From contig NZ_SBHM01000007.1 of NCBI RefSeq assembly GCF_004028095.1, positions 2,604,001 through 2,668,000 on the forward strand: a stretch of DNA of 64,000 nt. Reading direction: 5' to 3'. Below, piece by piece: positions 1-64,000 of this stretch. Made by a program: the position numbers and the translations under genes. The notes under the pieces are model-generated. The model searched no databases. It had not been told where the DNA came from and saw nothing but the letters and a program-made list of their open reading frames with translations. The DNA is from Paenarthrobacter ureafaciens. GTDB lineage: Bacteria; Actinomycetota; Actinomycetes; Actinomycetales; Micrococcaceae. Numbering within the stretch: position 1 is the first letter of the stretch; each line of letters opens with the position of its first letter.

Positions 1-516
1 TACATACTCAGGACTGTTCAGGAGGACGTCGGGGTTACCCGCGTTGAAGGAATCATTGGCCTTGGCCGGCCAGCTCCGTTCGTAGCCACTCACCAGGTAG
101 GAGTAGGCGTCCTTGACGTAGTAGGTCTCATCGAACACGAGGCTGTGCGGAACCTCAAGGCGGACGAAGCGGAGTACGCCGGCCAGGACGGCGGTCAGGG
201 CAGGGATGAGCCAGAACCAGAGACGCAACGACGGCGGGTAGTCCCGCCAGCTGTGAATGCCGCCAATGAGGCGGTTCCGGAGGCTCTTTGAGGTGAAGGC
301 TTCAGCCGGCCGTGCAATCCAGGATTGCCGCTCCAGCCCGCGCGGCTTAAGGCGGGCGTCCTTTCGGTGGTTTTGCGGGAGCTCCCAAGTAGTCAGTTCC
401 CTTACCGGTTCTTTTGTGTCAGCGGCCGCCGTTCCGTCGGTGTCCCGGGAGGGGACCGGCGTCTCGGCAGTTCCGGAATCGGTGGCAGGAACGGACGACT
501 GGTTCACCCGCCCCAT
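1..516 (-). CDS. pmt: Protein O-mannosyltransferase (PMT family), N-terminal part
   Basis: This is the N-terminal 172 residues of a gene that runs off the left edge on the minus strand. The ATG at 516 follows a GGAAAGG-type ribosome binding site. After a polar cytoplasmic segment of about 100 residues comes a first membrane helix (LWFWLIPALTAVLAGVLRFV) and then FDETYYVKDAYSY, the conserved first loop of PMT proteins that carries the acidic residue needed for catalysis. Enzymes of this family transfer mannose from a polyprenyl-phosphate donor to secreted proteins at the actinobacterial membrane. The divergent neighbour is rsmI, an arrangement also seen in mycobacteria. The family call is firm; the C-terminal half is not visible. 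Confidence 0.92.
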   Translation of the reverse strand, partial: MGRVNQSSVPATDSGTAETPVPSRDTDGTAAADTKEPVRELTTWELPQNHRKDARLKPRGLERQSWIARPAEAFTSKSLRNRLIGGIHSWRDYPPSLRLWFWLIPALTAVLAGVLRFVRLEVPHSLVFDETYYVKDAYSYLVSGYERSWPAKANDSFNAGNPDVLLNSPEYV

Positions 517-586
517 GCTACCTTTCCGTCCTTGGGAGAAACCGGAACTGCCTTTGAACGGCTGGCCGGGGCAGTAGGCTTGGCAA

Positions 587-1513
587 GTGGACGAAGAACG
601 CAGCACCCCTGTTGAGAACCCCTTGGATGACGAATTTTCCGCAGGGGAAACCGTGCAGTCTCCGGAGCGGGGCACCCCCGGTATTGGCAGGATCGTCCTG
701 GCCGCCACACCGATCGGAAATGTGGGCGACGCATCCTCGCGGCTGATCGAGCTCCTGGGCACATCGGACATCATCGCTGCGGAGGACACCCGCCGGCTCC
801 ATCGCCTGGTCCAGGCCCTTGGCGTTGAGGTATCCGGCCGCGTGATCAGCTACCACGAGCACAATGAGGTGGCCAAGACCGGCGAACTCCTGGACCAGGT
901 GCGCGAGGGCAAGAGCATCCTCATGGTCAGTGACGCGGGCATGCCGGCGGTTTCCGACCCCGGCTTCCGTCTGGTCGAAGGCGCTGTTGCCGCGGGCCTG
1001 ACCGTCACCGCTGTTCCCGGCCCCTCGGCTGTGCTGACTGCCCTGGCGTTGTCCGGCCTCCCGACAGACCGCTTCTGTTTTGAAGGCTTCCTGCCCCGAA
1101 AACCCGGGGAGCGGAATTCCCGGCTGGGCGAGCTGGCCGACGAACGCCGCACCATGGTGTTCTTCGAGGCCCCGCACCGGCTCGAAGTGATGTTGCGTGC
1201 CCTCCACGAGCGGTTTGGCCCGGAGCGGCGTGGAGCGGTGTGCCGTGAACTGACAAAAACCTACGAGGAAGTCATCCGCGGGTCCTTGCGCGAACTCCTG
1301 GAATGGGCCGAGAACAACGAGGTCCGTGGGGAAATTGCCGTTGTGGTGGGCGGTGCACCTGAACAGGCGCCCGGAAAACCGGAAGACCACGTGGCGGCTG
1401 TCAATGAGCTGGTAACCCAAGGCATCCGCCTGAAAGAGGCCGTGGCCGCAGTTGCCGAAGACGCACGCATCAGCAAGCGCGAACTCTACGCGGCGGTCCT
1501 CGCGGCGCGCTAG
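587..1513 (+). CDS. rsmI: 16S rRNA (cytidine1402-2'-O)-methyltransferase RsmI
   Basis: RsmI methylates the 2'-O of C1402 in 16S rRNA using S-adenosylmethionine. The tetrapyrrole-methylase fold is clear: LAATPIGNVGDAS near the start, AAEDTRRLHRL, VSDAGMPAVSDPG in the SAM-binding region, and VPGPSAVLTALALSGLP followed by FEGFLPRK. The 308-residue reading starts at GTG 587 and has an extra acidic segment of about 35 residues before the conserved core, so a later start is possible. The gene is divergent from the mannosyltransferase with 70 bp between them, and it stands alone as a transcription unit before the dehydrogenase. Confidence 0.93.
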   Translation: MDEERSTPVENPLDDEFSAGETVQSPERGTPGIGRIVLAATPIGNVGDASSRLIELLGTSDIIAAEDTRRLHRLVQALGVEVSGRVISYHEHNEVAKTGELLDQVREGKSILMVSDAGMPAVSDPGFRLVEGAVAAGLTVTAVPGPSAVLTALALSGLPTDRFCFEGFLPRKPGERNSRLGELADERRTMVFFEAPHRLEVMLRALHERFGPERRGAVCRELTKTYEEVIRGSLRELLEWAENNEVRGEIAVVVGGAPEQAPGKPEDHVAAVNELVTQGIRLKEAVAAVAEDARISKRELYAAVLAAR

Positions 1514-1673
1514 GAAGTGCTGTGCAGCTGCACAATTACGGGGGCGCCGTGCAGTGCGCACAGGCGTAGACACTCCTTCCGGCCGGGCAGTACCGTGGCA
1601 GTAATTCAAGCCACTTCTGGCAAGGAACCCTAGTGGTGCAACACTCCAAAGCACCCAAGACGAAGGAGTCGCC

Positions 1674-3155
1674 ATGACTGTCACGGTTGAACGCGAAAGC
1701 GAACTGCTGGCTTCCGTCCCTACTGGCCTGCTGATCAACGGTCAGTGGCGCCCCGCGGGATCCGGAAAGACCTTTGATGTTGAGGACCCTGCCACGGGCA
1801 AGGTGCTGCTCAGCATCTCCGACGCCGGTCCGGAAGACGGCGCCGCTGCCCTGGACGCAGCTGCTGCTGCCCAGGCCGACTGGGCCCGCACGGCACCGCG
1901 CGAACGCGGCGAAATCCTGCGCCGGGCGTTCGACATGGTGACCGAGCGCGCCGAAGACTTCGCACTGCTGATGACCCTCGAAATGGGCAAGCCCCTGGCC
2001 GAAGCCCGCGGTGAAGTAACCTACGGCGCTGAGTTCCTGCGCTGGTTCTCCGAAGAAGCAGTCCGTGTCTCCGGCCGCTACTCGGCAGCCCCGGACGGCA
2101 AGAACCGCCTCCTGGTCCAGAAGAAGCCCGTGGGTCCCTGCCTGTTGATCACTCCGTGGAACTTCCCGCTGGCCATGGCCACCCGCAAGATTGCCCCCGC
2201 CGTTGCCGCCGGTTGCACCATGGTGCTCAAGCCCGCCAACCTGACCCCGCTGACGAGCCTCCTCTTTGCACAGGTCATGCAGGAAGCCGGCCTTCCCGCA
2301 GGTGTCCTGAACGTCATCCAGACCTCCACCGCAGGTGCCGTCACCGGCCCGCTGATCAAGGATGACCGCCTCCGCAAGATCTCCTTCACCGGTTCCACCC
2401 CGGTGGGCCAGGCCCTCATCCGTGAGGCCGCGGACAAGGTCCTGCGCACCTCCATGGAACTGGGGGGCAACGCCCCGTTCGTCGTCTTCGAAGACGCCGA
2501 CCTGGACAAGGCCGTCGAAGGCGCCATCGCTGCCAAGATGCGCAACATGGGCGAGGCCTGCACAGCAGCCAACCGCTTCATCGTCCACGAGTCCGTCGCC
2601 GACGCTTTCGCTGAGAAGTTCGCAGCGAAGATCGGTTCCCTCACCACCGCCCGCGGCACCGAGCCCGAATCCAAGGTCGGCCCGCTGATCGACGGCAAAG
2701 CCCGCGACGGCGTCCACGCCCTGGTCAGCGAGGCAGTCGCAGGCGGCGCCGAGGCAGTCACCGGTGGTGCCGCCGTCGACGGTCCCGGCTACTTCTACCA
2801 GCCCACGGTGCTCAAGAACGTGGCCGAGGGTGCCCGCATCCTCAAGGAAGAAATCTTCGGTCCGGTTGCCCCGATCATCACGTTCTCCACCGAAGACGAC
2901 GCAGTCCGCTTGGCCAACAACACCGAGTACGGCCTGGTTGCCTACGTCTTCACCAAGGACCTCAACCGCGGCCTGCGCGTCAGCGAGAAGCTCGAGACCG
3001 GCATGCTCGGCCTGAACGCCGGAGTCATCTCCAACGCCGCTGCGCCGTTCGGCGGCGTCAAGCAGTCCGGCCTGGGCCGCGAAGGCGGCGCAGAGGGCAT
3101 CGAAGAGTACCTCTACACCCAGTACGTAGGTATCGCGGATCCGTACGCCGACTAG
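1674..3155 (+). CDS. gabD: NAD(P)-dependent aldehyde dehydrogenase, succinate-semialdehyde type
   Basis: This 493-residue protein is a full-length aldehyde dehydrogenase. It shows TPWNFP at 160-165 (N163), KPAN at 186, MELGGNAPF with the general base E262, and GEACTAANRF with the catalytic cysteine C296. The sequence resembles succinate-semialdehyde dehydrogenases, which convert succinate semialdehyde to succinate in GABA and related catabolism. The substrate is inferred from family resemblance only; no aminotransferase or permease lies nearby. GAAGGAG precedes the ATG with 6 bases between. The gene ends before a strong hairpin terminator that it shares with the convergent transglutaminase operon. 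Confidence 0.85.
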   Translation: MTVTVERESELLASVPTGLLINGQWRPAGSGKTFDVEDPATGKVLLSISDAGPEDGAAALDAAAAAQADWARTAPRERGEILRRAFDMVTERAEDFALLMTLEMGKPLAEARGEVTYGAEFLRWFSEEAVRVSGRYSAAPDGKNRLLVQKKPVGPCLLITPWNFPLAMATRKIAPAVAAGCTMVLKPANLTPLTSLLFAQVMQEAGLPAGVLNVIQTSTAGAVTGPLIKDDRLRKISFTGSTPVGQALIREAADKVLRTSMELGGNAPFVVFEDADLDKAVEGAIAAKMRNMGEACTAANRFIVHESVADAFAEKFAAKIGSLTTARGTEPESKVGPLIDGKARDGVHALVSEAVAGGAEAVTGGAAVDGPGYFYQPTVLKNVAEGARILKEEIFGPVAPIITFSTEDDAVRLANNTEYGLVAYVFTKDLNRGLRVSEKLETGMLGLNAGVISNAAAPFGGVKQSGLGREGGAEGIEEYLYTQYVGIADPYAD

Positions 3156-3202
3156 CATCCCTTCCGTGTCCACCGCTCCCGCAACAAGCCGGTAGATGCA
3201 AG

Positions 3203-3250
3203 AAAGACCCTGCCCCTGGAACTACACGTTCCGAGGGGCAGGGTCTTTTT
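3203..3250. terminator. Hairpin terminator, probably bidirectional
   Basis: The arms AAAGACCCTGCCCCT and AGGGGCAGGGTCTTT pair almost perfectly around a short loop and run into a T tract on the plus strand. The A-rich 5' flank provides a similar tail on the minus strand. It lies between the convergent dehydrogenase and transglutaminase genes. Confidence 0.9.
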
Positions 3251-3292
3251 ACTGTGCGGCCCTGTGTGGGTCCGGCTGTGACCCCGCGCGGG

Positions 3293-5767
3293 TCAGCGGC
3301 GCTGAGGGAGCAGCTGCCGCAACCCCCGCCATGACCTGGCAAGCCCGGCACCGGCCCGCCTCGTGACCGAGGCCAGCGCCCGGAAAGGCGCGCCGAGCGC
3401 GTGGAGCCACCGTCGCATCAACGACGGCGGAAGCCAGTCCGCCTGGAAACGGACCCACCAGCCCGAATTGTTGCGCAACGACTCCCGGACGACGGCGATC
3501 CTGGGCGCTGCGGACGCGGCGGCGGTATCCGAGGGGCGGCCATAGCGCTGCCGTTCGAAGTCGGCGGTGAGGGAGGCAACCGCCCGGTGGGCGGCGTCGT
3601 CGAACCCGCCAGAGTCACCAAGCACCGTGCTGGAGCGGAACCTTGCCGAGAAGTGCCGTGGGGTTTCGCTTGGTGTGGAGGGCACGCCAAAGTCCGTGGC
3701 CAGGTCCAGCAATTCGGCCCATGCCAATCCTGCGGACGGGTACTCCGGGAGTGACTGATCGTCCCCGGGTTTGCGGCGCTTCAGCCGGCGGCGGCGAAGC
3801 ACGGAGCGGGTAAGGCGCGGAGAACCCAGGAACGCAGCCAAGAGGATGACGGCGGCAGATGTGGCGGCAATAGCGGGAAGCGGGTTGCCCTGAACAGGCC
3901 CTTGGGCCGGTGTGTCGATACCGGGCAGCGGCGCTGTGGTGGGGACAGGCGTTGGCGCCGTACTGGGAACGTCCTTCTCATCGGTGTTCGTGCTGAGGTT
4001 TCCGGTGGTGGAAGCCTCGGTGGCATATTCGGGAACGACGCCGCGGGAAGGCGTCGGCTCAAAAGGAACCCACCCCAGGCCTTCGAAGTACAGTTCCGGC
4101 CAGGCATGGGCGTCACGGGCGTCCACTTCATACTCGGGGAAGGAACCTTGGCCCACCAACGCCACGGATTCGCCGGTCAGCCGGCCCGGTGCGTATCCGA
4201 CGGCGATTCGGCTGGGGATGCCCTCAACCCGCGCCATCACAGCCATCGCCGATGCGAAATGGACGCAGTAGCCGCTCTTGACGGAAAGGAAATCCGCCAG
4301 GACTGACAGGCCGTTGCCGTCATACCCGTTTTGGACCGGAGCCTGCAGGGAGTAGATGAACTCGCCGGAGCGGAGGTATTTCTGGATGGCCAGCGCCTTG
4401 GCGTAATTGTTGCCCGCCGATGCCGTCACCGTCCGGGCTGTTTCCCGGACGATGCCCGGGAGGTTTCCGGGGATGCGCAGGAAGTCCTCGGAAATGGAGC
4501 GGGGCGCAGCGTTCGCCTGGGACAAAGCCTGGGCCGTGACCTTGGGCGCTGCGGAAAACACAACGTACCGCTGGGCCAAAGTGCTGGTTTCCGTGCTCAT
4601 GATGCTCAGCGTGTCGGGGTCCCACGTCCAGCGTCCGTTGAGCCCGTTGACTGACACCGGTGCAAAGGGGGCGGGTAGATACGGGCTGGTGAACAGTCCG
4701 GCGTTGATGGACGTGACGGCGTTGACTATCTCTCCCTGGACGGAGTACCCGGCCTCGATCCGGTCCGCCCCCGCCCGCCGCGAGCCGGCACGATCATCCG
4801 GCGCCCAGGTTTCGCCGTCGAAGTGGTCAATGGTGACCGAGCGCAGGTACAAAGGCCCGCTGGAACTGGTGGCGTAAGTAATCCGGCCCGCCCCGCTGGG
4901 GCTGCGGAGGCTGTTGCCCAGGGTGATCATGGGGTTGAGCCCGTTCGAGGTTCCCCACGGCGTGAGCCGTGAGCCTTGCGGGAAGGTACCGTTGTCGAAA
5001 CCCGGTATGGCCAGCGGCACCACCATCGCCAGGCCAAGGGTCAGCACCCCTGTGACCACCAAGCGCTTGAACTGGCCAGCGCCCCGCGGAGCCCCGGATT
5101 GCAGCCGCGAGTCGGGAGCGAACCATTGGCTGCAGCCGAGGATCAGCAGGAACCCGATGGTCGCGCCGATAAAGCCCGGCACGCCGACGCTTTGCGGTTT
5201 GATGGTGGCCGGAACAACCATGATGGCCAGCAGGCCGATGCCGCTCGCCGCGGGCATGGAAAGGGGGACGGCCAAGGCATCGATCAAGACCACCAAAAGC
5301 CCAAGGCAAGCGCACGTGACAAAGACGATGCCGACGTTTGGAGCCACTGGAGCGCTCTCGGAAACCACGGTTTCCCCGGCACGCTTGATGAGCCTTCCCA
5401 CTGCCTGGAGGGTCTCCGGCGTGGGGATGAACCCCAGGAGGCTTTCCTGCCGGCAGAACGTGAAGGCCAGGACCCCGATCAGGGAAGCCAAGGCGCCAAT
5501 GGTGGCCAGCAAGGGCTGCACGCGCAAGGAGCGCAGCACGGCCAGCGTCAGCGCCACGGCCACCACGGCGGTGATCAGCGGCATGAACCACGCCCAGCCC
5601 CGGAAAACCCCGTTCAGTGAAAGCGCGGCACCCAGTACGCCCATGGAAATGGCCCCGGCCATCGCCCAGGGGAACGCGCCCGGACCCGGGCCCGAGATGC
5701 GGCGCCGTGTGCCCGGCGTCGAAGTTTTGCTCCGGGGATCTGCGCTCGGCCGCGAAGTGACGGTCAT
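3293..5767 (-). CDS. Membrane-anchored transglutaminase-like protein (DUF3488 plus transglutaminase core)
   Basis: The 824-residue protein starts with a block of about six or seven membrane helices (residues 30-255, the DUF3488/TgpA_N type). An extracytoplasmic region follows, with a transglutaminase-like core: SGYCVHFASAM gives the likely catalytic Cys501 and DAHAWPELYFEGLGWVPFEP gives His554. A proline/threonine-rich linker, one more membrane helix near 630-650 and a cytoplasmic tail with a DUF4129-like stretch complete it. The start overlaps the upstream DUF58 gene by 4 bp. MoxR-DUF58-transglutaminase sets are widespread in actinobacteria; their exact substrate is unknown, with cell-envelope or peptide processing usually proposed. 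Confidence 0.9.
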   Translation of the reverse strand: MTVTSRPSADPRSKTSTPGTRRRISGPGPGAFPWAMAGAISMGVLGAALSLNGVFRGWAWFMPLITAVVAVALTLAVLRSLRVQPLLATIGALASLIGVLAFTFCRQESLLGFIPTPETLQAVGRLIKRAGETVVSESAPVAPNVGIVFVTCACLGLLVVLIDALAVPLSMPAASGIGLLAIMVVPATIKPQSVGVPGFIGATIGFLLILGCSQWFAPDSRLQSGAPRGAGQFKRLVVTGVLTLGLAMVVPLAIPGFDNGTFPQGSRLTPWGTSNGLNPMITLGNSLRSPSGAGRITYATSSSGPLYLRSVTIDHFDGETWAPDDRAGSRRAGADRIEAGYSVQGEIVNAVTSINAGLFTSPYLPAPFAPVSVNGLNGRWTWDPDTLSIMSTETSTLAQRYVVFSAAPKVTAQALSQANAAPRSISEDFLRIPGNLPGIVRETARTVTASAGNNYAKALAIQKYLRSGEFIYSLQAPVQNGYDGNGLSVLADFLSVKSGYCVHFASAMAVMARVEGIPSRIAVGYAPGRLTGESVALVGQGSFPEYEVDARDAHAWPELYFEGLGWVPFEPTPSRGVVPEYATEASTTGNLSTNTDEKDVPSTAPTPVPTTAPLPGIDTPAQGPVQGNPLPAIAATSAAVILLAAFLGSPRLTRSVLRRRRLKRRKPGDDQSLPEYPSAGLAWAELLDLATDFGVPSTPSETPRHFSARFRSSTVLGDSGGFDDAAHRAVASLTADFERQRYGRPSDTAAASAAPRIAVVRESLRNNSGWWVRFQADWLPPSLMRRWLHALGAPFRALASVTRRAGAGLARSWRGLRQLLPQRR

Positions 5768-7260
5768 CGTGGCACCGCCGCTCCCCGTCGGACGTCCATG
5801 GCGGCCGCAGCCGCAGCAACCATTCCGCCCTCATCAAACGCCGCCCAGGCAGCCGCCAACGGGGTCCTTGACGTGACGGCGACGGCCCGCCATCCACCCT
5901 GCCGCAGAATCTCCAGGACTTGCTCGTTGTTGCGGGAGGAATCAGTAACCAGCAGCGCAAAAGCGTTGGCCCCATATGCGGCAGCCGGAGCCAGGGCTTT
6001 GGCCTCGGGCACGGTCAGGTTGCCGAGCAGCGCCAGGAGGGGGCCGCGCAGCCGATGGGCCGCGAGCTTGTCCATGAGCAGGTCATCGAAAGCCGAGTCT
6101 CCGCCTTCCGGCGATTCATCGAGGTTCCTGGCGGCGCGGCCGGGGCCTCTGACGGCAGCAGGGGTCCTGCCCGGGTTGCGCCGGTCCGCAGACGCTTCTT
6201 CGTCCTGACGGGCGTGCTCGGGCCGGTGATGCCGGGGACCGGACAACTCAATTGCTGCCAGGCCCTCGGCGATGGCGTGCAGGCCGCCCGCCCCGTTGAA
6301 TTCCTCCGCGGTGGCGTCAGGAGCGGATTTTGAGTGGCTGAAGGCGGGATGCCCCGAGGCGTCCAACATTCGCAGCGAATAGTTCCGCTCGGACAGGTGT
6401 GCGCTGATGGACATTGCAGCGGTCACCACCCACTCGAAACCGGGCGTGGTCAGCAGATCAGTGTCCTCGTCATGGCTCCCGAAGACCGAGCCGGTGCTTG
6501 GAGCAAAGGCTGCCAGCCGCTGGTCCAGGACGATCGTGGCCTCGGGAGTGGTCACGGACTCTTCCTGGCGCACCATCAATTGCCCGTGGCGCGCCGTTGC
6601 CGGCCAGTGAACCCGGCGCATCGGATCACCATGGCGGTACTCGCGGGTCATGATGTCGTCATCGCTCGGGTTGGCGCGGATCCGGGTTGCCGTGACGCCG
6701 TCATTTCCCCGGGCCCCGGCCAGTCCCGTCGCGGGAAGTTCGACGGCGGCGGGCGTCACGGTAAGGAGGTCGCCGTCGTCGATTGAATGGCGGCGCAAGG
6801 ACAGGCCAAACGGATCGCTGAACTCCGCGGTGACCGGACCGATCCGGAATTGGCCGCGCTTCCCGGAACGGAGATGGTACTCATAGCGGCTGGTTCCGCC
6901 GGTGGCGGAGCGGGCAGGGAAGCGGAACGCGGGCGGATCTCCGAAACGGGGCGGAAGCTGCTCCTCCATGACCACCTGGCCGGTGCCGTACGAGGTGCGG
7001 GCCACGGCCAACCGCACGGTGGTTGCCATGGCGGTTTCCACACTTGAGGGATTGAACTCCCGGTACACCTGGAATTTAGGTTTGAGGATACGGACCCCCG
7101 CCAGTGCCACAAGGGGCAGCAAAATCAGGAACACTGCCAAGGTGAGCAAATCGCGCCGGCCCATGATGTGGGCACAGACGATGGACACCACGCCTGCGGC
7201 CAGCAAACCCCAACCCCGGTTGGTGAACAGATGCTTGGGAAGCCGATCCACGAGTGCCAT
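5764..7260 (-). CDS. DUF58 domain-containing membrane protein
   Basis: This is a 498-residue protein with two N-terminal membrane helices (about residues 16-55), a beta-rich middle with the FSDPFGL signature, and the DUF58 core REYRHGDPMRRVHWPATARHGQLMVRQ. A von Willebrand A-like fold follows. DUF58 proteins are regularly encoded between a MoxR ATPase and a transglutaminase-like protein, as here, and are thought to be scaffolds or clients of MoxR. Its stop overlaps the start of the transglutaminase gene (ATGA, 5764-5767), and the MoxR stop lies 9 bp upstream, so the three genes form an operon. Confidence 0.9.
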   Translation of the reverse strand: MALVDRLPKHLFTNRGWGLLAAGVVSIVCAHIMGRRDLLTLAVFLILLPLVALAGVRILKPKFQVYREFNPSSVETAMATTVRLAVARTSYGTGQVVMEEQLPPRFGDPPAFRFPARSATGGTSRYEYHLRSGKRGQFRIGPVTAEFSDPFGLSLRRHSIDDGDLLTVTPAAVELPATGLAGARGNDGVTATRIRANPSDDDIMTREYRHGDPMRRVHWPATARHGQLMVRQEESVTTPEATIVLDQRLAAFAPSTGSVFGSHDEDTDLLTTPGFEWVVTAAMSISAHLSERNYSLRMLDASGHPAFSHSKSAPDATAEEFNGAGGLHAIAEGLAAIELSGPRHHRPEHARQDEEASADRRNPGRTPAAVRGPGRAARNLDESPEGGDSAFDDLLMDKLAAHRLRGPLLALLGNLTVPEAKALAPAAAYGANAFALLVTDSSRNNEQVLEILRQGGWRAVAVTSRTPLAAAWAAFDEGGMVAAAAAAMDVRRGAAVPR

Positions 7261-7269
7261 CCGGACCGC

Positions 7270-8391
7270 CTAGGCGCTTTGCTTATCCCTGCGCCACGCG
7301 CCGGGCGGTTCCTGGGCGACCGGGACCGAGGCAAGGATTCCGCGCAGGACGGTCTGGGGGGTATCGCCGGCGCTCGCCGCTTTCCTGTCCAGGATGATGC
7401 GATGCGCCAGGACCGACTCGGCGACGTCCACCACATCGTCAGGGAGAACGAAGTCCCTGCCGTCCAAGGCAGCGGTTGCCTTCGCGGCGCGCAGCAACTG
7501 GAGCAAGGAGCGCGGACTGGCACCCAGCCGCAACCGGGCACTTTCGCGGGTGGCGCGGCCTATGGCTACGGTGTACTCCTTGATGGCGGGGGACACGTAC
7601 ACCTGCTGGACCGTGGCAATCATGGCTGCGACGTCGTTGGCGGTGACCACCGGCGTCACCTTGGCCAAGGGCGAAACAGCCTGGTGGGTCTCCAGCATTT
7701 CGATTTCCGCATCCCGGTCCGGGTAACCCATGGAGATGCGCGCCATGAAACGGTCGCGCTGGGCCTCGGGGAGCGGGTAGGTGCCCTCCATCTCGATGGG
7801 GTTCTGGGTAGCGACCACCATGAACGGCAGGGCCAACGGATAGGAGTGCCCGTCCACGGTGACCTGGTGCTCCTCCATGCACTCGAGCAGTGCGGACTGG
7901 GTCTTGGCCGAAGCACGGTTAATCTCGTCACCAATCACGATGTTCGCGAAAACAGCTCCGGGCCGGAACTCGAACTGCCGGGAGGACTGGTTATAGATGG
8001 AGACGCCCGTGACATCCGAAGGCAGCAGGTCCGGGGTGAACTGGATACGGGAAACCGTGCAGTCAACGGTTCTGGCAAGTGTCTTTGCCAGTAGGGTTTT
8101 TCCTACCCCCGGCACGTCCTCAAGCAGCAGGTGCCCCTGGGCCAGGAGGACCGTCAGGGCCAGCTTGGCAGCGTCGGCCTTCCCATCGATCACCTTGCTG
8201 ATCGCACCGAGGATCCGTTCGCTGGAATCGTGGAAGCGTTCGGCATCCATCACGTGCGGCTTGTGCCCGTTGTGCACGGCGTCCGGGTTGCGCGAAGCAT
8301 TCCCGTTGTCTGCAGCGTCCAGGGGCACAGCGCTGTACGCCTCGCCCTGAAAAGAAGCTGGTTCAACAGTGGCGCGTCGCTTGGACTCCAT
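7270..8391 (-). CDS. MoxR-family AAA+ ATPase
   Basis: MoxR ATPases act as chaperone-like remodelers for partner DUF58/VWA proteins. The Walker A motif is in LEDVPGVGKTLLAKTLA, Walker B is in VIGDEINRASAKTQSALLECMEE, and sensor 1 with the MoxR signature is in VATQNPIEMEGTYPLPEAQRDRF. I place the start at ATG 8391 because GAAGGG lies six bases upstream, giving 373 residues; a longer reading to 8529 would add a low-complexity extension without a binding site. The first 60 residues are poorly conserved. It is the first gene of the MoxR-DUF58-transglutaminase operon. Confidence 0.92.
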   Translation of the reverse strand: MESKRRATVEPASFQGEAYSAVPLDAADNGNASRNPDAVHNGHKPHVMDAERFHDSSERILGAISKVIDGKADAAKLALTVLLAQGHLLLEDVPGVGKTLLAKTLARTVDCTVSRIQFTPDLLPSDVTGVSIYNQSSRQFEFRPGAVFANIVIGDEINRASAKTQSALLECMEEHQVTVDGHSYPLALPFMVVATQNPIEMEGTYPLPEAQRDRFMARISMGYPDRDAEIEMLETHQAVSPLAKVTPVVTANDVAAMIATVQQVYVSPAIKEYTVAIGRATRESARLRLGASPRSLLQLLRAAKATAALDGRDFVLPDDVVDVAESVLAHRIILDRKAASAGDTPQTVLRGILASVPVAQEPPGAWRRDKQSA

Positions 8392-8575
8392 GGAATGCCC
8401 TTCAGCCGTGGCCGCCCGCCCGGCAACGTGCCGGCGTTGGCCGCCTTGTCCGTTCCAGCCTACCCAGACTTTGGGCATCGCTGACATAGTGCAGGGGGAA
8501 TTTGTGTGCTGCTTGGAGTTCGTCACCACGGGCCGCGGGGATGGGGGAGGACCGCGGTCCGATTAAGGTGGGAGC

Positions 8576-9472
8576 ATGTGCAATTCCCTCGCCCCTGCTC
8601 CCTATCGCACGTCCGCAGACCCAGACGATGCCAAGGCATCGCGCAAGGAATATCCACCCGCGCCCCAACCGCTCCCCGTCCCCGTGATGGACAACCACAC
8701 GCACCTGGACTTCCGGCACGGCCTGATCGAGGTAAGCGTCGCCGACGCCATGGATGCCGCCGCCGCCGTCGGTGTTCATGGAGCCATCCAAGTAGGGTGC
8801 GACCTCGAGTCGTCCAGGTTCACCGTGCAAGCGGTGGAAGCCGACCCGCGGCTTCTGGGTGCAGTGGCGATCCATCCGAACGATGCTCCCGTTTACGCCG
8901 GACGCGGAGAGCTGGAATCGGCCCTCGCCGAGATCGAAGACCTTGCCCGCCATCCCAGAATCCGTGCCATCGGCGAGACCGGCTTGGACTTCTTCCGTAC
9001 GCGCGGCGAGGGACTGGCGCATCAGCGCCATTCCTTCCGGCGCCACATTGATATGGCCAAGCGCCTTGACCTCACCCTGCAGATCCACGACCGCGATGCC
9101 CACGACGACGTGGTGCAGGTGCTCAAGGAAGAGGGTGCTCCGGAGCGGGTGGTCTTCCATTGCTTTTCCGGCGACGAGGATCTGGCGAGGATCTGCAATG
9201 ACAATGGCTGGTACATGTCCTTCGCCGGGACCATGACGTTCAAGAACGCGCAGAACCTCAGGGACGCCCTGGCCATCGCGGAACCATCCAGGGTGCTGGT
9301 GGAGACCGATTCGCCGTTCCTCACCCCGCACCCTTACCGGGGACGTCCCAACGCAAGCTACATGGTTCCCTACACTGTCCGCTCCATGGCCGATGTGACT
9401 GGAGATGACCTGTCCGAGCTGTGTTCGCGCCTCGCGGAAAACACCGTCAATGCCTACGGATCATGGGCATAA
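8576..9472 (+). CDS. tatD: TatD-family metal-dependent deoxyribonuclease
   Basis: TatD proteins are TIM-barrel hydrolases with 3'-5' exonuclease activity, linked to DNA quality control. The metal ligands are visible in order: DNHTHLD (HxH), IGETGLDFF (Glu), LQIHDRDAHDD (His), VVFHCFSGDED (His) and VLVETDSPFLTPHPYRG (Asp). The length of 298 residues is slightly above the usual 255-265 because of a proline-rich N-terminal extension of about 35 residues; the ATG at 8576 is the only ATG before the core, but M38 (VMDNHTHLD) could be an internal start. It precedes rpfB, as in other actinobacteria. Confidence 0.92.
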   Translation: MCNSLAPAPYRTSADPDDAKASRKEYPPAPQPLPVPVMDNHTHLDFRHGLIEVSVADAMDAAAAVGVHGAIQVGCDLESSRFTVQAVEADPRLLGAVAIHPNDAPVYAGRGELESALAEIEDLARHPRIRAIGETGLDFFRTRGEGLAHQRHSFRRHIDMAKRLDLTLQIHDRDAHDDVVQVLKEEGAPERVVFHCFSGDEDLARICNDNGWYMSFAGTMTFKNAQNLRDALAIAEPSRVLVETDSPFLTPHPYRGRPNASYMVPYTVRSMADVTGDDLSELCSRLAENTVNAYGSWA

Positions 9473-9757
9473 GGGCCATCTGACGTGCAGGTATTCGATG
9501 TGATGCTGAATACCCGGTATGCATTTTGATTGGCTCGTTTATAACAAATCGGTTACTGTGAACCAAATAGCCGGGGTCGGGGAAGGCCTTCGGACAACTG
9601 GTTCGGCAAGATCCGGACTCACCAGTTGAATGTAGTGACGGCGCAGCAGCCGGCAGTGAAGCGTGGGACCGGGCGTGAGCCAAGCCCCTCTGTTTTGCCG
9701 CTGGTGTTTCTTTGCGCTTTTCCCCGTGCCCGGATGGTCTGAGAGTTATGGGCAAAC
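9473..9757 (+). promoter_or_regulatory. tatD-rpfB intergenic region with candidate promoter and inverted repeat
   Basis: This 285-bp stretch holds no gene. Just after tatD is an inverted repeat, GGTATTC (9490-9496) and GAATACC (9508-9514), separated by 11 bases. TATAAC at 9540-9545 could be a -10 box, but no good -35 lies at the right distance. The rest is a GC-rich leader of about 200 nt. I looked for the c-di-AMP riboswitch known upstream of some actinobacterial rpf genes and could not recognise its conserved blocks. Confidence 0.35.
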
Positions 9758-10909
9758 GTGATCAAGTTCTTCACAACGGACGGCAAGTTCAGTTTCCTCA
9801 AAGTGGGCGCGCAAGTGCTGGTGTTAGTAGCACTCGTAGCCGGTGTCGTTGCCTTCGTGGGCAACAACAAGACGGTCACCTTGAACGTCGACGGAAAAGT
9901 GAGCTCCATCCAGACCTTTGGCGGAACCGTCGACCAGGTGGTCAAGGCAGCCAAGGTTGAACTGAAGAACGATGACCGGGTGACCCCCGCGCTGGATTCC
10001 CGGGTGGAAAACGGCTCCGTGGTGAACGTCAACCTCGCCAAGGCCGTCTCCATCGAACTGGACGGCGCCCGGAAGACGGTCAACACCAACGCTCCCGATG
10101 TGGCCGGCCTGGTCAGCGAACTCGGCGTCGCCGGTTCTTCCGAAATTTCCCAGCCCAAGGATGCTTCCCTCGAAGTCCAGGGTTCCTTCGTGTCCATCTC
10201 CACGCCCAAGACCATCAGCCTCGTAGCCGACGGCAAGGACACCAGCACCACCACCACGGCCTCCGACGTCGCCGAGGTCCTCAAGGACGCCGGGATCACC
10301 GTGGGTGCCAATGACCGCGTCTCCCAGCCGAGCAACGCCCCCATTGTCCAGGACATGGTCATCAAGGTCTCCCGCGTGGACACCAGCAAGACTGCCGAGA
10401 CCACCGAGGAAGTCCCGTTCGAGAGCGTCAAGAGCGAAAGCGCAGAGCTCTACAAGGGTGAGGAAAAGGTAACGCAGAAGGGCGTTGCCGGCTCCGTGGT
10501 CAAGACGTTCAAGCTGGTCCTCGTGGATGGCCGTGAAGCCTCCCGCACCCTCGTCTCCAGCAACGTGACCACCCAGCCCGTCACCGAGAAGGTGGCTGTT
10601 GGAACCAAGGCACGTCCGGTGGCAGCAGCGAAGGCGGCCGCTCCCGTATCCAGCGGCCCCACCGGTGCTCCCAACGAAGCAATGTGGGACCGTATTGCCC
10701 AGTGTGAATCCGGCGGCAACTGGTCCATCAACACCGGCAACGGCTACTACGGCGGCCTCCAGTTCTCCAGCCCCACCTGGCTCGCCAACGGTGGTGGCGC
10801 CTACGCTCCGACGGCCAACCTTGCCACCAAGGCACAGCAAATCGATATCGCCAACCGCCTCTACGCCAAGAACGGTCTCCGCGACTGGGGCTGCGCGCAC
10901 GCAGCCTAG
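9758..10909 (+). CDS. rpfB: Resuscitation-promoting factor RpfB
   Basis: This secreted muralytic enzyme cleaves peptidoglycan and helps dormant cells resume growth. After an N-terminal membrane helix (about residues 14-34, VLVLVALVAGVVAFVG) come three DUF348 repeats (about 36-80, 92-135 and 148-192), a G5-like segment (about 195-275) and a C-terminal transglycosylase domain with WDRIAQCESGGNWSINTGNGYYGGLQF, where the glutamate of QCESGG is catalytic. The chain ends with a cysteine in DWGCAHAA that can pair with QC. The start is GTG 9758; the ATG at 9748 is out of frame. It precedes rsmA by 26 bp, so co-transcription with rsmA-ispE is likely. Confidence 0.94.
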   Translation: MIKFFTTDGKFSFLKVGAQVLVLVALVAGVVAFVGNNKTVTLNVDGKVSSIQTFGGTVDQVVKAAKVELKNDDRVTPALDSRVENGSVVNVNLAKAVSIELDGARKTVNTNAPDVAGLVSELGVAGSSEISQPKDASLEVQGSFVSISTPKTISLVADGKDTSTTTTASDVAEVLKDAGITVGANDRVSQPSNAPIVQDMVIKVSRVDTSKTAETTEEVPFESVKSESAELYKGEEKVTQKGVAGSVVKTFKLVLVDGREASRTLVSSNVTTQPVTEKVAVGTKARPVAAAKAAAPVSSGPTGAPNEAMWDRIAQCESGGNWSINTGNGYYGGLQFSSPTWLANGGGAYAPTANLATKAQQIDIANRLYAKNGLRDWGCAHAA

Positions 10910-10935
10910 CCCGGCGCAGACGATACGATACCTAG

Positions 10936-11817
10936 GTGACTGAACCGAATTCCGAACCCGCCGCCGTCGCGCCTTTGCTGGGCGCAACTGACATCCGACG
11001 GTTAGCCGAGGAAATCGGTGTCCGCCCCACCAAGACCCTGGGGCAGAACTTTGTGATCGACGGCAACACCATTCGCAGGATCGTGTCCGCGGCCGGCATC
11101 GACCCGGACGAGACCGTGCTGGAAGTTGGACCAGGCCTTGGCTCGCTGACGTTGGGCCTGCTGGACGCGGCCCGCGAGGTAGTCGCCGTCGAAATCGATC
11201 CCGTGCTGGCCGGCAAGCTGCCGGAGACCGTCCGTACCTGGCGGCCCCAGGCCGAGGAGCGCTTCCACCTGGTGCTGTCCGATGCCATGAAGGTGACCGA
11301 ACTGCCGGTGGAGCCCACTGCCTTGGTGGCCAACCTGCCCTACAACGTGGCCGTCCCGGTGGTGCTGCATCTGCTCCAGCACTTCCCGGGCCTGCGCCAC
11401 GGCCTGGTGATGGTGCAGGACGAGGTGGCCGACCGCCTCGCGGCGTCGCCAGGTTCCAAGATCTACGGCGTCCCGTCCGTCAAGGCCGCCTGGTACGGGC
11501 GCATGCGCAAGGCCGGTGTGATCGGCATGAACGTGTTCTGGCCGGCACCCAAGATCCATTCGGGCCTGGTGGAATTCACGCGCCACGAGCCGCCCGCCAC
11601 CCACGTGACGCGGGACCAGGTCTTCGCCGTCATCGACGCCGCGTTTGCGCAGCGGCGCAAGACGCTCAGGGCTGCGCTGGCGGGTTGGGCAGGCGGTGCC
11701 GTGGAGGCCGAACGGTGCCTGGTAGCTGCAGGGGTGGACCCCACCGCACGCGGCGAAGTCCTGGACATTGGCGCGTACGTGCGGATCGCCGAAGCGCGCC
11801 ACCCGGCAGCAGTATGA
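10936..11817 (+). CDS. rsmA: 16S rRNA dimethyladenosine transferase RsmA (KsgA)
   Basis: RsmA dimethylates the two adjacent adenines near the 3' end of 16S rRNA (A1518 and A1519). The SAM-binding motifs are [28 protein letters not shown] and [11 protein letters not shown], and the catalytic motif is [13 protein letters not shown]. The C-terminal helical domain has [13 protein letters not shown]. The 293-residue length is normal. The start is a GTG 26 bp after rpfB. Its TGA overlaps the ATG of ispE by four bases, so translation of the two is probably coupled. Confidence 0.96.
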
Positions 11818-12806
11818 CCCCGGGAATCCGCAGGCCCGGGGAACTGCCCTACCAAGGGGAGCGCTTCCGTGCACGCACGGTCCGGGTGAAAGCGCCCGGC
11901 AAAGTCAACGTCTCGCTGGCCGTTGGACCCTTGCGACCCGATGGCTACCACTCCGTGGCCAGCGTCTACCTGGCAGTGTCCTTGTACGAGGAGGTTGCTG
12001 CGACCAGCACTGAAGCCCCCGGGATCACCGTCAGCATCAGCCCGGCGAGCACCTTGGACCTGGACGGCGTCGATATCCCGCTGGATGAGCGCAACCTGGC
12101 TTACAAGGCAGCCGCTGTGATGGCCGAGATGTCGGAGAAGCCAACCGGCGTTCACTTGGAGATCACCAAGCGCGTTCCCGTCGCCGGCGGGATGGGCGGG
12201 GGGTCCGCCGATGCCGCGGCCACGCTGTTGGCGTGCGATGCCCTGTGGAACAGCGGCCTCTCCCGCGAGGAACTTGCCCACGTGGCCGCCGAACTTGGTG
12301 CGGATGTGCCGTTCTCGCTCCTGGGGGGGACCGCGGTCGGGCTCGGGGTAGGCGACAAGCTCTCGCCGGCACTGGCCAAAGCGCAGGTGGACTGGGTGCT
12401 GGTTTTCGCCGACTACGGACTGTCGACCCCGGACGTATTCCGCACGCTGGATGGGCTGCGGGATTCGGAAGGCGCGGAGGTTCCGGAACCCGTGGAGGTG
12501 GATCCGACCATCCTCCAGGCCCTACGGAACGGCGATCCTGAAACCCTGAGCCGGGTCCTCGTCAACGATCTGCAAAGAGCCTCGATTGCCCTGGCCCCGC
12601 AGCTTCGCGACACAATCGGGCTTGGGGAGGCGCAAGGCGCCCTGGCCGGAATGGTCTCAGGCTCCGGACCCACCGTGGCCCTCCTGGCGAGGGATCCCGG
12701 CGCCGCCTCCGTGCTGGCCGAAGACCTGACACATCGGGGGCACAACGCCATCGCTGTGCACGGACCCGTGCCAGGCGCCCGGATCATCTCCGATACCCTC
12801 CTTTAG
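11814..12806 (+). CDS. ispE: 4-diphosphocytidyl-2-C-methyl-D-erythritol kinase IspE
   Basis: IspE phosphorylates CDP-methylerythritol in the MEP route to isoprenoids. The GHMP-kinase signatures are [22 protein letters not shown] near the N terminus, [19 protein letters not shown] for ATP binding and [10 protein letters not shown] near the C terminus. The ATG at 11814 overlaps the rsmA stop (ATGA), giving 330 residues; the reading frame remains open upstream but that part lies inside rsmA. A 15-bp imperfect direct repeat follows the stop. Confidence 0.95.
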
Positions 12807-12834
12807 TAGCTCCCTGCCTTTAATAGCTCCCTGC
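12803..12834. repeat. Short direct repeat after ispE
   Basis: Two copies of TTAGTAGCTCCCTGC / TTAATAGCTCCCTGC lie 17 bp apart, with one mismatch. The first includes the ispE stop codon. It looks like a local duplication of the gene end. Confidence 0.7.
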
Positions 12835-12860
12835 ACACCAGCTCCAGAAAGTAGTACCCA

Positions 12861-14690
12861 TTGGCCCACCTGCTTGGCGGCGAAAACCTCTCTGTCACCT
12901 ATGGCACCCGCACCGTGCTCGACGGCGTCACCCTCGGTTTGGAGGATGGCGACCGGATTGGCATGGTCGGCCGTAACGGCGACGGAAAGTCCACCCTCAT
13001 GCGGCTGCTTGCGCTGCGATCCACTCCGGACTCGAGCCGGGTCACCAAACGCAACGACGTCACTGTGGGCTACCTGGACCAAAGCGACGTGCTCGACGGC
13101 GACCTGACGGTGGGTGCCGCGATCGTCGGCGACCAAGCGGACCACGAATGGGCTGCGAACCCGAAGATCCGGGAAATCATGGGCGGCCTCGTAGGTGACG
13201 TTGACTGGCACGCCAACGTGCACTCGCTCTCCGGTGGCCAGAAGCGGCGGGTGGCACTGGCCAAGCTCCTGATCGGCGACCACGACGTCATCATGCTGGA
13301 CGAACCGACCAACCACCTCGACGTCGAAGGCGTTGCCTGGCTGGCGCGGCACCTCAAGTCACGCTGGCGCGCCAACCAAGGCGCGTTCCTGGTGGTCACC
13401 CACGACCGCTGGTTCCTCGACGAGGTCTGCAACTACACCTGGGAAGTCCACGACGCCATGGTGGACATGTTCGACGGCGGGTACGCCGCCTACGTCCTGG
13501 CGCGCGCCGAGCGCGACCGCATGGCCGCCGTCGTCGAGAATAAGCGCCAGCAACTGGTCAAGAAGGAACTCGCCTGGCTGAGGCGTGGCGCACCGGCCCG
13601 GACCTCCAAGCCCAAGTTCCGCATCGAAGCCGCCAACGAGCTCATCTCCGACGTCCCCGAACCCCGCGACTCCGTGGCGCTGAGCAAGATGGCCACCGCC
13701 CGGCTGGGCAAGGACGTGCTGGACCTTGAGAACATCACCCTCGATTTTGAGGGAGGCGAATCCGGGCAGAAGCTGTTCAACAACATCACGCTGCGGTTGG
13801 CGCCGGGGGAGCGCCTGGGGCTGGTGGGGGTCAACGGCGCCGGCAAGTCCACGCTGCTGCGGCTCCTGAACGGCGACATCCAACCAACGTCGGGTCGGCT
13901 CAAGCGCGGTAAGACCGTGGTCACGGCTGTCCTTACACAGGACGTGAAGGAACTTGACGAGGTCTCGGACCTCCGTGTCATTGAGGTTATTGAACGCGAG
14001 AAGCGCTCGTTCAGCGTTGGCGGCAAGGAGTTCACGGCCGGGCAACTGGTGGAGCAGTTGGGCTTCACCAAGGAAAAGCAGTGGACGCCGGTCTCCGACC
14101 TGTCCGGTGGTGAGCGCCGCCGCCTCCAACTCCTGCGCCTGCTGGTGGGGGAGCCCAACGTCCTCATGCTGGACGAGCCCACCAACGACCTCGACACCGA
14201 CACCCTGGCCGCCGTGGAAGACGTCCTGGACGGCTGGCCCGGAACGCTGGTGGTTGTCAGCCACGACCGGTACCTGCTGGAGCGCGTCACCGACCACCAA
14301 ATGGCCTTGCTCGGTGACGGGAAGCTCCGTGGGCTGCCCGGCGGCGTGGACCAGTACCTCGAACTGCGCGAAGCCGCCCTGGCTTCCGGGTCCCTTGCCG
14401 GTTCCACCGCACCTACCGCCGGTTCTGCGGGAGGTTCGGCTCCGACGTCGGCGGATGGACCCAGCGAGGCCGAAAAACGCGAAGCGCGGAAGGACCTCAA
14501 CAGGATCGACCGTCAGCTCGGAAAGTTGGCCCAGCAGGAGGAGAAGCTCCACGCCCAGATGGCAGCCAAGTCCGAATCCGGCAACTTCGACGCCCTCGGG
14601 GAACTCAACGCCAAGCTGCAGGAACTGCTCGAGGAGAAGGAAGGCCTGGAGCTCGAGTGGCTCGAAGCCGCTGAAGTCCTAGGGGAGTAA
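12861..14690 (+). CDS. ABC-F family ATPase (Uup/EttA type)
   Basis: This soluble duplicated ABC ATPase has no membrane segments. The first nucleotide-binding domain has GRNGDGKST, the LSGGQKRR signature and MLDEPTNHLD; the second has GVNGAGKST, LSGGERRRLQ and MLDEPTNDLD. A charged linker of about 80 residues joins them, and a C-terminal Lys/Glu-rich coiled coil follows a low-complexity Ala/Gly/Ser stretch, as in Uup-like proteins. ABC-F proteins act on the ribosome or in DNA-related roles; this subgroup is not assigned. The start is TTG 12861 in the context of a weak binding site. It holds this same place after ispE in many actinobacteria. Confidence 0.92.
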   Translation: MAHLLGGENLSVTYGTRTVLDGVTLGLEDGDRIGMVGRNGDGKSTLMRLLALRSTPDSSRVTKRNDVTVGYLDQSDVLDGDLTVGAAIVGDQADHEWAANPKIREIMGGLVGDVDWHANVHSLSGGQKRRVALAKLLIGDHDVIMLDEPTNHLDVEGVAWLARHLKSRWRANQGAFLVVTHDRWFLDEVCNYTWEVHDAMVDMFDGGYAAYVLARAERDRMAAVVENKRQQLVKKELAWLRRGAPARTSKPKFRIEAANELISDVPEPRDSVALSKMATARLGKDVLDLENITLDFEGGESGQKLFNNITLRLAPGERLGLVGVNGAGKSTLLRLLNGDIQPTSGRLKRGKTVVTAVLTQDVKELDEVSDLRVIEVIEREKRSFSVGGKEFTAGQLVEQLGFTKEKQWTPVSDLSGGERRRLQLLRLLVGEPNVLMLDEPTNDLDTDTLAAVEDVLDGWPGTLVVVSHDRYLLERVTDHQMALLGDGKLRGLPGGVDQYLELREAALASGSLAGSTAPTAGSAGGSAPTSADGPSEAEKREARKDLNRIDRQLGKLAQQEEKLHAQMAAKSESGNFDALGELNAKLQELLEEKEGLELEWLEAAEVLGE

Positions 14691-14703
14691 GCCCGCCCCA
14701 GCA

Positions 14704-14766
14704 ACGCTCTATCACGTCCCGTCGGTTTGCGGGGGTTGCTCTTTCACGTCCCGTCGGTTTGTGGGG
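14704..14766. repeat. Two-copy 32-bp repeat over the 3' end of the VOC gene
   Basis: Two near-identical units of about 31 bp (14704-14734 and 14736-14766) share TCACGTCCCGTCGGTTTG and the preceding CTCT. The second copy encodes the last residues and stop of the VOC gene; the first is non-coding. In inverted orientation the sequence resembles the tandem repeat at 15179-15317 (CTCTATCAC followed by TCCCG), with the same 32-bp spacing. Confidence 0.8.
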
Positions 14767-15160
14767 CCGGTTCGTACCCCAGGAGCCAGTGCAGGCCGTA
14801 GCGGTCTATCACCTGACCATCAGATGCGCCCCACGGCTTCGGGCCCAAGGGATCGACTACCTTGCCGCCGTCGGCGAGTTTGTCGAACCACTGGTGGAGA
14901 ACCGCCGGGGCAGCTGTGCCAAGGAGCGAGAGCATGAGGCCCTCCATGCGGACGCTTGGCCCACCCTCCGAGGCGTCGGCTCCAGCAAGGCTCACTGGTC
15001 CGTCGAGGACGCCGTGTGCGATTGCGTCTGCCGGTCCGTCAACGCGTCCAAATTCCTCATAGGAGTAGAGGGCAAGAGTGCCGCCGAAGACTCCCACGTA
15101 GAAGGTAAGAGCCTCGCGCGCAGTGCCGGGGAAGAGGGCGTAAATCTGCAGTGCAGTCAT
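14744..15160 (-). CDS. VOC family (PhnB-like) protein
   Basis: The 138-residue protein matches the single-chain PhnB/3-demethylubiquinone-methyltransferase-like branch of the vicinal oxygen chelate superfamily: YALFPGTAREALTFYVGVFGGTLALYSYEEFG at the N terminus and the closing pattern KPWGASDGQVIDRYGLHWLLGYE. Members are small metal-fold proteins whose activities are mostly undetermined. The gene stands alone on the minus strand between two arrays of the same repeat family, and its final codons lie inside one repeat copy, which suggests the C terminus has been extended or altered by the repeat. Confidence 0.85.
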   Translation of the reverse strand: MTALQIYALFPGTAREALTFYVGVFGGTLALYSYEEFGRVDGPADAIAHGVLDGPVSLAGADASEGGPSVRMEGLMLSLLGTAAPAVLHQWFDKLADGGKVVDPLGPKPWGASDGQVIDRYGLHWLLGYEPAPQTDGT

Positions 15161-15178
15161 TCCGGGATCCTATCCGCC

Positions 15179-15317
15179 GTGATAGAGGAATGCCCGTAGG
15201 CGGCCGGGATGTGATAGAGGAACGCCCGTAGGCGGCCGGGATGTGATAGAGGAACGCCCGTAGGCGGCCGGGATGTGATAGAGGAACGCCCGTCAGCGGC
15301 CGGGAAGTGATAGAGGA
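15179..15317. repeat. Tandem repeat, 32-bp unit, four full copies plus a partial one
   Basis: Units at 15179-15210, 15211-15242, 15243-15274 and 15275-15306 share GTGATAGAGGAACGCCCGT and then GGCGGCCGGGAT; an 11-bp start of a fifth unit runs to 15317. The first three copies differ by one base, and the fourth has TCA for TAG in the middle. There are no unique spacers, so it is not a CRISPR. It fills the gap between the divergently placed VOC start and the TetR stop. Confidence 0.95.
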
Positions 15318-16004
15318 TCAAGGGGCGGAGCGGAGGGCGGGCTCCTTTTGGAGGCCGGTCAGGCCGTTCCACGCCAGGTTCACCAGGTGTGCCGCCACGG
15401 CCCTCTTGTCCGGCTGCCGGCTGTCCAGCCACCATTGGCCCGTCATCGCCACCATGCCCACGAGCATTTGCGCGTACATGGCACCGTCCGCGGCGCTGAA
15501 ACCGCGGCGGGCGAACTCGTCGGACAGCAGGTGTTCCACCCTGGCGGTGACATGCGAGAGCAGGGTGGAGAAGGCACCTTCGGGTTGCGACGGCGGTGCG
15601 TCACGCATGAGGATCCGGAAACCGTCGGTGCGTTCCTCGATGTAGCCCAGCAGTGCCAAGGCCGCCCGCTCCACCAGGACGCGGGGCTTGGCCTCGGTGC
15701 TGAGGGCCTCGGTGATGGAGTCCAGCAGGATCCGGAATTCCGCATCGACCACCTGCCGGTAGAGGCCCTCCTTGGAACCGAAGTGCTCGTAGATGACCGG
15801 TTTGGAAACCCCGGCAGTCGCCGCGATTTCCTCGATGGTGGTGCCGTCCAGCCCGCGGGTAGCGAATAGTGACCGGCCAATCCCGATGAGCTGCTCGCGA
15901 CGTTGTTGGCCGGTCATCCTGGCACGGACCGTGGTGCCGCCGGAGGCGTGTTCCGAGGGCCCGCGGGACGGGATTGACCGGGAAAATTCAGTGCGCTTGC
16001 TCAC
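15318..16004 (-). CDS. TetR/AcrR family transcriptional regulator
   Basis: The 228-residue protein has a TetR-type helix-turn-helix: RREQLIGIGRSLFATRGLDGTTIEEIAATAGVSKPVIYEHFGSKEGLYRQVV (about residues 36-88), followed by an all-helical ligand-binding domain ending near LVNLAWNGLTGL. I place the start at GTG 16004; the frame stays open to 16109 but that extension is not conserved in character. The stop abuts the last unit of the tandem repeat. The target genes cannot be read from the context. Confidence 0.88.
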   Translation of the reverse strand: MSKRTEFSRSIPSRGPSEHASGGTTVRARMTGQQRREQLIGIGRSLFATRGLDGTTIEEIAATAGVSKPVIYEHFGSKEGLYRQVVDAEFRILLDSITEALSTEAKPRVLVERAALALLGYIEERTDGFRILMRDAPPSQPEGAFSTLLSHVTARVEHLLSDEFARRGFSAADGAMYAQMLVGMVAMTGQWWLDSRQPDKRAVAAHLVNLAWNGLTGLQKEPALRSAP

Positions 16005-16145
16005 TTGTCCATCATGCACCACCGGCGGTATTCGAGCCGGACAGGACCGCTGATACCGTGCCGAACGGGCATTTCCGGGCCGGTCCGTGCCGGTCAAGTC
16101 GCGAAGCACGCAAAGGTCATGGCAAACTAGTTTCTTGTGTGTGCA

Positions 16146-16175
16146 TCCCGGTTAGCCGGGAAGGCTTCCAAGCCT
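16146..16175. other. Two adjacent perfect small hairpins upstream of tRNA-Gln
   Basis: TCCCGG-TTAG-CCGGGA (16146-16161) is followed at once by AGGCTT-CC-AAGCCT (16162-16175). They lie about 30 bp before the tRNA gene. No T tract follows, so a terminator role is doubtful; they may be a transcript feature or a protein site. Confidence 0.4.
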
Positions 16176-16204
16176 CAGGACTTGGGCTCGCCGGGCATGC
16201 ACGG

Positions 16205-16276
16205 TCCGCTCTGGTGTAACGGCAGCACCCCGGCCTTTGGAGCCGTGGAGTATAGGTTCGAATCCTATGGGCGGAA
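16205..16276 (+). tRNA. tRNA-Gln (anticodon UUG)
   Basis: The acceptor stem TCCGCTC pairs with GGGCGGA (one T-G pair). The D arm is GGTGTAACGGCAGC, the anticodon loop CTTTGGA gives anticodon UUG, and the T arm is ATAGGTTCGAATCCTAT. The outermost anticodon-stem pair looks mismatched (C opposite T). The CCA end is not encoded. The gene sits between the TetR regulator and glmU. Confidence 0.93.
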
Positions 16277-16397
16277 CGGTCGGAATGCGCTCCACTCTGT
16301 ACCTGGAACGGCTCGAGCGGTGTCTGGGTCCAAGGCTTGGATGGCAGTATTCCGAAGCCGGGTCATCCGGGACAAACCGAGCAAGGAGAGCCAGTAC

Positions 16398-17897
16398 GTG
16401 AGCCCCGAAACCACCGGTCCCGCAGCGGTCATCGTCCTGGCCGCAGGTGCCGGAACGCGAATGAAGTCGCGGACTCCCAAGATTCTCCACGAAATCGGCG
16501 GTCGTTCCATGGTTGGCCACGCCATCCTCGCCGCCCGTTCGCTTAACCCGCAGAGGCTTGCCCTTGTGGTCCGCCACGAGCGTGACCGCGTGGCGGGGCA
16601 CATCTCAACGCAGGACCCCGAGGCCCTGATCGTGGACCAGGACGACGTTCCCGGCACGGGACGCGCCGTGGAAGTGGCGCTGAAGGCCCTCGATGCCCAG
16701 GGCGACGTCACCGGCACCGTGGTTGTCACCTACGGCGATGTTCCCCTGCTCACGGGTGAATTGTTGGGTGAACTGGTCTCCACCCACGAATCCCAGGGCA
16801 ACGCAGTGACGGTCCTGACCGCGGTCCTGGACGACGCCACCGGCTACGGCCGGATCCTTCGTGCCGAAGACGGAACCGTGCTGGGTATCCGCGAGCACAA
16901 GGATGCGTCGGAGGAAGAACGCAGCATCCGCGAGATCAACTCCGGCATTTACGCCTTCGATGCCGCCGTCCTTCGCACCTCCCTGGAAAGCGTCACCACG
17001 GACAACGCCCAGGGTGAGATGTACCTGACCGACGTCCTTGGCCTGGCGCGCGACGCCGGTGGCCGGGTTGCCGCCGTCGTCACCAATGACCGCTGGCAGG
17101 TTGAAGGCGCCAACGACCGCATCCAGTTGTCCGCGCTGGGCGCCGAGCACAACCGCCGCATCATCGAATCCTGGATGCGCGCCGGAGTGACGGTAGTGGA
17201 CCCTGCGACCACCTGGATCGATTCCACCGTGACCCTGGACGAGGACGTCAGGCTGCTGCCCAATACGCAACTGCACGGTTCCACCACCGTGGCGAGGGAC
17301 GCCGTCGTCGGTCCTGACACGACGCTCACCGACGTGCACGTGGGTGAGGGCGCCAAGGTTGTCCGCACGCACGGATCCGGTTCCACCATCGGCGCCAAGG
17401 CAAGCGTTGGACCGTTCACCTACCTTCGCCCCGGCACGGTCCTTGGCGAGACGGGCAAGATCGGCGCCTTCTATGAGACAAAGAACGTCACCATTGGCCG
17501 CGGCTCCAAGCTGTCCCACCTCGGGTACGCCGGTGACGCCGAAATCGGCGAGGACACCAACATTGGTTGCGGCAACATCACAGCCAATTACGACGGCGAG
17601 AAAAAGCACCGTACGGTGATCGGCTCGGGCGTCCGCACGGGTTCGAACACGGTCTTCGTGGCCCCGGTGACCGTAGGTGACGGCGCCTACAGCGGTGCCG
17701 GCGCCGTGATCCGCAAGGACGTGCCCGCAGGTGCCCTTGCCCTCAACGTCGCCGCCCAGCGGAACGCCGAAGGCTGGGTCCTGGCCAACCGTGAAGGCTC
17801 CGTCTCCGCCCGCCTTGCCGAAGCGGCACTGGAACCGCGGCTGGCTGCCGCCCCCACATCTTCACCATCCCCGGCAACCACAGAAGAAGGCAAATAG
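16398..17897 (+). CDS. glmU: Bifunctional UDP-N-acetylglucosamine pyrophosphorylase / glucosamine-1-phosphate acetyltransferase GlmU
   Basis: GlmU makes UDP-GlcNAc, the precursor of peptidoglycan, in two steps. The N-terminal nucleotidyltransferase has VLAAGAGTRMKS and VTYGDVPLL; the C-terminal left-handed beta helix has LRPGT, ETKNVTIGRGSKLSHLGYAGD and IGCGNITANYDG. The GTG at 16398 follows AAGGAG and gives 499 residues; the frame is open back through the tRNA gene, which is artefactual. A tail of about 40 residues rich in Ala, Ser and Thr ends the protein. prs starts two bases after the stop. Confidence 0.96.
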   Translation: MSPETTGPAAVIVLAAGAGTRMKSRTPKILHEIGGRSMVGHAILAARSLNPQRLALVVRHERDRVAGHISTQDPEALIVDQDDVPGTGRAVEVALKALDAQGDVTGTVVVTYGDVPLLTGELLGELVSTHESQGNAVTVLTAVLDDATGYGRILRAEDGTVLGIREHKDASEEERSIREINSGIYAFDAAVLRTSLESVTTDNAQGEMYLTDVLGLARDAGGRVAAVVTNDRWQVEGANDRIQLSALGAEHNRRIIESWMRAGVTVVDPATTWIDSTVTLDEDVRLLPNTQLHGSTTVARDAVVGPDTTLTDVHVGEGAKVVRTHGSGSTIGAKASVGPFTYLRPGTVLGETGKIGAFYETKNVTIGRGSKLSHLGYAGDAEIGEDTNIGCGNITANYDGEKKHRTVIGSGVRTGSNTVFVAPVTVGDGAYSGAGAVIRKDVPAGALALNVAAQRNAEGWVLANREGSVSARLAEAALEPRLAAAPTSSPSPATTEEGK

Positions 17898-17899
17898 GA

Positions 17900-18880
17900 A
17901 TGAGCGAAATTACCGCACACGGCGAGAAGAAACTGGTTCTCGCCTCCGGACGGGCGCATCCGGAGCTGGCGCAGGAAATCGCAAAGGAACTGGAAACCGA
18001 ACTCCTTCCGGTGGACGCGTACGACTTCGCCAACGGGGAAATCTATGTGCGGTCGGCCGAGAGCGTTCGTGGTACGGATGCGTTCGTTATCCAGGCGCAC
18101 CCGGCACCGCTGAACAACTGGCTGATGGAGCAGTTGATCATGATCGACTCCCTCAAGCGCGCCTCTGCCAAGCGCATTACGGTGGTTTCGCCGTTCTACC
18201 CCTACTCCCGCCAGGACAAGAAGGGCCGTGGCCGCGAGCCCATCTCCGCCCGCCTGGTTGCTGATCTCTACAAGACGGCCGGCGCTGACCGCATCATGTC
18301 GGTGGACCTGCACACCTCGCAGATCCAGGGCTTCTTCGACGGCCCCGTTGACCACTTGATGGCCATTCCGCTCCTGGCCGACTACATCCGCACCAAGGTG
18401 GAAGCTGACAACATCACTGTCGTTTCGCCTGACACCGGCCGCGTCCGCGTTGCCGAACAGTGGGCCGAACGCCTTGGCGGCGCCCCCTTGGCTTTCGTGC
18501 ACAAGAGCCGCGACCTGACCGTGCCCAACCAGGCCGTGTCCAAGACCGTCGTGGGCCAGGTCGAAGGCCGCACCTGCGTCCTGATCGACGACATGATCGA
18601 TACCGGTGGAACCATTTCCGGCGCCGTCCAGGTCCTGAAGAACGCCGGGGCCAAGGACGTCATCATCGCATGCACGCACGCCGTGTTCTCCGATCCCGCA
18701 GCCCAGCGCCTGGCCGAGTCGGGTGCGCGTGAAGTGGTGGTCACCAACACCCTGCCGATTCCGGCCGAGAAGCGCTTCCCGCAGCTGACGGTGCTGTCCA
18801 TCGCACCGCTGATTGCCCGCGCCATCCGTGAAGTGTTCGACGACGGTTCGGTCACCAGCCTCTTTGACGGCAAGGCGTAA
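17900..18880 (+). CDS. prs: Ribose-phosphate pyrophosphokinase (PRPP synthetase)
   Basis: This enzyme makes PRPP from ribose 5-phosphate and ATP for nucleotide, histidine and tryptophan synthesis. The 326-residue protein has the flexible loop region YSRQDKKGRGREPISARL, the phosphate-binding stretch VVSPDTGRVRVAEQWAERLG and the PRPP-binding motif VLIDDMIDTGGTI. It begins two bases after the glmU stop, with the binding site (AGGA) inside the end of glmU, so the two form an operon. A strong terminator follows 20 bp after the stop. Confidence 0.96.
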   Translation: MSEITAHGEKKLVLASGRAHPELAQEIAKELETELLPVDAYDFANGEIYVRSAESVRGTDAFVIQAHPAPLNNWLMEQLIMIDSLKRASAKRITVVSPFYPYSRQDKKGRGREPISARLVADLYKTAGADRIMSVDLHTSQIQGFFDGPVDHLMAIPLLADYIRTKVEADNITVVSPDTGRVRVAEQWAERLGGAPLAFVHKSRDLTVPNQAVSKTVVGQVEGRTCVLIDDMIDTGGTISGAVQVLKNAGAKDVIIACTHAVFSDPAAQRLAESGAREVVVTNTLPIPAEKRFPQLTVLSIAPLIARAIREVFDDGSVTSLFDGKA

Positions 18881-18900
18881 CGCCGGACTGCTGTACGTAG

Positions 18901-18950
18901 ACGGGCCATCGGCCACCCCAGCGGCGGCCGATGGCCCGTTTTCATTTTTG
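18901..18950 (+). terminator. Rho-independent terminator after prs
   Basis: The arms ACGGGCCATCGGCC (18901-18914) and GGCCGATGGCCCGT (18926-18939) are perfectly complementary around an 11-nt loop and are followed by TTTCATTTTT. Confidence 0.93.
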
Positions 18951-18964
18951 CCCGGCACCGCTGG

Positions 18965-19174
18965 TAAACTTTCGGGGATACCTTGGCGAGGGAGAGCACC
19001 CCTGGTTTCACAACCGGGAAAGTGTCTCCGTCATCGACTGGGTCTGTAACCTCCTTCGACGAAGGCGGGCCGGCGCTCAAGCCCGGGCCCGCGGGCGTGG
19101 AAGGTCACTCCAGACCTCCGCCCTTGCTGATCACCACGCCGCCTCAGCGGCACACCAGTAATCAAGGAGTACAC
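18965..19174 (+). promoter_or_regulatory. Promoter and long structured leader of rplY
   Basis: TAAACT at 18965-18970 is a good -10 candidate just beyond the prs terminator. About 200 nt then precede the rplY start. This leader holds several hairpins: CCTTC-GAC-GAAGG near 19052-19064, GCGGGCC (19065-19071) with GGCCCGC (19086-19092), and GGTC...GACC near 19103-19116. AAGGAG precedes the ATG. A leader of this length and structure could mediate feedback by the ribosomal protein, which is an inference. Confidence 0.5.
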
Positions 19175-19777
19175 ATGTCTGAGCAGAAGCTCGCAGCAGA
19201 ACTGCGCACCGAATTCGGCAAGGGCTACGCCCGCCGTGCCCGCGTCGCAGGCCGCATCCCCGCAGTCATCTACGGCCACGGTGCCGAGCCGGTCCACGTA
19301 ACCCTCCCGGGCCGCGAGACCACCTTGGCAGTCCGCGTTGCCAACGCCCTGCTGAACCTGGACATCAACGGTGAAGCCCACCTGACGATCGTCAAGGACA
19401 TCCAGCGCAACGCGATCAAGCAGACCATCGAGCACATGGACCTCCTGACCGTCCGCCAGGGCGAGAAGGTCACCGTGGACGTTCCCGTTCACGTAACCGG
19501 TGAAGTTGCTCCGGGCGCCGTTGCCAACCAGGAAGCCGTCACCATCTCCGTTGAGGCCGAGGCAACCCACCTGCCGACCGCCCTCGAGGTTGACATCGAA
19601 GGCCGCGAAGCCGGCGCGCACGTCCACGCTTCCGACGTCGTGCTCCCCAAGGGCGTCAGCCTGCTGACCGAAGCCGACACCCTGGTGGTCAACATCTCCG
19701 AGGCCACCGCTTCCGCGGCCGGCGAAGAAGCTGCTGAAGGCGAAGAGGCTCCTGCAGCCGAAGAAGCCGCTGAGTAG
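19175..19777 (+). CDS. rplY: 50S ribosomal protein L25 (CTC family)
   Basis: L25/CTC binds 5S rRNA. The 200-residue protein has the L25 domain (LRTEFGKGYARRARVAGRIPAVIYGHG, residues about 10-95) and the C-terminal CTC/TL5 beta domain (VPVHVTGEVAPGAV through VLPKGVSLL), ending in an acidic Glu/Ala tail. The ATG at 19175 follows AAGGAG; the frame is open upstream through the leader, but only this start matches the family. A hairpin lies after the stop and before pth. Confidence 0.95.
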   Translation: MSEQKLAAELRTEFGKGYARRARVAGRIPAVIYGHGAEPVHVTLPGRETTLAVRVANALLNLDINGEAHLTIVKDIQRNAIKQTIEHMDLLTVRQGEKVTVDVPVHVTGEVAPGAVANQEAVTISVEAEATHLPTALEVDIEGREAGAHVHASDVVLPKGVSLLTEADTLVVNISEATASAAGEEAAEGEEAPAAEEAAE

Positions 19778-19810
19778 TCTTCTGACTGCCTGAGGCTGTT
19801 ATTGCCTTGA

Positions 19811-19844
19811 GAGTGGCCGGGTCCCATGGGGGTCCGGCCACTTT
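19811..19844 (+). terminator. Hairpin after rplY
   Basis: AGTGGCCGG (19812-19820) pairs with CCGGCCACT (19834-19842) around a 13-nt loop that can itself pair partly. It is followed by TTCCTTTG, a poor T tract, so termination may be partial and pth may receive read-through. Confidence 0.65.
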
Positions 19845-19892
19845 CCTTTGTCGCCTGACCTGCACCTTCTTCCATTCCCTAGGATTGAATCC

Positions 19893-20477
19893 ATGACTGA
19901 CACCTGGCTCATTGTTGGCCTCGGCAACCCCGGCAGCGAATACAGCGGCAACCGCCACAACGTGGGCCAGATGGTGCTGGATGAACTCGCATCCCGGATC
20001 GGCGGCAAGTTCAAGGTCCACAAATCCCGCGCCCAAGTGGTGGAGGGCCGTATGGGCATCGGCGGCCCGCGCGTGGTCCTTGCCAAGCCGATGACATACA
20101 TGAATGTTTCCGGCGGGCCTGTCTCCGCGTTGGCCAAGTTTTTCGATGTGGCTCCGGACCACGTGATCGCCGTCCACGATGAGATCGACATCCCGTTCAA
20201 CACGGTGAAACTGAAGATCGGTGGCGGGGAAGGCGGCCACAACGGTCTTCGCGACATTACCAAGGCCCTCGCCACCAAGGATTACCTCCGGGTCCGCGTG
20301 GGCGTGGGACGTCCTCCGGGGCGCATGGATACAGCCGACTTCGTGCTCCGTGACTTCGCCACCCCGGAGAAGAAGGACTTGCCGTTCCTGCTCGATGAGG
20401 CGGCTGATGCCGTGGAGCTCCTTATCACTGAGGGCTTGTTGTCCGCCCAACAAAAACACCACGCCGCGCGATCTTGA
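19893..20477 (+). CDS. pth: Peptidyl-tRNA hydrolase
   Basis: Pth frees tRNA from peptidyl-tRNAs released from stalled ribosomes. The family features are [23 protein letters not shown] (catalytic His in the NRHN motif), [44 protein letters not shown] and [22 protein letters not shown]. The 194-residue length is normal. The ATG at 19893 directly precedes the conserved core; the frame opens 45 bases further up without a binding site. Confidence 0.96.
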
Positions 20478-20604
20478 GCAAATCTTGAGGAAAGCCTGAT
20501 CAAAGCCTTACGGTCGATGGGACCCTTGGCCCTATAAAGTGTCGCGCCCCGGCGGTAGTGTGCATGGTACGCAGGTGCACGGGGGAACTGAGCGAGGGGT
20601 GCGG

Positions 20605-23343
20605 GTGTCGGCGGAGTTGCTTAACAGGAACCGGGGAGGCGCGGCCAGGGCTGCGGCTCCCGATCTTGTTGGCGGACCATCCGACCGTCAAACGTGGTCC
20701 CTCCTGGCCAGGAGCCATGACTTGGCGAGGGCCGGCAAGCACCTTGAAGCTCCGGACTCCTACGGCGTGATACTCACCGGAGACCGGGGCATCGGAAAAT
20801 CCGGACTGGCCCGCGCCGTGGTTGCTTCCCTCGGCCCGAAGATCCACAGCCTGCAGTTGCGCAACACTTTGGCCGGCGGACAAACCCCGTACGGGTGCCT
20901 CGGCTTTCTCCTGGCCCGCCTCCCTTCGGAAGCAGTGAGTACTCCCACCGGGATCCTGCACTCGGTGACGTCCCTGATCCGGGCGGAAGCGGCGGGACGC
21001 CAGACGGTGTTCATCGTGGATAACGCCGGAGGCATGGACCCCATGAGCACCGGCGTGCTGCTCAATCTCATGGCCACTGGAACGGCCAAGGTCATTGCCA
21101 CCGTGCAACGCGCCAGTGACCTCCCTGCAGATTTCCATCGCCTGGTCCTGGAGGGCCAGTTGGGCGAGGTCCATCTGAACACTTTGACGGAGGAACAGAC
21201 CAAGCAAGTGCTCGGCTCCGTGCTGGGACATTACGTGTCGTCCACACTGGTCGGCTCGCTGCACTCGGCCGTGGGCGGCAACCCGATGCTGCTGCACGCC
21301 CTGCTGGATGAACAGCGGCACTCCGGCAACCTGGTCCTCAATGACTCGGTGTGGACGTTGCGCGACCGGATCAAGCTCGAAGGTGCCACGGTGGTGGAGG
21401 ACTTTGTCCGTTCCAGGCTGGCGCGCGAACCACAAACCAACCGGACCGTCATTGAAATCCTGGCGTGTGCGCAGCGCGCAACCCTGGTGGACCTCGCAGC
21501 GATTTTCAGCACCGAGACCCTGGTGGAGATGGAGGAATCCGGTTTCCTGACAATCGACCGCGCCGGCGAGCACTGGGTGTCGCTCCGTGATCCGTACCTC
21601 GGCGAAGTGGTCCGCGGTTGGCTCAGCACCAGGCGCCGGAGGGAACTGTGGTTGATGCTGCTGGGGCCAAAGGAACCCGAACTCGAGGGCCTGGCATCGC
21701 AGGACCTGTTGAGCTACGCGGCGTGGATGCATGCCTGCGAGGATGAGCCGTCGCCGTCGCCTGCCCACGCGCTTGCCGCGGGTCGGGCAGCCTTGGACGA
21801 TTACGATCCCAACTTCGCCATCCAGTGCACCCTCTCCCTGGACCCGAAGGACCCTGAATGGGTGCCGGGGCAACGGGTGAAAGCAGCCGCATACCTGATG
21901 CTCGATTTGCCGCTGCATGCCGCGCAAGCCCTCGATGAGGTCACTGAGGACCAGTTGGCAGCATTGGAACCCGTTGAATTCGCGGAAATCATGGCGGCCA
22001 AGTGTCAGGCGATGACGTGGATCGACGGCCGCTCCGGTATGGTTCCCGGCGTCATTGCGGAGGCCAACGCTGCCCTGGATGACATGGAGGCCAGGGCCGG
22101 GCACGGAGCGCGTGCCTTCCGCCTTGCCAGAAACCGCATGCGCTTGTGCAACTACGAGTACCAGACCTACATGGGAGAGTACGCACGGATCATCGAGGAC
22201 CTGGAAGCGGAGCTGCAGCAGGACCCGGACTTCGACCGGGAGCACTGGCTGCGGTCCGGGTTCTTCCTGATCGAAGCCCGCTGCATCCTGGGCCGGGAGC
22301 TGGAAGCCCAGCAACTGGCCCGCAGCATGTCCCAGGCTCTGCGTGAGGCAGGGAGCCCCGCGCCGTTGGAGGAGGCCCTGGCCCGGCATGCGTTCCTGGC
22401 CCTGTTGTTGTCCGGCCAGTGGCGTAAGTGCATCGAGCTCATGCGCCGCGCCCCGTCCAAGCCCTCCCGCCTCCAGTTCCGTGGCGCCATCACTGAGCTG
22501 GGCATCGGCCTGGCCTACGCCTATGCAGGAAAGCCCTCCAGCGCCATTGAACCGCTGCGCTCCGCGGCTGCCCAACTCGAGCTTCGCCCGGCCATGAACC
22601 TGGTTAAGGTCGCCTACGCCGCCACGGCCTTCGCCTACGCACAACTGGGCAACTCCTTGGAAGCCGGACGCTACCTGGACCTGTACCGGACTTGCCGGGG
22701 GACGGGCACGTACTTCTCGGAATCCGTGGCCGGTTTCTGCGCGGACATGGCCGGCCGCTGGATGGGTGACCCCGACGTCAAGCAGCGGCTCCTGGCGAAG
22801 GTCCGCGAGGACTTCGACAACCAGCGGTTTACGACCGCGGGGATCTGCCTTTTCGGCGCGACGGTCGAAGGTACGGACGCCGAATACCGCCTGCTGGAGG
22901 ACATCGCCGGACACCGCCAGGGTCCCCTGGCCGAAATCTCCGGACAACTGGCCAGGGGCTCCCTGGGCCGCAGCTCCAAAGCCCTTTTGGCCGCCGCCGA
23001 TGCCGCGGCAGCGCTGGACCTGCTGGTGGTGGAGGCCCGGTGCGTCGCCATGGCCCTGGACTTCGCCCGCGACGCCGGCGAGACCACCACGGCCAGGACG
23101 GCCCAGCTCCGCCTGGAACGGCTCGAACAATCCGTGTCGGCCCTGCCGATCCAACCTCGCAGTGACGCGCCGGTGTTGACCGAGCGCGAACGGCAAATCG
23201 CCAAACTCGCTGGAAAGGGTGTCAGCAACCGTGAAATCGCGATGGATATTGGGGTGTCTGTGCGCACAGTGGAAGGCCACCTCTACCAGGTGTTTACCAA
23301 GCTCGGGGTGTCGTCGCGGGGTGAGCTCAATGGTCTCCTCTGA
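20605..23343 (+). CDS. LuxR-family ATPase regulator, first of three
   Basis: This is a large (912-residue) regulator of the LAL-like kind. Walker A is LTGDRGIGKSG (about 57-67); the Walker B position reads VFIVDNAGGMD, with Asn where a second Asp is usual. A long helical repeat region fills the middle, and the C terminus is a LuxR helix-turn-helix: LTERERQIAKLAGKGVSNREIAMDIGVSVRTVEGHLYQVFTKLGV. GTG 20605 is chosen because GAGGGG lies five bases upstream; the frame opens at 20539. It should bind DNA in response to an unknown signal or nucleotide state. A paralogue starts 41 bp downstream on the same strand. Confidence 0.88.
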   Translation: MSAELLNRNRGGAARAAAPDLVGGPSDRQTWSLLARSHDLARAGKHLEAPDSYGVILTGDRGIGKSGLARAVVASLGPKIHSLQLRNTLAGGQTPYGCLGFLLARLPSEAVSTPTGILHSVTSLIRAEAAGRQTVFIVDNAGGMDPMSTGVLLNLMATGTAKVIATVQRASDLPADFHRLVLEGQLGEVHLNTLTEEQTKQVLGSVLGHYVSSTLVGSLHSAVGGNPMLLHALLDEQRHSGNLVLNDSVWTLRDRIKLEGATVVEDFVRSRLAREPQTNRTVIEILACAQRATLVDLAAIFSTETLVEMEESGFLTIDRAGEHWVSLRDPYLGEVVRGWLSTRRRRELWLMLLGPKEPELEGLASQDLLSYAAWMHACEDEPSPSPAHALAAGRAALDDYDPNFAIQCTLSLDPKDPEWVPGQRVKAAAYLMLDLPLHAAQALDEVTEDQLAALEPVEFAEIMAAKCQAMTWIDGRSGMVPGVIAEANAALDDMEARAGHGARAFRLARNRMRLCNYEYQTYMGEYARIIEDLEAELQQDPDFDREHWLRSGFFLIEARCILGRELEAQQLARSMSQALREAGSPAPLEEALARHAFLALLLSGQWRKCIELMRRAPSKPSRLQFRGAITELGIGLAYAYAGKPSSAIEPLRSAAAQLELRPAMNLVKVAYAATAFAYAQLGNSLEAGRYLDLYRTCRGTGTYFSESVAGFCADMAGRWMGDPDVKQRLLAKVREDFDNQRFTTAGICLFGATVEGTDAEYRLLEDIAGHRQGPLAEISGQLARGSLGRSSKALLAAADAAAALDLLVVEARCVAMALDFARDAGETTTARTAQLRLERLEQSVSALPIQPRSDAPVLTERERQIAKLAGKGVSNREIAMDIGVSVRTVEGHLYQVFTKLGVSSRGELNGLL

Positions 23344-23384
23344 GCAGGCATACCCGGTGACGGACTACTCGGTGAGATTCGCCG

Positions 23385-26045
23385 ATGCAGGCTGAGTACC
23401 TGGTGGGCCGGGAAGCAGAGTTGGACCTGGCCACGGAAATTTTGACACAGGAAGGCGCGGGGGCAGTACTGCTCATCGCTGACCCGGGCATCGGCAAGAC
23501 GGCCATGGCGGCAGAGCTTGCCTCCCGCCTGTCCGGCGAAATGGTGGTGATGCACGTCCACGGCAGTCCTGCATTGTCCGCTGTTCCGTTCGGGGTGCTG
23601 GCGCCGTACCTGCTGGACCTGCCGGTAGACCAAGCCACCTCTCCCGTGGCCATCTTGCGGGAGTTCTGGTCCCAGTTCGAAAAAAGGCGGGGCAGCGAAG
23701 GCAACCGCCTGTTGCTGGTGGTTGACGACGCCCACGATCTGGATGAGGGGAGCACGCAGATCCTCGCTGAGTTGGTGACGGCGGGTTGGGCCAGGTTGGT
23801 GGCTACGAGCCGCCCGAGGCCCGGGCTCCCGCCCGCACTGCTCCAGCTCTGGTACGACGGCTTGGCCGAACGCCTGGAGCTGCACCCCTTGGAGCGGGAA
23901 ACCGTCACGGAACTGGCAGAGAAGATGCTGGGCGGAACCGTCATGGCCAGCACCGCCGACGTCCTGCACACGGTCTCCGAGGGCAACCCGCTCCTGCTCC
24001 GTTCCTTGGTGGAGGATGCCAAGGCTGACGGGAACCTCGTCAGGCGCAACGGAGTCTGGTTCCTGACCCGCGCCCTGACCGGTAGCGGCGAAGGGTTGGC
24101 AGAGGTTGTCCGGAACAAAGTCCTCCGGACCAGCGAGGCAGAACGCGAAGCGATGTTCGTGGTGGCGTTGTCCGAGCCGGTCCCGGCGGCCGTGCTGGAT
24201 TCACTGGTCGGCAGGGAGACCGTCCGCTCGTTAATGGACAACCGGCTGGTCCTGTCCACGAACGGCATCGGAAGTCCCCTGAAGATGTGGCACCCGATGT
24301 ACGGGGAAGCCCTGCGCCAGATCGTGTCCCCGGCGCGCAGCCTCCAGATACGCCAGCGGATGGTCCACCACCTGGCCGCGGAACCGGCCACCGCTGAGGG
24401 TTTGCTGCGGATGGTGAGCTGGGCGCTGGACTGCGGTGCCGACGTCGAGGACGAACAGCTCCTGCAGGCCGCTTTCCTTGCAGCGAAACTGCTGCAAAAC
24501 CAGCTGGCCATGGCGGCGGCCGCGAAAGTGCGTTCAGAGGTGCTGCGCCCCCGGGCCCGCGTGGTCATGGCAATGGTCAGCTATAACGACGGCGACTACC
24601 GCGCCGCCGTCCGGCTGCTCGAGGAAGACTCGGGTTTCCTGGACGCAGATCCGTCCGGTCCTTTGGGAGCAGGCCTCCTGTGGGCGGCCGCCCGATCTGC
24701 ACTGGGCGACTCGTCGGCTGATATTGCCGCTGACGCCCGGGCCGCGGCCGAGGGCCTGGCTGCGCGGCACAGCGCGGATCCGGCTAAGGTGGCCGAGATC
24801 CGCCGCCACGCAGACGCCTTGGAACTTGCGGCCTTGGCCCACTCGGGCCTTTATGCGGAACTGCGCGAAGGGCTGGAAAAGTTCGAGGCCGGCATGGCGG
24901 CCGATGAGCCTGACTTCGTCATGAACCAACTCTTCCTGCTTGCCATGACGTGCGAGCTCCTCATGGTAGAGGGCCAGGCGGTCCAGGCCTTGGACAAGGG
25001 GCGGGACGCCCTGGTGCTCCTGGACGAACACAAGGATGATCTCCTCTACTTCAGTGATTTCATCGTGGTCCGGTACGCGCTGGCAGCCCTGGAAGCCGGG
25101 GAATGGCCGGCCGCGGAATCTGCGCTGGACCGTTACGCGGCAAGTTCTGCCATGGGACTGATCATCTTTGGTGGAGACATCCAGACGCTCCAAGGCTTGT
25201 CCCTGCTGCGTCAAGGCCGGCTGGAGCAGGCCGCTGCGGTGCTGACGCCTGCTGTGGAAGCCCTCAAGGTCAGGGACCCCCAGCGGTTGCGGCGACTGGG
25301 CGTTGCGGTGGCCTTCTATGCGGCGGCGCGGACGGGCGACAAGGATCTGGCCAGGCGCCTGGCCGGAGAAGTGGACACGGCCGCGGCCGGCGGAGCCTAC
25401 ATCGAAGCCCTGGCTGAACTGTTCGTACTGGCCGCCAAAGAACACCTGGACAGGGGCACGGGGCTGGAAAAGCTGCGCGAGCTGCCGGAGTCATCCGCCC
25501 TGCACCGGTTGCCCGGAGTCCTCCTGCAGAATGTCGTCCTCCGTGCCGAGCTCGGCGACCTTCCCGCCATGGAGGTCATCCGGGATACCGCTTCGCCCAT
25601 GGGTGGATCGTGGGCCAACGGCTGGGAGTCCTTGGCGGTGGCCCAGCTCGGCGGTGCAGGGGACGGCTTCGTCAACGCCGGCAACCTCCTTGCCGCGGCA
25701 GGCATGCCCGGGCCGGCCGCTGTGGCATTCGATAAGGCGGCCAACGCCTTCGACGCCGAGGGCAAGCGTCCCGAAGCGCGGCAGGCGGCGGTGCTGCGTG
25801 ATGCCAGTGAAGCCAACCTCGGCAGTGCCCTGGTCCATGACCCGCACACGGAAACCGACCGGTCCGTCCCGCTGACCCGCAGGGAACAGGACATTGTAGC
25901 CCTCGCTGTTTCCGGACTCACTGACCGGCAAATCGCAGAGAAGCTCATGGTCTCGGTGCGTACGGTGGAGGGTCACCTCTACCGCAGCTACGCAAAACTG
26001 GGCATCCGGCGTCGTGAAGATCTGGGTGCTGCGGTCCGCAGCTGA
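23385..26045 (+). CDS. LuxR-family ATPase regulator, second of three
   Basis: The 886-residue paralogue of the preceding gene has Walker A at residues 31-40 (IADPGIGKTA), a canonical Walker B (LLVVDDAHDLD), an Ala/Leu-rich helical-repeat middle and a C-terminal LuxR helix-turn-helix (LTRREQDIVALAVSGLTDRQIAEKLMVSVRTVEGHLYRSYAKLGIR). It begins 41 bp after the first gene, with GGTGAG eight bases before the ATG, so the two are probably co-transcribed. Between the ATPase and the repeats it shares the motif NPLLLRSLVEDAK with its paralogue's NPMLLHALLDEQR. The signal and targets are unknown. Confidence 0.88.
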   Translation: MQAEYLVGREAELDLATEILTQEGAGAVLLIADPGIGKTAMAAELASRLSGEMVVMHVHGSPALSAVPFGVLAPYLLDLPVDQATSPVAILREFWSQFEKRRGSEGNRLLLVVDDAHDLDEGSTQILAELVTAGWARLVATSRPRPGLPPALLQLWYDGLAERLELHPLERETVTELAEKMLGGTVMASTADVLHTVSEGNPLLLRSLVEDAKADGNLVRRNGVWFLTRALTGSGEGLAEVVRNKVLRTSEAEREAMFVVALSEPVPAAVLDSLVGRETVRSLMDNRLVLSTNGIGSPLKMWHPMYGEALRQIVSPARSLQIRQRMVHHLAAEPATAEGLLRMVSWALDCGADVEDEQLLQAAFLAAKLLQNQLAMAAAAKVRSEVLRPRARVVMAMVSYNDGDYRAAVRLLEEDSGFLDADPSGPLGAGLLWAAARSALGDSSADIAADARAAAEGLAARHSADPAKVAEIRRHADALELAALAHSGLYAELREGLEKFEAGMAADEPDFVMNQLFLLAMTCELLMVEGQAVQALDKGRDALVLLDEHKDDLLYFSDFIVVRYALAALEAGEWPAAESALDRYAASSAMGLIIFGGDIQTLQGLSLLRQGRLEQAAAVLTPAVEALKVRDPQRLRRLGVAVAFYAAARTGDKDLARRLAGEVDTAAAGGAYIEALAELFVLAAKEHLDRGTGLEKLRELPESSALHRLPGVLLQNVVLRAELGDLPAMEVIRDTASPMGGSWANGWESLAVAQLGGAGDGFVNAGNLLAAAGMPGPAAVAFDKAANAFDAEGKRPEARQAAVLRDASEANLGSALVHDPHTETDRSVPLTRREQDIVALAVSGLTDRQIAEKLMVSVRTVEGHLYRSYAKLGIRRREDLGAAVRS

Positions 26046-26514
26046 AGGCGCGTTCCGAGTACCGTCCAAACCCTGTGGGGACCACTGGCCCGCGCCACTC
26101 AGCGGATTTAACCAATGAATGGAGTAATACCTGCTTGCGGTGCGCCGGGACCAAGTAGTGCACCCCGAAAGGACTGAGTACAAAGGAGTACCCGGGCCCG
26201 CAAACAGCGTAGGGAATCGAGTACCAACTACTGGTGATCCGGTTTCGGCCAGACGGTTAACTGTTTCTTGGAAGGACGGTTAGCCCCAAGCATCGCCGGA
26301 ATTCCAGTCGCAACAGTCGCATCGGTGGTCTCTTTGAGCCGGTGCTCCGGCCGTCGCAAGACGGTCCGGCCCTGGACGAAGCCGGCGGCGACAGAGTCTT
26401 CTGAGACCGAGACTCTCCCCCCAGCCGTCGCCGGCTTCTAGGCCAGGGATCCGCGCTCGCGGAAACTCAACCTTCTCCCCGAACAAGGGACTTTTGCTGC
26501 TTATTGGAGTGCGC
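26046..26514 (+). promoter_or_regulatory. 469-bp region with GAGTAC repeats and leader of the third ATPase gene
   Basis: No gene fits here. The 5' half carries four copies of GAGTAC (26057-26062, 26176-26181, 26186-26191 and 26219-26224), two of them only 10 bp apart, about one helical turn. The 3' half holds two strong hairpins (see 26347-26448). GGAG at 26506-26509 is the ribosome binding site of the next gene. The region is long for this compact chromosome, which suggests the third gene has its own promoter and control. Confidence 0.55.
26347..26448 (+). other. Tandem RNA hairpins in the leader of the third ATPase gene
   Basis: Stem 1 (26347-26369): CCGGCCGTC pairs with GACGG-T-CCGG around a GCAA tetraloop of the GNRA class, with one bulged T. 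Stem 2 (26370-26448): CCCTGG pairs with CCAGGG, GAAGCCGG with CCGGCTTC, CGAC with GTCG, and AGAGTCT with AGACTCT, about 25 pairs in a 79-nt element with one 10-nt internal loop. No T tract follows, so it is not an ordinary terminator. Confidence 0.75.
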
Positions 26515-28938
26515 ATGTTGCCGGACCCTTGGCTGGACGAAGACACCGTCGCAGCAGGGTTGGGGCCATCGGCACTTCCGGACCGCCGGCAGCTCCTGGA
26601 ACTCATCGTCGGAGCCATAGCGTCACCGTCAACCAACGGCATAGTGGTGGTGGGGGACAAAGGCTCAGGCAAGAGCCACCTGCTGCTCTCCATCCAGGCC
26701 GGATTGCCCGAATCGATGGATGTCCGAACATTTGCAGGCACGCCTGAACTTGAAGCCGTACCTTTTGGAGCCCTGACATCGCGCGCTGAAGCTGCGGGGG
26801 AGTACTCCGGTCTTCCGGGGCTGCATGTTTTCCGGGCGCTCACCGCAGCCCTCGGTCCTGCCGACTATTTGTATACGCCCGCGCCGCGCCGCCGCGGCCG
26901 GAAAAGCATGACGGCGCAGCGGCGTCCTCCGCTGGTGCTGTTGGTGGACGACATCCATCACGTCGACCCGGACTCGTTGGCTGTATTGCTGCAGTTGATG
27001 CCCGGGTTCGGTGCCACCTTGGTGGCTACCGCGGACAGCAGGAGGCCCTTGCCGCAGGACCTCTACCAGCTATGGGAAGACGGCTTCCTTGAGCAGTATC
27101 TCCTGCCGCCCTTCACCTTCCAGGAAGCCCAGGCGCTGTGCGAGGACCTCCTGGGCGGACGGATGCAGCGCCGGGTCAGCAGCGTCTTTGCGGTCATCAG
27201 CGGTTTCAACGTGGGTCTGTTGTGCCTTGCCGTCGAGGACGCCCGGCGAGCGGAGTTGCTGGTGCATCGGCGCGGATTCTGGACCCTGGACCCGCGTGCC
27301 CGCTGCCGGTGGCCGGGCGTGGTGGAACACGTGGCGGCAGAAAATGCCCTCTGCCCGCCCGAGGAACGCCAGGCGTTGGAGGTCATCGCGCTGGGGGAGC
27401 CGGTGGCACTGGAGACCGTGGAACGCAGCTTCGGGCAGCGGACCATGGACGACCTGCTTGCGGCAAACCGGATCCGGCTGATCCCCGGCAGCCCGCCCAT
27501 GGTCCGGACCAGTTCCTGGCTTTGGGGCGAGGGCACCCGGCTGTCCGTTCCGCGTTCGCGCAGCACGGCCCTCCGGATCGGCGTCGAGGGTCCCAAGCTG
27601 ACCAAGGAGTCCGCTCCGGCGATGCTGCGCTGGATGACCTGGACACTGGACTCCGGGCTGAGCTTGTCCGATGAACTGATCCTGTCTGCTGCGCCTGCCG
27701 CGGACAGTCCGTCCACCGCAGAGCTGGCCCTCCGCGCCGCCGCAGCCGTCAAAGAACCCGGGAATGTGCCTGAAGCCAAGCTCTTGAGGGCCCGGGCCCT
27801 CATTGCCGAAGGCCAACTGCAGGCGGCCACACCCGAACTGCGGGCACTGGCCACCGCGGATCGGCAGCCGGGTGTGAGGTCCGCGGCGGCCAACCGGCTG
27901 GCGGCCTTGAGCCTCATGGGCGCGGCCCCGGTGCCGGCAGCTGCTGATGTCTCCGAACCGGCAACGACCATCCTCGACGCCGTCCGGGAGTCCGGACAGT
28001 TGCTCAAGGCAGGAAACGCCCCGGAAGCCCTGGCGAGGTCGACGGCGGCCGTCCTGGCCATCGGTGCAGACCCGGATGCGGAAATCTTCCGGCCGGGTGT
28101 CCTGCTCCGTCACGCCATGTGCCTGCGCCACAACCTCGCGTGGGCGCTCTTGGAAACGGTGCTGCACACACGGGCGAGCTATGCCATGCCCGCCCATCTG
28201 GCCGGCTGTCTTGAGGTTGCCCGGGGCTATGCACAGTTGAGCCAGGGACTTCCCTGCGCTGCCCGCCGGACGCTGGAACCGGTGGTTGCCGACATGGCCG
28301 ATGCCGGCCTGCCGTTGGTCGTGGCTCTCGGCGCAGCCATGCTGGCATTCTGTGAAGCACAGGACGGCGCCGGGCGGGAAGCACAGTCCAGCATCGTCCA
28401 AAGCGAGGCGGCCTTGGCCGAAGCGGGTCCGGGGGCAGCCGCCACGGACTCCGGGTTGTTGCGTGAGTACTGTGCACTCTTCATCGCCGCGGCCCAGGAC
28501 TACGTGGCTGGTCCAGGTGCCCTGCTTGCCCTCGCAGGGAAATTCCAGGCGACGAACTCCATGATCGCGGCCGAGGCCCTCTCCCTCCTTGCGCTGAAGG
28601 CCGGTTCCGCCGTCGTCGACGATCTGCCGCTGTTGAACCGCCTTGGCGGGCTTGCCGAAAACCTGGAGGGCGCGGGCGGGGTCTCCATGCGGACTTTTGT
28701 GCAGGCCTGGTGCGACGGGGAGCCCAGGGCCCTGGAGGCCGCGGCCCGCAGCCTGTCCGGGAACAGGCAGTTCGCCCATGCTGTGCTCTGCTGCGCCGCA
28801 GCGGCGGACAGGTATGAAGCGCGCTCACGCGGCGCAGCGAGCCGCCGGTCGTCGCTGATGGCGGAGCGGCTGCGTGCGGTGATCGACAGCGGGAATGTTC
28901 CCCCGCTTGGCTGGCTTCCGGGACCGGCGGGGCGCTGA
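26515..28938 (+). CDS. LuxR-type ATPase paralogue lacking a helix-turn-helix
   Basis: This 807-residue protein is related to the two upstream regulators: Walker A VVGDKGSGKSHLLLS (about 46-60), Walker B PLVLLVDDIHHVD, the LYQLWEDGFLEQYLL stretch (compare LLQLWYDGLAERLEL in the second protein), then helical repeats. It ends in a basic segment (RSRGAASRRSSLMAERLRAVIDSG) with no recognisable LuxR helix-turn-helix, so it is unlikely to bind DNA in the same way. ATG 26515 follows GGAG with six bases between; a TTG at 26494 is less likely. It may modulate the other two or act as a signal-sensing STAND-like ATPase; both are inferences. Confidence 0.8.
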   Translation: MLPDPWLDEDTVAAGLGPSALPDRRQLLELIVGAIASPSTNGIVVVGDKGSGKSHLLLSIQAGLPESMDVRTFAGTPELEAVPFGALTSRAEAAGEYSGLPGLHVFRALTAALGPADYLYTPAPRRRGRKSMTAQRRPPLVLLVDDIHHVDPDSLAVLLQLMPGFGATLVATADSRRPLPQDLYQLWEDGFLEQYLLPPFTFQEAQALCEDLLGGRMQRRVSSVFAVISGFNVGLLCLAVEDARRAELLVHRRGFWTLDPRARCRWPGVVEHVAAENALCPPEERQALEVIALGEPVALETVERSFGQRTMDDLLAANRIRLIPGSPPMVRTSSWLWGEGTRLSVPRSRSTALRIGVEGPKLTKESAPAMLRWMTWTLDSGLSLSDELILSAAPAADSPSTAELALRAAAAVKEPGNVPEAKLLRARALIAEGQLQAATPELRALATADRQPGVRSAAANRLAALSLMGAAPVPAAADVSEPATTILDAVRESGQLLKAGNAPEALARSTAAVLAIGADPDAEIFRPGVLLRHAMCLRHNLAWALLETVLHTRASYAMPAHLAGCLEVARGYAQLSQGLPCAARRTLEPVVADMADAGLPLVVALGAAMLAFCEAQDGAGREAQSSIVQSEAALAEAGPGAAATDSGLLREYCALFIAAAQDYVAGPGALLALAGKFQATNSMIAAEALSLLALKAGSAVVDDLPLLNRLGGLAENLEGAGGVSMRTFVQAWCDGEPRALEAAARSLSGNRQFAHAVLCCAAAADRYEARSRGAASRRSSLMAERLRAVIDSGNVPPLGWLPGPAGR

Positions 28939-29017
28939 CGTGCCCGAAAGCACATCAACGGTTGAGGCCACCCGTGGGATAATTGAGTGTCCCTGAAGGC
29001 TTTCCAAGGAGTCACCC

Positions 29018-30343
29018 TTGACCGTCGTATCAACTCCCGCATCGCTGCAGCAGTCCGTGCAAGCCATGGACAACGCCGAGGTGTTGAGGATCCGGAACGA
29101 CTTCCCTGTCCTGAACCAGCAGGTCAACGGCAAGCCACTGATCTACCTGGATTCCGGCGCAACCTCGCAAAATCCGTTGAGCGTGATCGAAGCCGAGCAG
29201 GAATTCTACGAACAGCGCAACGCGGCAGTGCACCGCGGCGCCCACCATTTGGCCGTCGAAGCCACGGAGGCGTTCGAGGACGCACGGCAGACCGTGGCGG
29301 ACTTCATCGGTGCCCGTTACGAAGAGACGGTCTGGACCTCCAACGCCACCGAAGGCCTGAACCTCATCAGCTATGCGCTGTCCAACGCTGCACTGTGGGC
29401 CGCCCAGGGGCGCGGTAGTTCGGCCTTGAAGGACCTCGCCATTGGTCCGGGGGACCAGATCGTGGTGACGGAAATGGAGCACCACGCCAACCTGATCCCG
29501 TGGCAGGAGCTGGCATTCCGCACCGGTGCCACCCTCAAGTACATCCCCGTCACTGACGAAGGAACGCTGCGGCTGGATGCCGCGGCGGAAATCGTGGGGG
29601 AGCGGACCCGCGTGCTGGCCTTCACGCACGCCTCCAACGTCCTGGGCACCATCAACCCCGTGCGTGAACTGGTCGCCCTTGCCCGCCGTGCCGGCTCGCT
29701 GGTGGTCCTCGACGCCTGCCAGTCCGTGCCGCACATGCCTATCAACGTCAAGGACCTGGACGTTGACTTTGCGGTGTTCTCAGGCCACAAGATGCTGGCA
29801 CCCACCGGCGTGGGGGTGCTCTACGGCAAGCAGGAGCTCCTGGATGTGCTCCCGCCGTTCCTGACGGGTGGTTCCATGATCACCACGGTCACCATGGACC
29901 GGGCAGAATACTTGCCGGCACCGCAGCGCTTCGAGGCCGGCACCCAACGGATTTCCCAGGCAGTCGCCCTCGCTGCGGCCGTGAACTACCTGTCCGAAAC
30001 GGGCATCGACCGCATCCACGCGTGGGAGGCCCAGTTGGGCGAGCGGCTGGTCAAGGGCCTGGAATCCATCGACGGAGTCAGGGTGGTGGGCCCGGCCTCC
30101 GGTTCCGAACGCATCGGCCTGGCCGCGTTCGACGTCGCCGGCGTGCACGCGCACGACGTCGGACAGTTCCTTGATGACCGCGGCATCGCCGTCCGCGTGG
30201 GGCACCACTGCGCGCAGCCGCTGCACCGCAGGCTCGGCCTCACCGCCACCACGCGGGCCAGCACCTACCTCTACAACACTACCGACGACGTCGACGCTTT
30301 CCTCGATGCCGTATCCGGCGTGCGGGCCTACTTCCAGGCCTGA
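29018..30343 (+). CDS. sufS: Cysteine desulfurase SufS
   Basis: SufS takes sulfur from cysteine for Fe-S cluster assembly. The 441-residue protein shows IYLDSGATSQNP, VHRGAHHLAVEATEAFE, TEMEHHANLIPW, DACQSVPHMP, the PLP lysine in FSGHKMLAPTGVGVLYG and the persulfide cysteine in VRVGHHCAQPLHRRLG. The start is TTG 29018 after AAGGAG. sufU follows 37 bp later. The scaffold genes sufB, sufC and sufD are not in the window, so this pair lies apart from, or duplicates, the main suf operon. Confidence 0.94.
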   Translation: MTVVSTPASLQQSVQAMDNAEVLRIRNDFPVLNQQVNGKPLIYLDSGATSQNPLSVIEAEQEFYEQRNAAVHRGAHHLAVEATEAFEDARQTVADFIGARYEETVWTSNATEGLNLISYALSNAALWAAQGRGSSALKDLAIGPGDQIVVTEMEHHANLIPWQELAFRTGATLKYIPVTDEGTLRLDAAAEIVGERTRVLAFTHASNVLGTINPVRELVALARRAGSLVVLDACQSVPHMPINVKDLDVDFAVFSGHKMLAPTGVGVLYGKQELLDVLPPFLTGGSMITTVTMDRAEYLPAPQRFEAGTQRISQAVALAAAVNYLSETGIDRIHAWEAQLGERLVKGLESIDGVRVVGPASGSERIGLAAFDVAGVHAHDVGQFLDDRGIAVRVGHHCAQPLHRRLGLTATTRASTYLYNTTDDVDAFLDAVSGVRAYFQA

Positions 30344-30380
30344 TACCGGTCCTTCAACCTTCGACGAACAGGCAAGCACC

Positions 30381-30836
30381 ATGAGTCTCGACCAGTTGTA
30401 CCAGCAGATCATCCTGGACCACTCCAAGCAGCGCCACGGCAGCGGCCTGGCCCGGACCGCCGCACCCGAAGGCGCAGCAACAGGGCAATCACACCAGCTC
30501 AATCCGGTGTGCGGTGACGAGGTCACCCTGCGCCTTGCCGTAGCCGATGGCACGGTGCAGCAAGTGAGCTGGGACGGTGCCGGCTGCTCCATCTCCATGG
30601 CCTCGGCCTCGGTGTTGAGCGAACTGGCGGAAGGGCTGTCCGTGGAGGAGTTGCACGAGGTCATCGACAACTTCCGCGAGGTCCTCCGGTCCCGGGGCAA
30701 GGTCCAGGCGGACCCGGAGATCCTTGGGGACGCCGCAGCTTTTGAAGGCGTGTCCCGCTACGCGGCCCGCGTCAAGTGCGCCATGATTTCCTGGGTGGCG
30801 GCCGAGGACGCCCTCAACCAGGCCACAACAGCCTAG
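30381..30836 (+). CDS. sufU: SufU, sulfur-transfer partner of SufS (NifU/IscU-like)
   Basis: SufU is a zinc protein that accepts persulfide sulfur from SufS. The three conserved cysteines are in [20 protein letters not shown] and RVKCAMISW, and the SufU-specific insertion between the second and third is present. The 151-residue ATG start fits the N-terminal [18 protein letters not shown] motif. Its stop codon shares the CTAG palindrome with the stop of convergent nhaA, so the two genes overlap by four bases tail to tail. Confidence 0.94.
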
Positions 30837-32125
30837 CCGCGGGCGAAGACGTCCGGTACGCCGTCGCCGTCGTCATCCCGTGCTTCTTCCGCCGCCACCA
30901 GACGGTAGCGCCGGTTGCGGGCCTTGAGCACTATCGCGGCAAGCAGTGCCGAGATCAGCGAACCTGCCAGGATGGCCACCTTGGCGTGGTCGTTGTGGGC
31001 GGACCCGGACCCAAAACTCAGCTCGCCGATCAGCAGCGACACCGTGAAGCCGATGCCGGCGAGGAGCGCCAGGCCGAAGAGGTCGATCCATGAAATGCTG
31101 GGATCCAGGCTGGCCCGCGTCGTCTTGGTGACCAGGAACGTGGTACCGAAGACGCCGACTGCCTTGCCGATGACCAGCGCCGCGATGACTCCCACTGCCA
31201 CAGGATCCTGCAGCGCAGCGGCCATCCCGTCAAAGCCTCCCAACGCAACGCCCGCGGAGAAGAAAGCGAACACGGGGACAGCGAAGCCTGCCGAGAAGGG
31301 ACGAAGGCGGTGTTCGAAGCTTTCGGCCAGTCCCTCCGCCGGTTCCCCTTTCTTTCCGCTCGCGGCCACCGGCACGGCGAAGCCGAGGATCACCCCGGCA
31401 ACCGTGGCGTGAATACCGGAGGCGTGCACGAAGCCCCACGTGGCGAAGGCCAGCGGGAGCAGCAGGTACCAGCTGCGGACCCGCTTCTGGACGAGGAAGG
31501 TGAACAGCGCCAAAGGGACGAGTGCGGCCAACAGCATGAGCGGTTGCAGCCCGGTTGAGTAGAAGAAGGCGATGATGCCGATGGCGATCAGGTCGTCCAC
31601 CACGGCGAGCGTCAACAGGAAGGTCCGCAGGGCTGCCGGAAGGTGGGTGTTGATCACAGCCAGCACGGCCAGGGCGAAAGCGATGTCCGTGGCGGTGGGA
31701 ATGGCCCAGCCTTTGAGGGTTTCCCCGGCAGAGCCCAGGTTCACCAGCACGTAGATCAGTGCCGGTATGACCACCCCGCCAAAGGCTGCGGCGACGGGAA
31801 CAACTGCTTTGGCGGGAGAACGCAGCTCTCCAGCCACGAATTCCCTTTTGAGTTCAAGGCCGGCGAGGAAGAAGAAAACGGCCAGCAAGCCATCGGACGC
31901 CCAATGGCCGAGGCTGAGCTTCAGGTGCCAGGGCTCGTAGCCGATGGTGAAGTCCCGGAGGGCGAAGTAGGCATCGGCTGCGGGGGAGTTGGCCCAGAGC
32001 AGTGCGATGACTGTGGCGATGAGGAGGAGTGCTCCGCCCACGGTTTCCGCGCGAAGGATTGCGAGGATCCGGCGGTACTCGGGGTAGGTGGAGCGGGTGA
32101 AGATCGTGGGCGAGCGGTCAGCCAC
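30833..32125 (-). CDS. nhaA: Na+/H+ antiporter NhaA
   Basis: NhaA exchanges sodium for protons across the cell membrane. The 430-residue protein has about twelve membrane helices and the family motifs [33 protein letters not shown] and [18 protein letters not shown], in which the paired aspartates are the ion-binding site. I place the start at GTG 32125, five bases after AAGGAG; the frame opens 90 bases earlier. It is convergent with sufU, and its C-terminal tail is charged ([18 protein letters not shown]). Confidence 0.94.
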
Positions 32126-32210
32126 AGGGGCTCCTTGTCCGGTTCGGGGTATTCGGGGTATCACAATGACTCCGCCGACCAGACTTCCCGGCACACCAAC
32201 GTCCATCCTA

Positions 32211-32276
32211 CCCAACTGGGTCGCAGTAGTGCGCGTTTAGAGACGTCATAACGCGCTTAACTGCGACCCAGTTGGG
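32211..32276. repeat. 66-bp imperfect palindromic element
   Basis: Two 27-bp arms (32211-32237 and 32250-32276) are reverse complements with three mismatches; each carries CCCAACTGGGTCGCAGT at its outer end. The spacer is 12 bp. It lies between the start region of nhaA and the end of a small membrane protein gene, six bases from the latter's stop. It has no coding content and looks like a REP- or MITE-like intergenic repeat; copy number cannot be judged here. Confidence 0.9.
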
Positions 32277-32281
32277 GGAAA

Positions 32282-32503
32282 TTAGGGGAGCAAAACCGCG
32301 ACGCCGATCGCCGCCGTCGCGAGGCCCAGCACCATGGAGATGGTCACCAGGACCACGTGCACGGTCAGGAACCGGGTCGCCTTGCCCGACGCGTCCCGCG
32401 CACGCGGATCCTTCATCACGCGTTTGAGGAACTGCGGCCACACAACCAGTGACCAAACGCCCGCGACGATCAGGACAACCGCCAGGATTGCGGGAAGTTC
32501 CAC
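32282..32503 (-). CDS. SCO4848-family small membrane protein
   Basis: This 73-residue protein has two membrane helices (about residues 4-22 and 46-72) around a basic loop with WPQFLKRVMKDPRARD, a pattern I know from the actinobacterial SCO4848 family of unknown function. The GTG start lies one base after the stop of the DUF2505 gene (TAG-C-GTG), so it is probably translated by coupling. It ends in LGLATAAIGVAVLLP. Confidence 0.8.
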   Translation of the reverse strand: MELPAILAVVLIVAGVWSLVVWPQFLKRVMKDPRARDASGKATRFLTVHVVLVTISMVLGLATAAIGVAVLLP

Positions 32504-32504
32504 G

Positions 32505-33002
32505 CTAGTGGCTTTCTAGCCAGGCCTGGGCCTGCTGGGACTGGATGTTCAGGGCCTTGCCGACCATCGGTTCCGCGGCGTCGGCGATCTTGCCGCCGAG
32601 GAACGGAACCGAGGACTTCACGTTGCCCTCCAGCTCGATCCGGGTGCTGCCGCCTTCAGCCACCAGGCGCTGGACAGCGGTGACATCCAGGGGCGCACCG
32701 GCCACCTTCAAGGCGATGGTGCTGGCGCGGGATCCGTCAGCTGCCGGGGCCTCCCACTGCTCGGTCTGGGTGACCGTGAGGCTCTCGCCGACGAACTTGC
32801 GGGCGATGTCCGGCAGTCGCGTCGTGGGCAGCGTGCGGACGGTGGTGGTGCTGAACGCGCCGGCGGTGTCACCGTCGATCGTGAACGATTCCAAGGAGCC
32901 GCCCACCAGTTCGCTCGTGTGACGCAGGAAGTCCTCGTCGACGAATACAGCGGCGACGCGGTCAACGCTATGCGGCAGGGTGGTGGATGCGCTCAGGGCC
33001 AT
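32505..33002 (-). CDS. DUF2505 domain-containing protein
   Basis: The 165-residue protein resembles the DUF2505 family, which has an SRPBCC/START-like lipid-binding fold: MALSASTTLPHSVDRVAAVFVDEDFLRH at the N terminus, TQTEQWEAPAADGS in the middle and GGKIADAAEPMVGKALNIQSQQAQAWL at the end. The ATG at 33002 follows GGAGG; the longer open frame upstream lies over the end of the SDR gene and is not used. It is coupled to the small membrane protein downstream. Confidence 0.85.
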   Translation of the reverse strand: MALSASTTLPHSVDRVAAVFVDEDFLRHTSELVGGSLESFTIDGDTAGAFSTTTVRTLPTTRLPDIARKFVGESLTVTQTEQWEAPAADGSRASTIALKVAGAPLDVTAVQRLVAEGGSTRIELEGNVKSSVPFLGGKIADAAEPMVGKALNIQSQQAQAWLESH

Positions 33003-33052
33003 GGGTCCTCCGTGGATGTGGTGGTGTTGAAGCTCTTTTAGCTCCCAACATC

Positions 33053-34690
33053 CTACGGGGTGTCGCTGGCCGCGCCCGAACCGGCCCCGGCTGCACCCTG
33101 CTCGCGGGATGCTTCCTGCAGGGCCGTGGCAGCCGCGGAAATGTTCCGCGCCATGGACGGGAAGATCACCCCGTGGAACGGGTAAACGCCCAGCCAATAC
33201 AACCGTCCTGCCAAGCCGCGCGGGAAGAAAATGGCGCGCTGGCGATACAGGCTGCCGTCGCCGTCGGGCTCTACCGCCAACTCGAGCCACGCGCGCCCGG
33301 GCGCCCGCATCTCCGCCCGCAGGCGCAGCAGGTGGCCACGGTCAATGGCCTCCACCCGCCACCAATCCACCACCTCGCCACTATTGAGAGTTTTAGGATG
33401 GCGCCGCCCGCGCAGCAGGCCGGCCCCGCCCTGCAGTTTGTCCATCCAGCCGCGGATACGCCAGGCCAAAGGCAACGAGTACCAGCCGTTCTTGCCGCCG
33501 ATGCCTTCGATGATGGTCCACACATGCTCCGGCCGGGCGGGACTGTGGAACTTCCGTTCGTCCACGTACACCTTGTACCCGGCCCAGTCGGGGTCGCTCG
33601 GGAGGGGATCGGAGTCCACGCCGGCGTTGGCCCACGTGGTCTCCACCTGCCCGTCGCGTTCCTTGCCCAGCGCCAGGGCAACAGCGCGGCGGTACGGGGT
33701 CAGGCCGCCGTCGGGCAGGGGGATGTAACGGTCGACGTCGTGCTCCCGCGACACAGCGTCGTGCTGCAGTGACTGCACCAGCGGAAAGGACATGGACAGC
33801 GGAATCGGTGTCACCAGGGCAACCCATAGCCCGGCCAGCTTCGGCGCGGGAACCGGCAGGGCAATGACCAGCCGCCGGGGGAGGCCACGCTCCACGGCGT
33901 ACTGGTTCATCATGTCCTTGTACTTCAGGACGTCGCGGGAACCGATGTCGAAGGTTCGGTTGAGCTTGTCCGGAAGGGTGGCAGCCGCAACAAGGTAGTG
34001 GAGCACGTCCCGGACCGCGATCGCCTCGATCCGGTTATTAACCCAACTGGGCGCCGGCATGACGGGAAGCGTGTCAGCCAAATGACGGATCATTTCGAAG
34101 GACGCGGAGCCCGAGCCGATCACCACGCCCGCTTGGAACACGATGGAATCAACCCCGGACTCCAGGAACACCCGGCCCACCTTCTCCCTGGACCGCATGT
34201 GGGTTGAAAGCAGCGCATTGTCAGGATGGAGCCCGCCGAGGTAGACGATCCTGGATACCTTGGCGGCGGACGCGGCAGCTGCCACCAGGCGGGCCATCGC
34301 TTCTTCCTTCGCCTCGTAGCCGCCGCCCGATGCCATGGAATGGACCAGGTAATACAGCACGTCCACGCCTTCCATGGCCTTCGCTGCGGTGTCCTGGTTG
34401 TCCAGCGAATCCTGGATGATGTCCACGTCGCCGTGCCACGGGACGTCAGCGATCTTCTGCGGGGAGCGGACCAGCACTTTCACCCGGTGGCCGGCCTCGA
34501 GCAACCGCGGAACCAGGCGGCCGCCGATGTAGCCGGTGGCGCCCGTTACCAGGACGGTCTTGCGGGAAGGTTGCGGATCAGGCTGTTTTTCAAGCGGTTG
34601 CTGTTCAGGCGCTGGCTGCAAAGGAACTCCTGGGGCTGGAGGGAGGGGTAGGCTGGAATCAACCCGGCATTCATTCGAATTTCCGGGCAT
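33053..34690 (-). CDS. SDR family NAD-binding protein with C-terminal DUF2867
   Basis: The 545-residue protein has an atypical short-chain dehydrogenase domain (TVLVTGATGYIGGRLVPRLLEAGHRVKVLVR at about 44-75, YLVHSM, RIVYLGGLHPD, FQAGVVIGSGSASFEMIRHL) and a C-terminal SRPBCC-like DUF2867 domain (HVWTIIEGIGGKNGWYSLPLAWRIRG, FFPRGLAGRLYWLGVYPFHGVIFPSMARNI). No classical YxxxK site is evident, so it may bind the nucleotide without dehydrogenase activity. It is divergent from mfd, 41 bp apart, sharing a control region. Confidence 0.88.
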   Translation of the reverse strand: MPGNSNECRVDSSLPLPPAPGVPLQPAPEQQPLEKQPDPQPSRKTVLVTGATGYIGGRLVPRLLEAGHRVKVLVRSPQKIADVPWHGDVDIIQDSLDNQDTAAKAMEGVDVLYYLVHSMASGGGYEAKEEAMARLVAAAASAAKVSRIVYLGGLHPDNALLSTHMRSREKVGRVFLESGVDSIVFQAGVVIGSGSASFEMIRHLADTLPVMPAPSWVNNRIEAIAVRDVLHYLVAAATLPDKLNRTFDIGSRDVLKYKDMMNQYAVERGLPRRLVIALPVPAPKLAGLWVALVTPIPLSMSFPLVQSLQHDAVSREHDVDRYIPLPDGGLTPYRRAVALALGKERDGQVETTWANAGVDSDPLPSDPDWAGYKVYVDERKFHSPARPEHVWTIIEGIGGKNGWYSLPLAWRIRGWMDKLQGGAGLLRGRRHPKTLNSGEVVDWWRVEAIDRGHLLRLRAEMRAPGRAWLELAVEPDGDGSLYRQRAIFFPRGLAGRLYWLGVYPFHGVIFPSMARNISAAATALQEASREQGAAGAGSGAASDTP

Positions 34691-34731
34691 TTGTGTTGCC
34701 TGCCCTTGGACCCACCCTAGGAGTTTCAGCC

Positions 34732-37700
34732 ATGAGCCTCAACGGCCTGCGCCGCGCACTGGCGGAAGACAAGACTTTTGCGCGCGTTCGAACAGAGGCT
34801 GGGCGGCCTTTCGAGTCCCGAAGCACCGACTATCAAATCAGCGCGCCCACCGGCATGCGGTCCGTCCTGCTCGCCGAAATGGCCGACGCCCTGGCCACCG
34901 GTGCCGCCGGTGATCCGGTGGTACTGGCCGTGACAGCCACCGGGCGCGAGGCCGAGGACCTCACCGCTGCGCTCGCCTCCTACCTGCCCGCCGACTCCGT
35001 TGCCACCTTCCCCAGCTGGGAAACCCTCCCGCACGAACGCCTCTCGCCCCGCTCTGACACGGTGGGACGCCGCCTGTCGGTCCTGCGCAGGCTCGCCCAC
35101 CCGGAAAGTTCGACGGCGGCCCCGCTCCGGGTAGTGGTGGCACCCGTTCGCGCCGTGGTCCAGCCGATTGTGGCCGGCTTGGGCGACCTCGTCCCCGTCA
35201 CCTTGAAGGTAGGGCAGGAGCGCTCCTTCACCGACGTGGTGAGGGCGCTGTCCGACGCGGCCTACGCCCGGGTGGACATGGTGACCCATCGCGGTGAATT
35301 TGCGGTGCGTGGCGGCATCCTGGACGTCTTCCCGCCCACGGAAGACCACCCCATCCGCGTGGAGTTCTTCGGCGACGAAATCGACCAGATGCGCTGGTTC
35401 GCCGTGGCCGACCAACGGTCGTTGTCCGCCCCGGGCATCCACCACCCCACGGAACTCCACGCCCCGCCGTGCCGCGAAATCCTCATCACCCCCGCGGTCA
35501 TGTCCCGCGCGGCCAAACTGAAGGCGGACATGCCGGCCGCGGCCGACATGCTGGAGAAGATCGCCGGCGGCATTGCCGTGGAGGGCATGGAATCCCTGGC
35601 GCCCGTGCTGGTGGACGCCATGGTTCCTTTGGTGGACCAGCTGCCCGCAGGCTCCATGACGGTAGTCATTGAGCCGGAGAAGGTCCGTACCCGGGCCCAC
35701 GACCTCGCGGCCACCAACGAGGAATTCCTGGAGGCTGCCTGGTCGACGGCGTCCGACGGCGGCGCCGCGCCTTTGGACTTGTTGTCCCGGGCGTCCACGG
35801 ACCTGCATGCTGCAAGCTTCCGATCCCTCACCGACACCCGTACCGCAGCACTGGAACACGGCGTTTCCTGGTGGTCCATCACATCCCTTGCCTCCGACGA
35901 GGACCTGGTCCTGGACATCGACGTCCTCAACCTGCACGCCCGCGAACCGCGCGGATACCAAGGTGACGTGGCTGAAATGCTGGAGTTCATCGGCTCCCGC
36001 GTCCGCGACCAGTGGCGGATCGTGGTGGTCACGGACGGCCCGGGTCCGGCCCAGCGCCTGGCCGAACTGTTCCACGACGCCGAGATTCCGTGCAGCCGCG
36101 TGGACTCCCTGGACAAGGAACCGCAGCCCGGAATCATTGAGGTGACCTGTGCCGCCGTCGGACGCGGTTTTGTGCTGGACGGGCTCAAACTGGGCCTCCT
36201 CACGGAAGCCGATTTGCTGGGACGGGCGTCGGCAAGTTCCACGAAGGACATGCGGCGCATGCCGTCCAAGCGGCGCAATGCCGTGGACCCGCTGCAACTG
36301 CATGCCGGCGACTTCGTGGTCCATGAGCAGCACGGAATCGGCAAGTTCGTTGAGTTGATCCAGCGCAAGGTTGCCGGTACGTCGGCCTCCGATTCGGGCC
36401 TTCGGGAGTATTTGGTCCTGGAGTATGCCCCCTCCAAGCGCGGGGCTCCGGGGGACCGGTTGTTCGTTCCCACCGACCAGCTGGACCAGGTGACCCGCTA
36501 TGTAGGCGGCGACGCTCCGGCCCTGAGCAAGATGGGCGGCGCCGACTGGGCCAGCACCAAGTCCAAGGCGCGCAAGGCCGTGAAGGAGATCGCCGGGGAG
36601 CTGATCCGCCTTTACTCGGCGCGCATGGCCAGCCGGGGGCACGCCTTCGCCCCGGACACCCCGTGGCAGCGCGAGCTTGAAGAAGCCTTCCCGTATGTGG
36701 AAACACCGGACCAGCTGACCACCATCAATGAGGTCAAAGCGGACATGGAACGCGAGATTCCCATGGACCGCCTGGTGTCCGGCGATGTTGGCTACGGAAA
36801 GACCGAAATCGCAGTCCGGGCCGCGTTCAAGGCCGTCCAGGACGGGAAGCAGGTGGCCGTCCTGGTGCCGACCACGCTCCTGGCACAACAGCATTATGAA
36901 ACTTTCACGGAACGCTTCAGCGGGTTCCCCCTGCGCGTTAAGCCCCTGTCCCGCTTCCAGACCTCGAAGGAAGCCAAGGAAACCGCCGAGGGCGTCAAGA
37001 ACGGTTCCGTGGACGTCGTAATCGGAACCCACCGGCTTCTGTCCAAGGATTTCGAGTTCAAGGACCTCGGCCTGGTAATCGTCGACGAAGAGCAGCGGTT
37101 TGGCGTGGAGCACAAGGAAGCGCTGAAGAAGATGCGCACCAATGTGGACGTCCTGGCCATGAGCGCCACGCCGATTCCGCGTACCCTGGAGATGTCCCTG
37201 ACAGGCATCCGGGAGACCTCCACCTTGGCCACCTCGCCGGAAGAGCGCCACCCGGTGCTCACGTATGTTGGCCCGTACACGGACAAGCAGACCTCGGCTG
37301 CTATCCGCCGCGAGCTCATGCGTGAAGGACAGGTGTTCTTCGTGCACAACCGCGTCTCTTCCATTGAGCGTGTTGCGGCACAGATCCGCGAACTGGTTCC
37401 TGAGGCCCGCGTGGAAGTGGCCCACGGGCAAATGTCCGAGAGCCGCCTGGAAAAGATCATTGTGGACTTCTGGGAGAAACGCTTCGACGTGCTGGTGTGT
37501 ACCACCATCATTGAGACCGGCCTGGACATTTCCAACGCCAATACCCTGATTGTGGACGGCGCGGACAAGTATGGCCTGTCCCAGCTCCACCAGCTCCGTG
37601 GCCGGGTGGGCCGTGGCCGCGAACGCGCCTACGCCTACTTCCTGTACCCCTCGGAAAAGCCGCTGGGTGAGGTGGCGTTGGAGCGCCTCAAGGCCGTGGC

Positions 37701-38355
37701 TGCCCACAACGAGCTGGGCGCCGGCATGCAGTTGGCCATGAAGGACCTCGAAATCCGCGGTGCCGGCAACCTCCTGGGCGGCGAGCAGTCCGGCCACATC
37801 CAGGGCGTGGGCTTCGACCTCTACATCCGCCTGGTGGGCGAAGCCGTGGCCGAGTACCGCGGAGACGCGGAGGAGAAGGCCGCGGAGATGAAGATCGAGC
37901 TTCCCGTCAATGCGCACTTGCCGCATGACTACGTGCCCGGAGAGCGGCTTCGCCTGGAGGCCTACCGCAAGTTGGCGGCCGCCGTCACCAACGAGGCCAT
38001 CGAGGAAGTCCTGGCCGAACTCGTGGACCGGTACGGCGAGCCCCCGCTGCCCGTGCAAAACCTGATCGCCGTGGCGCGCTTCCGTGTGGGGGCCCGCGAA
38101 GCCGGCCTGTCCGACGTCGCGCTCCAGGGAAACTTCATCCGATTCTCGCCGGCGCAACTGCCCGAATCCAAGGTCATGCGCCTGAACCGCATGTACCCCG
38201 GTTCCCAGGTGAAGCCTGCGCTGGATGCCGTGTTGATCCCCAAACCCAAGACCGCCCGGATCGGCGGACGCGACCTGCAGGACGCCGAAATCCTGGAGTG
38301 GGCCAACAACGTCATCGAGGCGATCTTCGCCGATGTACCCGTGAAAGCCGGCTGA
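34732..38355 (+). CDS. mfd: Transcription-repair coupling factor Mfd
   Basis: Mfd removes RNA polymerase stalled at DNA lesions and recruits UvrA. The 1207-residue protein has the UvrB-like N-terminal module (residues about 30-350), the RNA polymerase interaction domain (FVVHEQHGIGKFVELIQRKV), helicase motifs MDRLVSGDVGYGKTEIAVRAAFKAV and VDEEQRFGVEHKE, SATPIPRTLEMSLTGIRETS, DISNANTLIVDGADKYGLSQLHQLRGRVGR, and the C-terminal autoinhibitory UvrA-binding region. ATG 34732 follows TAGGAG. A membrane hydrolase gene starts six bases after the stop. Confidence 0.97.
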   Translation: MSLNGLRRALAEDKTFARVRTEAGRPFESRSTDYQISAPTGMRSVLLAEMADALATGAAGDPVVLAVTATGREAEDLTAALASYLPADSVATFPSWETLPHERLSPRSDTVGRRLSVLRRLAHPESSTAAPLRVVVAPVRAVVQPIVAGLGDLVPVTLKVGQERSFTDVVRALSDAAYARVDMVTHRGEFAVRGGILDVFPPTEDHPIRVEFFGDEIDQMRWFAVADQRSLSAPGIHHPTELHAPPCREILITPAVMSRAAKLKADMPAAADMLEKIAGGIAVEGMESLAPVLVDAMVPLVDQLPAGSMTVVIEPEKVRTRAHDLAATNEEFLEAAWSTASDGGAAPLDLLSRASTDLHAASFRSLTDTRTAALEHGVSWWSITSLASDEDLVLDIDVLNLHAREPRGYQGDVAEMLEFIGSRVRDQWRIVVVTDGPGPAQRLAELFHDAEIPCSRVDSLDKEPQPGIIEVTCAAVGRGFVLDGLKLGLLTEADLLGRASASSTKDMRRMPSKRRNAVDPLQLHAGDFVVHEQHGIGKFVELIQRKVAGTSASDSGLREYLVLEYAPSKRGAPGDRLFVPTDQLDQVTRYVGGDAPALSKMGGADWASTKSKARKAVKEIAGELIRLYSARMASRGHAFAPDTPWQRELEEAFPYVETPDQLTTINEVKADMEREIPMDRLVSGDVGYGKTEIAVRAAFKAVQDGKQVAVLVPTTLLAQQHYETFTERFSGFPLRVKPLSRFQTSKEAKETAEGVKNGSVDVVIGTHRLLSKDFEFKDLGLVIVDEEQRFGVEHKEALKKMRTNVDVLAMSATPIPRTLEMSLTGIRETSTLATSPEERHPVLTYVGPYTDKQTSAAIRRELMREGQVFFVHNRVSSIERVAAQIRELVPEARVEVAHGQMSESRLEKIIVDFWEKRFDVLVCTTIIETGLDISNANTLIVDGADKYGLSQLHQLRGRVGRGRERAYAYFLYPSEKPLGEVALERLKAVAAHNELGAGMQLAMKDLEIRGAGNLLGGEQSGHIQGVGFDLYIRLVGEAVAEYRGDAEEKAAEMKIELPVNAHLPHDYVPGERLRLEAYRKLAAAVTNEAIEEVLAELVDRYGEPPLPVQNLIAVARFRVGAREAGLSDVALQGNFIRFSPAQLPESKVMRLNRMYPGSQVKPALDAVLIPKPKTARIGGRDLQDAEILEWANNVIEAIFADVPVKAG

Positions 38356-38360
38356 CTTCA

Positions 38361-39170
38361 ATGATGGGAGGACACCACGCCGCGTCGGGAGCCGCGGCGT
38401 GGATCGCTATTGCCTCGACCGGGCCGTACGCACTGGGCTGGTATCCGCTGGATTCCACCGGCATCCTCATCGGGGCCATGGCGACGGCGGGAACAGCACT
38501 CGTGTGCGACTGGGACCACCGGCACAGCACCATTGCAAACTCGCTGCCCCCGGTCTCCAACGTGATCGCCGTGGGCATCGAGAAGGCCAGCGGCGGGCAC
38601 CGCCAGGGGACGCACTCGCTGCTGGGAGCCTCCGCCTTCGTGGTGCTGGCCGCAATGGCCGCCCAGTTCCAGATGGTCACGCCGGTGGGGAAGTTGTCCG
38701 TGGGCGCAGGACTCCTGTGCATGTTCATGATCAACCTCGCGGCCAAGGCCCTGAAGCTGTTTCCCAAGTCCGGCTGGATCACCAACTGGATCTTCGCCCT
38801 TGTCATGGCCGGATTGGTGACGTGGTTCGCTCCGGACCAGTGGGGTTGGCTTCCTTTGTCCATGCTGACGGGCGTGGTGGTCCACATCGTGGGGGACATG
38901 ATCACTGTGGGCGGTGTGCCCCTCTTATGGCCCATCGTCATCAAGCCGCCTAAGTTCCTCCGCAAGTCGGCCATCAAGGGGATCTGGCGGCCGAACGGCG
39001 CGTTTTCCCTGCCCTTGCTCGGCCGCGCGGGATCCCGTCGCGAGTGGCTGGTGCTGATCCCGGTGAGCGGCTACGCCATGGTGGGAATGGCCGTCTCCGC
39101 CTGGACCCTTGCCCGGCAGCACTGGCCCGGAATGGTGGCTGCTTTGGGCGGTGCACTGCAGCTTCCTTGA
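38361..39170 (+). CDS. Membrane metal-dependent hydrolase (YdjM/DUF457 type)
   Basis: The 269-residue protein matches the COG1988 family of inner-membrane predicted metal hydrolases: MGGHHAASGAAAWIA, DWDHRHSTIANS, GHRQGTHSLLGAS and VVVHIVGDMITVGGVPLLWP supply the conserved His/Asp residues, with about five membrane helices between. Its role is unknown; in some bacteria relatives are under LexA control. It begins five bases after mfd and is probably co-transcribed with it, which would fit a stress link. ATG 38361 and ATG 38364 are both possible starts. Confidence 0.87.
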   Translation: MMGGHHAASGAAAWIAIASTGPYALGWYPLDSTGILIGAMATAGTALVCDWDHRHSTIANSLPPVSNVIAVGIEKASGGHRQGTHSLLGASAFVVLAAMAAQFQMVTPVGKLSVGAGLLCMFMINLAAKALKLFPKSGWITNWIFALVMAGLVTWFAPDQWGWLPLSMLTGVVVHIVGDMITVGGVPLLWPIVIKPPKFLRKSAIKGIWRPNGAFSLPLLGRAGSRREWLVLIPVSGYAMVGMAVSAWTLARQHWPGMVAALGGALQLP

Positions 39171-39295
39171 GCTCCCTGTTGGTCCATTGCTTGAAACGTC
39201 CATCAAATTCGCGTCATGACTCATGGCCTCCCTCCACATCCAAACGGGCGCCTTTGCCCCGGTAAGACTTTGGTTTGGGGAACTTGGAGGTTCAC

Positions 39296-40090
39296 ATGGA
39301 TTTGTTCCGTTCGCACGGCATCCATTCAGGCAGCAAGGAAAGTGAGGCACAGCGACGCACCCAATCGTTGCGGCGCTCACACGTTGACCTTGAGGTAATT
39401 ATTCCGGCGTACAACGAGGCTTCGAGGATGCCCGGCACGCTGCGACAGACAGCCGACTTCCTCGCCGCGCAGCCGTGGTCTTCGCGGATTGTGGTGGTGG
39501 ACAACGCCAGCGTGGACGAAACGGGGCCGGTGGTCCGGAAACTGTCCAGGGAAGCGGGAAGCCCGGTGCCGATCTCGGTGATCGGCTGTGCCCGCCGTGG
39601 CAAGGGCGCTGCCGTCCGTCGGGGGCTCCTGAGCGGGACCTCGCGGTTCACTGGTTTCTTCGACGCCGACATGGCCACTCCCGTGGAGACCCTGGCTGCT
39701 GCCATGTCCCACCTGCAGCATGGAGCCGCAGCCGTGATCGCGTCGCGGCATGCGCCCGGCGCCACTCTTGTCCGGCCCCAACAGTTGGGCCGGCGCCTTG
39801 GCGGCAGGGCGTTCAGGGCGTTGACCAGGACAAAGGTCAAGGGCATCGCGGACACACAGTGCGGCTTCAAGTTCTTCGAACGTGATGCGCTCACCGCTGC
39901 CATGGTGCAGTGCCGGGCAACAGGCTTCGCCTTCGACGTCGAGCTGCTTCTCAGGCTTCAACTCCAGGACGCACCGATTGTTGAACTGCCGGTCGCATGG
40001 ACGGATGGCGCATCGTCGTCCTTCCGGCCCCTCCATGACGGTGTAGCCAGTTTCGCCGCCGTCTTCCAGCTCCCAAAGTCAACGCCGTGA
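39296..40090 (+). CDS. Family 2 glycosyltransferase, polyprenyl-phosphate glycosyl transferase-like
   Basis: The 264-residue GT-A enzyme resembles dolichyl-phosphate glucosyl/mannosyl transferases: VDLEVIIPAYNEASRMPGTL, IVVVDNASVDETGPV, RRGKGAAVRRG, the DXD-type motif FFDADMATP, and the family stretch DTQCGFKFFERDAL. No membrane helix is visible. It would attach a sugar to a lipid phosphate for use by a GT-C enzyme such as the fusion two genes on. ATG 39296 follows a perfect GGAGG. Its stop overlaps the GTG of the next gene by four bases (GTGA). It is the first gene of a five-gene locus. Confidence 0.88.
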   Translation: MDLFRSHGIHSGSKESEAQRRTQSLRRSHVDLEVIIPAYNEASRMPGTLRQTADFLAAQPWSSRIVVVDNASVDETGPVVRKLSREAGSPVPISVIGCARRGKGAAVRRGLLSGTSRFTGFFDADMATPVETLAAAMSHLQHGAAAVIASRHAPGATLVRPQQLGRRLGGRAFRALTRTKVKGIADTQCGFKFFERDALTAAMVQCRATGFAFDVELLLRLQLQDAPIVELPVAWTDGASSSFRPLHDGVASFAAVFQLPKSTP

Positions 40091-41532
40091 CCGCGGTACT
40101 GACGCACGAAACCGCCGTCGCGCGGCTCGCTGGAAAACACGTGCTGGTCCTCAACTGGCGCGACGTGTTGCACTCACAGGCCGGCGGGGCAGAGCAATAC
40201 ATGCACGAGATTTCCCGGAGGTGGGTTGAGCACGGAATCAAGGTCACCTGGTTCACCGGCCGGGATACCGGACAGGCCGCAGCTGACGTCATCGACGGCG
40301 TCCGGGTCCTGCGTGCCGGCGGGCCCCTGGCCATCTATGCCCGGTCAGCACTCAAGCTTCTGAGGTCAGGCGAAACGTTCGATGCAATTGTTGACTGCCA
40401 GAACGGAATCCCCTTCTTCTCTCCGTTGTTCGTACCGGCTGATACCCCGATCGTCCAACTGATCCACCACGTCCATCAGGAGCAGTTCGCCACGAGGTTC
40501 GCTCCTCCGCTGGCAGCCCTTGGCCGCTTCTTGGAGAACAGCGGTGCGAAGGCGGTCTACGGTCAGAGGGCCATTGCGGCAGTGTCGGTGTCCACGCGGC
40601 TGGAGCTGCGCAAGCTTGGCTTCACCGGTCCCGTGCATGTGGTCCCGAACGGCACCATCGACGTGCCCGCAAGGCCGGGGCCCAGGGATCCGGAACCAAC
40701 CATTGGCGTCGTCAGCCGGTTGGTTCCCCACAAGCGGCTGGACTTGTTGCTGGGGCAGTTCGCGGTTGCGGCACGGAGTATTCCGAATCTGCGCCTGGAA
40801 ATCGTGGGAGACGGTCCGGAGAAGCCCCGTTTGCAGCAGTTGGCCATGGACCTCGGACTGGACCACGCAGTGACGTTTCACGGATACCAGCCAAACGAAG
40901 TCCGCGACGATCTCTTGAACCGCGCCTGGCTCACAACATCGACCTCCGCTTCCGAAGGTTGGGGATGCTCGGTAGTGGAGGCCGCAGCGTGGGGCGTCCC
41001 CTGCCTGGCATTGCAGGTCCCGGGAATCCGGGACTCAGTGGTGGGTGGGCGGACGGGCTGGTTCGTGGACACACCCACGGAACTTGGCGCTGCCATGGTT
41101 TCCGCGTTGGAGGCTTTGGCTGATGCGGACATCGCAGAAGCCATATCTGCCCAGTGCCAGGAGTGGGCCCGGTGCTTCACCTGGGACCGCTCCTCGGAAT
41201 TGCTGGCCGGAGTCCTGCTGGAGGAGACCCTGCGCCGCCGGGGCGTTGATGGCTATGCCAGCGTTTCGGACATGTCCACCGTGGCACGCTTCGAACTTCC
41301 CGCGGGAGTGGATCTCGGAAGCATACGGAGCGTCCTCAGGCCCACGGATGAAGTGCGGGAGACCGAGGGCGACGTGGAAGTGCTCATCAAAGGGCGCGAT
41401 GAATTCGAGGCGTTCGCTGCCTTGAAAAGCGTGGGTGTGATTGCCGCGGAGGTGCGGCCGGCAGGGAGGAGCAGCCTCCTCGCCGGACCGGGCAACGGGT
41501 TCACTCCTGCCGACGCTGTTCATGACCTATAG
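40087..41532 (+). CDS. Family 4 glycosyltransferase with C-terminal extension
   Basis: The 481-residue GT-B enzyme begins HVLVLNWRDVLHSQAGGAEQYMHEI and carries VVPNGTIDV, GVVSRLVPHKRLDLLL, and the donor-binding end TTSTSASEGWGCSVVEAAAWGVPCLA. After the GT4 domain (to about residue 385) is a stretch of about 95 residues (ARFELPAGVDLGS through GDVEVLIKGRDEFEAFAAL and AAEVRPAGRSSLLAG) that I do not recognise. It overlaps the upstream GT2 by four bases and the downstream fusion gene by 11 bases. Sugar and acceptor are unknown. Confidence 0.88.
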   Translation: MTAVLTHETAVARLAGKHVLVLNWRDVLHSQAGGAEQYMHEISRRWVEHGIKVTWFTGRDTGQAAADVIDGVRVLRAGGPLAIYARSALKLLRSGETFDAIVDCQNGIPFFSPLFVPADTPIVQLIHHVHQEQFATRFAPPLAALGRFLENSGAKAVYGQRAIAAVSVSTRLELRKLGFTGPVHVVPNGTIDVPARPGPRDPEPTIGVVSRLVPHKRLDLLLGQFAVAARSIPNLRLEIVGDGPEKPRLQQLAMDLGLDHAVTFHGYQPNEVRDDLLNRAWLTTSTSASEGWGCSVVEAAAWGVPCLALQVPGIRDSVVGGRTGWFVDTPTELGAAMVSALEALADADIAEAISAQCQEWARCFTWDRSSELLAGVLLEETLRRRGVDGYASVSDMSTVARFELPAGVDLGSIRSVLRPTDEVRETEGDVEVLIKGRDEFEAFAALKSVGVIAAEVRPAGRSSLLAGPGNGFTPADAVHDL

Positions 41533-44500
41533 CGGGACACGCTCCGGCACCGCGCCGGCAAACCGAAGCCGTGCCAAAGCCGGCCAGGCAAGCAAAGTAG
41601 CGGAGAACAGCGGCATCCTGGCGGTCTCGGCGGGACTGGTGGGGGTAGTGAGCTACGTCTGCACGCTCCTCATGGCCAACATGCTTGAGACCACCGACTA
41701 CACGCACTTCGCCGCAGCCGCGATGCTCATGGGCATCGTGGGAATTGTGGCCTCGGCGTTGGTTCCGTTGCCGCTGTCCCACATCGTGGCGGTCCATCCT
41801 GCGGGTTCGGAGGAGCGCAGGGACGGGATAGCCTTCGCGGTTTTCGTTTCGTGGGCGGCGGGCGCGGCTTCGGCGCTGCTCACAGGCGGGTTGGCGCTCG
41901 TTTTCGCAGGTCCGGACCTGGCGGCAGCTGTGGCGTTGGGCTCCTTGGGGATCTTCGTCGTCACGGCGCATGCCGGCTGGCTTCAGGGCGAGCTGAGATT
42001 TCCGTGGTATTCCCTGACCACCATCGTCGAGGTGTTTGTTCGGCTGCTCTTCAGCCTGGTGGTCATCGCCCTTGCCTGGGGCGCGGGGGGAGCAGTGGCT
42101 GGATTTGCGGTGGGCTCCCTGGTGCAGTTTGCCGTGCCGCGGTCCTTCTACCGGGATCTGACGTGGCGTCCGGGAGTGCTTCGGGAGAAGTGGCGCTGGG
42201 CTGAAACCAGCGACATCGCCTCGGTCCTGTGTGTCGTGTCCGTCCTGGTGGGCATCGACGTCGTCGTGGTCGGTTTCCTGGGCGGCGGCTCCGCGGAAGC
42301 GGCAGGCTTCCAAGCGTTGGCCACCATCGCAAAAGGACCTGTTTATGTGGCCGCGGGGACCGCGCTGGTTGCCTTTCCCTTGCTTCGCAGTCCGGGAGCA
42401 AATGTCCGCAAGGTCCTTGCAGAAGCTTTTGTCTCCTTCGGGCAGCTCGGGACGGTGGCTTTTGCCGTCATTGCCACGGCGCCACCGATGATGTCAGGGC
42501 TCATTGTTCCGCAGAAATACCACGGATCCCTGGGGCTCCTGCCGTGGCTGGCTGCGGCCGGCCTGGGCTATGCGGTCCTGATGGTCCTCACCACGGTCCT
42601 CCTGGCCCTGCGCGCCTACCGCCGCTGCCAACTGGGCCTCGCCATTGCCTCCGTCCTGGTGCTGGGTGGCTTGTGGGCGGGCTGGGAGCTCGATGGCGTG
42701 CGGGGCATGGCCATTGGTTGTGGCGTAGGTGCCGTGGCTGCGGCTTTGGCGCTGGCTGTCATTGCCCGGCCGGTTCTGGCCGTCCATGCCTCCTCCGGTT
42801 CGGGGCGGTCCGGCGTCGCGTGGGCGGCGGGCGTCCTGGCCCTTCTGGTGGTCCTCGGTGTGGCCGCCTGGCTGCAGCCTGTTGTGTGGTTGTTGCTGGC
42901 CGGCGTCGGCGGAACAGGAGTCCTTGCCCATCAACGGGGGCTTCTGCCCACGCGCAACGACCTCCGGATATTACGACGGCGGCGGGCCGCGGGCCGGCGG
43001 TCCAAGCTCGTGGGCCGGCGGTCCAAGCTCGTGGGCCGGAGGTCCAAGCCGCAGACACTTTCGCCTGGCCGGCTGGCCCGCATCGGAGCCCGCCTCTCCT
43101 CCAACGCGGCCGCCTCGTTCGTGCTGGTGACCGCGGCAGGATTCGGCGTGCGCGCCCTCGGCCTGGAGCGGGGCTTTGAACTCTGGGTTGACGAAATGCT
43201 GTACGTCAGGCTCGGCGAATCGGTGGGCGCGGGAGAATTTCCGACGTTGCCTGACGGTCCGTTCTTCCTGCACCCTCCAGGCTACTTCCTGCTCGAAGCC
43301 GGCGTTCTCAAGGTGTTCGGCCTGTCCGGAGACATCATCCCGATGACCCTCCAGCTTCGCTGGCTCAACGCTGTCCTGGGAGCCGTCACTGTGGGTTTGG
43401 GCTACCTGCTGATCCGCAAACTGGCCGGCTTGGCCGCCGCGTGGCTGACTGCGGTGATTTTGTCCTTCGAGCCGTTTATCCTTCGCAACAACAGCCATGC
43501 TTTCCTGGAGACCTCGGCCATGGTGCCGGCGCTGGCCGGGATGGTGCTCCTGGTGGGCAGCCGGGAGGGGGAAGGCCGTCTGCGTTCCTGTGCGAGGTTG
43601 GCAGGGGCCGGCTTACTGCTGGGGTACTCGGTGGTGTGCAAGGACTTCTTCCTCATTTGCACTATCGCTACCGTGCTTGCGGCCCTGGCGTGGAAGAAGA
43701 CGCTCCCATGGCGTCAAGGGCTTGTGGTCACTGGCTTCGGCATTGTTCCCTACGCCGTCTACCTGCTGGTGGTGACTGTCCATGGACACTTCCCTGCGTG
43801 GCAGTGGGCCAAGAGCCATGGAGTTGTGCGCATGTCCGGGGTGGAGAAGTCCACCGGGTTCACCGCGGAGGGGTCACCGAGCATTGTCTCCCGGCTGGTG
43901 GAGCAGGTAGGGCAATTCGGTACCAGCTATCTCCTCCTGGTGTTGTGCCCCGTTGCTGGATTGCTGCTGTGCTTCAGCATCCACGCCGGACGGCGGCTGA
44001 TGGGGCTGGCGGGCCTGGCACTTGGCGCCGCGGGTACCTACAGCGCTTTGTTCGGCACCTTTGAGGAACAGTACGGGTACGGCGTCATGGTGGTTGGCGC
44101 ACTGTGCGCCGTCCTGTTCGTGGTGGAGCTCAGGGAGAGGTTTCCGGGCACCCGCAAGGCGCTGGCCGTGATCGCGGTGATCCACGTGGTGCTCACGGTG
44201 GCGCTGGGACTGCGGACCGCCCTGACCCAGGACAACGGATTTGTCCGCGCCGATGAGTGGATCCAGGCCAACCTCCCAGTCGACGCGCGGATCAGCGTCA
44301 CCAACAGCACGGGGCACTTCGCCTACATGCACGATCCCCGTTTTGGCATCTGGCCGGATGCGCCGTTGATGGAACAGAACGGCGTGAGCTATGTCCTCAC
44401 CCAATCGAAACCAACGAGGCAGGGCTACGGATACGCCAATCCCGCCATGCTCGCCTGGTTGGAGGAACACGCAACGCCCATGGTCACCACGGCCGGCCCC

Positions 44501-44605
44501 ACCAACGGCGAAACCACCGTCTGGTACGTGGATCCGGCCAAACGTCAGGCAGCAGCCGCTGCCAACGTAGGGGTGCCCTCCAAGAGCTACGGGACAGAAA
44601 GGTAA
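41522..44605 (+). CDS. Fusion of an oligosaccharide flippase-like domain with a GT-C glycosyltransferase
   Basis: The 1027-residue protein has two membrane modules. Residues about 20-470 form 12-14 helices of the polysaccharide-flippase (MATE/Wzx-like) kind: a poly-topic pattern with one long helix pair per repeat. A basic linker with a sevenfold-residue tandem repeat (about 490-512) follows. Residues about 530-1027 are a GT-C transferase of the PMT/ArnT type: FELWVDEMLYVRLGESV in the first loop (acidic catalytic site), HPPGYFLLEAGVLKVFG, about ten helices and a periplasmic tail. ATG 41522 overlaps the preceding stop by 11 bp. It would combine transport of a lipid-linked sugar with its transfer; this is inferred from domains. 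Confidence 0.82.
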   Translation: MTYSGTRSGTAPANRSRAKAGQASKVAENSGILAVSAGLVGVVSYVCTLLMANMLETTDYTHFAAAAMLMGIVGIVASALVPLPLSHIVAVHPAGSEERRDGIAFAVFVSWAAGAASALLTGGLALVFAGPDLAAAVALGSLGIFVVTAHAGWLQGELRFPWYSLTTIVEVFVRLLFSLVVIALAWGAGGAVAGFAVGSLVQFAVPRSFYRDLTWRPGVLREKWRWAETSDIASVLCVVSVLVGIDVVVVGFLGGGSAEAAGFQALATIAKGPVYVAAGTALVAFPLLRSPGANVRKVLAEAFVSFGQLGTVAFAVIATAPPMMSGLIVPQKYHGSLGLLPWLAAAGLGYAVLMVLTTVLLALRAYRRCQLGLAIASVLVLGGLWAGWELDGVRGMAIGCGVGAVAAALALAVIARPVLAVHASSGSGRSGVAWAAGVLALLVVLGVAAWLQPVVWLLLAGVGGTGVLAHQRGLLPTRNDLRILRRRRAAGRRSKLVGRRSKLVGRRSKPQTLSPGRLARIGARLSSNAAASFVLVTAAGFGVRALGLERGFELWVDEMLYVRLGESVGAGEFPTLPDGPFFLHPPGYFLLEAGVLKVFGLSGDIIPMTLQLRWLNAVLGAVTVGLGYLLIRKLAGLAAAWLTAVILSFEPFILRNNSHAFLETSAMVPALAGMVLLVGSREGEGRLRSCARLAGAGLLLGYSVVCKDFFLICTIATVLAALAWKKTLPWRQGLVVTGFGIVPYAVYLLVVTVHGHFPAWQWAKSHGVVRMSGVEKSTGFTAEGSPSIVSRLVEQVGQFGTSYLLLVLCPVAGLLLCFSIHAGRRLMGLAGLALGAAGTYSALFGTFEEQYGYGVMVVGALCAVLFVVELRERFPGTRKALAVIAVIHVVLTVALGLRTALTQDNGFVRADEWIQANLPVDARISVTNSTGHFAYMHDPRFGIWPDAPLMEQNGVSYVLTQSKPTRQGYGYANPAMLAWLEEHATPMVTTAGPTNGETTVWYVDPAKRQAAAAANVGVPSKSYGTER
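42991..43053 (+). repeat. In-frame 21-bp tandem repeat in the fusion linker
   Basis: Three units of 21 bp (42991-43011, 43012-43032 and 43033-43053) encode GRRSKLV, GRRSKLV and GRRSKPQ. The first two are identical at DNA level and the third diverges at its end. The repeat lies exactly between the two membrane modules of the fusion protein. Confidence 0.92.
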
Positions 44606-44607
44606 TC

Positions 44608-45747
44608 ATGAGAGTTTTGCATCTGGGGTTCGAGGACCCCCGCATGCCCGGGGCAGGCGGCGGATCCGTCAGGACCCATGAAATCAACCGGCGCCTTGCC
44701 GCCCGGGGATTCGACGTTACTGTGCTGACCACCCGGTATCCCGGGTGGCAGGAACGGGTCCAGGACGGCGTCCGCTATGTGCCCATCGGCCTTGGCAGTG
44801 GTGGCACCAGGCTCACCAGGCTGGTGGCGTACGTGCTGCGGTTGCCCTTCGAAGTGCGGCGGCGCCGGGTGGCGGCCGATCTGGTGGTGGAGGATTTTTT
44901 CGCACCCTTCTCCACCATGGCTGCGCCGCTCTGGACCAAACTTCCCACTATCGGCGTTGTCCAATGGCTGCATGCCAGGGACAAAGCACGGCAATACAAA
45001 CTGCCCCTGCACTGGGTGGAAAGGTGGGGCGTTCGCAAGCACCGGAGGCTCATTGCAGTGTCCCGCGGAATCGCAGACAACCTTGCTGCACTGAATCCGG
45101 CCATCCATGTGGACGTGATCGGAAACGGCGTGGATCCTGCGGCGTGGAAAGCAACGCCCCACAAGGGCCAAAATGTCCTCTTCGTCGGGCGCCTGGAACT
45201 CGGCCACAAAGGTTTGGACCTGCTGATGGCGGCCTGGGCCAAGTGCTGCGCGGACGTGGACGGGATGCTCCTCGTTGCCGGCACGGGCCCGGACGAAGCA
45301 AAGCTGCGTGCGCTCATCCGCGACGCCGGTCTCTCAGAGCGCGTGCAGTTGCTCGGGTGGCTCTCCGGGGAGGAGAAGTTCCGCGCTTTCAGCGAGGCGC
45401 GCCTGGTGTTGGTGCCTTCGCGGCACGAGACCTTTGGACTCGTGGCCATCGATGCCCTGGCGACGGGCACGCCGGTGATTGCCTTCGACATCCCGTGCCT
45501 GCGGGAGATCGTCCCGCCAGGGGTGGGGTGGCTGGTCGAGCCGTTCGACGTCGGCGCGTTCGCAGACGAGATAACGCGCCGGTACGCACAACCCGGCTTG
45601 GAAGCCGTGGCTGAGGAAGGACGGAAGTTCGCGGCCGGCTACAACTGGGATGCGCTCGCGGACCGCCAGGCCGAGGCTTACCATGCCGCCTTGGAGGCAC
45701 TTTCCGCAACAACCGGTCGGCAGGACAGTGCCGCTGAAAGGGATTAG
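44608..45747 (+). CDS. Family 4 glycosyltransferase
   Basis: The 379-residue GT-B enzyme starts MRVLHLGFEDPRMPGAGGGSVRTHEINRRLAARG and has DVIGNGVDPAAW, LFVGRLELGHKGLDLLMAAW and the nucleotide-sugar site VLVPSRHETFGLVAIDALATGTPVIAFDIPCLREI. It begins two bases after the fusion gene, whose last codons hold the binding site (AAAGG), and its stop abuts the ATG of the PIG-L gene. It is the fourth gene of the surface-glycan locus; sugar and acceptor are unknown. Confidence 0.9.
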   Translation: MRVLHLGFEDPRMPGAGGGSVRTHEINRRLAARGFDVTVLTTRYPGWQERVQDGVRYVPIGLGSGGTRLTRLVAYVLRLPFEVRRRRVAADLVVEDFFAPFSTMAAPLWTKLPTIGVVQWLHARDKARQYKLPLHWVERWGVRKHRRLIAVSRGIADNLAALNPAIHVDVIGNGVDPAAWKATPHKGQNVLFVGRLELGHKGLDLLMAAWAKCCADVDGMLLVAGTGPDEAKLRALIRDAGLSERVQLLGWLSGEEKFRAFSEARLVLVPSRHETFGLVAIDALATGTPVIAFDIPCLREIVPPGVGWLVEPFDVGAFADEITRRYAQPGLEAVAEEGRKFAAGYNWDALADRQAEAYHAALEALSATTGRQDSAAERD

Positions 45748-46563
45748 ATGACACAGCAAAAACGGGTTGAACGCTCCATGGCAGGAAACGCGCCTTGGCT
45801 TGTGCTGTCGCCCCATCTTGATGATGCAGTGCTCTCCTGCGGTGCGCTGCTCGAGGCCCAAGCGCAAAAGCGCACCATCGTGGTGGCCACCGTGTTCACG
45901 GAGGAGGGTTCCCCGCCGCACACTCGCGCGGCGCGATCGTTCCTGAGCCAGTGCTGCATCACCGACGCCGGGGAGCTCTTTGAAGCCCGCAAGGCCGAGG
46001 ACAGGGCCGTGCTGGCTGCCATGGGTGTCCAGTACCTGCACCTGGGAGAGGTGGATGCCCTCTTCCGGAAGCGCGAACCACTCCGCCATCGCAGGCCGTT
46101 CCTTAAGCAGGGGCTCGTGGACAAGGTCTGGAGCAAGCTGCCTCCTGAACTGACGCACCGCTACCCGACCTACCGGTTCGATATCGCTTTGGGAAGAGTG
46201 GCGCCGGGCGACCAAGCGCTCATTGGGAAACTGAGGGACAAAGTTGCCGGGCTCATGGCCAGCACCCAGGCTGAATTGCTTTTTTGTCCGGTGGGAGTGG
46301 GACGGCACGTTGACCATCTGATCACGCGGGAGGCGGCAGCAGGGCACCCGGACAACGTCGTCCTGTACTCGGACTTCCCTTATAACGTGGCAACACCACC
46401 GGATGCGGCCTTGCTGGAGCGGCAGGGCTACCGATCCTGGACGTGGGAGGCCGGCGCTGCCTCCAAGCTTTCGCGCATACGGGAATATGCCACCCAGGCA
46501 GATGCCCTGTTCCCGAGCGGCGTGATTCCCGTCAAAGGGGAAACGTATTTCGCTGCGGACTGA
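45748..46563 (+). CDS. PIG-L family deacetylase
   Basis: PIG-L/LmbE enzymes are zinc hydrolases that N-deacetylate sugars such as GlcNAc-linked lipids. The metal motifs are VLSPHLDDAVLSCGA (His-x-Asp-Asp) and GVGRHVDHLITRE (His-x-x-His-like). The 271-residue protein begins directly after the stop of the GT4 gene (TAG-ATG). As the last gene of the glycan locus it could deacetylate an amino sugar in the product, or a small-molecule thiol precursor; the context favours the former. A strong terminator follows 35 bp after the stop. Confidence 0.88.
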   Translation: MTQQKRVERSMAGNAPWLVLSPHLDDAVLSCGALLEAQAQKRTIVVATVFTEEGSPPHTRAARSFLSQCCITDAGELFEARKAEDRAVLAAMGVQYLHLGEVDALFRKREPLRHRRPFLKQGLVDKVWSKLPPELTHRYPTYRFDIALGRVAPGDQALIGKLRDKVAGLMASTQAELLFCPVGVGRHVDHLITREAAAGHPDNVVLYSDFPYNVATPPDAALLERQGYRSWTWEAGAASKLSRIREYATQADALFPSGVIPVKGETYFAAD

Positions 46564-46597
46564 TCCCGTGGGGCCGCTGAAACAGCAAGGATTCTGA

Positions 46598-46637
46598 AAC
46601 AGCAAAGCCCGGGCGAATCCGCCCGGGCCTTGCTGTT
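46598..46637. terminator. Hairpin terminator between the glycan locus and a small membrane protein gene
   Basis: AACAGCAAAGCCCGGGCG and CGCCCGGGCCTTGCTGTT pair over almost their full length around AATC. TTGTACGTCTTG follows. It can serve both the plus-strand PIG-L gene and the convergent minus-strand gene. Confidence 0.85.
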
Positions 46638-46661
46638 GTACGTCTTGCCGTTGTACGAAGT

Positions 46662-46883
46662 TTAGTTTTCGCCTGCCGAGTCCGAACGGCCGAGGATGGT
46701 CTGCGGGATCCAGAACGCGAGGGCGAAGAGACCCAGGCACACGGCCATCGGCCACGGGTTGTCCAGCGTCAGGAAGGACAGCGAGTAGATTGCGCCGAGG
46801 AACAGGACGATGATCACCAGGAACAGGACAATGCTGGTGCCCAGGTTGTTCTCTTTTTCAATCGGGGCAGTGTTCTTGGACAT
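46662..46883 (-). CDS. Small two-helix membrane protein of unknown function
   Basis: This 73-residue protein has a polar N terminus (MSKNTAPIEKENNLG), two membrane helices (about 17-37 and 45-65) and a hydrophilic end. The ATG has a GAGGA-type binding site (revcomp of the TCCTC just after the start). I do not recognise a family. It lies 53 bp downstream of deoC on the same strand, so it may be co-transcribed with it. Confidence 0.75.
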   Translation of the reverse strand: MSKNTAPIEKENNLGTSIVLFLVIIVLFLGAIYSLSFLTLDNPWPMAVCLGLFALAFWIPQTILGRSDSAGEN

Positions 46884-46936
46884 TCATTCCTCCTCGGCCC
46901 CGCAGGGCTCAAATTCCGTGGCGGCTTCCGGAAGCC

Positions 46937-47617
46937 TTAGTAGTCGGATGAACCCTGTTCACCCTTGACGATGGCAATCCCGGAGCTCGCTCCGATACGT
47001 GTTGCACCAGCAGCTATCATAGCCTGTGCGTCGGCCAGGGAGCGCACTCCGCCCGAGGCCTTGACGCCGAGATCCGGGCCCACGGCCTTGCGCATCAGGG
47101 CGACGTCCTCTGCGGTGGCGCCTCCGCCGTTGAAACCGGTGGACGTCTTGACGAAGTCGGCGCCCGCCTCCACGGCAGCCTCGCAGGCAATGACCTTCTG
47201 CTCGTCGCTCAGCAAGGAAGTTTCAATAATGACCTTCAGGATGGCCTCGCCTCCGTGGACGGCCTCGGCAACCTTGGCGATGTCTTCCACCAGGGCGCCT
47301 TTGTCATTGGCACGCGCGGCGGCAATGTTGATCACCATGTCCACCTCGTCCGCTCCGTCCAGCACCGCGCCGCGGGCTTCGAACGCTTTGACGTCGCTGG
47401 GCGTGGCACCGAGCGGGAAGCCCACCACGGAGCATGTCAGCACTCCCGAACCCTTGAGGGCGTTCTTGACGGTCTTGACCCAGACCGGGTTGACGCAGAC
47501 GGACTTGAATTTGTACTCGACGGCCTCAGCGCACACCTTCAGGACGTCCGCCTCGCTGGCCTCGGGCTTCAGCAGCGTGTGGTCGATGTAGGAGGCAATG
47601 CCGGCTTCAGTGCTCAT
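46937..47617 (-). CDS. deoC: Deoxyribose-phosphate aldolase DeoC
   Basis: DeoC cleaves 2-deoxyribose 5-phosphate into glyceraldehyde 3-phosphate and acetaldehyde in nucleoside salvage. The 226-residue TIM-barrel protein has [15 protein letters not shown], the catalytic aspartate stretch [27 protein letters not shown] and the lysines in [11 protein letters not shown] and [17 protein letters not shown] 47617 follows AAGGAT; the longer open frame is not used. No other deo genes are nearby. Confidence 0.95.
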
Positions 47618-47742
47618 GGGATCCTTCCGTGCCGGGCGTGGCCGGCCCGGTGGCCGCAGGGTTGTCACTGCCCGTCAAAGGACCATCTTGCCATAAGTGC
47701 CGTGGCCCGATCGGAGGTTGCACGGCCCGATCAAGTGGTTGT

Positions 47743-48618
47743 TCACGCTGCTTCCCGGGTGTCCTCCGCGTTCCCGAAAGCGGCCGCCGGGGCACCTGAA
47801 AGAATCCCCGCGGCACACAGCATTGCTGAGGATTCGGCCGACAGGAGCAGCCCCAGCCGCAGGCCGTCGCAGGAAGCTGCGTCGCCGATCGCCCAAATGC
47901 CGGGAACCGAGGTGGCGAGGTCGCGCCCGACTGCGATGCCGCCGTCGGAGGCTATCCGGAGGCCCGCCGTCAGGGCGAGTTCGGTGCGGGCGATCCGGTC
48001 TTCGGCAAGGACCACGAGGTCGCCGTTCATGCTGCTGCCGTCCTCGAACAGGATGCCGGCGGCCGGCAGCGGGGAACCGGCCAGGGAAGGTACGACGGCG
48101 GCCGGGCGCAGCGTGGTGCGGACGGGACGGACTCCGCGGGCCCGGAGGACCGCCTCGGCTTGTCCGGCAGCGGGTCCGGTACCTACCAATATCCCCAAAG
48201 GCCGGTGACCGACCACGCGCGTGGCGTCCTTGATGGCTTCCCCGATGGGGCCGGCATCGTCGATTGTGGAGTAGCTCAGGCCGCAGTAGGCGCCCGTGAC
48301 TGGCGGCAGCAAGGGAGCTGAGCCGGTGGCGATGACCAGTTGGTCGTAGGCGAACTCCATGCCGTCCACGGTGGTGACTGCCTTGGCTTCAGCATCGATG
48401 TAGCTTGCCGCCTGGCCGAAGCGGACGGACACGCGGGGGAGTCCGGCCAGTTCAAGGAGTTCCTGCGGGCATTCATCACGGTTGCTCAGGACCGTGATGG
48501 TGCCGTCGAAGAGGCGTTGGCCCTGCGGCCGGGGTCCTTTGCCCGCCAGCCGCCGAACCAAAGCCTGGGCGGCCGGACCTGCGCCTGCGATGACGATGTG
48601 CCGGGAAGAGGAGGACAT
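47743..48618 (-). CDS. NAD(P)/FAD-dependent oxidoreductase, short form
   Basis: The 291-residue protein has a Rossmann start (HIVIAGAGPAAQALVRRLAGKG), LVIATGSAPLLPPVTGAYC, a second nucleotide-binding glycine motif (GILVGTGPAAGQAEAVLRARG) and GIWAIGDAASCDG near the end. The pattern is that of the FAD/NAD module of nitrite reductase large subunits (NirB) and rubredoxin reductases, but it lacks the usual C-terminal domain and is shorter than the typical 390-420 residues. Its electron acceptor is not evident. GAAAGGG precedes the ATG at 48618. The neighbour deoC is on the same strand 125 bp further on. Confidence 0.8.
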   Translation of the reverse strand: MSSSSRHIVIAGAGPAAQALVRRLAGKGPRPQGQRLFDGTITVLSNRDECPQELLELAGLPRVSVRFGQAASYIDAEAKAVTTVDGMEFAYDQLVIATGSAPLLPPVTGAYCGLSYSTIDDAGPIGEAIKDATRVVGHRPLGILVGTGPAAGQAEAVLRARGVRPVRTTLRPAAVVPSLAGSPLPAAGILFEDGSSMNGDLVVLAEDRIARTELALTAGLRIASDGGIAVGRDLATSVPGIWAIGDAASCDGLRLGLLLSAESSAMLCAAGILSGAPAAAFGNAEDTREAA

Positions 48619-48797
48619 GGTGGGCCCTTTCGCTGTGACCTGCCTGGTGCTTGTGTACATCAGCCTAGGAGCCGGGTTTTTCGGGGGTGTTTCCCCGCTG
48701 TTGCCATTGGAGGCGCGTTTGTAGCGCGGCGTTTACCAGCCGGTAATAAGCTGGATCACACTCTCGCTTGCGGGGGTGATGTGACCAAAGCTGCAGG

Positions 48798-50144
48798 TCA
48801 GTAGCGGTGGAGCAGTTCCCGGAGTCCGTTTGCGGCGAATCCCGCGGCGGCCCCGGCCCGGTCAATAAAGCCGTGGGCGCCTACCGGTTCAACGGAGGCC
48901 AGGAGTCCGGCCGCGTCCGCCAACGTCATCCGCACGTCGGTGCGCGTATCCCCGAGGGCCAGTTCTGCGCGGCGCGAGTCCATCCAGGCGTCCGGCCCGG
49001 GGTCGTCGTGGAGGGTCCGGGTCACGCTCAGTTCCTGCCAGGAACCGCCCAGCCGGACCTTTCCGCGGTAGGTCACCTGGTCGCCGTCGGACTCCACCCG
49101 CCCGTCTGCCACGAACACACGGCCGCCAACCCCCGCATGGTCGACGTAGCCGGTGAATCGGGGCGGCCCTGCGACGGCAGCGGTAGGGAGTACCACGGTG
49201 GCCCGGAACGTCAGTGGGCTGCCGCCGATGTCTCCCCGCAGGGTGTCGTTGAAGCGGACTCCGGGGGGCGGTTCCGTCATGGCAGTACAGCCGGCGTCCT
49301 TGGCCACGCCCTCCGGTTGCAGGGAATCGAGGTAGCTGCGGGCGTCGCGGTACCCCATGCCGATCAACGTCCCGGCGTCCACCCGGTTCAGGTAGAACTC
49401 GGGATCCAGGGGAAGCGGGTGTTCGGGTTTGATGACGTGCAGCACGAAGTGCCGGCCCGTCGCCGCGGCCGCCTCGAAGTCCGCCAGCAGCGCGCCCATG
49501 GCACTCATTTCGATCATGTGGACGTACTGTTCCAGCGGACCGTCACCCCAATACGGGGAGTTGCCGATGCACCAGATGAGCCACACTTCATCGGCGCCCC
49601 GCCGGAGTGCCTCGGCGACGTTTGCGTCCCGGACCCAGACGGCGTCGGTCCAGATCCTGCCGTCGCGGCGCAGGGGAGTGAGGAAGATCGGCAGGGACAT
49701 GCCCGCAGCCATCAGTTCGGCGTCGATGTCCTTGGCATCGATTGCGTGGCACCGCTTCTCGGTGAATTCCACAACGTTGAAGGAACCCTCGACGGCGTCC
49801 GGCGCAGTTGCGTGCCGGCGCACGGCATCGGCGTCGACGCCCAGGGCAGGGAACACTTTGTTGAGGATGCCGTCGGCGTCGCCGATGGCGGGCAGCGACC
49901 ACGGACCCTTAAGGTAGTCGCCCACGGGCAGTGCGGAGCCGAAGTCCTTGACGTCAACGTCCAGCCACCGCCGGCACATGTCCTCCGGAGATACGCCGGA
50001 GAGCAGCATCCCGGCAGTGAGGATACCCCCGGACGTTCCATCCACGTGATGGAAATCGATCCCTTCCTCGGCCAGTGCCCTGACCACTCCGGCCTGCCAT
50101 GCAACGCGCATCCCGCCGCCCGCCAATACCAAGGACCGCTTCAT
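48798..50144 (-). CDS. Patatin-like phospholipase with extra C-terminal domain
   Basis: The 448-residue protein begins with a patatin domain: SLVLAGGGMRVAWQAGVVRAL (oxyanion hole), VDGTSGGILTAGMLLSG with the nucleophile serine in GTSGG, and the catalytic aspartate region IWTDAVWVRDANV. After residue 295 comes a beta-rich domain (VRFNDTLRG, FTGYVDHAGVGGRVFV, LHDDPGPDAWMD) that resembles the C-terminal domain of the GMC oxidoreductase encoded at the other end of this operon. Patatins hydrolyse acyl esters of lipids. The gene is the last of seven and overlaps its upstream neighbour by ATGA. Confidence 0.88.
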   Translation of the reverse strand: MKRSLVLAGGGMRVAWQAGVVRALAEEGIDFHHVDGTSGGILTAGMLLSGVSPEDMCRRWLDVDVKDFGSALPVGDYLKGPWSLPAIGDADGILNKVFPALGVDADAVRRHATAPDAVEGSFNVVEFTEKRCHAIDAKDIDAELMAAGMSLPIFLTPLRRDGRIWTDAVWVRDANVAEALRRGADEVWLIWCIGNSPYWGDGPLEQYVHMIEMSAMGALLADFEAAAATGRHFVLHVIKPEHPLPLDPEFYLNRVDAGTLIGMGYRDARSYLDSLQPEGVAKDAGCTAMTEPPPGVRFNDTLRGDIGGSPLTFRATVVLPTAAVAGPPRFTGYVDHAGVGGRVFVADGRVESDGDQVTYRGKVRLGGSWQELSVTRTLHDDPGPDAWMDSRRAELALGDTRTDVRMTLADAAGLLASVEPVGAHGFIDRAGAAAGFAANGLRELLHRY

Positions 50145-50596
50145 GGCGTGAGTCCCGCCGGGGCCGCGGCACCGAGCCGCCGCCAGTAGATGAAGAGGAG
50201 CACCGCCGTCGCGAGGTCGAAGAAGGCAACCAGCAGGGCCACGGGCGAGAAGACGCCGTTGAGGACCCCGATCCCTACGGCTCCGAAGGCCCCGGTCTTC
50301 TGCACGCCGGACCACAGGACCACCTCGGGAGAGGGCACTGTGTTGAGCAGGGTGTGAAGGAGAAGCCCGCCCACTACCACCATGAACATGCCCACCGTGC
50401 CAAAGAGCTGCCGGGTTTCCGGAGTCGAGTCCGCGCCGAGCAACTGCAGCAGGGGGCCTCCGAAGGGCACTTCCACCACGCCCGTCACCACCGTGATGAT
50501 CGCGATGAGGGCCAGCACGGCCCGGAGGGGATCGGCCGTTGCCCAGGCCACGGTCCCCGGCGGGTGTGGCTTGCGGGACTCAGCGTGGGCGCTCAC
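50141..50596 (-). CDS. Four-helix membrane protein of unknown family
   Basis: The 151-residue protein has a polar N terminus and about four hydrophobic segments (about 25-45, 60-85, 95-115 and 120-140), including VLALIAIITVVTGVVEVPFGG, GMFMVVVGGLLLHTLLN and FSPVALLVAFFDLATAVLLFIYW. I do not recognise a named domain. It sits between a second membrane protein gene and the patatin gene, overlapping each by four bases (ATGA), so its product is presumably needed in step with them, perhaps as a membrane partner. Confidence 0.75.
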   Translation of the reverse strand: MSAHAESRKPHPPGTVAWATADPLRAVLALIAIITVVTGVVEVPFGGPLLQLLGADSTPETRQLFGTVGMFMVVVGGLLLHTLLNTVPSPEVVLWSGVQKTGAFGAVGIGVLNGVFSPVALLVAFFDLATAVLLFIYWRRLGAAAPAGLTP

Positions 50597-51075
50597 CCGA
50601 ACGACTCCAGCAGCCGGCCCCGGTCAACGAGGAGCCACACCATGGCAGCCCACGTCAGCGTGGAGACGTAGAAACGAATGTCATTGAGCATCATCCACCG
50701 TTTGAGGAGCGAGCGCAGTTCGGCGTCGTCCTTGAAGTCGCCGCCGCGGATCCGGACGTTGATGGGAATGATGATTCCCTGTCCCACCCAGGTCAACACG
50801 ATGATGCCAAGCAGGCAGATGATGGCCGGAACAACCCGGATGGTGCCCCACTCGGACCAGACGAGGATGCCGCCGGAAATGAACATGACGGGCACAACCA
50901 CGGTGAAGAACTTGGTGGCGGCACGGGTGGGAATCCCGAAGTGCATGTCCACGTTGTCCCGCGCGAGTGAACGCCACGTGGGGTAAAGGAAGAACTTGAG
51001 GACCCACATGGTGCCCACGTACATGGTGGCGCCGAACAGGAAGTACAGGGCGTTGATGAGCAGCAGCCAGTTCAT
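50593..51075 (-). CDS. Membrane protein of unknown function (four helices)
   Basis: This 160-residue protein has four membrane helices (about 3-27, 55-75, 80-102 and 135-152), with the conserved-looking stretches WLLLINALYFLFGATMYVGTMW, PTWRSLARDNVDMHFGIPTRAATKFF and RWMMLNDIRFYVSTLTW. The pattern resembles DUF4149/DUF1772-type membrane proteins; I would not name it more precisely. It overlaps the decarboxylase-like gene upstream and the next membrane gene downstream by four bases each. Confidence 0.75.
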   Translation of the reverse strand: MNWLLLINALYFLFGATMYVGTMWVLKFFLYPTWRSLARDNVDMHFGIPTRAATKFFTVVVPVMFISGGILVWSEWGTIRVVPAIICLLGIIVLTWVGQGIIIPINVRIRGGDFKDDAELRSLLKRWMMLNDIRFYVSTLTWAAMVWLLVDRGRLLESFG

Positions 51076-52037
51076 GGGGTACCGCCCTGGGTGTTGGCCG
51101 CAGCGCCCGGCACCCGGCTGCGGTCAGGCGGTGCCAGCCACTCCTGGCCCTGCCCGAGGTTCACCACGCTGTCCAGCATCTCTCCGCCCCGCAGGCCCGC
51201 AGCGCCGGCCTCGGTGGGCGCCGTCAGGAACCAGGCCTCATAGTGGTCGTCCAGGACGCCGTGTGCCGTGGGCAGCCATGCGGTGAAGATCGGTTTCGCC
51301 TCCGGCTCCAGGTTCTTCAAAGGTGCGACGCCGGGCGCATCGCCAAGGATGAGGCGCGCCTTGGCTTGTGCCCCCAAAGCGATGTCGCCCGTGGCTTCAA
51401 AGTAGATGTCCGATTTCCAGAGCATGTTCCGGAACGCGCAGTAGTTGGACGCTGCGAGTTTCAACGGGATGCCCAGCGGGTCCGGGCGGTCGATTTCGAT
51501 GTAGCAACCGAGCTTGCCGTCCTTGTCGTACTGGGCGGAGACCGTGGAATCGGTCACCACGAAGTCAAGGTTCGCCTGGTGTTTGGGCATGCCCCAGATG
51601 CCCTTGCCGCCCTTGACGGAGATTTCGGTGCTGACGGGAAGGTCCACCACGAACTGGCCAAGCTTGAACGTCTTCTGGAAGAGCAAGGGAAGCAGCGGTG
51701 GCGCAGGTCCCAGGCCGTGGGTAATGGCGATGGCCAGGGAATACTCGATGTACTTGCCGATGTCCGTGGACCTGTAATTGACCACCGTGACCACCAGCAA
51801 GCCCTTGCCGCCCAGGCTGAATGGCCGCAGCTCAGGTCCGGGAAGGATGGCGGCTGCAGCCTTCTTGTTGATGGGGAAAGCCGCCATGAGGACCGGTGAA
51901 TCGTCGGAGTTGACGGGCATGACGTACTTGATACCGTCCGCCAGGGCGTGTTGGCCACGCAACCGCTCCTGGCGGCGCGGTACGGGGGAGGGCATGACCT
52001 TGAGCAGTGGGGTGATCAGCTCGGTGAGGGTTTTCAT
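51072..52037 (-). CDS. Acetoacetate decarboxylase-like protein
   Basis: The 321-residue protein resembles the acetoacetate decarboxylase superfamily: VNYRSTDIGKYIEYSLAIAI, PVSTEISVKGGKGIWGMPKHQANLDF (the region holding the Schiff-base lysine pair in true decarboxylases) and a beta-barrel tail. Whether the catalytic lysine is kept cannot be settled by eye, so the activity is uncertain; members without it act as other lyases or binding proteins. The start at ATG 52037 overlaps the stop of the alpha/beta hydrolase, and its own stop overlaps the next gene. Confidence 0.82.
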   Translation of the reverse strand: MKTLTELITPLLKVMPSPVPRRQERLRGQHALADGIKYVMPVNSDDSPVLMAAFPINKKAAAAILPGPELRPFSLGGKGLLVVTVVNYRSTDIGKYIEYSLAIAITHGLGPAPPLLPLLFQKTFKLGQFVVDLPVSTEISVKGGKGIWGMPKHQANLDFVVTDSTVSAQYDKDGKLGCYIEIDRPDPLGIPLKLAASNYCAFRNMLWKSDIYFEATGDIALGAQAKARLILGDAPGVAPLKNLEPEAKPIFTAWLPTAHGVLDDHYEAWFLTAPTEAGAAGLRGGEMLDSVVNLGQGQEWLAPPDRSRVPGAAANTQGGTP

Positions 52038-53089
52038 GGCTTGAGCTCCTGGTGTCCGTTCAGCTCGTCGATGATGATGGGGAAAGTGTCCTGCCAGGCG
52101 TGTTCGCCGAAGAAGACGTCCAAGTGCCCGTAGCCGGGGATGAGGTGCAGGGAGTCCTTGCCCGGGCGGTGCTTTCGGAAGAACTCGTAGCTGCGCTGCT
52201 GGCTCTCGGGCAGGAAACACAGGTTGTCCAGTCCGGCGATGAACGCGAACCGTGCATCCGTCTGCGGGGCCTCGGCCACGTAGTCCTTCGGCAGTTCCGG
52301 ATGGTTGCCCGCCGCCACCATGTGCCCTGCCCGGATGCTGCGGCCCATCTCCTCGAAGAACGTCACCGGCACTTCGGCGAACTCGCCGCTGAGCCACTGG
52401 TGCGTTGCGTCGTCGAGGTTTTCATGGGCCCACAGGGCCGGGCGTCCGCTGCCGTAGGTGAAGCTGACCATCTTGCACACGGTGTTGTCGCACTCGTGGT
52501 GCGTGGCCTTGACCAGGCCGCGGATGGCCCGGGTGAAGTAGCCCTGCGACTTGTAGCCCCAAGCCGGTGAAAGATACGGGGTGAAGAGTTTCACCACGGG
52601 CGTGAGGTAGTCGATCTTCAAGCGCGAGAAGGCGGGGACCACAGGGTGCAGCGAGACCGCGTTGGAGACAATCGTGTCCACTTGCGGCAGCAAGCCGGCA
52701 ACCGCGGACATCGTGAAGGACGTGGAGCCCTGGCAGTGGATCACTGCCTTCATGGTGTCGGCGCCGGTCTCCCGGAGCACGTACTCGACGGCGGCCGGGT
52801 GGTCATTGACTGCGGCGTCAGCGAGCGTCCAGGACAGCGGCTCCAGGTCGATCGAGGCGCGCCAGTTCAGCATCCAAACATCCCAGCCGTCCTCCAGGAG
52901 CACGTCAACGATGGTGGTGCGGATGGGCGGCCGGAAAAGTTCGGCCCTGACGCCGGAACCATGGACCAGCAGCACAGGGCCCTTGGCGGGTTCGGCCGGT
53001 GACGTGACGTGGACCAGGCTCAGGGGAGTGTTGTCCCGGGCGCGGAACGGGATCACCTCGGTCCGGTGCGCGGCGCGGGTGATGGTCAT
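52034..53089 (-). CDS. Alpha/beta hydrolase with cysteine-type nucleophile elbow
   Basis: The 351-residue protein has an oxyanion stretch PVLLVHGSGVRAELF (about 38-52) and, at the nucleophile turn, AVIHCQGSTSF (about 115-125), with Cys119 where serine is usual, as in polyhydroxyalkanoate synthases. Likely Asp and His partners are in FIAGLDNLCFLPE and LIPGYGHLDVFFG. Related domains are, to my knowledge, fused C-terminal to GMC oxidoreductases in other bacteria; here the gene is separate. It overlaps the metallophosphatase upstream and the decarboxylase-like gene downstream by ATGA. The activity may be thioester or acyl transfer, inferred. Confidence 0.83.
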   Translation of the reverse strand: MTITRAAHRTEVIPFRARDNTPLSLVHVTSPAEPAKGPVLLVHGSGVRAELFRPPIRTTIVDVLLEDGWDVWMLNWRASIDLEPLSWTLADAAVNDHPAAVEYVLRETGADTMKAVIHCQGSTSFTMSAVAGLLPQVDTIVSNAVSLHPVVPAFSRLKIDYLTPVVKLFTPYLSPAWGYKSQGYFTRAIRGLVKATHHECDNTVCKMVSFTYGSGRPALWAHENLDDATHQWLSGEFAEVPVTFFEEMGRSIRAGHMVAAGNHPELPKDYVAEAPQTDARFAFIAGLDNLCFLPESQQRSYEFFRKHRPGKDSLHLIPGYGHLDVFFGEHAWQDTFPIIIDELNGHQELKP

Positions 53090-55092
53090 GGCGTGGTTCC
53101 CTTCCGTGCGATGGTGATTGGTTCTTCAAGAAGCCGCACGGCCGGCAAGCCGGACTCCGGAACCAGCCGCGCGCCGTCGTCGTTGTCTGCCAGCCGCCAG
53201 TCGCGGCAGATGATGTCCACCACCAGCGGGTAGACGGTGAGGTTGCCGTCGGTGCCCAGGTGAATGCGGAGGAAGCCTTTGTGGTCCTCGATCGACTGCC
53301 CGGACATCTTCCACGAGTCCACTTCGCCGCTGGACGTGGCCAGGATGAACAGCGCGAACGCCTCACTCCCCAGCACCCACCCGCCGCCGTGCACCAGGGC
53401 CAGCGCCACGAGGACCACCAGGATGTCCGGCCAGTGGCGCGGCCACGGGATGAGGATCACGACGGCGGCACCCACCGCAAGCGCGGACAGTTGGTACAGC
53501 GTGCCGCGGGCAAAAACGACGATGCCGGCTGTGGCTATCCCCAGTGCCCGTGCCAGCAGGGAGATCACCAGCAGGAGGGCCGGCATGGCGAGGACCAGCA
53601 CGGTGATGGTCAGGGGCAGGTTTCCGGTGGTTGCCCCGCGCAGGGCGTCCACGAAGGACTCGCCTTGGAACGCGCTGAACACGGTCCAGGCGGTGAGTGC
53701 GGCCACGACGTGCACGGCTCCCATGGAAACGCCGAAGCCGGGGTTGCGTACGGGAAGCCACGACGGCGAGAACGGGTTGGCCAGCCGCGGGCCCAGGAGG
53801 TGGGACTCGGATTGGTCGGGGTAGATGGTGGGGGCGCGGGTGAAGCGGCGAACGGCAGGTGGAGGGTTGGCGCCGGAGGTTTCTCCTGCCCCTGCCGGTG
53901 CGGGGAGGAGCAGCTCCTTCGGGAGCCAGTGGGCGTCCGAAAGGTAGGCGCCGCCGAGGCCGCACGTGATCATCTGGGTCATGGCGGCACCGGTGTTGGG
54001 GGTGTTTGGCTCGGGGTTGGTTTCTTCGTAGCGGGAGTAGTGGTGGAGGTCCCCCGTGAGCCACAAGCGGACACTGGCCCCGGTGGGTTCGAACAAGCCC
54101 GTCTCCGGGTTGAACCGTCGCCGCAGGTAGTCCTGTTCGAAGAAGTCGGCCTGGCGGAACTCGTTCGGCTTTTCCCCGGTGCGGTCAGCGTCGGCGTCCA
54201 CCCAGACGGGGGCGGCAACGCACAGGATGATCGCGTCCCCGGGCTGCAGTTGGAGGGTGACATTGCGGTAGAAGTAGTCCAGCTGGGGCTCATCGATGTA
54301 CTGGCCCAACTGGCTGTCCAGGCCCAGCAGCCACCAGCCGGGGGTGCCCTTACGGCCGGGGCCGGGCCCTTCCCCTGTCAGCCGGACGGCGAAGTAGCTT
54401 CGGCTTTGGATGGTCCGCCACGCGCCGATGTTCCGTTGCCGGGTGAACGTCCGGATGAACGAGGTCAGGCCGTCGTACCAGTCGTGGTTGCCGGGGAGCG
54501 CGAGCATCACAGGGATCTGCGCGCTTTCTCCCGGGGTAGGGTTGCCGCCGTTAGGGGTGCCCGCCGGGGACCGCGAGGCCGGGAACGCGGTGCGGTACGG
54601 CCCCACCATGCGGTTCTCATAGGCTGACGGGGATGCCACGGGGTACACCTCGTCGCCGCCCAGCACCAGCACCCGGCCGCGGGGAAGCTCGTGGCCGTCC
54701 ACCCTGAGTGATTCCTGTGCCAGGAGCGAGGCCACAGTGTAGGTGGCGTCGAAGCCGTCGCCGAGGTCGGCAGTGAAGTCGAGCCAGAGCTCACCGGGCG
54801 TGGAACGCGGGCCCTCAGTGGGGGTGCCGGCGCCCATCCCGGGGGGCGGTATAGCCCGGCTGGTGACAGGCGGCTGGGCCGGTTGGCCCGGCACGGGAAG
54901 CTTGTCCAATCGCAGCGGATCGTCCGGGAAGCTGCCTTCGAGCTCGCGTTTGTCGCCGAAGTCCGCGAACACGGTGGCCGCCATGACCTTCAATGCCGTC
55001 CGCGCCAGGGACATGGGGGAGAGCCAGCGAACAGCCGGCTGCGGGGTAAATCCCAGCAGCGCCCGGTGCTTCCCGAGCTCCCGGCTTTTCAT
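53086..55092 (-). CDS. Calcineurin-like metallophosphatase with membrane C terminus
   Basis: The 668-residue protein has a metallophosphoesterase domain: WLDFTADLGDGFDAT (about 103-117), VLVLGGDEVYP (141-151), MLALPGNHDWYDGL (196-209) and WLTGDLHHYSRYE (344-356) give the metal ligands. From about 457 come four or five membrane helices (to about 585), and a cytoplasmic or periplasmic tail of 80 residues ends it. A phosphatase joined to a membrane block is unusual. The start is ATG 55092, seven bases after the GMC stop; the stop overlaps the hydrolase start. Confidence 0.82.
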   Translation of the reverse strand: MKSRELGKHRALLGFTPQPAVRWLSPMSLARTALKVMAATVFADFGDKRELEGSFPDDPLRLDKLPVPGQPAQPPVTSRAIPPPGMGAGTPTEGPRSTPGELWLDFTADLGDGFDATYTVASLLAQESLRVDGHELPRGRVLVLGGDEVYPVASPSAYENRMVGPYRTAFPASRSPAGTPNGGNPTPGESAQIPVMLALPGNHDWYDGLTSFIRTFTRQRNIGAWRTIQSRSYFAVRLTGEGPGPGRKGTPGWWLLGLDSQLGQYIDEPQLDYFYRNVTLQLQPGDAIILCVAAPVWVDADADRTGEKPNEFRQADFFEQDYLRRRFNPETGLFEPTGASVRLWLTGDLHHYSRYEETNPEPNTPNTGAAMTQMITCGLGGAYLSDAHWLPKELLLPAPAGAGETSGANPPPAVRRFTRAPTIYPDQSESHLLGPRLANPFSPSWLPVRNPGFGVSMGAVHVVAALTAWTVFSAFQGESFVDALRGATTGNLPLTITVLVLAMPALLLVISLLARALGIATAGIVVFARGTLYQLSALAVGAAVVILIPWPRHWPDILVVLVALALVHGGGWVLGSEAFALFILATSSGEVDSWKMSGQSIEDHKGFLRIHLGTDGNLTVYPLVVDIICRDWRLADNDDGARLVPESGLPAVRLLEEPITIARKGTTP

Positions 55093-55099
55093 CGCGGGG

Positions 55100-57766
55100 T
55101 CATCGTCCTGGCCGCTTCGAGGGGCCGGTTTGGCCCCGGAAAGGGAAGGGCACCCGCCTGATCCCGAGGCCGTACACCCGCCAGAGCTCGCCCCCAAAGA
55201 GCTTCATGAACGCTGCCAGGCCCGCGGCCGGTGCGGGGCCTTCCGCCCGGAACGTGGTGAGCTGTTTGGCGAAGTCCAGGGGGCGGATATACAGGATGCC
55301 CGCACCGGAGGGTTCCGGTGCCTCCTGTGTGCCGTCCGCTGGTGGTACGTGGCCACGGAGGATCGTGGCATAGAGGATGGTGGTGTCCGGCCAGAGATCG
55401 AAGCCGGCCTCGTTATGGATCTGCTTGTACCCGGTGAAGGTGAAAGGCGTACCGCCGGGATCCCGCAGCCACAGCCGGTACAGCATGCGGCGCGCCGGAC
55501 GCCCATCGGTGGATCCATCCTCGACGAACAGGTTGAACCAGCCCTTTTCCACCGGCATCCGGCCGCCGAAGTAATCGGCCAGCACATATCCCTCCGCTTT
55601 TGCCGGATGGTTTGGATCGGCCACGAAGGCGTCAATGTCCTCGGCGGTAATGGTTAGCTCGAACATGATCCTGCGGTTGCGGTCCCGGCCCAGGCTCCGG
55701 CCTTTCTCCGGGTCTGTTACGCCGGGGCTGAACCAGCCGTGCATCTGCTCGGTGAAACGCACGGACGTGAAAAGCCCGGCACTCGCTGCGCCCGGCGTCA
55801 GCCCACGGCTACGCGTCCGGGAAGTGGCGGCGCCCGCCGGTTGCTCCTGGCGCGCGCCCTTGCCCTTGGTAGCGTCCGGCGCCAGGGCGCGTGGAGCCAG
55901 CGCATCGACGTCGACGACGGCGCCCGCGGCTTCCTGCCCGACGGTCGCGTTTGCGGGGCTCCCGGCAGCATCCACCGGGCCGCCGGCAGCATCAGAGGGC
56001 ACGATCCCCCGATGGGCCGGGGCGTTCACGATCCGGGCGCACGCCCTCTCGGCGAAGGCGGCAATGGTCAGTGACGGGTTGGCGCCCACGGGCCCGGGCA
56101 TCGCGGCGCCGTCCACGACGAACAGGCCAGGGTAGCCGAAGACCTCCCCGTACGAATCGCACACGCCCTCTCCGGGGTGCCTGCCCGCGGGGGCCCCGCC
56201 GATGGGATGGACGGTGATGACCCGTTTGGCCCACCAGAGCGGGTTGTCCACGAAGTCCCCGTCCAGGTCCCCGGCAATGGCGGACATCGTGGCCCGCACC
56301 CGGCCGAAGTACTCCTTAGACGTGGACATGGTCCAGGACACGGCGAGCCGTCCGTCCCGGAGCGTCAGCACGCCGTCGGGAACGTCCCGGCCCATGCCCA
56401 GCAGCGGGACCGAACTCGAGGACAACCTTCCATCGCCGAGGGCAGCGGCCAGGTCGGCCGACACGTTGGACCGCCCTGCGTCAAAGAGCCGGTCCGTGAG
56501 CAATCGCGCGGCAACTTTGGCCGTGCGCTTGACGGTGGTGCGAAGCTGCGCGGTTTCCATGAGCCAGTTGATGAATGCCGGATACCCGGCGTCTTCCACG
56601 TAGTAACCGCGGCCGTCGCCGTCGTCGTCATTGCTGTCCGGCACCCGGATCGCAGTGGTGATGACCGGACCCCGGCTGCCGGTGAGGGTGCGGACGCCCG
56701 GAGGCATGCCGTTTTCCCCGGGCGTCTTCGCGCCCATAACGAACGTCAGGAGGTCGCCGTTGCCGCTGAACCGGGTGCCCAGGGCGTCGCTGAGGGCCGG
56801 CAGCGAACCCCGGTTGCGGAGGAGCAGGAAGTTGCTGCCGAACGTGCCGGCACCAAGCAGGAGCCTGCGGCAGTGGATGATGTGTTCGTCCAGCAGCCCT
56901 CCCTGGTTGTCCGGGTGGTGGATGACATAGCGGACTTCATAGCCTCCGCCGTTCAAGGGCCTGATGCCCCGAACGTCGTGGAACGTCCGGACGTCGGCGC
57001 CCTTCGCGGCCGCGGCCGACAGGTAGTTGTGGTCCAACGTGTTCTTGGCGCCGGAGTTGCAGCCGATGTCGCACTCGCCGCTGAGGGTGCACGTGGTCCG
57101 GACGGTGTCCGGGCCGTGGATGCTTCCGTACTCCGGGAGGCGAAGCGGCCGGTTGGTCCGGGGTTCCTCGTTGGGTCCGGTGGCGAAGGTGATGGCGATG
57201 GGAGGCCTGCTGATGGACAACCCGAGGTTGGCCGCCGTCTTTTCCATGGCGAGTGTCTTGAGGGTGTCGTTGTAGGGGTAGGGCACGGGGCGGAGCATGT
57301 CCTCGGCGAGCTTGTAGTAAGGATCAAGGTCCGCCCGCGTGAACGGCCAGTTTTCGTAGCCGCCGCCCGGAATGGGGGATTCGTTGACGAACCATTTCTC
57401 GTCCTTGCGCAGCAGCACGTTGGCGTAAATCAGGGAGCCGCCGCCGAGCCCGCTGGATACCAGCCCCTCCGTGCCGCGGAAGGTCCATGCGTCGAACAGG
57501 CCGTAAAGGCCGCGGTCCGGATCCCAGAAGTTCCGGCCCATCTCCGACGGCGAACGCGCGAAGCTGCCCGGCGGGTAGGGCTTGCCGCGTTCCATGAGCA
57601 CCACGGATTGTCCGGCCTCGGCCAGGCGAAGGGCTGCCACGGAACCGCCGAAACCGGACCCGACCACTACTGCGTCCACCGTTTCCGGTGGGGCACCCCG
57701 CCGTGGTGTATCGACGGCGGGCTGTGGACCCGGGTTCCCAGTGTTCGTGTTCCCCAGCCGAACCAT
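55100..57766 (-). CDS. GMC oxidoreductase (cholesterol-oxidase-like) with extra C-terminal domain
   Basis: The 888-residue protein has an FAD-binding start (AVVVGSGFGGSVAALRLAEAG, about 32-52), GLGGGSLIYANVL, GAGTFGSNFLLLRNRG, and the GMC C-terminal signature HPIGGAPAGRHPGEGVCDSYGE with PGLFVVDGAAMPGPVGANPSLTIAAFAERA, matching bacterial cholesterol-oxidase-like enzymes that oxidise an alcohol on a bulky lipid. A low-complexity linker (about 590-665) leads to a domain at about 669-810 (VRFTEQMHGW, GYVLADYFGGRM, IHNEAGFDLWPD) shared with the patatin of this operon. ATG 57766 follows GAGGGG. It is the first gene of the operon. Confidence 0.87.
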   Translation of the reverse strand: MVRLGNTNTGNPGPQPAVDTPRRGAPPETVDAVVVGSGFGGSVAALRLAEAGQSVVLMERGKPYPPGSFARSPSEMGRNFWDPDRGLYGLFDAWTFRGTEGLVSSGLGGGSLIYANVLLRKDEKWFVNESPIPGGGYENWPFTRADLDPYYKLAEDMLRPVPYPYNDTLKTLAMEKTAANLGLSISRPPIAITFATGPNEEPRTNRPLRLPEYGSIHGPDTVRTTCTLSGECDIGCNSGAKNTLDHNYLSAAAAKGADVRTFHDVRGIRPLNGGGYEVRYVIHHPDNQGGLLDEHIIHCRRLLLGAGTFGSNFLLLRNRGSLPALSDALGTRFSGNGDLLTFVMGAKTPGENGMPPGVRTLTGSRGPVITTAIRVPDSNDDDGDGRGYYVEDAGYPAFINWLMETAQLRTTVKRTAKVAARLLTDRLFDAGRSNVSADLAAALGDGRLSSSSVPLLGMGRDVPDGVLTLRDGRLAVSWTMSTSKEYFGRVRATMSAIAGDLDGDFVDNPLWWAKRVITVHPIGGAPAGRHPGEGVCDSYGEVFGYPGLFVVDGAAMPGPVGANPSLTIAAFAERACARIVNAPAHRGIVPSDAAGGPVDAAGSPANATVGQEAAGAVVDVDALAPRALAPDATKGKGARQEQPAGAATSRTRSRGLTPGAASAGLFTSVRFTEQMHGWFSPGVTDPEKGRSLGRDRNRRIMFELTITAEDIDAFVADPNHPAKAEGYVLADYFGGRMPVEKGWFNLFVEDGSTDGRPARRMLYRLWLRDPGGTPFTFTGYKQIHNEAGFDLWPDTTILYATILRGHVPPADGTQEAPEPSGAGILYIRPLDFAKQLTTFRAEGPAPAAGLAAFMKLFGGELWRVYGLGIRRVPFPFRGQTGPSKRPGR

Positions 57767-57956
57767 GGCCGTTCCCCTCAAACGAGAGCTGACCTGGAGT
57801 TACCCGAACGTGCCCCGGGTGATGCCTCCGCGGATTATGGCCCTTATGTTCCCACCGGTCCGGGTATCTGTCCATGCTGTGGAGTAACCCGGTTTTTCTG
57901 CCTGTGCACCGGTCCCGTTGGCCGAACAAAGCCCGCAAGGGACGTAGGGTCGGATC

Positions 57957-58733
57957 ATGAGCCCCGACAATCCTGCAAAGGTCGCCGTCATCACCGGCGT
58001 CGGAAGACGGCGTTCCATCGGAGCTGCCTTGGCCACGGGGCTTGCCATGGACGGCTGGAACCTGGTCATTAACCATTGGAAGCCTTACGACGACCGGCTC
58101 GGCCTCGAAGCGTCCCCGGACGATGCCGACGCTATAGCTGCCGAATGCCGCGAACGTGGCGCCGGCGTCGTACTTGTTCCCGGCGATCTCAGCGATCCCG
58201 GGTTCCCCGCCGAACTGATCGCGGCAGGGCGGTCGCTTGGACAGGTGAGCGGCCTGGTGATGTCCCATTGCGAGTCCGTGGACAGCAGCATCCTCACGAC
58301 GTCCGTAGAGAGCTGGGACCGCCACTTCGCCGTGAACGCGCGTGCCACATGGCTCCTTATCAAGGCGCTCGCGGAGCAACTGCCCGCCGTCCCTCCGGGC
58401 GAGGTAGGAGGCAGGATCGTGGCGCTCACCAGCGACCACACCGTCAACAACCTGCCGTACGGGGCGAGCAAAGGCGCGCTGGACCGGATCGTGACGGCAG
58501 CCGCCGTCGAGCTTTCCGGGCTCGGCGTCCGGGCCAACGTCATCAACCCCGGCCCCATCGATACCGGCTGGATGGACGAGTCTGTCCGCTCCTGGACGAC
58601 GGCGGCCACCCCGGCCGGGCGCCTCGGCACGTCTGCAGACACTGCGGCGTTGGTGCGGTTCCTCTTCTCGGATGCTGGCTCGTGGATCAACGGGCAGGTG
58701 CTGCACAGCAACGGCGGATTCAACGTCTCCTGA
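57957..58733 (+). CDS. SDR family oxidoreductase
   Basis: The 258-residue protein is a classical short-chain dehydrogenase: VAVITGVGRRRSIGAALATGLA for NAD(P) binding, VMSHCESVDSS, NARATWLL, the serine in VALTSDHTVNNL, and the YxxxK site in NLPYGASKGALD. NPGPIDTGWM follows. Substrate unknown. It is divergent from the GMC operon, 190 bp apart, and could act on the same substrate; that is an inference from position only. ATG 57957 has a weak upstream binding site. Confidence 0.9.
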   Translation: MSPDNPAKVAVITGVGRRRSIGAALATGLAMDGWNLVINHWKPYDDRLGLEASPDDADAIAAECRERGAGVVLVPGDLSDPGFPAELIAAGRSLGQVSGLVMSHCESVDSSILTTSVESWDRHFAVNARATWLLIKALAEQLPAVPPGEVGGRIVALTSDHTVNNLPYGASKGALDRIVTAAAVELSGLGVRANVINPGPIDTGWMDESVRSWTTAATPAGRLGTSADTAALVRFLFSDAGSWINGQVLHSNGGFNVS

Positions 58734-58826
58734 TCCGCCGTCGGATTCGCGGGAACGCTGCCCGTTCGCCGTAGGCTTCCCTGCGACCGGGCACTGTTCC
58801 AGCGACGTCGGCGAAGTCGGCGAGGC

Positions 58827-59834
58827 TCACGCGGGACGCGCCGTCGAGCTCCGTACCACCAGGCGGGGAGTGAAACGGCGGTCGGCAGCCGGTGCCTCGG
58901 GGTTGCGGAGGCGTTCCAGGGCAACCTGGCCTGCGGCTTCCCCGAGCCGGGCGGCGTGGAGGTCCACGGAGGTCAGGTCGATGCCGTGCAGCCCCGCGGT
59001 CCGTGAATTGTCATAGCCAATGAGGGACAAATCCCGGGGGATCGACAGGCCCATGGCATAGGCAGCTTCCCGGGTACCGAGTGCCAGTTGGTCGTTGTGG
59101 CAGAAAATCGCGGTGGGCCGGTCGGCCTGCCCCAAAAGGCGTGCTGCGGCCCGGTGCCCGGATTCCTGCGTGAAATCGTCCGCGCACAGTGTTTGCGGCA
59201 CGAGGCCGGCCCGGCGCATTGCCTGCTCATAGGATCGGCGGCGAACCACGTGCCCGTCATGGGCGGGGCCCGCCAAGTGGGCTATCCGTGTGTGTCCCAG
59301 CGTCAACAGATGCTCCACCGCGGCGCGTGCACCGAAGGAGTCATCGGAGTAGACACTGTCCACGCCGGCCACCGGGCGGGTAACGCTGACCAGCGGCACC
59401 GAGGCGGCCATTTCGTGGACGGCCTCGTCCGGATCCAGCAGTGTGGCGGCGATGATGATTCCCACCCGGGCTTCGATCAACGACTCCACGGCACCGCGGT
59501 CCTCGCCGTCAACGGAGCGCGAGACGCTGAGGATCAGCCGGTTGGGCTCCTGGGAGAGCGCTGTGCGGACGCCGCTGAGGATATCGGCGTAGATTTCATT
59601 GCGGATGTCCAGGAGGTAAAGCCCGACGGCGGAGCGGTGTTTGCGCGCGAGGTCGGCGGCCACTGCGTTGGGCCGGTACCCCAGACGTTTGGCGGCGGCG
59701 AAGATGGCCTGCTTGGTTTCATCGCTCACTCCGGGCGCGCCGCGGAAGGCAAATGAAACGAGCGTGCGGGATACCCCAACCTCGCGTGCGACATCGCTTT
59801 GCGTGGCCGGACGTGGAGGACGGTCGGAAGCCAT
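58827..59834 (-). CDS. LacI family transcriptional regulator
   Basis: The 335-residue regulator has a LacI helix-turn-helix (ATQSDVAREVGVSRTLVSFAFRGAPGVSDETKQAI, about 9-42), the hinge region RPNAVAADLARKHR and a periplasmic-binding-protein-like sugar sensor domain (VGLYLLDIRNEIYADILSG, AIFCHNDQLALGTREAA, LSLIGYDNSRTAGL). ATG 59834 is the true start; the frame stays open for a further 1578 bases over the transporter gene, which is a shadow. It is divergent from a sugar porter, 138 bp apart, which it probably controls. Confidence 0.93.
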   Translation of the reverse strand: MASDRPPRPATQSDVAREVGVSRTLVSFAFRGAPGVSDETKQAIFAAAKRLGYRPNAVAADLARKHRSAVGLYLLDIRNEIYADILSGVRTALSQEPNRLILSVSRSVDGEDRGAVESLIEARVGIIIAATLLDPDEAVHEMAASVPLVSVTRPVAGVDSVYSDDSFGARAAVEHLLTLGHTRIAHLAGPAHDGHVVRRRSYEQAMRRAGLVPQTLCADDFTQESGHRAAARLLGQADRPTAIFCHNDQLALGTREAAYAMGLSIPRDLSLIGYDNSRTAGLHGIDLTSVDLHAARLGEAAGQVALERLRNPEAPAADRRFTPRLVVRSSTARPA

Positions 59835-59930
59835 GGCTTCATCCTGCCATGGACACAAAACCGAACAATTAAAGTCATTTGTTAGTTTGACCTTACATTT
59901 AGGCCTTTCGCGCGTTAGTCTTGTTCCAGA

Positions 59931-59949
59931 GCGGGTGGGTATGACCCGC
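59931..59949 (+). promoter_or_regulatory. Inverted repeat just before the sugar porter gene
   Basis: GCGGGT and ACCCGC are perfectly complementary around a 7-base spacer, 23 bases before the ATG. It could be an operator for the divergent LacI protein or a transcript hairpin near the AAAGGAG binding site. The intergenic region (59835-59972) holds no more convincing palindrome. Confidence 0.35.
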
Positions 59950-59972
59950 AACACACTGACAAAGGAGTCCTG

Positions 59973-61421
59973 ATGTCTGCTACGCAAACGCAGCGGGAGA
60001 GTGCGCATAATGCGGTGTTGCCTCCGCTGACGAACGGCCCACACCGTAAGCGGTTGGGCCTGGTAGCCCTGGTCGCCACGTTCGGCGGCCTTCTGTTCGG
60101 TTACGACACCGGCGTGATCAACGGCGCCCTCCGGCCAATGACGGTGGACCTTTCCCTGACGCCGCTGACGGAAGGAATCGTCACCAGCTCGCTGCTCTTC
60201 GGCGCGGCCGCAGGAGCGGTGGCGGGCGGAAGGCTTTCCGACGGCTGGGGCCGCAGGAAGACCATCATCCTGCTGGCCATCCTTTTCTTCCTCGGAACGC
60301 TGGCGTGCGTCTTTGCTCCGAGCTTCGAAGTCATGGTCCTGGGCCGCATCATCCTTGGCCTCGCCGTTGGCGGCGCGTCCACCGTGGTTCCCGTGTTCCT
60401 CGCCGAGCTGGCACCGTACGAGATCCGCGGGTCCCTGGCCGGCCGCAACGAGCTCATGATCGTCATCGGCCAGCTCGCCGCGTTCGTGGTCAACGCCATC
60501 ATCGGCAACATCTGGGGCGAATTCGGCGGGGTGTGGCGCATTATGCTCGCCGTTGCCGCCCTGCCGGCCATTGCCTTGTTCTTCGGCATGCTGCGGATGC
60601 CCGAATCGCCCCGCTGGCTCATCTCCAAGGGCCGGTCCGCCGAGGCCCTTGCCGTCCTGAAGACCATCCGCTCCGAAGACCGCGCCGAGGCCGAGATGGC
60701 CGACGTCAAGCACCTGGCCGATGAAGAGAAGGCTTCGAAGGCCACTTCGTGGGCGGCCTTGAAGGACAAGTGGATCCTGCGCATCATCCTGGTAGGCATC
60801 GGCCTGGGCGTCGCACAGCAGCTGACCGGTATCAACTCGATCATGTACTACGGACAGTCCGTGCTCGTGGAAGCCGGCTTCGACTCCAGCGCCGCACTGA
60901 TCGCCAATATCGCGCCCGGCGTGATCGCCGTCGTCGGTGGTGTCATCGCCCTGACGTTGATGCAGCGCATCAACCGCCGCACCACGCTGTTGCTCGGTTT
61001 CACGCTCACCACCATCTGCCACTTCCTGATTGGCATAGCGTCGATCGTCCTTCCGGTCGGCAACGAGGCGCGGCCGTTCGTGATCCTCTTCCTGGTGGTG
61101 GCGTTCGTCGGTTCGATGCAGACCTTCCTCAACATCGCGGTGTGGGTGATGCTCTCCGAGATCTTCCCGCTGCATGTCCGCGGCTTTGCGATCGGACTTT
61201 CGGTGTTCTGCCTCTGGATCGCCAACGCGCTCCTGGGCCTGTTCTTCCCCACGCTCGTGGCCGGAGTAGGCATCACGGGAACGTTCTTCCTGTTCGGCGT
61301 GGTGGGCATCGCGGCCCTCATCTTCATCTACACGCAGGTTCCGGAAACCCGCGGCCGCACGCTTGAAGCACTTGAGGAAGATGTCACCACGGGCGCCATC
61401 TACCTGGTGCACAAGAAGTAG
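59973..61421 (+). CDS. MFS sugar porter (SP family)
   Basis: The 482-residue transporter has 12 membrane helices and the sugar-porter signatures FGGLLFGYDTGVINGAL, GRRKTIILLA, PVFLAELAPYEIRG, LPESPRWL-like RMPESPRWLISKG, QQLTGINSIMYYGQSVL and PETRGRTLE. It resembles actinobacterial myo-inositol and sugar symporters; the substrate cannot be fixed. The ATG at 59973 follows AAAGGAG. The divergent LacI regulator is its likely repressor. Its stop lies four bases from the convergent yjdM gene. Confidence 0.92.
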   Translation: MSATQTQRESAHNAVLPPLTNGPHRKRLGLVALVATFGGLLFGYDTGVINGALRPMTVDLSLTPLTEGIVTSSLLFGAAAGAVAGGRLSDGWGRRKTIILLAILFFLGTLACVFAPSFEVMVLGRIILGLAVGGASTVVPVFLAELAPYEIRGSLAGRNELMIVIGQLAAFVVNAIIGNIWGEFGGVWRIMLAVAALPAIALFFGMLRMPESPRWLISKGRSAEALAVLKTIRSEDRAEAEMADVKHLADEEKASKATSWAALKDKWILRIILVGIGLGVAQQLTGINSIMYYGQSVLVEAGFDSSAALIANIAPGVIAVVGGVIALTLMQRINRRTTLLLGFTLTTICHFLIGIASIVLPVGNEARPFVILFLVVAFVGSMQTFLNIAVWVMLSEIFPLHVRGFAIGLSVFCLWIANALLGLFFPTLVAGVGITGTFFLFGVVGIAALIFIYTQVPETRGRTLEALEEDVTTGAIYLVHKK

Positions 61422-61425
61422 CCTG

Positions 61426-61779
61426 TCAGGCTTTCTTCACGACGCTCGACTTCAGCTGCATCGGACCGAAGCCGTCCACCTTGCAGTCGATGTCGTGATC
61501 GCCCACGCCATCCACCAAGCGGATGTTGCGCACCTTGGTGCCCACTTTGATGGAGGTCGGGCTGCCCTTGACCTTCAGGTCCTTGATGACGGTCACGGTG
61601 TCGCCGTCGTTGAGGACGTTTCCAACCGCGTCCTTGATCAGCCTCTCCGCGGCACCGGCGTCGGGGTCTTCGCTCTGGGGCTCCCATTCGTGGGCGCATT
61701 CGGGGCAGACAAGCAACTCGCCCATTTGGTAGGTGTACTCGCTGGAACACTCAGGGCACGGGGGCAGGGATTCACTCAT
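61426..61779 (-). CDS. yjdM: Zinc-ribbon protein YjdM (PhnA family)
   Basis: The 117-residue protein has an N-terminal zinc ribbon ([25 protein letters not shown]) and a PhnA domain with [42 protein letters not shown]. In spite of the old name, E. coli YjdM has no proven role in phosphonate use. Its ATG at 61779 overlaps the SulP stop (ATGA), so it is translated from the SulP transcript as the third gene of the arsR-sulP-yjdM operon. Confidence 0.93.
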
Positions 61780-63482
61780 GGTTCGGTTTTCTTTCTCTCG
61801 GTGGCTGTTTGAGCCGTTCGTGCTGCAGCGGCCCGGCTGACGTGGCTGCGTGCGTGTTCGACGGCGGCTGGAAGGTCGCTGAACAGGTGTTTATGGTGGC
61901 GAAGGGACTCAATCACGCCAACCTTCGTGGCCAAATGCAGGTGCCTGTCCTGGATGCCTTTGATCAGGACGGTGATCCCGCGCCGCTCCAAAGCCTGGAT
62001 GATGTCAGTGATGACGCGGGCCCCGGTCGCGTCCAGGATCTGCAACTGGGACATCCGGAGGATGACGACGTCGACGTTCCGGATGTCGGTGACGCGTTCG
62101 AGCACGCGTTCGGCGGCGCCGAAAAACAAGGCACCGTCAAGGCGGAACAGTGCAATGTGTTCATCGCCGTCCATGATAGGGCCGGGGATTTCTTCCCGGT
62201 GGACACCGGAGGAGCGCACCAGGGAACGCAAGGCGAAGAAGGCGGCAACGACGATGCCGATTTCCACAGCCTCGATCAGGTCGAACGAGACCGTGATGAC
62301 GGCGGTGACGAAGAAGACGATCGTGTCAGCCCGCGTGGAGCCGATCACCGCCCGCAGCGTCGGCAGCGAGACCATCCGGGCCGCCGTCACCATGAGGACC
62401 CCGGCCAACGCTGCCAAGGGGATGCGGGACACCACGCTGGTTGCCAGGTACACGACGGCCAACAGCACCAGGGCGTGGGTAATGGCTGCCGCCCTGGTCC
62501 GGCCTCCGGAACGGATATTCACGGCGGTCCGCGCGATGGCACCGGTGGCAGGCATGCCGCCAAAGAACCCGGACGCGATCGAGGCCAGGCCTTGGCCGAA
62601 CAATTCCCGGTCGGCATCGTAGGCGCCGGTATCGGAGATCGAGGACGCGACCCTCGCCGAGAGCAAGGATTCGATGGCCGCAAGCGCAGCGATGGTTGCC
62701 GCCGGACCAACCAAGGCGGACAGGATCTCCATGTTCAGCACGGGAAGCGCCGGGGCCGGCAAGCTGGTGGGCAGTGCGCCAATCCTGGCCACCGGAAGCG
62801 CGAAAACCTCGGCAATAACGCTGGCAAGCACGATCGCCACCAAGGACCCGGGCAAGCGGGGATGGATTTTCGGGGCCAGCACCATGACTGCCGCCACTAC
62901 GGCCACGATCCCCAGGGACGCGCCGGTCGAAACCCATCCGGCTCCGGCGGCGTTCACGGCACCTGCCGCGTGCACTGCGGCCAGCACGGCATTGGTGGAG
63001 TCCCCTCCGTCAGTTGCCAGGGCAGCAGGGACTTGCTGGAGGAAGATAATGGCCGCAATGCCCACCGTGAAGCCCTCGATCACGGGCCAGGGAAGGAACG
63101 TCACCACGCGGCCCAGTTTCAACGCCCCTGCAGCCAGGACAATCAATCCGGCCAGCACTGAAACGGCGGCCAGGGCGCCCAGTCCGTGGGCGGCTATCAC
63201 CGGGGCGAGGACAACAACCATCGCCCCGGTGGGGCCCGAAACCTGGACATGCGAACCGCCAAACACCGCCGCTACCAGGCCGGCAACCACTGCCGTAATC
63301 AAACCACTGGCCGCTCCGGCGCCTGAACTGACGCCGAAGGCCAACGCCAACGGCAATGCCACGATTCCTACTGTCAGGCCGGCCACAAGGTCAGAACGCC
63401 AGGACGCACGCAGCCCGGAATAATCGCCCCGGCCCGGCAATAACGCCCGGGCGGCAGCCAAGCCGGCGTGGACGGTTTTCAC
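61776..63482 (-). CDS. SulP family anion transporter with STAS domain
   Basis: The 568-residue protein has 11-12 membrane helices with SulP features ([84 protein letters not shown]) and a C-terminal STAS domain ([35 protein letters not shown]). SulP transporters carry sulfate, bicarbonate or other anions. No carbonic anhydrase is attached and the substrate is open. The GTG start at 63482 overlaps the arsR stop (GTGA), and the stop overlaps yjdM. Confidence 0.92.
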
Positions 63483-63862
63483 GGCGTGCCGCCCGGAAAT
63501 GCCTCTGCAGCATCGGAGGATTCCAGGTTGTCCCGCGTGGTGCGCAGGATCTCTCCGAGCAAGGATCTGGCCACCGTCAACAACTCGGCCACCTGCGGGT
63601 AGGCCAGGGAGTAGAACATCTGCAAAGCGCGCCGTTCGGACACCACCAGCTGATACCGCCGCAAGACCGAGAGGTGCTGCGACAAATGGGAGGCCTCCAG
63701 GCCGGTGGCGGACAACAGGTCCGTTACGGATACCTCGGGCGCTTCGGCCAGCAATTCAAGGACCCGGATGCGCACCGGGTGCGCCAAGCCCTTGAACAAG
63801 TTGGCTTTGACCTCATACAGCGGTGCCCGGGCATCCGAATAGGCCACGAGGCTCATCTCCAA
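63479..63862 (-). CDS. ArsR/SmtB family regulator without cysteines
   Basis: The 127-residue winged-helix protein has the ArsR core FKGLAHPVRIRVLELLAEAPEVSVTDLLSATGLEASHLSQHLSVLRRYQLVVSERRALQMFYSL. It contains no cysteine, so it is not a CxC metal sensor or a disulfide sensor of the common kinds. The start is TTG 63862 or ATG 63856 (GGAG immediately precedes the latter, which is too close). The gene heads the sulP-yjdM operon, and a perfect 26-bp palindrome lies 14 bp upstream, fitting autorepression. Confidence 0.9.
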   Translation of the reverse strand: MEMSLVAYSDARAPLYEVKANLFKGLAHPVRIRVLELLAEAPEVSVTDLLSATGLEASHLSQHLSVLRRYQLVVSERRALQMFYSLAYPQVAELLTVARSLLGEILRTTRDNLESSDAAEAFPGGTP

Positions 63863-63875
63863 TACACGCTGATTG

Positions 63876-63901
63876 ACTAATTGATGAATTCATCAATTAG
63901 T
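63876..63901. promoter_or_regulatory. Perfect 26-bp palindrome, likely ArsR operator
   Basis: From A63876 to T63901 the sequence is its own reverse complement; the core is ATTGATGAATTCATCAAT. It is AT-rich in a GC-rich surrounding and sits upstream of the arsR start, where an ArsR dimer would cover the promoter. The binding protein is inferred from position. Confidence 0.85.
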
Positions 63902-63945
63902 GTACCAAGCGTACGCGGGGACGGGTAGAAGGATGAGCCCGGAAC

Positions 63946-64000
63946 CTAGGCGCGCAGCCGGTACCCGCGCTTCACGACCGTTTCAACGAGCTTGGGGTCC
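63946..64000 (-). CDS. C-terminal end of an OmpR-type response regulator
   Basis: Only the last 17 codons lie inside the window on the minus strand: DPKLVETVVKRGYRLRA and a TAG stop. The VETVxxRGYRL pattern is the end of the winged-helix DNA-binding domain of OmpR/PhoB response regulators. The rest of the gene, and any sensor kinase, lies beyond the right edge. Confidence 0.85.
   Translation of the reverse strand, partial: DPKLVETVVKRGYRLRA

Follow-up and report, generated by a model that had tools for sequence, protein, structure and literature searches.

The nearest solved relatives of the oxidase at the head of this operon are cholesterol oxidases of the GMC type (PDB 4u2l, 1coy), and the enzymes encoded beside it recall the acid lipases, the PHA synthase PhaC, the acetoacetate decarboxylase family, the PhoD-like phosphatases and the patatin-like phospholipases. 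The window analyzed here, 64,000 nucleotides of Paenarthrobacter ureafaciens contig NZ_SBHM01000007.1, brings relatives of these enzymes together with two small membrane proteins in seven tightly packed minus-strand genes, in the order GMC, MPE, ABH, ADC, TM1, TM2, PAT. The original prediction knew of no characterised pathway with this composition, and we likewise found no published description of the gene set in the open-access (PMC) literature, where absence is weak evidence. The set recurs in seven labelled phyla and its GMC-barrel-ABH trio is sometimes fused, which points to a lipid reaction sequence undescribed in that literature.

All seven ORFs are open as claimed, with ATG starts except for the GTG of the sixth gene (TM2), TGA stops and third-position GC of 0.82-0.88. 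Seven bases (55093-55099) separate the GMC stop from the MPE start, and the remaining junctions are 4-base stop/start overlaps. Five consecutive ATGA overlaps had been predicted; the five overlaps are real, but they read ATGA at 53086-53089, 52034-52037, 51072-51075 and 50141-50144, and GTGA at 50593-50596. The overlapping genes may be translationally coupled. Over all compared loci carrying both genes, and with distant or reordered genes scored as misses, the overlap recurs at MPE/ABH in 30/46, ABH/ADC in 44/63, ADC/TM1 in 33/40, TM1/TM2 in 35/37 and TM2/PAT in 31/39. Because overlaps persist once 18 Arthrobacter-type loci are removed (14/29, 26/45, 15/22, 20/20 and 15/22 at the same junctions), the packing persists beyond recent shared descent. 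A tally within the window alone (5/27 co-directional pairs) captured one of the five operon overlaps and hence was not used, and promoter and terminator scans gave no excess over shuffled sequence.

The assignment of the first gene (55100..57766, minus strand; 888 aa) as a FAD-dependent GMC oxidoreductase is borne out by a PF05199 score of 54.7 bits (cut-off 24.6). Its N-terminus is of the FAD type, with PF01266 and PF00890 above cut-off and PF00732 alone below (15 vs 23), and the FAD-binding N-terminus, GMC C-terminal domain and HPxGG catalytic histidine together place it in the superfamily. It aligns with the cholesterol oxidases in the PDB at E ~7e-31, the HPxGG histidine and NPxxTI asparagine motifs coinciding, and is a distant relative of these enzymes; it differs from them in its operon setting, in an additional barrel domain and in a score of 196.9 bits against NCBIfam cholesterol oxidase NF058674, well under the cut-off of 850. 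The additional C-terminal domain (BAR; 55103..55834, minus strand) is an uncharacterised barrel domain with no Pfam family, predicted to fold as a beta-barrel with helices (mean pLDDT 88.6). We considered and set aside its identity as a second ADC domain: MppR was the top Foldseek match, though a weak one (E 0.013, TM 0.18), and profile comparison gave a probability of 0.2%.

The prediction of a membrane metallophosphatase stands in part. MPE (53086..55092, minus strand; 668 aa) is a divergent metallophosphatase-like protein that has membrane segments in its C-terminal part (residues 489-576 by hydropathy) and a likeness to the calcineurin-like metallophosphatases (PF00149) that, at 13.3 bits, lies under the cut-off of 21.5. 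A PF00149 match at E <= 1 is found in 24 of 25 alignment members including the window's (best 1.9e-6), and GD, GNHD and GDxH motifs are invariant in all 25. However, none of the 25 has a histidine at the expected motif-IV position, and the first histidine of GHxH is likewise missing from all of them; judged by the cut-off and the five canonical motifs, MPE falls outside that family, its metal-site motifs being non-canonical. It shares GDxxY and GDxH motifs with a PhoD-family protein encoded in another locus (L074:11952-13460), but unlike PhoD-like phosphatases it lacks a Pfam PhoD match and retains GNHD. Other phosphatases occupy the place of MPE in some loci, one lies next to the Roseithermus cluster, and in the Methylobacter locus L091 a CHAT-domain protein immediately follows the phosphatase. 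Mesorhizobium and R. phaseoli plasmids carry MPE homologues with no partner annotated alongside.

The third protein, ABH (52034..53089, minus strand; 351 aa; best match 92% identical, from Paenarthrobacter nicotinovorans), was predicted to be an alpha/beta hydrolase. The fold holds, with PF00561 above cut-off and an acid-lipase fold along the entire chain as in the lysosomal acid lipase/gastric lipase family, but the serine nucleophile of that family is replaced by cysteine (C119) in 43/43 aligned sequences and in six of six distant homologues. Asp288, which we take to be the usual acid position of acid lipases, is Asp in only 25/43, whereas Asn289 is invariant. A cysteine nucleophile is also a feature of PhaC, which ABH nonetheless resembles less than it does the acid lipases; the NCBIfam PhaC models score it at 20.7 (class III, cut-off 365.3) and 15 (class I, cut-off 622.65). 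Given cysteine in place of serine, ABH could equally well be an acyltransferase or a hydrolase, and it is a candidate acyl-cysteine enzyme with the fold of human lysosomal acid lipase.

The decarboxylase-like and patatin assignments both hold. ADC (51072..52037, minus strand; 321 aa) scores 57.4 bits against PF06314 (cut-off 29.8) and keeps the PK lysine and a glutamate of the acetoacetate decarboxylase family, which includes MppR-like lyases; these residues, K152 and E98, are present in 33/33 members and presumably have catalytic roles. Acetoacetate decarboxylase itself pairs its Schiff-base lysine with an adjacent lysine, whereas in ADC that neighbor is histidine in 32/33. Hydropathy reveals membrane segments in both TM1 (50593..51075, minus strand) and TM2 (50141..50596, minus strand), in line with the two membrane proteins predicted. 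TM1 is weakly like the anthrone oxygenase family, at 25.1 bits against PF08592 (cut-off 27.3) and with a match at E <= 1 in 16 of 18 members. PAT (48798..50144, minus strand; 448 aa) scores 90.1 bits against PF01734 (cut-off 27.7) and has the Ser-Asp dyad of patatin-like phospholipases, S38 and D167, invariant in 22/22. Unlike those enzymes it ends in a region that hhalign relates to the BAR profile (probability 94%, E 1e-7), and in the myxobacterial loci L072, L077 and L095 it shares one open frame with TM2.

Co-occurrence across actinobacteria and other phyla was examined from ABH-bearing loci. With ABH as query on named genome contigs, 274 stretches encode a relative, and the best 80 were kept; the counts are thus conditional on a fairly close ABH, cover only genomes with ABH and do not require adjacency within a locus. 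Among these 80, many of them cut by contig ends, GMC is found in 71, the barrel in 77, ADC in 64, patatin in 48, MPE in 47, TM1 in 40 and TM2 in 39. The 46 of at least 20.9 kb have GMC and the barrel throughout, ADC in 41, MPE and patatin in 34 each, TM2 in 29 and TM1 in 27. The 33 of that length that are not Arthrobacter-type likewise all have GMC and the barrel, with ADC in 28, MPE and patatin in 21 each, TM2 in 16 and TM1 in 14; every tested part is present in 10/33 and GMC-barrel-ABH alone in 5/33. A conserved set extending well beyond the genus is therefore supported, whole or in part, but as a seven-gene system the prediction needs qualifying: the minimal recurring unit is GMC, barrel and ABH, and ADC, MPE, patatin and TM1/TM2 accompany it in part of the loci. 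Many proteins now called just GMC oxidoreductase or alpha/beta hydrolase could be named together on this basis.

For alignments, 42 of the 80 loci were picked as diverse, and L097 (ADC), L082 and L092 (barrel, short) and L023 and L047 (patatin) were excluded despite a match. Labels on the ABH tree comprise Actinomycetota, Pseudomonadota, Acidobacteriota, Myxococcota, Nitrospirota, Bacteroidota and Rhodothermota, some rows being metagenome bins. Since the labels cluster (8 changes, against a minimum possible of 6 and a shuffled mean of 15.6), the broad distribution could reflect age as well as lateral transfer; such transfer is suggested, not proven.

Gene order bears on whether the genes form a system at all. 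Many actinobacterial loci read GMC-barrel, MPE, ABH, ADC, TM1, TM2, PAT, and those of Streptomyces mostly end at ADC; the myxobacterial order is ABH, ADC, TM1, TM2, PAT-barrel, GMC, MPE, and still other arrangements are seen in Roseithermus, Methylobacter and Nitrospira. The barrel forms the C-terminal part of GMC or of patatin, precedes ABH (L074, L081 and L097, where the gene boundary seems shifted) or stands alone. Fifteen plasmid records encode a distant ABH, and six outside Arthrobacter were inspected. Those of Azospirillum, Rhizobium, Bernardetia and Leptospira encode a single GMC-barrel-ABH protein, 1120-1169 residues long, whose last part is ABH; the Azospirillum gene for it comes after one for an MPE homologue (profile E 4e-115). 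Pseudonocardia has separate adjacent genes for GMC, a stand-alone barrel and ABH, and the Rhodococcus record shows no annotated GMC within 8 kb. That GMC and ABH share a substrate is best supported by the fusions. That unrelated enzymes came together by chance and have stayed so through recent descent would fit the loci that lack TM1, TM2, patatin or MPE and the distant homologues of single parts found alone, yet we regard it as scarcely credible. It is largely contradicted by the rearrangement of the same set in several phyla, by the fusions and MPE substitutes, and by the correlation of ABH and ADC identity matrices (r 0.82 over 33 rows, 0/999 permutations as high), to which overall relatedness contributes.

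The operon is bounded upstream by a divergent SDR gene (57957-58733) and downstream by NDO (47743-48660), of the pyridine-nucleotide-disulphide-oxidoreductase family, and by a gene we take to be deoC. NDO was considered as an eighth member, but because it is present in all 12 genus members selected for lacking ABH we treat it as flanking. In one relative (G406) NDO adjoins LacI, likewise a flanking gene, and the seven genes and SDR are absent; the other seven non-carrier loci have NDO and deoC and no LacI match in 20 kb, so that one of eight is a clean empty site. No Pfam family (E <= 1e-5) recurred in more than 3 of the 88 neighbors scanned, from 163 candidates whose genes were called by a simple GC-position heuristic and among which Pfam-less neighbors could recur unseen. 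ABH occurs in 5/25 same-genus genomes, host included. Among 396 genomes of the phylum it occurs in 12, with ADC-like proteins in 21 (the weak matches, E ~1e-21 to 1e-28, being probably other ADC proteins), the barrel in 18 and MPE in 10; 10 of the 12 have the barrel and 5 have MPE, and 5 of the 10 MPE genomes lack ABH.

The combination of an esterase/acyltransferase, a sterol-type oxidase, a phosphatase, a lipase and a Schiff-base lyase suggests one bulky lipid that is both esterified and phosphorylated. We put at nearly even the chance that the seven genes form one self-contained, membrane-associated module acting on one class of alcohol that is bulky and hydrophobic and carries ester and phosphate, perhaps terpenoid-, steroid- or long-chain-like. 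MPE or a substitute phosphatase would take off the phosphate, and patatin and the Cys-nucleophile ABH, the latter through an acyl-cysteine intermediate, would cut or transfer acyl groups. The cholesterol-oxidase-like GMC would then turn the freed hydroxyl into a carbonyl, and the lysine enzyme of the ADC family could break a C-C bond of the keto product via a Schiff base, by decarboxylation or retro-aldol cleavage. The barrel, whether on GMC, patatin or ABH or alone, may be a common substrate- or membrane-docking part, and TM1 and TM2 may anchor the enzyme set. Lone homologues of single parts, and the MPE genomes without ABH, weaken this explanation slightly. More doubtful is a bolder form: a new cross-phylum bacterial lipid pathway in which GMC oxidase, ligand-binding barrel and a Cys-His-Asn acyltransferase of acid-lipase fold would act as one physical unit that hands a bulky lipid alcohol from one active site to the next, joined by C-C cleavage of the ADC type and an interchangeable phosphatase, the product being a new ketone-type lipid or signal.

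A lipid or sterol-like substrate had been predicted, and the set is probably lipid-related, but its sterol side is unsupported in the host. The host genome (4.4 Mb) has no squalene-hopene cyclase match, which argues against a host-made sterol or hopanoid, and ketosteroid dehydrogenase, a marker of steroid ring cleavage, is found neither in the host nor in 10 of the 12 carriers tested; such proteins do not track the operon, and full steroid catabolism is likewise rejected. The missing cyclase also counts against a module that makes or tailors a specialised lipid or an altered membrane lipid with ABH as acyltransferase, and the set has no recurrent gene for chain building or cyclisation; we consider such a role unlikely. 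Far less probable is a stress or conflict system whose patatin and phosphatase would act against membranes or signals. The patchy spread within the genus and the CHAT-domain neighbor in Methylobacter would suit it, but for the seven proteins PADLOC gave one weak desaturase-model match (GMC, E 0.0086) and no other at E <= 0.01, PHROGs gave none at E <= 1e-3, phage records had no ADC match, and no sensor or nucleic-acid enzyme family recurred among the neighbors scanned. We set defence aside, as neither PADLOC nor PHROGs yielded anything of use.

The module might instead be catabolic, stripping acyl groups and phosphate from a terpenoid or steryl ester of external, plant or microbial, origin, oxidising the alcohol and feeding general metabolism. 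The accessory distribution and the esterase/oxidase pairing agree with this reading, which we likewise judge improbable, to the same degree as the biosynthetic one: no transporter or regulator family recurs among the neighbors scanned, the ring-cleavage marker is missing as above, and the operon is present also in Methylobacter and Nitrospira, which are not typical users of such substrates. A suberin proteome paper had no visible link to the operon in the passages available (PMC5158114). Induction data from Roseithermus strain RA favor catabolism: in the available passages of that study, AWN76_007025 (GMC, 1.88-fold) and AWN76_007050 (patatin, 2.70-fold, listed under AA3) are the sole up-regulated genes of eight listed auxiliary-activity genes on beechwood-xylan medium (PMC7409140). 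Those passages do not report the four middle genes; L083, a locus from another strain of that species, has the order GMC, ABH, ADC, TM1, TM2, PAT, to which six consecutive AWN76 tags would correspond.

The cysteine nucleophile motif of the alpha/beta-hydrolase (ABH) also occurs in a distant homologue on a Rhodococcus plasmid (L143:7968-9041), whose start coincides with the end of a thioester-reductase-domain gene and which is followed by a crotonyl-CoA carboxylase/reductase gene. These neighbours suggest that the Rhodococcus homologue is used in polyketide-like biosynthesis. On the Leptospira borgpetersenii plasmid lbp2, the GMC oxidoreductase, its barrel domain and ABH are encoded by one intact fusion gene (L146:3601-7005), annotated solely as an alpha/beta fold hydrolase. 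On a Pseudonocardia plasmid (L142:5375-9020), GMC and a stand-alone barrel protein of 197 residues are encoded divergently from ABH, and an AfsR/SARP-type regulator gene comes next. In Arthrobacter sp. StoSoilB13, the metallophosphatase-like protein MPE (72% match) and ABH (91%) are encoded by adjoining genes on NZ_AP024648.1 (1028984-1032055; matches H1/H7), a 1.35-Mb plasmid record.

In two Methylobacter loci a further gene lies 3′ of the cluster's phosphatase at a spacing of 1 base (L091:17106-19070 and L086:17123-19081). The L091 protein contains a CHAT domain, which was present in 3 of the 88 neighbours of the cluster that were scanned among 163 candidates.

A relative's genome (G406) has an empty site, at L131:9880-11898, where about 140 bases separate a gene like the flanking oxidoreductase gene NDO from a LacI gene; the corresponding place in the window holds the seven genes and the SDR gene. 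The latter (57957-58733) adjoins GMC divergently, and we place it outside the conserved set because it was matched by similarity in only 3 of 80 loci (the best 80 of 274).
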